This document shows, in pieces, positions 1 through 64,000 of a DNA stretch of 64,000 bases. Both the position numbers and the translations under genes were made by a program. The notes below the pieces were generated by a model that searched no databases, was not told the origin of the DNA, and saw only the letters and a list, made by a program, of their open reading frames with translations. Each line of letters starts with the position of its first letter. Position 1 is the stretch's first letter. This stretch comes from Agelas oroides (lineage: Eukaryota; Porifera; Demospongiae; Agelasida; Agelasidae), in the NCBI GenBank assembly GCA_949130485.1, contig OX422184.1, positions 24,422,917-24,486,916 of the forward strand. Direction: 5' to 3'.

Positions 1-392
1 AGACCAGAGGAAAGATTGAGAATGTAGTGGACAATGAAATGGGATGAGGTAGGCAATGAACAGCTTCTGACTACACTTTTCTGTAGAATCATGGCTGGTA
101 GCAGGTTGCTGAGGGAAGACAGCACCAGTGGGGTGTGGCTGATGTTCATACGATGCGGGTCAACCTGCCACTGGTTGATGGGGTTTGCATGGTACTTGGT
201 TGCTAGCTGTACATGTTCAGCCGATAGCTGTACCATGGGTAGCATCAAAATGCACACAGATATGAGGAGGGCGTTTCCAGGGGTCACATGACCCAGTTGA
301 CATTGGTAGCTGTGGTACTTGTACTGCTGTTGCCTTCGGTAGGCCTTCTTTGTGTCTGTCTGAACTTTCCGGTGCCCAGTAGTGATTAGCAT
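1..392 (-). CDS. Leader exon of Death/SH3 gene family, copy 0 (partial, runs off the left edge)
   Basis: The minus strand is open from an ATG at 390-392 to the window edge (130 codons). It begins MLITTGHRK directly after a TTCAG splice acceptor. It aligns without gaps to the leader exon of copy 1 (21568-22036), with about a dozen amino-acid differences and no stop. The 2A motif that ends this exon in copy 1 would lie just outside the window. A hydrophobic segment near residues 40-58 (GNALLISVCILMLP) is conserved. A probable 5'UTR exon ends at a GTGAGT donor at 558/559. The function of the leader is unknown. I infer that another Death/SH3 gene copy continues to the left. Confidence 0.6.
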   Translation of the reverse strand, partial: MLITTGHRKVQTDTKKAYRRQQQYKYHSYQCQLGHVTPGNALLISVCILMLPMVQLSAEHVQLATKYHANPINQWQVDPHRMNISHTPLVLSSLSNLLPAMILQKSVVRSCSLPTSSHFIVHYILNLSSG

Positions 393-558
393 CTGAAGGG
401 AGGAAGGAAACATCCAATCAGTCGGCACACAATGACGCGCGCATACGCCTACGGTCATTACTAGCTGCCTTGTTCTCTGCCTCCAGCGCTTGTAAGAGGA
501 GGCTCGAGGCTGCGAGTTCTATAACCCTTTTGGGAGCAAGGCTGGCTGTATAACTCAC

Positions 559-590
559 CTTGCACTGACCACGTCGATGAACGAGCAAAA
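559..590 (-). other. Probable 5'UTR exon of copy 0
   Basis: The sequence ends in a strong splice donor (AAG/GTGAGT read on the minus strand) and matches the equivalent exon of copy 1 at 22197-22228. It contains no ATG, so translation would start at the first base of the next exon. The transcription start is not visible; the upper limit is approximate and lies at a poly-A/T run. Confidence 0.45.
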
Positions 591-651
591 AAAAAAAGAA
601 ACAACTCCTACACAAACCAATTTAACTAAGTACAGCCTCGTACCCCCTACA

Positions 652-707
652 CAGTCTCGTGCCCAGACTATCTTTTGCACGCGGAGAATAGTCTGGGCAC
701 GAGACTA
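652..707. repeat. Palindromic TAGTCTCG-type micro-element in the promoter region
   Basis: AGTCTCGTGCCCAGACTAT is followed, after a short loop, by its reverse complement. The same palindrome is at 22262-22317 at the equivalent place in copy 1, so it was present before the tandem duplication. Confidence 0.7.
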
Positions 708-1025
708 CTACTCATAATATGTACATGTTAGTCTCGCGTGGCCACACCCCTTTCCGCAAGAGAGGGAAGGGGTCTGGTATATATAACTTCTGTTACAGCA
801 GTTTGTTGCCCCGCTGTGTGGAGTGCGTTCCAATCACAGCGCAGTATTTGGTCACATGATTGCTGTTATCACAACTTCAATAGGAAATTACAAGGTGTAA
901 ATCAACTGTGAAACCACAAGCAGCTGCTTCGTCAGTCTTCGCGAGATAATTATGCGGCCTTAGCGCTTACGCAATGTGCTACGAGCGGCTGCGACGGAGG
1001 TTACCAGACCCCTTCCCTCTCTTGC

Positions 1026-1088
1026 TAGCCTTGTACCCCGGCCGTTAATTAGGAAAAACGGCCTGGCAACTTACCCGAGTTCAAACTG
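1026..1088 (+). repeat. Left terminal inverted repeat of the 8.5-kb transposon
   Basis: It matches the reverse complement of 9439-9501 at 62 of 63 positions. The first 28 bases also match the end of the non-autonomous element at 48191 at about 26 positions. Confidence 0.93.
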
Positions 1089-1231
1089 TATACGGATGTG
1101 ACGTCACGAAGATTGCGCAACAACCAGACAAGCAATGAATATTTGAAAATTACATGTGATAGTCATGTGATCGCTTTCATATACGGGTTAAAATTTTATG
1201 CATGCACGTGTGACCCGGGAAAAGTTCTGCG

Positions 1232-4200
1232 ATGGCGTCGTTTAGTGACAGTGAGTTTGAAGCTGCCTGTAGCTATGCTGCGCAGAGTTTGTGTGTTTTG
1301 GAGTTGAACTATTACCAGAAGGAATCATTGAAGGCAATTATGAGTGGCCGAGACGTGTTTGTTTCCCTCCCTACCGGGTTTGGGAAGTCGATGTGCTTCC
1401 AGAGTGTGCCGTTCGCCTGGGATTTCCTCCATCGGCGTACTCTTGGAGAAGATGCGCAGTCGATACTACTGGTCGTGGAGCCAACTATTCCTATCATGGT
1501 GGATCAGTGTACCAGCCTTGTTGAAAAAGGCATTTCGGCTGCCTACATCAACCATGAACAAAAAAATGAAGAAGTGAAAGAGCATGTAGTAGCTGGGAAG
1601 TACAGGTTTGTGTATATCTCGCCTGAATCTCTTCTGGGAGTGCCAAGATTTCGGGATATGCTACTGACACTACCATACCGTGAGCGTCTGGTGGGGATCA
1701 TAGTCGATGAAGCTCACTGTGTGTCACAGTGGTAAGGTAATACATATAGTAACACCTGTGAAAAAGGCCTTGAAGACGTATTTTTAACATGACACATGCC
1801 ACTGCATGTCACATTATTCCATGAGACGTGCAGAGTAACCATGTGATTTACAACATTTCCATTAACAACAGTACGTTAGCATCTGTATGCTACATGTATA
1901 CAGTGATGTATACGGGTTATAGCTAGTATAGACCGTGTGCCTGTGTGGGTGTGGTCCGTATATCATACTCGAAAGTATACGATTTTCCTCATAATTGCCA
2001 CCATTTTGTAGGGCAGTAGAATAGCAGTAATGTACACGTGGACCCCTTGTTGGCTCCCTACCAGCAATACTGACAGCTGGATCGCTTAGTGGCTCACGTA
2101 TGTTATAAAGCTAATGGCGATATATGTCATACTGCAGTGATTTTAGATGCAGGTCATGGTAACGTTTAGTAGCCAGCTCACAACCTCGTCACTGTATATA
2201 AACTTGCCGTTCACAGAGCCATTTTATCTCCTACATATTACATTGTCAAAATACTGAAGCCACAGCCCATGACATCACTGCCACTCTAACCACGCCCATT
2301 TAGGCACACGGTCTATAAATACCACATAGCATATGGATGCTAACGAATTATTACAATGACTGCTCAACAGAAATATTTTCACACCTCTGTTCTGAAAGCA
2401 TAAGAAGGAGAGCCAGTCTGGTATATTCTATGATGTGTAGGGTACTGTAGGCACTCTAAATTTGCATCACAAATTGCAAAATTGCTCCCAGAAATGTTGA
2501 TGGGAAATTGAACATCAAACAATCTGAGAACAAGAAAGCTATCCTTTTCTAAGCATGTTACATGTATGGCCCTACTGCTGATTTTGAACTTGTGATTGGG
2601 GCGAGCCTGAGTGAGCCCCACACTAGTGTGGTCTACGGGAACACGTGCACCGACCGACCGACCGTGTCCGTCCGATTCACGTGATACTGATACGTTGCAC
2701 GTGCCCATGCTGCCACACTCATGTGCGTGGTGGTGAACACTGCAGTGCGTAGTGGTGATAGCTACAAGACCGAGAATGCCAACGATGGGAAAGCGAAAAG
2801 CAGAGACACCCGCGCAACAAACTGCGAGGCTGGAACAAGAGACCAGCAAACCACTTCAAACTACTTGAGCTTCCTTGTCGGTGTCGCCATCCTTGGCTTT
2901 CACGTACGTTAAGTTTTTCTCACTGGTCACTTCACACAAACCCCTTTTTCACACTTTTGTACATAAGCACAACACGTCCACACCGCATTCTGGACAAGAC
3001 TTGCGCATACGTAATGTGCATAGACCCCACCCTCTCGCTTAGCATGCCGCGCCGTGCCATGCCACAACACAGCTCAGGCTCGCCCCCAGCGATGATCATC
3101 ACCTGTCTAGTAACTGTGTTGTGAGTGCCATCTCTGATAAGTGCCAGTAGACCACTTACTATGACAGCTCATGGAAGGTAAAACATGCCTTGTTTAAGTC
3201 GCTTTCACGAAATCAGAAAACATAGAAGTGAAGTTGAATTAGAGGGACACACTTACGGCAGATAAAAAGTATCAGGTTCTCCTCTGGTGCATTGTTACAC
3301 AGTGTTAAAAATTTAGCACATGAAAACATAGTAACACAACCTTGCAAGTGTGTGAATTTGAAGTTAACATTAAGATTTGAACAAATGTCTCATACCAGAC
3401 CAAGCTAGTTAGTTTATATGGTTTTTGTTTATGTAGGAACACATTCCGTAAGTGCTTTGGACAGCTGGCTGAAATTCGGTCCATTGTCAATGACATTCCC
3501 TTGATGGCTTTAACTGCTACCATCACACCTACTGACAAGAAAGCAGTTACGATGTCACTTTGTATGAAAGACCCAGCCTGGATTTACCATGATGCTGATA
3601 GGCCAAACATTTGTTTGTCCATTCGGAGAATGCCATCCAGCAAAGAGGCATGGTATCGTCTTTTGGATGATGACATAGAATTGGTTAAAACTTGTAGTAT
3701 ACAATGCGATAGGAAGATCTTTTTTTGTCGTAGCATTGAGCAGACCTGCAAACTCTATGAGTACTATGAAAGTATGTTGGGCGAAGAAAGTGGTTACTAC
3801 CCGCCTGGAGCAGCCATTGATCCTACCAATCGGATATTCGCTATGTATCACTCTAATTCTGCCTCCTCTGTGAAGAAAGCGGTCTTGGAGTCACTTGCCA
3901 ATCCAGATGGCAAAGTGAGAAGGGTCTTTGCAACACAGTCGCTCAGCATGGGAATAAACTGTCAGAATTTTCGTTATGTCTATCACTGGGGTGTACCCAG
4001 ATCATTGGAGCAGTACTTCCAAGAAGTTGGAAGGGGAGGTAGGGATGGCGCTCCCTCGCAAGCAGTCTTGCTATTCTGCGATTCACAACTTAAGCTTGAA
4101 AATTGTACACAGTCTACTATTGATTATTGCAAGAGCACTACGTGCTTACGAGTGACACTTATGAATTACTTTGGTTGTAAGGTTTGCTATAATGGACCAT

Positions 4201-4235
4201 GTAAACACTGCTGTTCAGCTTGTGATTCAGATTAA
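1232..4235 (+). CDS. RecQ-like superfamily II helicase of the transposon
   Basis: There are two exons, 1232-1731 and 3437-4235, joined in phase (W codon split; donor GTAAGG, acceptor TGTAG), giving 1299 bases and 432 aa. Visible motifs are Walker A (SLPTGFGKSMCF), DEAH box (VDEAHCVSQW), ALTATIT, motif V (QSLSMGINC) and motif VI (QEVGRGGRDG). These are followed by a RecQ-type zinc-binding tail (CLRVTLMNYFG, then C-x2-C-x4-C-x2-CC-x2-C). It is much shorter than cellular RecQ helicases and lacks HRDC and long N-terminal regions. The likely role is unwinding DNA during transposition; that is inference. The start was chosen as the ATG that opens the Q-motif-containing frame inside the left terminal repeat. 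The 1.7-kb intron holds two MITEs. Confidence 0.85.
1926..2317. mobile_element. MITE in the helicase intron
   Basis: TATAGACCGTGTGCCT at the left is mirrored by AGGCACACGGTCTATA at the right, giving a 392-base inverted-repeat element with no coding capacity. Confidence 0.7.
2597..3090. mobile_element. Second MITE in the helicase intron
   Basis: GGGGCGAGCCTGAG at 2597 pairs with CTCAGGCTCGCCCCC near 3075-3090. The internal short open frames look accidental. Confidence 0.6.
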
Positions 4236-4259
4236 TATGATAATGTATGCATAATTATA

Positions 4260-7200
4260 TTACATACCACTGTCTCCTTCACTGTCACTACTATCTAAAT
4301 CAAAGTTAAAAATTCCTGTTGACCAGTTTGCAGGGGTTGGGTGACTTTGCATTTGACTGGTCGTTTGTGGTTGCCGCAATTTTTTATGGTAATCCTGTTT
4401 TACCTTCATCTTTCTAACATGTTTTTTGAACCATTCTTTCAGTTTGGGTTTGTTAATCCGAGAGAAGTTATATCTAGAAATTTTTTTGAATTTTAGAGTT
4501 GAGTGAAACCCTCTCCTCTGGAATACTTTGCATTTAGAGTGCAGGGTATGTACAAGAATTTCTTCATCCTTGGTGGGATTCTTTGTAGAATGGTGTACTG
4601 TAGGAGGAGCAACATTCGTGCTATTATCAAAGTGGTCACATGCTGCACTTAGTGTCTTCAGAGCCTTTCCAGTGCGAACTATGGTGTTTGAAGTAATGTT
4701 ACCACCAGCAGTAGCAAGGTGAGCTTTGAACTCCCTGTTTTGATGTTCCATTTCCAAGTCGCAAGGTATATTGCAGCCTTGCTTGCCTCGGGTGTTCACA
4801 AATCGGTTCCATTTCACTTGGTATGCTAATCTGGGAGGAAGCAGTGCTTGGACCTGAACTAGTAAGGTGAGGGCCTCAAGTGCATACTTAGTTCTGTGTG
4901 CTGCACGAAAATACAGCAGCAAAAACTTCCACATTTGAAATACTCTTTCTCCATCACCTTCTCTGATTGCATCACTGAACTCCTCAACTACCAAGCAATC
5001 AGTCATGAGAGCAGTTGTGTAGTTGTATATTCCATCCTCTTCTTTGACTTTATCACATGATGAACTCTCAATACCAAATTCTAGTGTCGGCATTATGTAC
5101 TTATCTGTAAACTCCCCAATAGCTTTGGAAAGATACATCCATTTCCCTTCCTTTGTCTCCATTGTACTACTATCCCATCTGTACTGGGTAGGTTCATCGG
5201 TTGTCTTATCCATCCCAAAGAATGTGAGGGCTGCAGCAACGACATGAGCATTGAGAACGCTCTTTAGGAAATCTTCCGTTGCGTTCATCTCCTTTTTGAC
5301 ATTTCCGGTGACATTGCTACGATTAATGATGTTTCGAAGTTGGCAGAGTGTACCTCCATCTTTTGCTGACTGCTGATCAAAATATTTGTTGAAAATCACC
5401 TGAATGGAGATTAAAAGGTGAATCATTGTTTGGAATTGGGGTACTTTAAGATATCACAATGTTTGTATGCCACATTTTTTAAAGTATATAATTATGTAGT
5501 AGCAAGAGCACATAAGAACGTGCGGCTAGAGTAAGAGCGTGTAATTCCAATAGAAGCCCATAGTCCGGGAAAATTATTGAACTGTACTAAAAATAGAACA
5601 CCCGGTCACGTGTGCGCTTAGCAACAATGCATAATGCTTATGTCAACGCGTGTGCAGGACATGTTACTATTTTTAGTACTGGAGGTAAATTCAGCCCGGT
5701 TTTGAATTTTACGTAGTTACACACTCTTACTCTAACCGCCCGTTCTTATGCGCTCTTGATGTAGCTATGAAAACAATATTCTTGATATTTATGTGTACAT
5801 TACCTGAAGCAAGCACATCTTTGTGTGCCAATCTTCCACGACAGGTTCTAGTGCCTCCAGTCGTTCTTTTGCAAAAGCAGCATCCCTCCTGTGCCTCTGA
5901 GAGTTACGAGCACGTTCGCACGTCAGCTGGTCACCTCCAATCAGCAGCTGTTGTATGAAGTGGCTGTCCTCATCAACTCTCTTTGAAGGTACGTACTGGT
6001 GACAATACTCCATTATCTCAATCATTTCTCCACCAACATTCTCATTTTTGAGGATGACACCTAAGGGGAGCTATTTATAGTGTGATATGAATGTGTTACT
6101 ATTGACATGTTCGGTAAGTAAAACAATATATAGCGTTATTGTGAGCTATCACATGAGTGTCACCATTGCAACAACTGTAATACGTACATATGCTAACGAA
6201 TGTAATAAGGTATCCATAACTGTAAGCTTTTCACATACATAGTGGTACCATACTGTACATAAGTACTGCATAACCCCAGGTCTCTTAGGCATATTTTGAG
6301 TCAGAATTTGAATCTCAATCAAATACTTGAGCAAGCAGTCAGTCAAGTTAGTACTGTGAAGCATGCCGCCGTGTACGCTACACAAGTTAATGTTTTACTT
6401 ACCACACTGCACTTCTGTTTCATCACTTCGGAATGCTCATGCTCTATGTGCAATGGAACCACATCACTGAATGACTTGAACTGTTCAAGTCGGGTAGTTA
6501 TTATTCTTGCCAGTAGAATAATAAAATTCCTCCGCAGCTGTTTGTAGTCTGCATCACTTGGTAGAATGTCCCCAAGCTGCAGACTAGTGATTGGTGCTGT
6601 TGGCTTTTCACTTTCCAGGTGATGACTTGGCACTCGTTCCTGGACAGCCATGTGGTGGAAAAAGTGGATTGACTTGTCTCGGTTTTCCATTCGCATGTCC
6701 CGCACTCGCACTGTCAAGTCCAAGTTGTCACCCACTATCTTCCAGGTACAATGTGACTCCTTGTTGATGGAAAGAAGTGCGCATGTTACAAACAGTCCTA
6801 TGCAGAAATTAATAATTATTCTGTCACATATTCCACCATATTGATGAAATTCAGTTGAGGGTGGTGTTTGTCCTATATCACTGAACTTCCATTAAGGGCA
6901 GTGCTCATACGCATGTCACAGTGGGTTCAAAATATGTGACAGAATAATCTTGGATTTCTAGTGTATTGTCCATGAATGCAATTTTCATAGCTGCAAGTGA
7001 AAAATCATGGGTATAGCAATCTCATTAACAAGTGCATTCAACAAATTACCACTACAAGCATAAATAAATGTGTGAATGAGATACCAGCTGCACATTTTAA
7101 TACTTGTCTGGGTGGGAATTAAGATCTGTAACTATGAATAACCACTAACCTCTTGAGATGGCCTGCCTTCTGTCAAAGTGGTGGAAGGAGCCTGCAAGTG

Positions 7201-9258
7201 GTTCAAAATTGTGAAATGGTGTTATTATTAGTATTTAGGTTGATACTAACCAATTGTGAGTGTTCACACTCTGCAGTGCTTGCATTAGCTGCAATTGATG
7301 TTCTAGGGATATAAATTTTATGAACCGAAGGTGAGTGAACAGTAACATTCAAGTCTGAATCGTGGTACATGTACTGGTAGGACGAATATTGTATTATCTG
7401 AATCGTAAAGCATCTGTGTGCTCACCTGTGTTGTGTTTCAACATTATACACACATATATATACAGGTACATGTAATTTACCATTGAGGATGTATTTTCAA
7501 TGTATTGTTCAACAGCTGCTTTCCATTCCATTATTTCCTTGGCATAGTTGCTTGCTGCTTGGTCAATAATACGAATTGTCTGAGTATGTGACAAGCACAC
7601 ACCCACTCGCTGCAATCGCACATAGGTCTATAATAGAGTACATATGTATGTTTATGTATGTAAGTATTGTTCCAATCAAAGGTTGGTTTAATTTCTTACC
7701 TTCTTACTGACATGCCCAGCATTCAGCAACATTGATATGATTCTCTGTAGCACAGACATTTTTTGGTTTCGCACTTTGAGCAATATTGCACCAGCCATGC
7801 AAACTGGAGGTATTGCTTTAGTAGGAATTGGCTGTGCACTCCTCACCGCAGGTGTACAGGCTGCAGATTTTAGAAAGCTGAAAAAGATAGGTGCCTGTTT
7901 TTCCCATTCTTGTAGAACTAACTCCCAGTTAAACTGCAGTGGATCATCTTTCCCCTTCCTTATTAAAATTGAATTGAACTTGGTCGAAACAAGGGCCTCG
8001 CATTGAAGTTGCATTTGCCTGACAACTGCGTCGACCACTATTTTACCCATTTCAGGATGCGAAAGCAACAAACTCACAAGTTTGTGGTATTCTTTTCGGG
8101 CTAAACATTTTACAATTTTCCCGAGCTGGCCATCAAAAACTACAACCATGGGTTTTGTATACCCAATTTCCACCTGCAATAGTGATGAGAATATATGTAA
8201 ATGTTTTACCCAACTGAAAACAAAAACAAAAAACTTAATTAGCACTTGACAGCAGCTCCTTTACCTTCACCCGTAGACTTGTACCACTGCTTCTTTGGGG
8301 TGGGTTGGTCACATGTTGCCCTTCTTTTTGCAGGTTTTCAGGAAGACTTTCTGCCTAAAGGGTGTAACAAAGACAATTGTTCAGTGGTTTTGGATCACCA
8401 TTCTGTACCTCTGTGAGACACTCACTGGAAATTCAAGCTGCCTCCGACCTGCTGTTCTATGGCACCTCGCATGACTGCTTTGCCTAGATTGATTTGTACA
8501 AGTACATCATATAGCCTTGTACACAACAAACAAAAAATTCAGCCTGAGTACAATTGCAAGGCTATACTGTGTTATTCACCTAGTGTGAAACTTGGCACTA
8601 AATATAATGCAGTAGTAGTATTTTGTATGCACAGTGTATATATGTACCTCTCTTGCTCCTGACCAGCAGGCCGACTCTCACTTTGGAGTTGAGTGGTTGG
8701 AGTGCAGCCAATTCTAGCCCTCTTCATAGCCTGCCTTACAGCACTTGCTGGTGTGGTAGGAGATCTCATTCGGGATGTACGAATTGTTTGCTGCTGTGGT
8801 GTCCTTGGTGGCTGTTGCTGCTGTGATGTCCTTGGTAGCTGTTGCTGCTGTGATGTCCTCGGTAGCTCTTGCTGTTGCAGTGGTCTTGGTGGCGTTTGCA
8901 GCAGTAGTGTCCTTGGTGGCTGTACTTGAGTGCTGCAAGTTTTCCAACGCATCGCCGCATCCAAGCGTGTAGTTGTTGCCATCAATTTTGTGGAGAGCTC
9001 TTGTTTGATGTTTTCGGCCTCTGCTGTTATGGCAGTTAGTCTGTCCAATCGAGAAACACATCGTTTGCAGCAGAAATGCGGTAAACCGTCTCCCTCCTTG
9101 ATGTCGATCTGGCCGATTGCACTTAACCGCTCCGCTATCCTTGCAGTCTTTCCAGTTACCGAGAATAGCGCTTTCCTGGTGGTTGGAGGAACTGTTTTTC
9201 CGCAAGTTCTGCAACAATTTCGCACAAAATCGGGGGTAAATTCACTGAAAGCAGCCAT
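4260..9258 (-). CDS. ZAD + DUF6589 protein, probable transposase
   Basis: The gene has at least 10 exons. Well-supported ones are 9258-8648, 8456-8426, 8354-8265, 8173-7700, 7627-7481, 6738-6403, 6070-5804 and 5399-4260. One or two tiny exons between 7302 and 7150 are not resolved, because the phases of the obvious pieces do not fit. The N-terminus has a ZAD-like zinc finger (CRTCG ... LPHFCCKRC), then a Gln/Pro-rich repeat tract. The core carries motifs I associate with DUF6589: IVGDNLDLTVRVRDMR, GGDQLTCERAR and VEDWHTKM. The last exon is a 380-codon C-terminal region ending in an acidic DSSDSEGDSG tail. It converges on the helicase with 24 bases between stops. I infer it is the catalytic transposase, but no DDE triad was assigned. 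Confidence 0.8.
5503..5758. mobile_element. CAAGAGCGC-family MITE, copy 1, in a DUF6589-gene intron
   Basis: This is a 256-base element whose ends read CAAGAGCRCATAAGAACG and its reverse complement. Related copies are at 12428, 25565, 28972, 29790 and 36777. It lies in the intron between 5804 and 5399, so the MITE entered the transposon after that gene existed. Confidence 0.85.
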
Positions 9259-9438
9259 CGTTCAGCTCGTATTAAACCTCGGTACATCGGTGTCGATCGC
9301 GCGCAATCGTCCGGGAAAACGCGATTGATGGGCGTGGGGGTTAAAATAGTGTTATGACGCAATTGAAATTCTGCAACTGTCACGTGAAGCGTTCTGAAAT
9401 CTGATTGGTACTGCTAACCCCAGTGCAGCGGAAGTCAA

Positions 9439-9501
9439 CAGTTTGAACTCGGGTAAGTTGCCAGGCCGTTTTTCCTAATTAACGGCCGGGGTACGAGGCT
9501 A
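9439..9501 (-). repeat. Right terminal inverted repeat of the 8.5-kb transposon
   Basis: This is the reverse complement of 1026-1088 with one mismatch. It ends GGTACGAGGCTA immediately before the target duplication CTCTCTTGC. Confidence 0.93.
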
Positions 9502-9807
9502 CTCTCTTGCGGAAAGGGGTGTGGCCACGCGAGACTTGTACATGTATGGTATGACATTGTGAATTTTATCTATCTTCCACCATGCAATTGGCAGTAGTGA
9601 ACTACGCTATACCACAGTACATGGTTTCTGTGTAGTTGAGATTGACTAATCCAAATAATGAATGTCACACATCGTCAAATTACAAGTCAGTACACAAAAG
9701 TGAAATTTGGGATGCATATAAAAGAGTTTCTATACACGATACACCCTAGTTGTCATGTACAATAATGTCACACAGTGTTACACAGTGTAACACAATGTCA
9801 ACCATGA

Positions 9808-12800
9808 CTATGTAATTGGAGTACGCTTGTTTGTCTTCTCCCTGCGGTGCTGGGAATACCACTCTGCGAAGGCGTACCAGTGCTCCTTGGAGTAGAAGTG
9901 AAGCTTTGTGTTCAGACCTTCTGGCTGCAGGGTGCGATACTGGATCTGGGTGGAGGGATTGGGGGGGGAAGGAAGGGAGGGAGAGGAGAAAGCATCAGAT
10001 TTTGGATTGAAATAAAGGGAAGAGGGAAGGGGTGGAGGGAGGAGGAGAGAGAAGGGCAGGAGGGAGTGAGAGGAGAGAGGGGGAGAGGAGGAAGGGGGAA
10101 GAAGGGAGAAGAGAAAGTGTTTGCACAAACACAGTGGCGGATTTAGGGGGGGTAAGGGGGGTGCAAATGCACCCCCCTTTGGTGGCTAGTAGTGTATTTT
10201 TGCGGACATAACGGCACGAGTCCAACAACCAGGCACAGTTACACACGTATCAGTTCTAGTCTCGTGAAGCCAGACTGTGTGAGAGTCTGGCTCTGCAAGA
10301 CTATATCAGTTCCTTACTGATCTCCAGACGTTTGACTAGGCGTAGAGTTGTTTTGAGATATTCAGTTCGGACTTCCAGCTATTTTAAACAACTCACTAGC
10401 TAGCTACCAGTCAGTACTCAATACTTCAATACTCAGGTCAGACAATAATTATGTGTGTCATGAATGCATTCACGTGACCAGAAGTGGGCGTGGCAACCCA
10501 AAAATTACAGGTGCGCTTCGCGCGCCAGTGGCTTTCCAAATTTCTAAATCCGCCACTGAAACACACACAGACACACTCACTATCTTCTTGCTGACTTCAA
10601 GGTCCAGCATGTCAGGGTTGGAGACAATGGAGACTCTCACATACCACTCATGAGCGTCAGGAGAATTGTACTTTAGCTCCACCTCCAGTGGAGAGAGCTT
10701 GTCTGAGGCAGTGATGGGAAGGGATCGAGGGAGAAGGAAGGAGGCGGGAGTGAGGGTGAGGGTGAAGGGTGGAGGGATGAAGGAAGGTAGGGAGAGGGAG
10801 TTGAAAAGTTAGGGAGGGAGAAGAGAGGGAGGGAAGGAGAAAAAAGAGGAAACAACAGCAGATAGTGGCGTTGTGTTCTCCCCTATGTTTTACTTGGTCA
10901 CAGTGTACAGGTACATGTAGTAGGAAATGTTTGTGAACTGGACTTGTCAGTCGTCACCAACTCACTCTCTGGTTTCTCAAAGAGTCGGTGAAACAGGTGA
11001 ACCATCTCCTGACAGAGATTGCGAGACTTCCCCACGTACTTCTTACGCAGCTCTGTCTTGTGTATAAACAGGTACAGTCCACACTTGGTGGACTGGAAGG
11101 CTGTGAGCTGCATACTCATCTTCTTCACGAGGACACCCTCCACGCTCGGCATGAACCAACCAGATTTCTCAATGAATTCCTCCATTGTGCGGTACTTGCC
11201 TGGCCTATGGTATATGTCTGGTCTTTCATTGTGATGTGAGGGGAGGGCCTGAAGGAGGGAGAGGGTGGGAGAGAAGGATGGAGGGAGGGAGAGGGTGGCA
11301 GGAAAAGGCGGAGGATGGAGGAGAGAGGGAAAAAGGGAAGGATGGGGGGAGAGGGAGGGAGGGAGAGGAAGGGAAGAAAGATGGAGGTGAAATTAAAGAG
11401 CTGAGAATGAAGAATCTCAAAAACTAGAAATTGAATCAAGAAATAGAACGTAATATACTGTATGCACAGCAGAAGGCAGAGAAAAGAGAAGAAGAAAGAG
11501 AGGGAGGGAGAGAGGAAGAGAAGAAAGAGAGGGAGGGAGAGAGGAAGAGAAGAAGAAAGAGAGGGAGGGAGAGAGGAAGAGAAGAAGAAAGAGAGGGAGG
11601 GAGAGAGGAAGAGAAGAAGGGAGGGAGGGAGGGAGAGAGGAAGAGAAGAAGGGAGGGAGGGAGGGAGAGAGGAAGAGAACAAGAGAGGGAGGGAGGGAGG
11701 GAGGAAGAGGGAGGGGGAGGAAATGAGAATACCTCCTTAGGCAATGGTGCTGGTGGGCGAGAGTCAATGTCAATGGAAGGGGGTAGAGATAGATCAGTGG
11801 AGGGGGGAGGGTACGAGGAGGCCAGGAGAGGGGAGTGAGGTGGTCCGGGTGATGCTGGCTCATGGGAAACACTTCTCAGCACAGACTTGTGGAAGGGAGG
11901 GGAGGGGGTAAACCTGTGATGGGATGGAGGGGGAGGAGGGAGGAGGAAGACAGTAGTAGTTTGATGTAACACTGTGAAAACTGGATAATTAGAAAGAATG
12001 ATGGAACCCTCTGCGACTTGTTGCGGTGGTGATTAAAGTAGTGCATGGTAGTATTATCAACATACATGTACATGTACCACTAGCACAACAGAACTGCAAA
12101 CCCTATCCCTAGCCTTCCTCCGTGGCCCTAACTAGTTTTTGAAATTATTTATAGTACGTATATGTGGCAGTCCCTGGTAGAAATCGAACATTATTCCGTT
12201 GTGTATACCACATTCAAAGCGCTGTAGCACAGAACTTCCGTTAAGGGCGGGGCTCATACACGCAGCGAAGATGCATGAATACCTGATAAGTCTACGTAGC
12301 GCGTATGAGCTCCACCCTTAACGGAAGTTCTGCGCTACAGCGCTTTGAATGCGGTAACGCGGTCAAAATATGCAACGGATTAATGTTAAATTTCTACCCG
12401 GGACTGCCACATATACATGTAGTATGACAAGAGTGCATAAGAACGGGCAGCTAGAGTAAGAGTGTGTAACTCCGTTAAATTTGAAACAGATCGGAATTTA
12501 CCAGTAGTACTAAAAATAGTAACACGTAATGCATGCTGGTAGACATAAGCCATTGTTGCTAAGCACGGTGTTCTATTTTTAGTACGGTTCAATAATTTTG
12601 ACCGGACTACGGACTTCTACATGTATTGGAGTTACACACTCTTACTTGAGCCGCCCACTCTTATGTGCTGTTCGTATGATTAAAACTGGAGTGCATACTG
12701 CAAGTGATCAAAAACTGAAGTCAAGGAAGGCCTGGGAGTGAGGCTAACCCACTGGTGGTGTTTTGATGCAAGCAAATCCTAATAAGCACATCCAAAGTTC

Positions 12801-15800
12801 AATGGATCAAAGCGTTAATTTGCACACCATCAAATCTATATCAATTTCACAAAAAAAAAACATTTTTTAGCAGCCAAACTGACTGTCAAAATTTGTGAAC
12901 CTAGTGTAGCGCACACAGGGCAATACAATTCCTTGAATGCTGCCATCTGATTGGTCAGAATAGTATGTACAAGATCTTGGTTAATTTGCACACCATCAAA
13001 TCTCTATCAATTGGTAGCGACATCTCAGCAACATAAGGCATGGGCGCTTATTAACAGTTAATGCCTTAAATGCAAAATTTAATAACTCAAAAAAAATATA
13101 AACACAATAGACACCAAACTTCACAATGTACTAATTTATGAGGCCACGCCCACTATAGTGATCACGTGACCTTTACAATGGCACCAGTGATGGTCAAGTC
13201 AATTTCAGCCAATAAACATTATTAGCAGCCAAATCAAGCAGCCAAACCGACTGTCAAAATTTGTGAACCTAGTCTAGCGCCCACAGGGCAATACAATTCC
13301 TTGAATGCTGCCATCTGATTGGTCAGAATAGTATGTACAAGATCTCGGCACTTGGTTTATCATCATTCTAAGACAAACCTTGGTAATGATTTTGAGAGGC
13401 TGAGAGGATTTGCTGGTTTTGCTGGAAGAGGAGGGGGAGGCAGATTCCCAATGTCTCTTGGTTTGGGGGGGATGGGAGGTCGTGACGCTTGGGATGGTGC
13501 AGGTTGGTATCTGGGGGAGGTGGGAGTGGGTGGGGTGGTGGGGGTGTGAGGGGTGGCCTTTGGCGGGTGACTAGGAGGGGAGGTGGGAGGGTGGGAGGAT
13601 GGAAGGAGTGAAGCGGGAGGGTGTGAAGGGGGTGGGGGTGTGGGTTGGTTGGTGAGGGAGTGAACCTGAAGGAGACAGAAAGAAACTACCACTAGTTAGA
13701 TCAATTTATACTTGCATTTTACATAACTATAACATACTGTAGATCGGGAAATTTTCGCCGTTAAAATATTTACAAGTACTGTAGATTGGGAAATTCTTGC
13801 TGTTCAAATATTTTCGCAGGTGTGCGGGAGCGATGAAAATTAAACACATGATATGTATACACGCTACATTGCGTAACCGTCGAGATATTTTTAACTAAAA
13901 CGTGAATTATTTTTACTGCGAAAAATTTCCCAATCTACGGTAGTCAAAAACTATTAGCATATGACATACCAAGAGCGCATGATGACGTCATAAAAAATGA
14001 CGTCATTATGCGCTCTTGGAGATACCATTACCATGTTCTTTAGTCTTGTGTTCCCAGACCCTCAGTACAGCACACGGGAGTCTTGCTGAGGGTATGGGAA
14101 CCAGACTACACGTTCCCCTACCTCTCTCTCTTTTCCTCACCTTAACTCTTTAGGGCCGAAACTGCGCATGCGCAATTATTGCGCAATGCCGAAGTTAATC
14201 TCGTGGCTAGGAAACGCGATGTAGTAGTCTGAAGATTTCGCTCTCGAGCAAGAGCTGGTCTAAAGTTGAATACACAGAAAGGTACCTACGTGATCGTAGT
14301 TTATTACTGGAGCGACGACTGGAGAGAAAACGCGGCATTAACGCCAGAAGGAGGGCTGAAACAGGACAGCGATAAAAATGGTGAGTTTGGTGCATAGGCA
14401 AGTTATTTTATTTTTAATATAAGCACTGATACGGCACATTTTGAATAAAAGAAACATACACGGTCATGATTCTAGTAGTATGTAGTATACACACACACAA
14501 AAAGAAGTGTTTAGTGCTGGGAGGAGTGCCAGAGACTGTAGCAGTCCGAGCCATCATCGAGTCCAGATAGGCAGAGGGGAGGCTGGCCTTCACATCCAGG
14601 GCAATACCAAACTGTTTCTCTCCTCTGAGTAGGGCGCCTGATTTTACAACAGTACAAACACCTAGTGCTTTTTGCTTTGCGTGGGAGATGGCTCAATAAT
14701 GCTCTCTGCTGTGATGACTCTCCAGTACTAGGTAGGGGTGGCAAAGGGTGAAGTCTGCGACGACCTAGTCTCACCCTGCTGCAGTAGCTGCCTATCAGTT
14801 GGCTTGCGAGCTTCAGTCTGAAATTCTTCAGGCTTTGCTTACTGATAGGTCCAGGGTTGGTAGTAATGGCATATCGGGACAAGATGTGGGAATTGGTCAC
14901 TACTACGTCAAAGAGAAACCAAAACACGTACTTATAGAATTTTCTTGACTTGAGCCTGACGTGGTAGTATGACCGCAATTGATCACCACGATCTACCCCA
15001 CCCATGTACTTGTTGTATGCAACAATGGAGCTGGGACAGTCGACTATCAGAGTTGACCCATCTTTTTGTTTCCTTTTCACAGGATGGGAGATGTCAGGGT
15101 CACTCATGGTAGACAGTGCACTGACAATCTTCTTGTCCATCCACACTGTGGCGACAATGCTCCCTGTTTGCCGAAAAAGGAACTTTCCCTTCTCAAGGCT
15201 TACCCCTCTGAGATCAACAGGAAAATTTCTGCGTGTGGTGAGGATGGTTCCACAGGCATACACCTTTCGCTGGAGGAGGGAAGAAAACAGGTCAACTGAA
15301 GTGAAAAACCTGTCACAGAAGACCTGGTGGTTGAGACCGGATATGTTACTGGTGAGTTTGTGAACCACTCTTTCACCTAGATTGTGCTCTGTTGTGGTAT
15401 CAGCCTTGCCTGTGTACACTTCAAATTCACAAAAGTAGCCATTCCAGGAGTCCGCCCTTACCCACACTTTGAAGCCTCGCTTCACAGGCTTTAGTGGAAC
15501 GTATTGTTTGAGGCTAGAGCGTCCCTTGAAAGGAATCATGGCCTCATCAATACTGTTCTCCCGATTTGGCCGATAGTTGTCAATGCATGCTTTGTTGATG
15601 GCATTGACAATTGGGAGAATTTTCTGAAGTCTGTGGTAGCCTTCATCCCCACGAGCAGGCAGAGCATCATTGTCAACAAAGTGCAAGTAGCGTGCGATCT
15701 CTTCGAATCGATCACGTGCGATGCGGTCTGCGATTGGTGAGTAATGAAGGGAAGGATCCTTTGCCCAGTAGTCTCGGATTTCTGGAAGCTGGTTGATGCC

Positions 15801-18800
15801 CATCAGAACCATAAACCCAAAGTAGGCCTTTAGCTCCTCTATGCTGGTCTTCCATTCACGTTGGTTACTGCTGGGCTGTCGGGAGGCAAACTGGGCTGCA
15901 TAACGATTTGTTTCCTCGACTATTGTTGTCAGCAGCTCATCGGTAAAAAATGAGGAAAATGTCGTCATAGGGTCATCACAAATGTAGCATGATGGTCCAG
16001 GTGATCCAAGGAATGGCTCAACTGTTACTGGGGTAGGATCCTTTGACCATACATAGTCTTCCTTCTCAGTCCGTGATCGCTTTGCAGGAAGGGTCGATTG
16101 ACCTTTGCCTTGCCCAGTCCTCCGCTTCCCCCTTTGACCACGCCTCGGCCGGTGCACTTTGGAGGTACCTACAAATTTATGGAAGTCTGAAATACCACTA
16201 CTCTTGGTACACAATGTAAAACCCCACCTGGAGTAGTAGTAGAAGCTTGATCTACTCCCTGACTTGTGCCATCTGGCTCCTCAGTTTCACTCTCCTTGTC
16301 CGAGTCCAGTGCTGCATTAGAATGTTTGTTTTTGCCAGACACGTACGTACGTATGCTTATACTGATTCTGTAGTTCTTAGTTCCTTACACTGTCGTTCGT
16401 TTTGTTCTTCTTCTGCAGGTCCAGGGCTGGTGCAGAGCAGGCCACCGACTACTGTAGTTGTAGAATGCAAGCAGTACTCATGTTTTATTTATCATAATTT
16501 CCATTTTTGCAACCTTACCGTCGTCATCTTCATTGATCTCAATCTCATCATCAAATCCCAAGTCATCATCACTTCCATCCATAATAATTTCATCCAAAGC
16601 ACTCTCCTCTCCACAAAAAAAGCTAATCACTTCATTATCTGTGTAGTGTAAACTTGCCATACTTGCCTAAGCACTTGCTAAATCAGCCTGAGGGAAGCCC
16701 GTTATTACTGACTGTACCCTGTGTTGATAGCAGCTGCATACTACCCCCGCCAGGAAGATTGTGACTACGGTTGACCGCCTTGGTAATTGACAATGGAATG
16801 TTATGAATAATATTACCTAGCCACGTTCCACTACTTGGACTGGAGCCATGAAAGGTGAGTCTTCTACAATAATGCGGATATATCCGCTATCGTCGTTCGT
16901 GTGTACCGCAAATTGCGCGGATATATCCGCTATCGGCCCTAAAGAGTTAAGGTGGTGTACGATGTCCCTCCCATCCTCTCCCTTACTCACTCCTTTTCCT
17001 CCCTTCTTCCCTCCCTCTCCTTCCCTTTCATCCTCCACTAAAGTGATGTCCTTCTGTTCCTGTAGGTCCTCCCACCCTCTCCCCTCTCCCCTCCTCTCTC
17101 ACGCCCCACTCTCCTACCTGCACAAAAGTAATGGGGATGATGCCCCTCTGTCCCTGCGAGTTCTCGGCGAGGTACCAGAACAGTCGGTTCGATGGCTCCA
17201 GAATTGTCAGTATCTCACCTTTGTGGAATGGAAGGTCATGGGAGTACTTCCCTGTGTGTGTGTGTGTGTGTATGTGTGTGTGTATCACATGTAGAGTCAC
17301 TGTGCATAAAGTTGTGTGGCTAGTACAGGCTATATGCTGGGAGATGGACAAAAGAGTGTCTAGTAGTCTAGACCTTGAACAACCTGTCTCTCGTGCCGAA
17401 GATTGTGTGCGTTCATTATGCGTACATATTTGTGAGTGAGTAATCTGAGCAATCTTCGAATGCACAAAACCTCATCATACTTTTTGCAACGTTCGACCCC
17501 GAGGGGTCTTCTTCAGGCAATACAAGACTGGAGACACGCTTTACAAAATAGACCAAATAAAAATGCGTGTCTCCAGTCTTGTATTGCCTGAAGAAGATAC
17601 CAGAAATGAGGTCTGTCTGATCACATGAGCTTGACATACGTACCATTGAAGTCTTTTGTTGCTGTGCAGGTGGTATAGGCAGGGACTGGATTGTTCTGTT
17701 CATATTGAATCTCATTTTCACTCAGCGAGGGAGCAGTCGCCATTAGTGACCTGCATACAGAGAACGGGGAGGGAGAGTGAGGAGTATGTGATTATTAACC
17801 TACACGCACTCTGTTGAAGAGACAGGGGTGAGGTAGACATCCTGACCATCGATGGTCACTGCATCAATGCTGCGCTCCTTGAAGAATTCGGTCTCAATGT
17901 TTGCCAAGTTCTGCTGCAGCAGTGTGGCAATGGAGGGAGAGGTGAGCCATGTGACACAGACACACCCCTTCTCAGCCTTTTGGAGGAGAATGTCAAATTC
18001 TGGTAGGAAGAACTTGTGGATGAGAGCTTTCTTAAATGATTCCACATCTTGTAATGTGCACTGGGACCAATCATGCCGCATTTTGACCACTACTTTCTTG
18101 AGACTGTCTTCTGGTGGTCCATCATCCCTGCATGGCCAACTCTCAATGAAGTCACAGAGGCGAGTTCTCTGCTTGAATGTGGAAAGCTCATTGATGTAGT
18201 CCTGCATCTGTTCTTTCAAGTCTTCACTTCCAAAGTTAATGATAACATGTTCCAAAAGTCCATAGTTCAGAAAGTCCCAATAGAGATTCAGAATACACCA
18301 GATGTTCACTAAAGTTGCAGATGGTGGAATGTTGGCCAAATTGTCCTTGATAAAGCTTCGGTGCTGAGTACGGGCTGACACAGGTAAGCATGTGACACAG
18401 GAAAGGAAAACAGATGGCTCCATTTTCCCATGCATCTCTTGGTAGGCCTTGTCAACAAGATTGTGAAATTTCTTCTCAAACTTTTCAACTTGCTGTTCAA
18501 CAGGATGTGTATTTGCAGGACCTAAATGGATGGAGGATCAGTGTAAACTGGTTTTCTACATTTGTGCTTTTTACTATTATTAAATGAATATTGAACTTTT
18601 ACCAGTACCTAAAGTCATGTGTCCCTACATACCTGTGTGTTCTGGTGGGGGAGTCGGAGGTTGTGGAGTGGGAGGTGTGTCAGGAGGAGTGGAGTCAGTG
18701 ATGAGGGAGAGGGGAGAGGACGGTGGTACTGGATGTGGCAGCGATGAAGTCATGAGTGTTGGTACTGAGTATGAGGAAGTGACAAGGGTGGGGGCAGGTG

Positions 18801-21800
18801 GGACGTGGAAGTGTACGGTTGGAGGTGTGGCAGTGTAAGCTGTTGCAGATGGAGGTGGAGGAAGGAGTTGAGCAGACATTTGGTAGCCATTTGGTGGCGG
18901 GTAGTAGTGAGGGGCAGACCAAAGTGGGGAGTGGGAGGGGTGCGGCTGTGGTGGCATAGAGTATGGGGGGAAAAAGACGGGTGGCTGTGAAAGGGGATCC
19001 ATGAACTGTGGTAGTGTAGTCTCCAGGATATGAGCTTGTGATGCAGCTACAGATACAGGATGGTGGGTGGCAGCAACACTAGTGTCTTGAGTTGAACAGT
19101 ACTTCTGTTCCAGGTCTGCTGCCAGTTTAGTTTCACCCACAGTGTCACTTCTAAGGGCATCTACAACGTTGCTCCACACAGGGTGTGGTGGGTAGATCTT
19201 CAGCCACATCTTTAGAGTTTCTCTCAGACAATCAGAGGGGTTGCTGTACTGTTCCTTGATAGCATCCAGTCCGTTGAACCTCACTCGCAGCATCATACCA
19301 ATATCATACCACTTCACACAGACCTTGTTCAGCTCTTCCATTACCACAGGCAAGTCAATGTCACTCAGCTGCTGACCTGCAAGTTGAGAACGCAACATTG
19401 TATCTGTGTTGAGATGGGCGATACAATACTACAATTATCAATACCACCAATACCAATATCGTATCGATACTGGTTCCTCACAATTTTGATACGATACTTA
19501 GCCTCGTTCCCAGGCGCGGAGGAGGGGGAGGAGAAAGAGCGCCTGGTACACACTGTTTGTGTATGCGTGTAATTATTGACAAGGCCACGTGGTAAAATTA
19601 GGGGCGTGTACTAATATGATGATCAACGGTTCATGTGAATAGTCATAAAAAATACCTCAGCTTTTGTTCTTAGGACGCTATAAACATCGCTGCTACATGC
19701 TCTACCTAGTTTTATACTGTCGGATACAAAGAGAAATGTCTGGTAGGCAGTGGTAGGAATCGACTTACCGGAAATGGTGGATAACCGTAAAAAGGTACGT
19801 TTACTCGGTAAACGCACTCATTGGAGGCAACCTGTTCTTTCTTGAGCTTTATCTCAAGGTACCTAGCTACCAGAAGGCCTAGAACAGCGCAATATAAAAC
19901 TCACTCGAACAGAACACCAACTGGCACATCAATACGGCGAGTTTATGACGTCACTAGTATACGTACGTACACGTATGAACACGGTCGCCACGGAATTCCG
20001 TGGCGATTAAACGCATGCGCAAACAGTGTGTACCAGGCGCTCTTTCTCCTCCCCCTCCTCCGTGCCTGGGAACGACGCTATACGATACTTGGTTCACATG
20101 GTTGATATGGCACATTTCACAGCCGGCAGGTAATGGTAACATGAGCGGTGACAGAGGGCCTTGTGAAGAGCACTGCTCGAAAGTATTTTGGTACTGCAAC
20201 CTTAGATTTTGGGAGGGGCCAGTATCATTTGGTATTGTAACACAATGTACTCAGTATTGCATCGAATCGCCTGTATATATACTGCAGTTGAAGTGCACAC
20301 TGTAAAAAAAAATAGGTTACTTTAACCATATCTGTAGGTTATCTCAGTTGCACCAGAGTGATAATGTATGTATACATTATCAGAAGTCCCAGGAATGCTT
20401 CTAAAATAGGTTATTGAAATTCCATTCAAGAGCTTCTTTTTTAGTTTCTTCTATCAGAAGTCCTATTTGGCTACATTACTGGCACTTCTATCAAAACTAT
20501 GTCAAGGCCGTAGACAAGTGAGTGCTTGGGGGTGCTGAAGCACCCCCAAATTTTTGGCATTTGTATTTGAAGGATATAGCACTTAGCCACAGCACACAAC
20601 TGCTTATTATGCGCAGTGAAAGTTAGCACCCCCAAACTAAAAAGCTTGTCTACGGCTCTGTGTAACCAAGCCCTTTCCAGAAATGCTAATTGATAGGTGT
20701 TTGGAAAACAAGACTGGTTTAATTAAAGAAGAAGCTTCTCAACGTTTTTATTTCAAGGTCTTCAGAAGACCTGTTTGGAAGCATTCCTTGAACTTCATGA
20801 TGTGTACACCACACATGCAACGGGTGTCTCTAATCGCTGGACTGGAATATGGAACGAAACGATGGAATGGAAAATGGAATGGAACAGTGAACATACACAG
20901 TTATAGCTAACTCGTGTAACTGGCACTGCTCAGTCTAGGTTGAACTACATAGTGTATCTCTAGGGCTGTTATCTCACCGCAGAAGCTTTATGAGCAAGTA
21001 CGGCATTGCCCACCGTCATGCTTCTATATCCAAGTATGGTACCGTTGCTGGCTCATCATCAGATGCTTTGTTATTGCAGTCTTGCACAGCCAGACTCTCG
21101 AACGAAAGACAAGGGTCTGGGCTTGCAAGACTATAGCAGTATATTTATAGTCTTCGTGGACAAACTTGAATGTGATGGCAGAAATTAGCGCTCGATCCTC
21201 AGTCTCTTCGCTTCGGTCTTTGTCTGTGCAACTTGATCCTCGGTCGCTCCTATGTCTCACAACCTTAGTAGCAGTATTCCTTGACAGTAGTAAGTGTGGC
21301 TCCTATGCATGGTACTAGCTGTAGCTAGTCTTCGGGGACCCGAGTACGAGTTAGCTGTAACTACATACATTCACCGTTCCATTCCATTTTCCATTCCAGC
21401 GATTAGAGACACCCCATGCACATGCAACTGAGATAACTGAAATATGGTTGAAATAACCCAAATGTTTTTACAGTGTATAACCTAAACATTTTTACAGTGT
21501 ATATGGTACTGCCCACCTCTATCATTGTGATAGACAGCCTTACATCATTCTAACACAAATAACTCACCAACAGGCCCTGGGTTGGTCTCAATGTCTCCAC
21601 TCAGCAACAGCAGGAGAGAAAACATCACTCCCACCATTCTCCCAAGACCAGAGGAAAGACTGAGAATGTAGCAGATACTGAAGTGGGATGACGCAGGTAA
21701 CGAACAACTTCTGACTGCACTGTTCTGTAGAACCATGGTTGGTAGCAGGTTGCTGAGGGAAGACGGCACCAGCAGGGTGTGGCTGATGTTCATGTGATGA

Positions 21801-22036
21801 GGGTCAACCTGTGACTGGTTGATGGGGTTTGCATGGTACTTGGTTGCTAGCTGCACATGTTCAGCTGATAGCTGTACCATTGGTAGCATCAAAATGCATA
21901 CAGATATGAGGAGGGCGTTTCCAGGGGTCACATGACCCAGTTGACATTGGTAGCAGTGGTACTTGTACTGCTGTTGCCTACGGTAGGCCTTCTTTGTGTC
22001 TGTCTGAACTTTCCGGTGCCCAGTAGTGATTAGCAT
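9808..22036 (-). CDS. 2A - Death domain - SH3 - proline-rich protein, copy 1 (complete)
   Basis: Ten coding exons: 22036-21568, 19376-18633, 18521-17804, 17750-17644, 17251-17118, 13665-13379, 11874-11733, 11248-10966, 10702-10581 and 9945-9808. All splice in phase and total 3144 bases (1047 aa). Order: leader (1-137) with a hydrophobic stretch; 2A (LLLLLSGDIETNPGP, ending near residue 155); Death domain (about 157-250; KWYDIG, CLRETLKMWL, LRSDTVG, LEQKYC); Pro/Ser linker; helical domain (about 420-640; NLYWDFLNYGLLEHVI) of a type I recall from cnidarian and sponge signalling proteins; SH3 (about 672-724; DLPFHKGEILTI, GQRGIIPITFVQ), closest in my memory to CSK; PxxP-rich stretch (RPPIPPKPR, RPPAPLPK); C-terminal 180 aa I do not recognise. 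Ribosome skipping at NPG/P would release a leader peptide and a cytosolic Death/SH3 adaptor. A 5'UTR exon near 22197-22228 precedes it. No kinase domain follows the SH3. Confidence 0.83.
10132..10558. mobile_element. hAT-like MITE (copy 1)
   Basis: The ends are CAGTGGCGGATTTAG and its reverse complement, a terminal sequence typical of hAT-derived MITEs. The same element is at 22903-23358 in copy 2, so it predates the duplication. A small TAGTCTCG-type hairpin (10257-10306) is nested within it. Confidence 0.75.
12160..12415. mobile_element. Palindromic MITE (copy 1)
   Basis: TATGTGGCAGTCC at the left pairs with GGACTGCCACATA at the right. The inner arms (CATTCAAAGCGCTGTAGC) also pair, so nearly the whole 256 bases can fold as one hairpin. 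It is present in copy 2 at 25298-25552. Confidence 0.75.
12428..12673. mobile_element. CAAGAGCGC-family MITE, copy 2
   Basis: The same element as at 5503-5758, with a somewhat diverged right end (TGCTGTTCG). It is adjacent to the palindromic MITE and shared with copy 2 of the locus (25565-25816). Confidence 0.8.
12873..13346. repeat. Internal direct repeat of about 120 bases, copy 1 only
   Basis: A stretch containing GACTGTCAAAATTTGTGAAC and CTGCCATCTGATTGGTCAG occurs at about 12873-12978 and again at 13240-13346. Copy 2 has it once (26218-26300). It lies in an intron, just beside the proline-rich exon. Confidence 0.75.
13736..13943. mobile_element. CTGTAGAT-type MITE (copy 1)
   Basis: ACTGTAGATCGGGAAATTTT at the left is mirrored by AAATTTCCCAATCTACGGTA at the right. 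The equivalent in copy 2 is 26698-26903. Confidence 0.7.
13970..14018. repeat. 49-base near-perfect palindrome with CAAGAGCGCAT ends
   Basis: CAAGAGCGCATGATGACGTCA reads into its own reverse complement after a short A-rich loop. Its ends match the CAAGAGCGC MITE family, so it is probably an extreme deletion derivative. Copy 2 does not have it. Confidence 0.75.
14146..16946. mobile_element. piggyBac transposon, apparently intact
   Basis: The 2801-base element is flanked by TTAA on both sides (14142-14145, 16947-16950). It has 14-base terminal inverted repeats starting CTCTTTAGGGCCGA. Copy 2 carries the unoccupied site, a single TTAA at 27030-27033 in otherwise matching sequence, which proves the boundaries. 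The insertion is in the intron between the SH3 exon and the proline-rich exon of copy 1 and postdates the duplication. Subterminal palindromes near the right end (CGGATATATCCG at about 16876 and 16919) may bind the transposase. Confidence 0.95.
14511..16660 (-). CDS. piggyBac transposase
   Basis: Four exons, 16660-16519, 16412-16389, 16311-16228 and 16168-14511, all join in phase 1 and total 1908 bases (635 aa). The acidic N-terminus (DGSDDDLGFDDEIEI) is followed by a basic stretch. The DDE_Tnp_1_7 core shows candidates for the catalytic aspartates in SIDEAMIPFKG, VFCDRFFTS and YMGGVDRGDQL. The C-terminus has a cysteine-rich zinc-binding tail (CLYCC ... WYCPGC ... PLCL). Length and order match functional piggyBac transposases, and no disruption is visible. 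The 24-base second exon is unusually small but has good splice signals on both sides. Confidence 0.92.
19499..20080. mobile_element. TAGCCTCG-type non-autonomous element, 582 bases
   Basis: The left end is TAGCCTCGTTCCCAGGCG and the right end is its imperfect reverse complement (CCTGGGAACGACGCTA). The 9-base target duplication TACGATACT is at 19490-19498 and 20081-20089. It is inserted into a dispersed repeat (about 19405-20250) that recurs near 43925 and 63130. Confidence 0.88.
20298..21475. mobile_element. CACTGTAAAAA-ended non-autonomous element with nested hairpins
   Basis: The ends CACTGTAAAAA and TTTTTACAGTG are followed on both sides by a similar block containing AACCATAT and GTTATCTCAGTTGCA. 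No convincing gene is inside. Within it are a 150-base inverted-repeat element (20507-20656, ends GCCGTAGACAAG) and an inverted pair of GGAATGGAAAATGGAATGGA blocks (about 20826-20892 and 21378-21415). It lies in the intron between the 2A exon and the Death exon. Confidence 0.7.
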
Positions 22037-22261
22037 CTGAAAGGAGGAAGGAAGCATCCAATGAGTCGGCACACAATGACGCGCGCATATGGACATTACT
22101 AGCTGTCTCGTTGTCTGCCTCCAGCGCTTGTAAGAGGAGGCTCGAGGCTGCGAGTTCTATAACCCTTTTGGGAGCAAGGCTGGCTGTATAACTCACCTTG
22201 CACTGACCACGTCGATGAACGAGCAAAAAAAAAGAAAACTCCTACACAAACCAATTAGCCT

Positions 22262-22317
22262 CGCAGTCTCGTGCCCAGACTATATTTTGCACGCGGAGAA
22301 TAGTCTGGGCACGAGAC
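22262..22317. repeat. Palindromic TAGTCTCG-type micro-element in the promoter of copy 1
   Basis: The same hairpin as at 652-707, just upstream of the 5'UTR exon of copy 1. Its conserved position in two copies shows that it duplicated with the locus. Confidence 0.7.
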
Positions 22318-22580
22318 TACTACTCATAATATGAACGTTCGTACATGTCGGTATGACATTGTGATACTTCCACCATGCAATTGGCAGTAGTGAACTACGC
22401 TATACCACAGTACATGGTTTCTGTGTAGTTAAGATTGACTAATATCGTCAAATTACAAGTCAGTACACAAAAGTGAAATTTGGGATGCATATCAAAGAGT
22501 TTCTATACACGATACACCCTAGTTGTCATGTACAATAATGTCACACAGTGTTACACAGTGTAACACAATGTCAACCATGA

Positions 22581-27960
<5,380 letters not shown>

Positions 27961-28003
27961 CTGTGTACGGAGAAGGGGAGAGAGAGTGAGGAGTATGTGA
28001 TTA

Positions 28004-28310
28004 TTAACCTACACGCACTCTGTTGGAGAGAGGAGGGAAGGGGTACCTACACGCACTCTGTTGGAGAGAGGAGGGAAGGGGTACCTGTATGCACTCAGTT
28101 GGAGAGAGGAGGGAAGGGGTACCTACACGCACTCTGTTGGAGAGAGGAGGGAAGGGGTACCTACACGCACTCTGTTGGAGAGAGGAGGGAAGGGGTACTA
28201 GCATGCACTCTGTTGGAGAGAGGAGGGAAGGGGTACCTGCACGCACTCTGTTGGAGAGAGGAGGGAAGGGGTACCTGCATGCACTCAGTTGGAGGGGGAA
28301 GGGAAGGAAG
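28004..28310. repeat. Minisatellite with a 38-base unit, about eight copies
   Basis: The unit contains CGCACTCTGTTGGAGAGAGG and then AGGGAAGGGGTAC. It derives from the exon/intron boundary seen once in copy 1 at about 17795-17830. Each unit therefore repeats the sequence around the splice donor of the helical-domain exon. It marks the point where copy 2 stops matching copy 1. 28338-28437 beyond it is CA-rich low complexity. Confidence 0.9.
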
Positions 28311-28530
28311 AGCCAAAGGGCAGGGTGATATTAACCTACACCTTACACTAACATACACACATGCACACACGTGACACACGCACGCACGCATGTGTACATG
28401 CACACACACATGTGTACATGCACACACACACAGTCTTGAAGAGTGGAGGAGAGGGACAATTATTAACATCCACTACTCCTCTCCAGCTTCTCTGTACATT
28501 ACGTCACCAAACTGAGGAACCTGGAACAAG

Positions 28531-28872
28531 GTAGCCTCGTTCCCAGGTTCCCCTGCACCGAAACACGAATACGCGGGTATCTTTTCTCAGGATTTTCAGA
28601 ACAGAAAGGCAACGTTTTATGTGCTGTTCAACCAACTATACGTTCAACGCTCGGTATGTAGGATTATTTGCCCCCCGCTAGCTATATATGTGAAGTAAGT
28701 CACTGCCTTGTCTTTCTGCTGTTTTGAGTCTTCGGGTAGACCCATGCACAATTAAGGTTTCTCTACCCCTTTCTACCCTTGATGCTGCTCACATGAGAAA
28801 AAATACCAGGCTCTCTCCACCTGTACAACTTCAATGTTCGCGTTCCGGAGCGGAAGAGCCTGGGAATGAGGC
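28531..28872. mobile_element. TAGCCTCG-type non-autonomous element, about 340 bases
   Basis: The left end is GTAGCCTCGTTCCCAGG and the right end is CCTGGGAATGAGGC. A 10-base direct repeat CTGGAACAAG flanks it (28521-28530, 28873-28882). Confidence 0.8.
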
Positions 28873-28971
28873 CTGGAACAAGTCACATGATCTCTCATCA
28901 GTGGCTGTAAATTCTACCAACACTGTGAAGCTTTGCTTCATGCTCAGAAGTATACAAGGTATTATCAGCGT

Positions 28972-29209
28972 CAAGAGCGCATAAGAACGGGTGGCTAGAG
29001 TAAGAATGTGTAACTACGAAACCGGTTGGAATTTACCGCGAGTACTAAAAATAGTAACACGTACTGTACGGCTTGCGTAGACATAAGCCATTGTTGCTAA
29101 GCACGTGACTGGGTGTTCTATTTTTTAGTACAGTTCAATAATTTTGCGTGGAGTACTTCTATTGGAGTTACACGCTCTTTCTCTAGCCGCCCGTTCTTAT
29201 GCGCTCTTG
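28972..29209. mobile_element. CAAGAGCGC-family MITE, copy 4
   Basis: Both ends are complete (CAAGAGCGCATAAGAACGG and its mirror). Confidence 0.85.
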
Positions 29210-29789
29210 CAGCATGTATGACTACCTGACCGTTCACATGGTGAGTGAGGTCATAGCAGTTCATAAGTTCTTGCAAGCCTTTCCCATTTCTTGCCACTCT
29301 TCTTCTTCGTGCACAAACACAAACCAAATAAGTATAGAATGGGGGAGTGGAGAGTGGGTGTGGATACTCAAACTGTCCCTGTCCCCTCCTACAGTAGGGA
29401 GGGGACAGGGAGGACAGAGTGGGTGATTAGCGTGGCGGAAGGCTACTTCTTATCTCAAAACGTATGTACATACAGTGGAACCCCTCTTAATGGATGCCCC
29501 TTAACAGTTGACACCCACGATATAATGGACAATTCTGTGCACTAGCCCAAGAAATTCGATTTGGTTCACCAGACTGTTTCTCCTCGTGAGAGGTGGGGTC
29601 TGGGGATGAGACTAGGTAATATCCCTCAGTCCAAACCTCATTCTCCAAAATCAAAAGTGACAGACACTCACACAAAAGCTTTGGGAGAGGAGGAAGAGGA
29701 AGAGAGCTGAGTGGACATCATAATCTTAACAATCGGTAGAGTTAGTCAAGGTAGTTCTTCCCTACTTCAAGAGCTGATCACACACAGAC

Positions 29790-30043
29790 CAAGAGTGCAT
29801 AAGAACAGGCGGCTTGAGTAAGAGCGTGTAACTCCACAATAGAAGCCTGTAGTCCGGTCAAAATTATTGAACCATACTGAAAATAGAACACCCGGTCACA
29901 TGCTTAGCAACAACAGCTTATGTCTACGTAGCATGTGCAGTATGTGTTACTATTTTTAGTACTAGCGCTAAATTCCGACTGGTTTCAAATTTTACGGAGT
30001 TACCCACTCTTATACTCAAGCCGCTTGTTCTTATGCGCTCTTG
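29790..30043. mobile_element. CAAGAGCGC-family MITE, copy 5
   Basis: A full-length member whose ends are about 580 bases from those of copy 4. Between the two MITEs I see no gene. Confidence 0.85.
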
Positions 30044-31100
30044 GCAGTATGCAAGCGTGATAAGTGATGTTTCAAGCATATTGGTGGTTGATGGAGCATA
30101 ATGAACTGTATTTAGTCTCAACCACAGTCTTCATCTGGTGCATATATTGCTACCAGAATATAATGCACTCAATATCGAAAGTGATCCGCACTGGGGTTGG
30201 TTTTTGTCTAGAAAATAGTGAGGATTATGGAATAACACAATGCTTAGATGGGACAGAACGGCATGTAACAAACAAGTTGACTGTGATGTACGTTTGTTAA
30301 ACACAAGTCCCATGAACATTGGTCATGCTAGCATTAGTGCATGGGGTGATCTTTTAGTCCAGCTGTGACTCAGAGATTGATAATACTGTTGTATAAACTT
30401 GTGGTGGTGTGGTTAAAGTACTCTGGCTTTTTTGATCTACACTGAATCCCACCAGCCTGCTGTCATCTCCAAGGTGAAGCGTTTTGTTTACCTTTCCTCC
30501 CTTGGGGGGAGATCAGCCCTTGGAGTTGAAAGGGCTTGGAGGTAAGATTAGCTACTTGTATAATCAGCTACTGTACATTTATCCACTGAAGCTTTATCTA
30601 CATGTAGTCTCTTGGGTCATCTCCGTTGCTAAGTAGTCTTGCAAACCAGACCCAGCCCTAGTCTCGCGCAAGATTAGCCCAAACCCAGCGCAGATTGCCA
30701 TCAATAGCATGACAGCGGATTGCCGAAAGCAGAATAAAAGCTGTTTGCACTGGGTCTGGACATACATGTACATCATGCATAGATAGTACGCATCATGATT
30801 CCGGTTCTCCGAGACAACTCCCTAGCTTCTTGAAGAAATTTGTTTACAGATTGGGTTCAACATAGAGACTGGATAGGTACAGTTGTCACAGAACGATGGC
30901 GTACCTTACAAAACTGCCTAGGTGTCCACGATCTTCTCTTTGTCAGTTGACAGGAGCGGTGTTTACTTTAGACTTTCATTTTCCGGGTTCAAATGGGCGG
31001 GGCTAATTACGTAGGTTGAAATGTTGAATCAATTCCCAATCCATGGATCGGACTGGGATCAGAGCACTAATTAGTCTATATAAACTAACCTGTCATGTGA
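30044..31100. other. Intergenic stretch with no gene seen
   Basis: Only short open frames are present. There is a possible inverted-repeat remnant at about 30632-30761 (CCAGACCCAG against CTGGGTCTGG) and otherwise unique sequence up to the kinase promoter. Confidence 0.5.
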
Positions 31101-31142
31101 TTGGTCACTTTTAAATCAAAGCTTTAGTGCTCACGTGACTAT

Positions 31143-31157
31143 TTCAAACGTTGGCGC
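31143..31157 (-). promoter_or_regulatory. Candidate CDE/CHR cell-cycle element of the polo-like kinase gene
   Basis: On the minus strand the sequence reads GCGCC, four bases, then TTTGAA. This is the spacing described for CDE/CHR elements that bind DREAM/MuvB complexes and restrict genes such as PLK1 and CDC25C to G2/M. It lies about 50 bases upstream of a probable 5'UTR exon ending at a GTGAGT donor near 31207. Orientation is opposite to the gene, and motifs this short occur by chance, so it remains a candidate. Confidence 0.4.
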
Positions 31158-32107
31158 AAAAGAGTCGAAGAGGTCTACTTGAATTTCTCCCTTATTCTCA
31201 TTTGTTCGGTGAGTTTATGTATTTTATGCGCTGATTGTACGTAAAGCCAATGGCCTTTTACTTCTAAGGAGCTTTACACAGGCCAAACTGCTTCAAAACA
31301 ACCTTCAAATTTGAATGTTGGGTTCTACCAAAATGGTATTTTGTCTCAGAGCATTAAATAGATATGGGGTAGGATCTCGAGGTCATTTGTCGCACAAAGA
31401 TAGACTTTATGACAGCATTTAAGAGCACAAATTAGAATTTAGGCCTACTCAAAGATAATATAGGAGTTGGTAGATTTGTCATGAAAGGGGGTGGTATTGA
31501 TGCTAGCCAGTATCCATGGCATGTACTGTAGTCATGTTGTCTGTGAGAGCATGTGTATATACTGTGGGTTGAGGGGACGGCAACAGATTGCAAATGTGTG
31601 CAAAATTTCAAAATGTTAAGATACTTCAAGCTAGTATAAAGGGTTTTCATGGGGTGTGGTTTGTGATTGAGTGTTCACTTCTGCCTGCAGTATACTGTGT
31701 GCTAAACGCAGGTTAAGGCTATTCATCAAACCTACAACTAGTGACAAGTGAGAGACATGAGAAACTCAGGTCTATTGTTGCCTGTTGATCATGTGATTCC
31801 CTCCTCAAGAGGTTGGCCCCACCCAAATACATTGCTTCAGTCATTGCTGGTTTTTCTCAGAGATTTCTGATTGCAAGATTCAATTGTACGAGATTCCATG
31901 CGGGTTGCTGTACACTGAGACCTACCAACTTTATTGACATTGCATAAGTAATAAACTTTTATGGCTATGGGTTATTTCGGATACGTTTGTGGTGTCTTCT
32001 TGTGGCTGGACGCAACTCACCAATAGTTACATTGCACACTACAAGTCATTGTTCATGCTACTGTTGCTAATCATGCATGTGTGTTCTCTCTCCCAGCTCT
32101 GTTAGAA

Positions 32108-42284
<10,177 letters not shown>

Positions 42285-42512
42285 TGAACTTGAAGCAGAT
42301 TTAATGTACACGCACAGTTGGTTTGTTTGGAGTATGTGGTTTTGAGTTCGAAAGTTCCATAATGTACGTCTTGACTAGATTGAGCCTTGTGACTGCAGAA
42401 TACTGTACAGTTTGTAAACAGTGTTTATACTACATGTGCACACTCTTGGTATTATTGTAAATACAACTTTGCCTGTGGCAATAACAGTATATTGTTTTAC
42501 TAATTACTACTA

Positions 42513-42690
42513 CTGTTTGCATGCATTGACCTTGCATTGACCTTGCATAATGATGACCCGAAAATTTGTGCAGATGAATATAATTATGTGGTTAGGCTTC
42601 CTATTCAGCCTGTAAAGACGTGTACAATATAATTATGTTCATCTGTTGCACAGTTTATTTGGTTCCTTTTTGCAAGGTCGATGCAAACAG
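42513..42690. repeat. Inverted-repeat element downstream of the kinase gene
   Basis: CTGTTTGCATGCATTGACCT at the left pairs with AGGTCGATGCAAACAG at the right. Confidence 0.6.
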
Positions 42691-43309
42691 CAGTACAACT
42701 AGCTACCTGGCATGAGCGTGGAAATGAGGCTGAGTCAGCTGTATCAATTCTGAGAGACTGAGTCATTTTTCAAGCCAGTGAATATAGTATTATTTATGTT
42801 GTGCAAGTGTTGAATGTTAACCAATGAAATAGTTCTACATCATAAGATGGTAATTGTTGGCTTGTTTGAAATTAAAACCTCACCTTTCATGGATCTTCAA
42901 AGTCCAACCCTGTTCTTGGACAACTTGTGGACAGCCAATGTGCACTTTCAGCACAAAAGTGCTCAAGAGTCTTCCTCGTAAGAGGGTAGTGTCTAGGTCT
43001 GCGTGCAACACTAGAGTGCAGAAAGACAGCTACAAGGTTGTATGAGTACCTACTGTTGTTAAAATTAACATTATTTTATTTTCAGCTGAGACTAGGTTTT
43101 GTATTGGTAGTGTGCATGCATTGACAACACATGACGATTAACGGTCTCGTAGTATGGCAACAATCTTTGAAGGACAGCTGCACAAAGAGATGAAAAGCTT
43201 CCATATGCCATATGGATAAAGCCAGCCACCTGACTCCATTTTGTGTGTGAGATAGTATTTCCAATCTTCTGGTAACCTGCAGCTGATGTGGCCAGCTTGG
43301 TGTTGGCCA

Positions 43310-43785
43310 AAACATGTCCTGCAGAGTGGGTGACTTTGCATAACATCTTTTTTTCAGGGAGGTGTGACCCTATAACATTGTGGGTTGGAGTGTCATTTAA
43401 AGGCTTAGTGCTAGTGTGTTACTGAAACATCTCTGTACAAAAATGTTTTCATACAGTACGTCATGTAAACATTTGCCAACTACGTGTGTATATACCGTGA
43501 TAGCTCAAGATGTATTGTTCACTGAATATTGTATATAGCACAATGTCATGGTAACATGACACTCAAAGAGTGTCACTAGCAGCCTCTATATTACAACATC
43601 AGACCCCAAAGAAAATTTGCTTGAAATGCTGTGCACAGTAAATTGGACAAGCACAGATCATCCCCCCATAGGATCTGCATGCCTGTGTACAGTTCTAATA
43701 CACAAATGATCAATTGCAACAAACCACATCTCTATATGTTATGTAAGGTCACCCACTGCACAGGACACGTTTCTGTCAACATGTC
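43310..43785. repeat. Inverted-repeat pair, about 475 bases apart
   Basis: AAAACATGTCCTGCAGAGTG near 43310 and the mirrored block containing GTCACCCACTGCACAGGACA near 43750 pair over about 40 bases. It is probably a decayed MITE. Confidence 0.5.
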
Positions 43786-43924
43786 TCACCCCACATTCAA
43801 AAGATATTCATGACTGCATACCAGACTGGTAAGTATAAACTGCACCCATGACCTGTGTAGGTTATCTGATGGGCAAAGGTGGCTGTTGATAAGAATGTGG
43901 CCTGTGGCAGGTCACACCTGAGCA

Positions 43925-44180
43925 CACAGTTAGAGGTGGCATACCAGATACCACCAACACCAATGCTAATACTGATAGCTACTTGGTTCCTCACGCCTTC
44001 AGTACGATACTTTGCTCCTCATGTGAGCAACATGGTAGTGCACATTTGTAGCCATGGATAGGAAATAGCAGTGTGAACTGAGTTTTACAAACAGCATCTT
44101 TTGAAAGTATATTTTTATTCATACAACACTTTAGATTTGGGGAGGGGCCAGTAATACTTGGTATTGTATTGCTGAAATGC
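43925..44180. repeat. Dispersed repeat (related to 19405-20250 and 63130-63400)
   Basis: Shares TTGGTTCCTCAC, a GATAC-rich start and a right part containing GGGGAGGGGCCAGTA with the copy near 20205. The copies are diverged and no coding sequence is apparent. Confidence 0.6.
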
Positions 44181-44898
44181 CACACAATTACTCAGTAACT
44201 GTAGTCTTTGTACCTGGTATAGCACAGTGTGCATGATAAGCACACAGTCAATTAGTGGTTGTGAGAAATCAGTTCAAAGGGGACTGCACTCACAGATAAA
44301 CTCTAAAGAGGGAGACAGGAAGGAAGGCTGGAACAGTAATCAATGGCCACACCATCTGTGACCTGATTAGTTTTGTTTATAGCTACTCTGACTTTGCCTG
44401 CAAAAAGGTTGGTTACCATGGTAACTAGGAATCTGTACAAATGACATAAAAAGAGGCAAGAGACAAATCAAAAGTGACCCAGAATTGAACCCAGGACTCA
44501 TCAAAACATCTTTATTTCCCAGATGATCTAAGCATTTTACATGCAATTAACTGTACTAGCCTTGTTGTCAAGCTCCCCTCCCTAGCATATTTCCGTCACA
44601 TAATGTATGAAAGAGAGGAGGTAAAGGGTGGCTAGCCACCCCCTTTCTCACAAAAATTTCTTGTGTGCTTATGCTGTAGAATGTGTTCAGCACCAAACTT
44701 TCTACTGCAGTCGACAAAATTAATAATGATTGTTATAATGAGCTGTCTGCCCACATGAGAAAGTATTTGAAAATTTAGCAACAGTTGTGGCCTAATCTGA
44801 TAGACATGCACAAAAGAAATTATCTGTTTTGTTGCAGTTTTTATGCAGTACTGACACCATTTCAAGTGGGTTTACTGAGCTTTCAATGCCCTTTGAAC

Positions 44899-44948
44899 TA
44901 GTCTCGTGCCCAGACCCCACCCAGGGGTGGGGTCTGGGCACAAGACTA
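44899..44948. mobile_element. 50-base TAGTCTCG palindrome with a 9-base target duplication
   Basis: TAGTCTCGTGCCCAGACCCC runs almost directly into its reverse complement. The exact direct repeat CCTTTGAAC flanks it (44890-44898, 44949-44957). It is little more than two joined terminal repeats. Confidence 0.9.
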
Positions 44949-45532
44949 CCTTTGAACAAGAGCTGCCATTTAGCACTGGACTTGGTATGGCTTCATATTT
45001 GACCAAGACTACAGTACTTGGCTTCCCCTTCAAGGTGAGCACAGTGCCCTGTTTTCAGATAAGCTTGCATCAAGTTGCATGTAATTTAATAAGGGACAGT
45101 GGTTTGTGTTGAAGGCTGAAACAGTTATCACTGAATGGATCTAAACCTGTGTGAAAATAAGGACAGTGAATATTTAGGCACCTACAACAACTACAGTATA
45201 TGTACTGAGATTTGCTGGACTAAACAAGTGAAATGTCAGTATTTAGAAAGATCTGCGCCACTCTTTAGCAAAATTGCAGTACTGTAACACTTGGTTACTA
45301 CAGCACTATGTCTACATCATGTGTGTTTATAAGCACCTATACAAATATAGGTATAGCACTTGCAGGTAGGTTGTCAGAAGGAAACTGACAGGGTGTATCT
45401 GCATGTGCATGGTTGATTAAGTCTTTTGAAGAAACCATAAAACGTGACTGTCAGTCTTTGTAGCCTACTAAGCCATTGATTGACCTGGTAAACCACAAGT
45501 TTACTTTACTCTTGTAACCTACCTGCAAAGCG

Positions 45533-45635
45533 TAGTCTCGTTCCCAGACCAAATTTTTCGCGCGCGCCCTGCGGACTCGTCAAGGCCGCAGGGCGTGCGC
45601 GCGAAAAATTTGGTGTCTGCATGGGGACGAGACTA
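45533..45635. mobile_element. TAGTCTCG-type micro-element, 103 bases
   Basis: TAGTCTCGTTCCCAGACC pairs with its near mirror at the right end, with an inner perfect arm AAATTTTTCGCGCGCGCCCT. The 8-base direct repeat GCAAAGCG flanks it (45525-45532, 45636-45643). Confidence 0.88.
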
Positions 45636-45709
45636 GCAAAGCGCTGTAGCAAACATTAAAAGGCACTTGTTACCAGTGAATTTGCAAAGTGAATTAAAAA
45701 CCAGCATTT

Positions 45710-45862
45710 AAGCCCCGTTTACACTAGCAGTTTTAACCGGTTTCAAATCGGTTTAGGGCAGCTGTGTAAACGCCCCTAATGCGCTTTGGAAACCGCTTTC
45801 TGTAAACCACATAACGATGTGGTTTGGCCAAACCGGTTTAAGTGCTAGTGTAAACGGGGCTT
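45710..45862. mobile_element. AAGCCCCGTTTACACTAGC-ended MITE
   Basis: A 153-base element. The terminal 19 bases are mirrored (GCTAGTGTAAACGGGGCTT) and an inner AACCGGTTT pair is visible. Confidence 0.8.
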
Positions 45863-47080
45863 TAGACAAGACCTTTTGACAAAAGTATTCAGGAATCAGC
45901 AAAACCTCATTCTAAGTGCTTTGCATAGTTAGATAAGAGTTGGTAGGGTTGAGTATCTCTGGTTGGAAAGCTACACACACAATTAATGCAGGAATTAGCA
46001 GGAAAAGAAACTATAGGCCCATGCACAGCAGCTAGGCTTCCCTTCACGCTGACACTACCATCATACTAGCTATGTTACATGCATTTATTAGCATTCCACA
46101 ATTAAAAGCACCCATTCTGTAGGGGTCCCAACAAAAAATCCAAGAGCGAACGAACTTGACTCAAGTATGCTGAAATTCAAGAACCAAGTGACCTTGTTTG
46201 TAAACTACAGTTACAATAGTTTCTATGACTTTCGTTCTTCCGAAAATAAATAAAGCGAACAGACGGTTGTGTGCCAAAATATGGCCATTATGGGATTTTT
46301 GATTTTATATGGGGGATTATATATGAACATACCTTTAACAGATATCCACGCGAGTGGTCCAGCTATTTTAATACTCTACCAATGGTAAATAATCAATTGC
46401 ACTGGTGCCTGCTAAATTTACTTTTCAAAAGTCACTTCAAACTATCAATTATTCTTCTATGGGAGAAATGTATTGCAACATAAAATAACAGCTAATGTAG
46501 TCTCTTGACAGCTATAAACTTGAGTGGTCCAGGCATTTTTGCACGAGATACATCAAGTGAAATCCATCAGTACCACTAGTTTCATAGCGAAGCTTCAAAA
46601 GTCACTTGAACCGAACTGCGCCCAATTTTCGGCACTTAACCCTTTCAAGTCCAAGACGAATTGACTGAAAATAGCTTTGCAGCACCAACTTTTATAGTCC
46701 GGTTTTTATATATCTCAGATAGATAGTTAGTTCTAGTACAACAGATTTGAAATCGGAGCACCTTCGATTTTTTCGTTGGGAGCCCTACATTCTGGCAGCT
46801 AATTTTGAAAATAGCCAATTCTGGGTGTTATGGTTTGTATAACAGCAGTGGTAAACCCTGTTGCTATATGCATGCATTAGTGTTCTGTGACAAGCTATAA
46901 AACAACAGTGGTTCAGGTTCGCTTCATGATGATAAATCATCTACCTGCACCCTAAGTTCCTAACTATGACAGGTGCTTCCTGCATGCTTAGCGCAACCGG
47001 CAACAGATCTACGCATGGACATAGCTAACCAATCAGCTGCTGCTTACGTCAATATATGCCCCACCTTATACAAAACAGGA
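45863..47080. other. Gene-free stretch upstream of the secreted-protein gene
   Basis: Only short, unconvincing open frames are present. A TATAAA-like sequence at about 47081 lies some 65 bases before the start codon at 47148. Confidence 0.4.
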
Positions 47081-47147
47081 TATAAACTTGGATTTTCTAT
47101 ACATCTGCAACAATTTTATTTGGCTGCAAAGTTGTCGATTGCTAGTG

Positions 47148-50100
47148 ATGGCTCATTCCAAGCGGCCACAGCTGGTCGCCGTAGCGATCGCAGTAGTCGC
47201 ACATCTGGGAATAGTGACTGGACAAACGAACGTGTGCACAGCACCTCCGCAGATACCAGACGCTCCGCGTAAGTTGGTGCAATTTGCGGCCGGCCGGCTG
47301 CTTTATGCCATTCTAATTTCTGCGACGGGCGCACTTCATTCTGTGTTGTGCCTAGTCTCGGAGCCAGACCCTCGCACGCGGAGGAGGGTCTGGTAAACTT
47401 GCATATATAAACTCTTTATGGGATATGGCCTCCTTACAGGCTTCCTATGCAATAATTGAAGGTGTTGATTGGGTGCAAATATGCACGTGCTCAATTAGCT
47501 ACTGTAGACTGTCGCTGCCAGTGAAGATACTAGTAACGAAGCGACCGTTTGATAGTACCTTGGAGAGCGCCACTGCTACTTTTGGTAGGCAATTTAAACA
47601 GCGAATAGCAGGGCAGCCCAGAACTGTGGTGTTGGCTAATGAAATTTGCGTGACTTGTGTCCATTGCCGTGAATGCCTCCGCTACATCAAGCACGAGCGC
47701 CCCCAGAGGGATTACAATAACTACGATGGACTTATGTCTGCCTCCGTGACTTCCTTGCGCCAAAATTTGCCGATGAACCGTTGAACGTAGACTACCGTGG
47801 CAGAGGGACTTTCACAGTTCCACTGCCCGGGTAGTGAAACCGAAGACTTCTATCCCTTTCATAACAGCTTTTCCAGCTGCTCGAGATTCGCTGGAGAATA
47901 TCTAAGCTTGTTGAACGACGGGCGCTTCGATTCTTGTATCAATCGCTGGTCCAAATTCGCCATGTTTGTTAGATTCCGCGGACGTATCCTCCTCCTCCTC
48001 CGCGTGCGAGGGTCTGGTTCCGAGACTATGTTGTGCCATGTGTTAACTTGCCTCGCAGTCACTCGATAACGCCATATAAACCTGACTTATAGTTCTGTCT
48101 AAAAGTGGTACGAGCTGTTTCGAAAGTGTTTTTTGGTAGCGTTTTACAGTGCAGCGAATCGGCGGATCTTATAAGATACTGGGCTATGTGTAGCCTCGTA
48201 CCCAGGCCGTTCATTAGGCCACTCCAGGTTGATTCATTGTTTCCCATTACACTGGAAACTTGAGGACATGCGGGTGGGCGGTTCACTATTCATTATTCAT
48301 TACCAGAGGCTATGACCTAGCTAGACGGGGTGTGATGTTAGACACGAAGAAATCGATGAACGAATGCTCTTCATCCGCCACGGAAATGATCGTCCACAGC
48401 AGCACCGTACATTTGGTTGATACAGAGTAAACGCAAACGTTTACAATCGTGCCGGCCATTCGAAATTAATCATCGAACACAGGACTTCGACAGTTCATGA
48501 CAGTTGTGGGCAAGCACGTGGTCGTTAAGTTTTTCACGTGATCTGCAGCACCCTCAATAATGAATAAACGTATGCATAATGAACAAAATAATGCGGCTCA
48601 TAAAATGGATGCGGGCGGAAATGGGAAACAATGAATCAACTTGGAGTGGCGAACTGCATGGGCCGAGTAAGAGGCTAGGGCTATGTTACGTTATACACAA
48701 TAAAATTACATTTCAGAACCGTAGCCATCAGATTTGAAACGGTCGGGTTTAGCTACTAGAGCGTGCGTAAGCACGCAGCATGCAGCTACTGCTCCACTAA
48801 GAAACGTTTTGGCTATGAGCTTGCATGCTTTCCTTTCTAAGAACATTTTGGGCCAAAGCAATGCTTCTCGACTGCCAGACGACAGACTTTCACGTGCATG
48901 AATATCATCTACCTTTCCTGTGCATGCGTATTGCTTTTTTTTGGACACACTTTTGCTTTTGACTTAATCTCTTGCATCTGCGCATGCGCCGTACCACACA
49001 CCTGTTGCATTGCCGTCCAGAGTCAAAAGTGCGTCCTAAACAAAATACGCCTTATCCATTAACGCCGGGTTTCGGATCGTTTGCAAATCTCGTAAACAAC
49101 ACCGCAGATGAGACTTGTGAGAATATATAATCTTTCATTCAAACATTAAAGGTTGTTGCATGGAAGACTAGGGAGAGATTGTTTTGCACTGTTTCCGAGT
49201 CACTAAGTTTCAACATGTGGCATGTCATCCGTCAACGTGCGTGCTGTGTGCGCGTGGGTCTTGCATGGTGGGCGTCCTCCAAGCAATGGAGCTACTTGGC
49301 AACGCCTACCAAGCCATGATTGTGTATAACGTCGGCTGAGGTTCTGAATGATTTATATTTTGGGCCACATTTTTGTGTCCACCCCCCTTTCCAGTGCGAA
49401 AAACAGTCAACAAAGCGATCCTACGACCTACTTCAACGTCTCTCTAGCCTCGTACCCAGGCTCCTCCCCATGCCGAAAAGCAGGGAGCGAGCCTGGACGA
49501 TCTGATCACGTGGCCCGTGACGTACTATGTGTGGTTTTATGTGTGGTTTTGATAATCGAATTATTGCCCACGCGGTCTGTACTCAGCATTATAAGCGCTG
49601 ACACGGCAGTTGTTGAATGTCGCTGAGACTACAGATCGGCACTGAAAGGCTGTCCACTATTATCTAGCTAGACTCAAGCTCTCGGTATGATATTTCAAGT
49701 GTAGCTTCTACTGTAGCCCCAAGTTTTACGCTGCCACGATGTTGTTTCGTTCAAACGACACAGGAGGCAGTTGCCTTAGCGACCTTGACAGCGTTGGCTA
49801 TCGCCATTATGTCAGCAAGGAGTCTTTGGAAGGCCTCTGTGAACAGCTGTGAGTTCTGTATACTCCTAGCATGCTGTCATAGTGAGCGGTAGCCAGCACT
49901 GTGAATGTCGCTAAAGTGACTATCTTCTAGCGCCGTTTGGGCGGAACAGCGAGGTGTAGAGTAGAAGCTACACTGCTTACCAGCTAGGTAGATAACAGTG
50001 AAACAGCCTTCCAGTGCCCATCTGTGGTCTCAGCGACATCCACTGATCCAGGATTCCAACAAAGGCTACAACGCACAAGTACCGCTTATAACGCTAAGTA

Positions 50101-53100
50101 TGGACTGCGTGGGCAATAATTCGATTATCAAAACCACACATAAAACCACACATAGTACGTCACGGGGCACGTGATCAGATCGTCCAGGCTCTCTCCCCGC
50201 TTTTCGGCATGGGGAGGAGCCTGGGTACGAGGCTACGTCTCTCCTGGACCGCAGACTCTTCTGGCCGCGCCAGAAGGGTGGGGTCTAGACTATTCAACGT
50301 CACATTGAGCTTCCGGTTTGTGTGCATTACGCGATAACATTTACTGGAAGTTGCTATCGCGTGTAGCCCGAGCGATCAACCCTGGCGTGATCTACGGGAA
50401 AACGTGACAGTGTCGTATTGGAGAGAGCAGAGGATAGATGGTACACACTGTACTCAGGCTCCACTGCTATAGGCTAGCTATGCAAAGTTGGCAGCAGTTA
50501 CTGAATTTACCCACATTGTTGTTTTGCCTGTTCAACTTTTCACTAGGCTGTAGTGTTGGCAATCCGAGAATGTGAGATTGCCAATGTGCTATATACGACT
50601 TGCTATAATGACCACATCAAACTTAGCAGACCGGTACATGTCGGTAAATCTAGGAATTAAATTTATGAGGCCTTACATGTAGTATTGGGCATAATTTGGA
50701 TTTTTTCTCTAGAAGGGCACACCCCAACTCCCCTCTCTACCAGACATGCATGCTTACAATTTGCTATAATGAGTGAATTATTAAGATAAGTTTGGGTTGA
50801 AATGTTGCCCAAAATAAGTATTCATAGTTGCATAACTTGAGGAGTTGTCTGCAGCTAGCCAACTAAGCCAACATTTGCAAGCCAAGATGCTGTTAGATTA
50901 TTTATTTATATTTCGGAGGCTAATCGCACCCCAAGTGGAACGAAAACGGTGACTTGAATGCAGGTGTCTTGAATGGAGGTGGAAAATCAGCTTGTCCTGC
51001 ATAATAAGTCATTAAGCTAACCCACTAGCTACACATAGTGTAGAAGCCTAGCTAGGTTGGGGCAAAAGTGGAACAGGGATCGAACAGGGAATCAAAGTTA
51101 GGTGACCAATTCAGCTCCTAATAATAAGCATGGCCATTGCGTGTAGAGTGAAGAGAGAAGCTAACTTGACTTGCTATTGCATGCAGGTGCTAATTGGTGG
51201 TAATTGAAGCTATGTAGTAGAGGCGAGATGATAAAAGCCACCTTCTAACACTGGGCAGAAGGTGACCACGCTACTATTGTGTGAGTTGTGTGGGAGCTAA
51301 GAACACTATGTGGAGGCGGCTTTTTAGAGACATCTGTCTGTTGTAAAAAAGTGCCGTTGCCACCAAAAGCAATGTGGATGCATGGGATGTGTTGTAGTGC
51401 AGCAAGCCAGTAGCTAAGTGTGCACTTCACACTGAAGTGTCAAAGGGACTTGTAGTTCAGTTTGGCTGTGCTGTATCTGTAGTCTGCTGAAAGTTGTAAG
51501 CTAATAGATGTAGCTTGTTGACAATGTATCTACCTTAGCCTTTATACAAGGCTCCAGAGACTGCATGAAGTTTGTGCCATCACTGAAGTGTCAACGTTTT
51601 TGATTGTAACTCAGGTTAGCAGTGGTTTAGAAACCCCCTGGATATTCTCATCTTTAGCAAATGTAAGTACCTTCATGTGATGGCTAATTTGGCCACTGTA
51701 AAATCCTGTGTCACTGTAGATACAGTCGAATGTTGATGGCAAATGTTGGGCCCTATGCAATCGTTGTGGATTAGCTCTCAATCTTAGTGCTTGCACAGTA
51801 TAGATACCATGGTAACTGCTTCAAGTTGTAGTGTCAAACTTCAGTAAGTCCTCTCGGGCTGGGAAACACTGAAACATTGGTTATGCATGTGCACTTTTGT
51901 AGCTTTCGTTCAATACATATTTTTCTTTCCACTTGGGTTGTAATTCTTTTTTTTTTTCACTGTGGTTGGGTAAAGGCCATGGCTACATATTTCCTAATTC
52001 TATGACTCACACACATTGTATGCATCTACCAAACCTGCAGCTAGCAGCTATGGCAAGGATTTCTTCATTGCTGTTCCTTCAACCTTTCGCTTTGGTCTGA
52101 CACCTCAGCTCATCATTGGAACATTTGCAAGTAATGCCAGTTACTCAGTGGAAACTGCTGCAGGAGTGATTGAGACAGGAAGCGTGAACTTTGATAGTCC
52201 AGCTACTGTTACTTTCAGTACTAATATCTTAGTGGCTGGGAGTGAGTATGCACATCGGCAGAAAGGAATACATGTTCGAGCAACAGGAGTGGAGTCTATT
52301 TTCATTCTTGTCACTACCAGCAACATATTAGGTTTCGGGGACTACCTTGCTTATCCCTGTCAGGACTTTGAAACTGACGACTACGAGTACTATGCTGTTT
52401 CAACGACCTCCACATCTTTAGGTTTCCGTAGCCAAGTTGTGCTAGTTGCTTGTGAAGATGATACTGAGGTCACAATTACACCGACTGAGACTGTCAACCT
52501 CCCTAATGATGCCCAGGATTCAGATAGCAGTCTTATGGACATTCTTGCTGGGGATAATCACACCTTCATCATCAACCAGATGCAAACTCTCCTCATTTCC
52601 ACAACGGGTGCAGACCTAACTGGTTCCAAGATTGTTTCCAACAAGCCACTGACAGTTATCAGTGGACATCAATGTGGTAATGTACCAGAATCACTTAATT
52701 TCTGTGAGCAGCTAGCTGTTCAGGTCCCTCCTACTTCAACCTGGGGAAGTGAGTTTCTCCTTGCTCCATTTACTGGAAGGACGAGTGGACAATACTACAA
52801 GGTTGTAGCTTCCAGCAATGCCACAACAGTAGTCTACAAATGTGGAACGTCTAGTCCAATAGGCACTGTTCTAACAAACCCTGGACAGTCGTTCCTCTTC
52901 AGAACTGAGTCAACAGACCACTGCTACCTGTTTACCAACAAACCAGTGTTAGTGGTTCAGATGGCCACAGGGGGATCTGTAGATAATCTTGGAGACCCAG
53001 TGATGGCGATTGTCCCTCCAATTCCTCAGCATGTTAGCAGTGCTAGCTTCTTATCCCTGCAGACAGTCACTTTTGAGACCCATGCCATCTCGGTTACTGT

Positions 53101-56100
53101 GGCAAAAGAGCATTTCCGATCACTTGACATTCTCTTCGATGGTATGCCCATGAACTGCATCTGGAATGAGATAGTGAACCTGGATGACTGTGTTGTTGGC
53201 TTTGGCTGCAACATGAATGTCACTGCTGGCTCTCACATTGTATCCCACAGTGCTGAAGGTGGACTGCTGTCTGTGATGGCCTATGGATTTGACAGCACTC
53301 CCTTACAGGGATATGCATACACTGCCGGGATGAATGTTCAATTAAGAGAACAACCTGTCAATGAAACAGGTACCTATTGCGATCTTAACTCCTACTTCTC
53401 TGATGATGTTACACACAGTTGTCTGTCTCTGTCATATTCAGGTCCTGATGTTCCTATCGTTGTGCTTCCAGAAGTCGTTCGTTACTTTGATTTAGAAAGT
53501 TTCCCTGGTGTGGCTGAACTGAGGAGAGAAAAGGATGCCAACTCAGAACCCATAAACATTCCTCTTGGTCTCCTGTTTGGAGATCGTATTGTGGCAACAG
53601 CTTATGTAAGTACATTGCAGGATGCTGTTTAAATTAACCACACTACAAGATCCTCATAGAGCCAACATGTGGCCCGAGAGTTTAGTGCGTAGCTGGCAAG
53701 TGTCCACTGTATTTTTACTCCTCTAATGAACCTTCACCATTTCAGTGGCCCATGTGTTGCTTACTAAACCACTATATTATGCACAAAATGGGTCTTTGTG
53801 TTGTCAAACTTTTTCCCTAGGTAAGTGAAAATGGTGTCATTTCTTTTGATTCTGAATGGAAGTTTGCCCATCCCAGTCGTTTTCCAACTGACTATTTCTA
53901 CACTCGTAATGCATATGTTGCTGCTCCATTCTGGAGTGATAATGACATTCGCAAAGAAGGCACAGTTCGTTACGTTGCCATTGAGGAAGGAGAGAGTGCT
54001 AGGGGTGATGAGATGCTTAAAGAAGCCAGCAGTTTTGTTCAAGGTCAGCGTCGGGAGAATGATACAAGGGATGAGTTCAGGGGGACGTGGATGCTGGTGG
54101 CCCAGTGGGACCATGTCCATCCTGACCCCCATGGAGCAGATGACCATATGGGCATTCCTGAGGCTCTACTGGAACGGGTAGGTAGTGTAGATTTGTGTGT
54201 GACTAATGACTCTGTTGATGAGCTGAAGTACTTTCCTATCACAGACTAACACCTACCAGGCAGTCATCATTACTGATGGTGTATTTTCCAGCACCTTGTT
54301 CACGTATACATGTGGTGACCTAGAATGGAGTACAACAGGAAACAGGCCGGCTGTTGTGGGGTACAATGCTGGAGGGACTTTCTTTGAGAACCATCGCTCC
54401 TCTGGTTTTGATACAGTTGCCAATGATGTATCTTGTGTTGTTGAGCTGAGACGGTCCAAACGGCAGGTTGGTGGCATGATGCCGAATACTGACAGCATGG
54501 AGATTGATATAGATGAAATCCTAATGCAAACAACTGGTGAATGCCGAAGACATTATACACTTGACACCCAAGTGATTCCTACAAATGCATTTCCTAATCG
54601 GGTTCTGCCCTGTCCCTCTTCCCTCAGCCAAGTCAGAAATGATCCACGCTTTATGAGGGATAAACAGTTTAGGGATACAGCGATGTGCTACCTCCAGAGA
54701 TACCCAGTTTCTGGAAATACTATCCTTGAAAACCTCAATACTGTTTATGGACAACAATGTTGCTATGATGGTACTGGGTAAGTTACTATACTATCGCTGT
54801 GTAGATATGAGCACTTTGATTGATAGCCTAACTCCAATACTCTAATCTCCTGAAAATATGCCCACCCTTGAAAATAAACCCACCCCTTTTTTGAATGCAT
54901 GAAGTTGTTGCAAAGGGTGCTTTTCTCTTGAGAGTATGCCCACCTATTTATGCCACAGTACACGCGGTTATGTTAAGCAAGAGGCACCAAAGAAGCAGGA
55001 CTGTGCAAGAGGAGGGACTAGCAAATGAAGGCAAACACAATTTGTTGTCATTGCATAAGCAAGTGCATGACAAAATTGGCATTGCTGAATCACTGCATCC
55101 ATACAGGGCTAGACTGTGTGTGAGGTTGGCGTATTTCGAGACAACTCTCGAAAATATGCCCACCCCCTCTTTGAAGAGCCACTAAAGTTCATCACCCACT
55201 GAGTTTACCCCTGATCTGTTTACTGCAGTGCTCTTTATACTGGAACATCTCCTCCTAATGCTGGAACACTACTGATCTATGAACCGGTAGTAGTAGTACC
55301 AGATTTAAATCATGACGATAAGGTATTCTACAAAGATTGCTGCTCTAATGTGGATGTCCCTGGATGTGAACTGTTCTATGTACGTCGCGCTCGAGAAACC
55401 CTTGAGCAATACTCACCACCGTTCTGTTGTGGTGAGTCTAAAACCTGTCAAATGGATGTATCTACATGGTAATGACACAGCACTAATATATTTTCACAGC
55501 GTATGGTACTGGAGATCCACATTACAAAGATGTTACTGGTCGTGTTTTTGATTACCACGATGAAGGAGAGTTTCTCCTAATAGAGATAGGTCCAGAACGC
55601 AGCCAGCTACAAGGTGTCCTGAGCAGACTGGGTAGGTCAACTAGAAGTGTTGCTGTGCACAGGTCTTTTGCTTTTGGAGAACCAGGAAGATTTGCCTACC
55701 AGGTAATTCAACAAGTAATTTTATCACATTCTTCAGTCATCATAGTGCTGTAGTTGCCAAATACATATGGATAAGTACACTGTTTTTCAACTATGGTTTC
55801 ATTTAGGAAAAGGGCAAAATGTGGGTAGGTATTTTACCCAGGTAAAAGAAATCGGCATCTTACTAGCAAAAACAATGAATATCAACAGTGTGCATATCAT
55901 TATTACATCTCAAATCTTCATTGTGAAGTCATGAATGGCATAGCAATTAACAGCCATTCACTGTCCTATTAATCCAAAATTGCACTCGAAACCATGCTGT
56001 CATTTATACTAAGTGCTCAATGTCTTGTGTAACCCTGAAGCCACTATGATACTAAGTAAAGGTACCTCTGCATCTTAAGGTTAGTTTTTATGTGTACATT

Positions 56101-59100
56101 CTACATTTCATTTCAATGTATACCTCTTTTACTTCAGATGGTGAACCCTGTGAGTTTTCAGTTTATACTGCTAAAGACTCAAGGAGAAGGGACGGAGAAT
56201 GGTCCAATTGATATTTTGGGCCAACTTGGCGTGGGAATGACCTACACAGACAGTACAAACAGACTAAGCATAACACGTACCGGGCGAACGAGAATCTCAG
56301 TCATTTTCAACAGTGGTCTCTTCTTTGACCTCAGTTGGCACTCTATTTATGGAAATGTTCAAAATGTCAAAATTCTCAAGAGATATGTCCCTACAGGCGA
56401 ATCACGTGGAATCATGGGAAGTACCACATTTGGAAACTGTAAGTTACTAGGTATTAAGTAGAATAGTGGTTGAACACTTAGTTGTGCAATGCATCTAATC
56501 TACATTTGCATCTGGTATACCTCATGCTCTTACAATTTGATACCAGGAGTCAGCAATTGGCTCTATTCTTTCTTCTAGGAGTCAGAAATTCTTTCTTCCT
56601 TTTTAATTTGCAGGGAGAATAGGACAAGAACAAAGTATGTTTGCAATCCATCGTCCTCCTGATCGAAAGCGTCGTCAAGTTAGTGGGCCCTCCTTAGACT
56701 TCATCTTTCCCGATCCACCACAACCGTTTTCAGTTGACAGTCTCAACTACACAGATGAGCAAAGGGAGTTCTGCAATAATCTTCCAGAGTGCATGTTTGA
56801 CTTACTCTTTACTGAAGATACAGAGATTGCAGGAAACACCATGGAGGCTAATATGGAGGCTACAAGACAGGAAATTGAATTGAGTAAGGAAGTTGTGCTT
56901 TACATTGCTGACCTGGAAAGTGATATATGGGTTGGGTTAGTCAACACTCTTCATTGTCAGAAGAATCATTTAAGAGTACACTAGCATTATTCATGTTCTG
57001 GTTACTGTTCATTAGGACATTACAGCTCAGGAAAGGGCTACTTGATGGTAACAATACTCAGCAACGATTAATTTAGTCTGAATTTTGTCCCAATAGACAA
57101 CTTCCCACCAAACATAAGTGGAGACAGTGTATTCAATGTGACTGTGGGCCAGAAGGCTGTATATACCTTCACTGTGGTGGATGAAGGGGATACATTCACA
57201 GTAGAGGTTGTAGGGGGAATTCCTGAAGGAGCTATTTTTGAGGATAATGGTGAAGGGGAATACACCTTCACCTGGAACTTGGAGGTGATCACAAACCGAT
57301 CGGATGTTCCTGCCTTGGGTTTCCGAGCAACAGATTCTGGTGGTGCTGTCTCACTACTGACTCCACAGCTAGTCGTGTGTCCTTGTACCAATGATGGAGA
57401 TTGTACCCTGAGGGGAATTCTCAACACTGCACTTCCTGTCCTTATCATGAACTGTATTTGTCCTGAAGGCGAGTGAGCCAGCATTTGTATACAATTGTAT
57501 GAGTTATGAGTCAACAAAATGAATGCAATATTGGTACAACATGTACAAACAATGCAGTTGCTATACCTTCTGTACTGAGAAGGGTAGATTGAAACTTTGC
57601 AAGTAATGGAGTGCGTTGCAGTTTTATGTATCTACTCCTGAAATACTACCAAAAGTCTACCACTTGTACATTTTTCAGCATATGGTGGAGACTTTTGTGA
57701 GGAGGATCGCAATGGATGTTCGGAGATCCAGTGCTTTGAGGGAGTGGAGTGTCTGGATGTACCAGCACCTGGTGTGGGAGCAATGTGTGGAGTGTGTCCC
57801 AATGGCTACACTGGAGATGGAGAGAAGTGCTTTGGTAAGATTTTGGACTTGACTACTTTGTTTGGTCTGTTACAGTATTACTTCAGTCCTTCCTCAATAA
57901 CCTACAGATATTGATGAGTGTGAAATGGACGTGACTCTGTGTGAGCAAATCTGTAACAACACTGTTGGAAGCTATGAGTGCAAATGTGAAGACGGGTATC
58001 AGCTTGTGGCAGGAACTAACCAGTGTGCAGGTAAGATGGGAGTAACTTACCAAACTTTTATTTCATTGGCTTTTCAGTTGGCTCCTGTGTAACTGACAAA
58101 GAAAGTTTCCTGTTACCAACTTGAAATTGGATACTTTTGCTGGCCTTTCGATTGAATGCTTCAGTCATCATCAGGACAAAAGTTAAACAAGTGTGAAGTC
58201 TTATCACCCTTCTTCACCTTTGCCCTGCCACAAATTTACAAAATATTAGGTGTTGAAACTTTTTTCATCATTTCCTCATGTGCCTTAATTTGCCAGTGAA
58301 GTACAACGGTACACTGCATGCACAGCAGCAAAACTTGGAACACTTACTAGTAGAGTTTTTTCCTTTGTCAGATGAAACTAGGTAGTATGTAAAATATTTT
58401 GACCTTCCAAAAAGGGGAGTTCATGTGAACTCTCTGGAACCTCCCCTCCATAATGGTGGTGTTACCAACAGCAAAGATCAAAATTGTGGTGGCTATTTCA
58501 GTCAGGCTTGGTTCCAAGTACGAATTTCCCAGCTAAATTGCCACAGGAAATCTTCAACTTTAAAATAATGCTACATTCTTAACAAACAGATATTAATGAG
58601 TGTGAACTCAAGGAAGTCAATGACTGCCAGCAGGACTGCACAAATACTGTCGGCTCTTTCACCTGTGGTTGTCAGGCAGGATTCACCTTGAATGCTGACG
58701 GAAAGAACTGCGATGGTAGGTACAATTGCTCTAATGAATAGTAGAACTTGCATGCACTGTGAATTTTTTTTTATTGTTTTCACATTAGCTGATGTTCCCT
58801 GTGCTGATAACGGTGGTTGTTCTGGCAGTTGCGCAGTCATTGATGGAGTGGAGCAGTGCTTTTGTCCTACAGGCTTTGTTCTGAACAAATTTGACGAACA
58901 GACATGTGTTGGTAAACTTTGATTCTAGTTGAGATCCTAAAAGAATGAGGGCTGGAATAGTGTTACAAAATTCTGTAATTTCAACAATTATCTTACCAAC
59001 TTACCTCTTGATTGTGTATAGATAACGATGAGTGTATACCCACAAACCCCTGCAATCAGACCTGTACAAATACTTTTGGATCCTTTGAATGTTCGTGTGC

Positions 59101-61764
59101 TGATGGATACATGCTCCTGAGTGACATGACCAGTTGTGGAGGTGTGTTGACATGAGCATCAAGGGAAGACATTAATTGATTTCACTTTCATAGCTACCTG
59201 TCTTAATTGTACACAGATGTTGACGAGTGTTTGGAGGCAGTAGCCAATCAGAGAGACATTTGCCCAGCCAACACTGCCTGTGTGAACACCATTGGTTCAT
59301 TTCAGTGTGTCTGTGTACCCGGATATGAATTAGTGGATGAAACATGCCGACGTAAGTTTGAGTAATTCAGTTTCTGACCAAAACTTCTCATAAGCAATAC
59401 GTGTTATTTTCAACCATTATAGGCATTATGGAAAACATTACTTCAGCACCAGTAGTCATGCAGGTTGTCCCAAACATTGGGGAAAACAACAAAGTTAACT
59501 TTACGGTGACCACCTTCAGTGTTGTGGAGGTGGGTACACTTTTTGTTTCGATGATTATCTTATATCTTGCATATTTATGTTTCAGTTGTTTATGTCTCAA
59601 TCAGCTGACAGGTGAAGTGATTCAGCGATTTCGAAGAGCTACAGCTCAGGCTGTGACGAGATACTGCTCACAGACTCCATGCATTACTGTCAATTCCACC
59701 AACCACAATCAAAGGTTGTGTACGTGACACTAATCTCTGCTTAATTTAATACTTATGGGCTGATTGATTTATGGTCCTTTTCTTATATTGGTAACTTCCA
59801 TGCAGTGGTAGTCTGCAATACCAGGAGTTAGTGCTGTCTTCTATGACCTAGTAGAAAAGTTTGCCAATTCTACCACACTGCTGTATGACTAGTCACCTTT
59901 TTGTATGCTTTTTGTTTTGCAATTTTGACCATCACAATGATCTGATTATATTTCATTGCCTCTATACTTTACATTTTTACTTGCAGTGTTACTGGTCTTA
60001 CGGCAGTGGCAATGGATGTAGCTGTTCCCAGAACAAACATTAGGGAAGATTCCAATGGAAACCCAGTGCTGTCCTTCTATGTTCAGTTCAGCTCCAGTGT
60101 CTTCTTGAGTGCAGATACACTGGCTACTGCTGTCAAGGTTGGTACATGAGAATGAATCTTACATTCCTTTTCTTCATTCTTATCTGTAATCTTGTATCAC
60201 TTTGCATCATTCTTGTTTGTAATCGAGCTGCACTATACAGACCATGCTCATAGTATAACTTTACTCTCTGTGCTAACCATGTGCGTGTACATTTCTGTGT
60301 TTTGTCTGATTTCCCTTTAAGTAGAGACGTGGATGAAATATTTACTCTTTATTTTGCAGCAAGCTGATGACTTGTATCAAGATGTTGGATACATTCCTCG
60401 AGGTAGTATAACTAGTTAGTGTTCACAACACTTGTGATGTTATTTCTACATATATGTAATATATTTGGTTCCAAATTATTCTCGGATTTCTCAAGGTGAT
60501 GCACTAATCACAGCAATATCTGTTCCTGAAACATAATCCGGTGTTGAACTGAAAGCATACTTTATCAGCAAATGTTCTCCCTTCCAGAGTGCAACTTAAC
60601 CTGCCCTGATGGGTACACCGTGTTTGATGATTGCTCTGGCTGTGAGTTGACGGATATTTGCTTGGCAGAAAACCCATGCCTAAATGGAGGCACATGCTAC
60701 CTTGTAAGGGCACCCAATGACTACAGGTGTGACTGTCCTGAAGCGGCAGAAGGAGCAAGATGTGAAGGTATCTGGTTAGTGTGTGGGTGAATTTATGGTT
60801 ACATAAATAGTCACATGGTATCAAGACACAGTCTTTTATCATAGTACAAGTAGTGTAGCTTCACCCTGGTGCATATGGGTTAGGGTAACTTTTATTATTG
60901 TGTCTCAAAAATAGAGGTGCTATCTTAGTAGCTATAGTGTAACACAGCCTTGGATGGCTTCCAAAACACCACTGCTGCCCCCATGCATGGCTTGGTCACA
61001 TTTTAAGCCTCCGGTCGGGTGACTTTATACCGGTAGCTTTGTTCCCAGGCCAGTTCGAAAAACAGATTTGAATGCACGAGGGTAGCTAGCGGAAAACCTG
61101 CATTGAATGATAAGTTTACTGAACATAACCATTCCTTGAAAACAGATTGCTTGCACTTAAAATGTCCACACCTCCTACCTGAGAGGCCTAAAAAGTTAAT
61201 CTTGTGGAGGAGCATGCCTCCAACCACCCCCCCCCCCCCCCACCCCCACCCCCACCCCTCCCAAGATGCCTCTGTACTTGTGCACAGAATGTTTGTACAA
61301 ACCCCATGTGCTAATGCTGTGCTCAGGCATCTTCTGTACATCTGGTGAGGGGGACCCACTGCATAGTACTGCTGTAAACCAATGCAATGTCACTACCTAG
61401 ACCAACGTTATCACAGTCATTTAGTGTAATATATTTATATATGACAAAGCCTTACAATTGCATCAAATTTCCTCTATATATAGCTGCATTTGCATTCATT
61501 GCTGGCACCCCCAAAGCAACGATCAACAATGATGGAACCTATAACATAACTGTACAGTTTTCTGCTGGAAACGATGGGAGTTTTGATTGCACCCTGCGAA
61601 GGCGAGCTTCTGGTGCCATGGTGATGCGTCAACCCTGTGATTCCCTAAAAACTGACTTTACGGGAGTACAACGGGGACAGTACATTGTCAAGGTGATACG
61701 TTTGTCTGAGAACATCCGTGAAGTCATCTCAGCTCGAGTGTATGTTCCACCACTCTCAAGTTAA
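47148..61764 (+). CDS. Secreted IgGFc-binding / NIDO / AMOP / VWD / EGF protein
   Basis: Twenty-one exons join in phase, 5616 bases (1871 aa): 47148-47268, 52041-53605, 53821-54177, 54245-54777, 55229-55431, 55500-55702, 56138-56438, 56614-56919, 57097-57468, 57679-57834, 57908-58030, 58590-58715, 58789-58911, 59022-59141, 59217-59351, 59423-59529, 59605-59714, 59987-60137, 60360-60402, 60588-60767, 61484-61764. Signal peptide ([17 protein letters not shown]) in exon 1; IgGFc-binding N-terminal domain (about 45-480; [13 protein letters not shown]); NIDO (about 530-780; [24 protein letters not shown]); AMOP (about 790-930; CCYDGTG); VWD (about 928-1190; GTGDPHY); cadherin-like segment; a row of EGF modules, several calcium-binding (DIDECE, DINECE, DVDECL); last EGF in exon 20. 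I see no transmembrane helix, so it is probably secreted matrix or mucus. Introns 4.8 kb (first) to about 70 bases. Intron 9 appears to be GC-AG. Exons 16-18 have the weakest splice sites. Confidence 0.88.
47353..48028. mobile_element. TAGTCTCG-type element, 676 bases, in intron 1 of the secreted-protein gene
   Basis: TAGTCTCGGAGCCAGACCCT at the left and its mirror at the right. The exact 9-base duplication TGTTGTGCC is at 47344-47352 and 48029-48037. No convincing gene is inside. Confidence 0.92.
48190..48677. mobile_element. TAGCCTCG-type element closely related to the 8.5-kb transposon
   Basis: The left end (TAGCCTCGTACCCAGGCCGT, then TCATTAGG) differs from the autonomous terminal repeat at about two of 28 positions. 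The inner arm GTTGATTCATTGTTTCCCA is mirrored at the right. Direct repeat GGGCTATGT flanks it (48181-48189, 48678-48686), with one extra base at the left junction. Confidence 0.88.
49445..50235. mobile_element. TAGCCTCG-type element, 791 bases, with an exon-like open frame
   Basis: The terminal repeats are at least 60 bases (TAGCCTCGTACCCAGGCTCC outermost). The 8-base duplication CGTCTCTC flanks it (49437-49444, 50236-50243). Inside, 49738-49848 holds a short plus-strand open frame from an ATG to a GTGAGT donor. Confidence 0.88.
50244..52030. other. Intronic stretch with no gene seen
   Basis: The remainder of intron 1 of the secreted-protein gene. No repeat or exon with good splice signals and coding content was recognised; a small missed exon cannot be excluded. 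Confidence 0.4.
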
Positions 61765-64000
61765 TTGTACAAACAATTGCACAAGAATGAAAACAACTGT
61801 AAAGCTGTGATTGTGTAGGTAGTCTTAATAGTTGATTTGTATGCAGTAGCTAGCTGTGTGCACTCTGACACTTGCATGGTTGTACCAATTGTAGCATTTG
61901 CCAATGTTGCAACTTGTTACTATTTCTGAAGCCACTTTCTGACAGGTATACAACAGTATTTATACACACTCAGTTGCTAAGGACATGCAGGTGCTAGAAT
62001 ACAGGTGTGACTGCATAGGTGCTACATAACAATGACAGGCACTACCTAGGTGCTAGCTAACTGATAACACATTCACAGTCATTAGCAGTTTATACCACAC
62101 CAATAATGTTTGATTTTCATAGGAATTTTTGGGGGAAAAATTTTTTTTTGGTGTTTGATTTTGTTTCTTGAATGTGTTTGCATGCTTGGGAACTATAATA
62201 TGTACCGCACTTACATTAATGATCTGCAATGAAGATAAATAGTTACACACACAATTTTGTCTTAACAACGTATCCAACTTTATGTACCAATCTCTGTAGA
62301 CAGGATCATGCTTTACAAAGCATTATTGTATTCATACAACAACAATGTACAAACATTACTATACCCATACGAAAGTTTAACATAGTTTCTCTTTCATCTT
62401 GTCATTGATGACCTGCTAAGACCAATTAGTGAAGCAAAGGAGTATAGATACTCATTTGTGCATTGTCTGTGCACCCTATTACTCAAGGCCTAGGTGAGGA
62501 GTCCAGTGCTGCATGGACCAAGGTGAGGAGACCTATCCTCATTCCCAGACCACCCCCATTTATTGATCATGCATGCTAACTGACCTGTAATGACGTGTAT
62601 TCTGAGTAAGCATGACTATAAATCAGTTAGATTTTACATGCATTCTATTTGCTTATGCCTTTGATGCCTAACCGGGCCAATCAACAATTTATTACAAAAC
62701 ACACATGCGATCTGTGTGCTGTGTACATTGTTGCCTGTTTAATTGCTGTAATGTTCTGTATACTATGTGGAATGAAATTTATACACACGACACCTGTGAT
62801 ACATTTTCTGCTTATGTGCTGCCAATGCATGTAGTTGCAATGTCTACCCAAGCTATTAAGCATTTTACAGTATTCAAGGCTAGTTTTTCAGTTTCTGTTC
62901 AATGCTTTTCCCGTTTCTAGTTCCAACTCCTGCTTTTCCATAATTATACGAAGCCAGCTGTTTACCAAGAGGCGGGCACGTGTTGGGCACGAGACTAACC
63001 ACATTTAGCTATGTGGGCAGTTTGTAGCTGGTGGAATCTTGGAATGAAGGCAGCTAGTTCAGCTGGAATAATTCGATATCTGCTGTTACTACATAATTAT
63101 GAATTTTCACTTTGACTTTATACCCCCCGATAGTAGAGATGGGCAATACAATATCAATACCACCGATGCTTGGTTCCTCACAATTTTGATATGGTGCTTG
63201 GCTAGCTCACATGGACATTTGGCAGTTTCAGGTAAGGAATGGCGATGAAAGTAAAGATGATGTGCCTCGCCAAGAACATTGTTTGAAACCTTTTGTTCTA
63301 TATCGATAGCTTGCTCTGTTTGAATGTAGTTCTGTACCTTTTAATAGATTTGGAGAGGGAGCAGTCTCATTTTATTATTGTACTTTCCTATCAGACTGAA
63401 CAGAAACATGTAAGGTGTGCAAGCTTGTGTGAGCCCTAAACAAGTGTGGTATATGGTGAGAAAACATTGTCAGCTTTTTTTTTTGGGGGGGGGGGGGTGG
63501 AGGGGAGGGGGAGATGTACATGAATTCTGTCTTTAAATCATGTGCAGTGCGTTGTGCACATTGTTGTGTGACTGTGTAAAGTTGCCTTAGATCTGTCATG
63601 GCTGGTCTGACCATTTAATTTAGAGTATCCAACCTGAAATGTGAAGATGTATGCATTGATTCCAAGAATGTTCTGTGTTACCTCAACTTCACTTCCTCAT
63701 GGTGGTGCACCTACCTAGGCTGTGCAGATGATATCTGACCCCAACTTTAAACTACACATGAAGCCAGCCTGGTCAAGTACCAAAAACAAAAGAAAAACAA
63801 AGTAAAGAAATGAGAAAAACACACAACAACAATAAATTGCACAAACAAACAAAGCAGTAGCTTGGAAATTGAAGTGACTATCAGTGGCACTGGCAGAAAA
63901 AGGAATCTTATCAGACCTCATTAGCTACTGACCTCAGTCTTTGCACAGTTACTCTTCCTTGCCATCTAGCTTCCACTCACAAAATGACAGTCCTGTGCCA
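61765..64000. other. Gene-free right end
   Basis: Short open frames only. It contains the third copy of the dispersed repeat (about 63130-63400, sharing TTGGTTCCTCACAATTTTGA with 19471) and a poly-T/poly-G tract at 63475-63510. Confidence 0.5.

Follow-up and report, generated by a model that had tools for sequence, protein, structure and literature searches.

According to PMC12846837, ribosome skipping at 2A (StopGo) motifs is known mostly from viruses and is seldom met with in cellular genes. Motifs of this kind also occur in non-LTR retrotransposons (PMC11512398, citing Odon et al. 2013). The closest cellular precedent comes from S. purpuratus. According to Roulston et al. (2016, PMC4981915), 85 of 241 NLRs are stated to have an N-terminal 2A, a 26-residue 2A is present in 14 of 87 later NCBI entries, and recoding at an NLR 2A was put at about 80%, which is a qualitative estimate. 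In Dysidea avara, NLRD genes form an expanded Death-NACHT-LRR family, as do the genes described below; neither "signal peptide" nor "SH3" occurs in that text (PMC12909245). The word "sponge" is absent from the three 2A papers searched for it, and none of the literature matches listed deals with 2A leaders in sponges, though such genes may already be reported by Odon et al. 2013 or by Rao et al. 2025 (Cell Rep, PMC12338488).

Here we consider a window of 64,000 nucleotides from the sponge Agelas oroides, in which an exon encoding a long leader and ending in a 2A motif lies in front of a Death-domain exon (Table 1). At the level of genomic sequence this arrangement is confirmed as a real feature. 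Dozens of related immune-receptor-like genes in this genome appear to begin, like this one, with a leader exon of the same kind. We consider it likely that a tandemly expanded family of NLR-type genes has this as its first coding exon, and that skipping at the 2A yields a leader and a separate Death protein.

Table 1. Features of the window discussed in the text
Feature	Position	Strand	Remarks
Leader exon, proposed first coding exon	21568..22036	-	156 codons, 2A at end, phase 1 splice donor
2A core DIETNPGP	21573..21595	-	residues 148-155; codon-pattern search, pattern omits last base
Hydrophobic segment 1 of leader	21866..21922	-	residues ~39-57
Hydrophobic segment 2 of leader, immediately before 2A core	21596..21640	-	residues ~133-147
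Leader exon of next tandem paralogue	1..392	-	89% identical; extends past the window edge into L039
Exon 2, Death domain and proline-rich stretch	18633..19376	-	Pfam matches of relatives, AlphaFold model
Exon 3, linker shared with NLR paralogues	17804..18521	-	73.5% identical to L041; putative fusion breakpoint at 3' end
Exon 4, start of SH3 block	17644..17750	-	duplicate of 27852-27959
Exon 5, SH3 domain	17118..17251	-	Pfam SH3_1 above cut-off
Remaining coding blocks of SH3 half (proline-rich and three C-terminal)	9811..13515	-	approximate exon ends
Neighbouring SH3 gene block, other copy of SH3 half	22584..27959	-	homology

The sequence-only reading of this DNA had proposed that the exon ends in a genuine 2A and is joined in phase to a Death domain, and the genomic sequence supports both points. 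The codon pattern D-x-E-x-NPGP is found once in the window, with 0.00 occurrences expected by chance (100 dinucleotide shuffles). Genome-wide there are 286 instances (159+127) and none of the backwards-pattern control, so that the window copy is one among many. The frame is open throughout the exon, which begins with an ATG immediately after cctttcag and ends with DIETNPGPV|G at CTGTTG|gtgagt; the predicted junction from 21568 to the acceptor at 19376 (acttgcag|GTCAGC) keeps the phase. Skipping is predicted to fall between G154 and P155.

Searching the genome with this (class I) leader returned 67 matches, many in clusters; 64 are without a stop and 62 extend to residue 156. Of 30 copies compared in detail, 27 carry a GT donor one base past the same codon and the other three have Death sequence there, while an ATG directly follows AG in 25 and is absent from that place in five. 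In four copies the leader and Death matches abut within one open frame, which supports the predicted splice. Against it, the intronless copies read lack the GQQ of that junction and have NPGPV-LS or NPGPM-LS. The form D[VI]ExNPGP is kept in 115 of the 120 database relatives listed out of 569. Viral 2A has the same core (PMC12846837), whereas the gene family here is cellular and apparently spliced.

Comparison of the copies shows purifying selection on the leader, strongest over its 2A end. The median pairwise dN/dS of the exon is 0.44; of 419 pairs, which are not independent, 418 have a value below 1. For the exon as a whole pN/pS is 0.54, and it falls to 0.26 in its final 22 codons. Codon constraint extends over the hydrophobic tract before the 2A core and over all of the leader ahead of the 2A. 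For the 120 relatives listed out of 569, entropy is 0.24 bit in the last 12 residues and 0.79-1.57 in other blocks; the lowest block upstream of the 2A is 49-60 (0.79), slightly below 97-108 (0.82). Since the leader sequence is kept by selection, each mRNA probably gives one leader and one separate receptor. A model of the leader is poor (pLDDT 60), and its fold could not be used.

For the Death exon of the window gene itself, Pfam gave no match. Among its relatives, Pfam identifies Death above cut-off in L042 and L043 (44-45% identical) and just below it in L040 (60%). The AlphaFold model of the window domain (pLDDT 93) has FADD and other death domains as its best structural matches (TM 0.75, probability 1.00, Foldseek E 7e-3; none at E 0.001 or better), and a six-helix Death fold is predicted. 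A Death exon lies within 10 kb downstream of 54 of the 100 motifs listed out of 286 (upstream for three, on the opposite strand for none) and of 53 of the 67 class I leaders. On C1 the association holds for 54 of 86 motifs, compared to a random mean of 0.74 and a maximum of 4 in 1000; a caveat is that, owing to the clustering of the genes, 8-18 associations persist when all these motifs are shifted by 20-60 kb.

What follows the Death exon in the relatives sets the window gene apart. In L041 the order is leader-2A, Death, linker, NACHT, LRR, and L059 has the same domains behind a shorter leader-like frame with a 2A. Full-length relatives are thus Death-NACHT-LRR receptors and the family is NLR-type. 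A Pfam NACHT scan (105 of 314 candidates scored) found matches within 20 kb of 3 of 67 class I and 1 of 85 class II leaders, and a leader upstream in 6 of 105 NACHT matches. As these were so few, a family-specific NACHT query was added (103 of 299 candidates scored). With it, a leader or listed 2A was found at most 12 kb upstream of 37 of 43 close matches, some of which are two pieces of a single gene, compared to 3 of 61 distant ones. At the same distance and in the same scored set, 32 of the 67 class I leaders have a close match and 35, including all 16 on C9, do not. When the full NLR frames of L041 and L059 were compared with the window, Death and linker matched, and NACHT and LRR were absent. 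The earlier description of a Death/SH3 adaptor fits the window gene as a single chimeric member but not the family. Its comparison with sea-urchin 2A-NLR genes is strengthened: many copies of the leader head NLR genes, which makes the resemblance closer than had been assumed.

That resemblance consists of a 2A core and hydrophobic tract ahead of Death-NACHT-LRR in many copies, and it is true of the family rather than of the window gene. Unlike the 26-residue N-terminal signal of the urchin, the 2A here ends a 156-codon exon of its own with an earlier hydrophobic segment. There is also, beside the one Death-SH3 chimera, a second (class II) leader family, found ahead of Death and ankyrin repeats in the one locus read. 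Relative to the literature available to us, the much greater leader length, the separate earlier segment and the second family would be new. About 66 distinct leader exons belong to one family and about 80 to the other. The two can be aligned only over the 2A-proximal half (hhalign probability 96.9, E 1.9e-10, 82 columns, 28% identity over residues 84-156), most densely over the common 2A and hydrophobic tract, and a common origin of this half is possible.

How might such a gene work? We suggest that a 5'-UTR intron is removed and translation starts at the ATG behind the acceptor-like site, giving a leader of about 155 residues with the 2A at its end, spliced in phase to the Death domain. Hydrophobic segment 1 would leave the ribosome well ahead of the 2A and probably direct the leader to the ER membrane. 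With segment 2 and the 2A core still inside the exit tunnel, the Gly-Pro bond would be skipped and the leader released. A Death protein starting with proline would then be made separately and remain cytosolic, while those chains, a minority, in which skipping fails would stay at the membrane as a fusion of leader and Death protein. As for the window gene, a duplicate of a neighbouring SH3 gene appears to have taken the place of its downstream half. Activity of 2A requires upstream context beyond the octapeptide (PMC12846837), and a translocated upstream sequence can inhibit it (de Felipe 2010, PMC2978324), so an ER-targeted leader might skip poorly.

It could be argued instead that the 2A is active and the leader merely a signal sequence, so that through partial skipping some of each receptor would go to the cytosol and some to the secretory pathway, which is the proposal made for the sea urchin. 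The combination of 2A and hydrophobic tract is indeed the same as in PMC4981915, and the median Kyte-Doolittle value of segment 2 is about 2.5. The stretch MVGVMFSLLLLLSG had been called signal-like; it is hydrophobic, but it is not the first such stretch. Segment 1, whose end lies about 105 residues ahead of the skip site, is no less conserved, so that targeting need not hinge on failure to skip and would be possible with or without it. The entire leader upstream of the 2A is constrained, beyond the need of a signal, and we think this alternative unlikely, if worth keeping in mind. The translational switch that had been proposed goes beyond what the sequence shows, which is constraint on the 2A motif. 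Another reading, in which the leader exon is no working host exon but comes from a 2A-bearing non-LTR retrotransposon, as a fragment or a captured 5' end, is very improbable. Transposon-type 2A elements do exist in this genome: six of 14 other sampled 2A loci are transposon-like, with PHD-finger matches, which follow the 2A above the Pfam cut-off in L048, L049, L052 and L056 and below it in L050 and L051. L050 has endonuclease-like sequence, judged by eye, and L049 has DUF6570, a domain known from Helitrons. Yet these elements have other leaders. Many class I leaders are clustered upstream of Death exons, share donor position and phase, and are constrained at the codon level, all of which disfavours a retrotransposon origin; had the exon belonged solely to such an element, the earlier proposal would have been refuted. 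A reverse-transcriptase scan (150 of 2738 candidates scored, 149 entered) carries no weight either way, as it placed RT within 8 kb downstream of 0 of 67 class I leaders but equally of 0 of 20 other listed motifs. The retrotransposon 2A has the same core, but a different leader and a PHD-finger ORF downstream instead of Death. The 2A itself may have an ancient transposon origin.

A separate doubt concerns the window gene, which by homology is an odd member of the family: its front half is that of an NLR, and behind it stands a tandem duplicate of the neighbouring SH3 gene. Instead of one Death/SH3 protein, there could be two neighbouring genes, or a broken NLR beside an SH3 duplicate. Homology to the neighbouring block already begins at 17822 (matching 28031), with 18 bases of the proposed linker exon still to come; a TAG (17802-17800) meets the linker frame at once unless the donor GT|gtaggt is used; the SH3 part carries an in-frame ATG of its own (MATAPS); and an 89-residue C-terminal block of the SH3 half has only two copies in the genome, both within the window. 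On the other hand, the linker frame is open as far as a donor in phase, and joining the first five exons gives 724 codons without a stop. The duplicated block starts just 72 bases before the SH3 acceptor, so that the neighbour's promoter is probably absent from the duplicate, yet the codons of both copies are constrained (dS 0.072, dN 0.004, ratio 0.06). On balance we regard separate or broken genes as rather improbable. The claim that the complete model is exactly 1048 codons could not be reproduced and is not diagnostic: within the allowed splice-site ranges there are 72 in-phase completions, from 980 to 1103 codons, and none of 1047 or 1048.

Returning to the leader as the first coding exon of a 2A-NLR family, a bolder and more doubtful suggestion can be made. 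The genome may run a StopGo system of many genes, in which every leader, of either family, is made together with one cytosolic Death receptor (NACHT-LRR, ankyrin or SH3). Such leaders would be membrane proteins with a role of their own, e.g. as a membrane partner of the receptor, its decoy or its guard, and how much receptor is freed would depend on when the leader enters the ER membrane relative to the 2A. If the present reading is correct, the use of 2A by cells in innate immunity is either ancient or was acquired repeatedly, and the leader family would provide many natural variants for studying the interplay of ER targeting and skipping.

The leader exon of the window gene ends in a 2A motif, as the sequence-only reading had claimed. 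The motif is real and of a kind common in this genome, since the window holds one match to the degenerate 2A pattern where 0.00 are expected, and the 259-Mb genome holds 286 against 0 for a backwards control pattern. The exon is also not isolated but part of a gene family, whose leaders we call class I. A genome search with the leader protein found 67 matching places (66 distinct once merged), 64 without an internal stop and 62 extending to residue 156. The best matches have 100% and 89% identity, the latter extending past the window's left end, and the remainder range from 62% down. The copies are often clustered, above all on contigs C1, C2, C9 and C11.

Coordinates of features within the window
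Feature	Position	Strand	Remarks
Open leader exon	22036-21568	minus	Starts at ATG after cctttcag; ends DIETNPGPVG before gtgagt
Transposase frame	14511-16280	minus	Open, 589 codons, Pfam DDE_Tnp_1_7; within intron of window gene
NPGP in transposase frame	14848-14858		Lacks the D-x-E part
Minisatellite	28007-28330		Derived from the region where the SH3 gene's intron begins; lies at the edge of the duplicated block
Exon-like frames	33263-36180	plus	Like Polo-type protein kinase, by eye
Exon-like frames	51998-57473	plus	Like large extracellular protein (IgG-Fc-binding/NIDO/AMOP-like), by eye

Leader exons show a median dN/dS of 0.44 in the 419 of 435 pairs with 0.05<dS<1, and the ratio is below 1 in 418 of these (non-independent) pairs; pooled pN/pS is 0.54 overall versus 0.26 over the last 22 alignment columns. 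Of 569 database relatives 120 were listed, and 115 of these keep D[VI]ExNPGP; in the same 120, mean column entropy is 0.24 bit at residues 145-156 versus 0.79-1.57 elsewhere by block. For the Death exon against the next tandem copy, dN/dS is 0.16.

Thirty leader copies were fetched. An ATG immediately follows an acceptor-like site in 25 (it does not in L023 and L035-L038), and a GT donor lies one base past the same codon in 27; in the other three (L013, L015, L019) Death sequence comes directly after the leader. By comparison of coordinates, leader and Death matches adjoin in a single open frame in four copies (C1:4632, C2:25968863, C2:25918312 and C11:2376787). Such abutting frames support, at the level of genomic sequence, the predicted leader-Death junction of the window gene; those that were read lack the GQQ expected from the window splice. 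One of 106 database relatives of the Death exon (P0134) runs leader into Death across an apparent short unspliced intron.

Proximity to Death domains was assessed within 10 kb for the 100 listed of 286 motifs, using 150 scored Death matches of 687 candidates. A match lies downstream on the same strand of 54 motifs, upstream of 3 and on the opposite strand of 0. On C1 the downstream count is 54 of 86 motifs, where the random mean is 0.74 and the maximum 4 in 1000; shifting all C1 motifs by 20-60 kb still gives 8-18 associations. With the same scored matches, 53 of the 67 class I leaders have Death within 10 kb downstream. A leader or listed 2A lies within 10 kb upstream of 96 of the 150 Death matches and of none of the other 54; this count used 81 of the 85 class II rows, and its motif list was incomplete.

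Further downstream, locus L041 reads leader, Death, linker, NACHT, LRR. In L059 the leader-like frame, which includes a 2A, is shorter, and after it come Death (Pfam below cut-off), NACHT and LRR. The NACHT of L041, used as query with 103 of 299 candidates scored, gave 43 matches with at least 66% identity, a number that includes genes matched in two pieces. A class I leader lies within 12 kb upstream of 33 of these, and any leader or listed 2A of 37; for matches below 66% the latter figure is 3 of 61. Among the candidates scored, a close NACHT match lies within 12 kb of 32 of the 67 class I leaders; the 35 leaders without one include the window gene and all 16 C9 copies. Eleven close matches begin at query residues 159-162 (of 401), that is, without the P-loop part, among them the window's next tandem paralogue (loci L039 and L040); Pfam NACHT was not found in L040. 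The window Death domain has no Pfam match, and the best structural matches of its model (pLDDT 93) are FADD death domains (TM 0.75, E 7e-3).

The 100 listed motifs comprise 19 of class I, 53 of a second leader family (class II, MGID..WRARIG..GDVETNPGPEG) and 28 of neither, 6 of these last with Death downstream. Class II has at least 85 genome matches, 80 distinct, with 150 of 200 candidates scored. Of its 507 database relatives 120 were listed, and 118 of these keep the core. The median distance from the end of its first hydrophobic segment to the Gly is 64 residues, and 41 of 81 rows examined have Death within 10 kb downstream. The single class II locus read through, L058, runs leader, Death (Pfam just below cut-off), linker, ankyrin repeats. 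The two leader profiles align (hhalign) over the 2A-proximal half. Fourteen further motifs, sampled by choice, include six of class II, six with a PHD-finger match past the 2A (four above the Pfam cut-off) and L057, similar to these by eye. The last, L053, has a leader of another kind, MPPNGPDEWRARIG..GDVETNPGPT, with no Pfam match. In L049 an open reading frame with DUF6570, a Helitron-associated domain, is headed by a 2A and a PHD finger.

The window gene itself is a chimera, an NLR front joined to a duplicated SH3 block. Exons 1-3 form the front, the linker being 73.5% identical to that of L041; two complete NLR frames, when set against it, match the window in Death and linker and in neither NACHT nor LRR. 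From 17822 down, the window sequence duplicates a block starting at 28031, and an 89-residue C-terminal block of the SH3 half occurs only twice in the genome, both times in this window. Across six coding blocks there are 14 synonymous and 3 nonsynonymous differences between the two SH3 copies; since dS is 0.072 and dN 0.004, and gene conversion apart, neither resembles a pseudogene in decay. The join of 17804 to 17750 is in phase, and an immediate stop follows when its donor is unused. The Death and SH3 halves are predicted, and likely, to share one transcript.

Class I leaders carry two recurring hydrophobic segments, the second directly before the 2A. From the end of the first to the Gly of NPG the median distance is about 105 residues, and it falls within 95-125 in 111 of the 115 database copies counted (120 listed). 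An exit tunnel accommodates 30-40 residues, and ribosome and translocon together cover 65-70 (PMC2978324). Because of this spacing, segment 1 should be engaged before the 2A acts, with segment 2 still inside. In the sea-urchin 2A-NLR proteins the 26-residue 2A itself doubles as the signal (PMC4981915), whereas the sponge leader has a separate, earlier hydrophobic segment. In favour of the predicted skipping are the motif, the constraint on it and the published activity of an urchin 2A sequence, about 80% (PMC4981915). Most likely the leader would go to the membrane, the Gly-Pro bond would be skipped and the Death receptor would be cytosolic, with some fusion product also made; the leader's membrane fate and any switch are what we infer. 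Since certain upstream sequences, once translocated, reduce 2A efficiency (PMC2978324), such a lowering is a plausible route by which output may be regulated.
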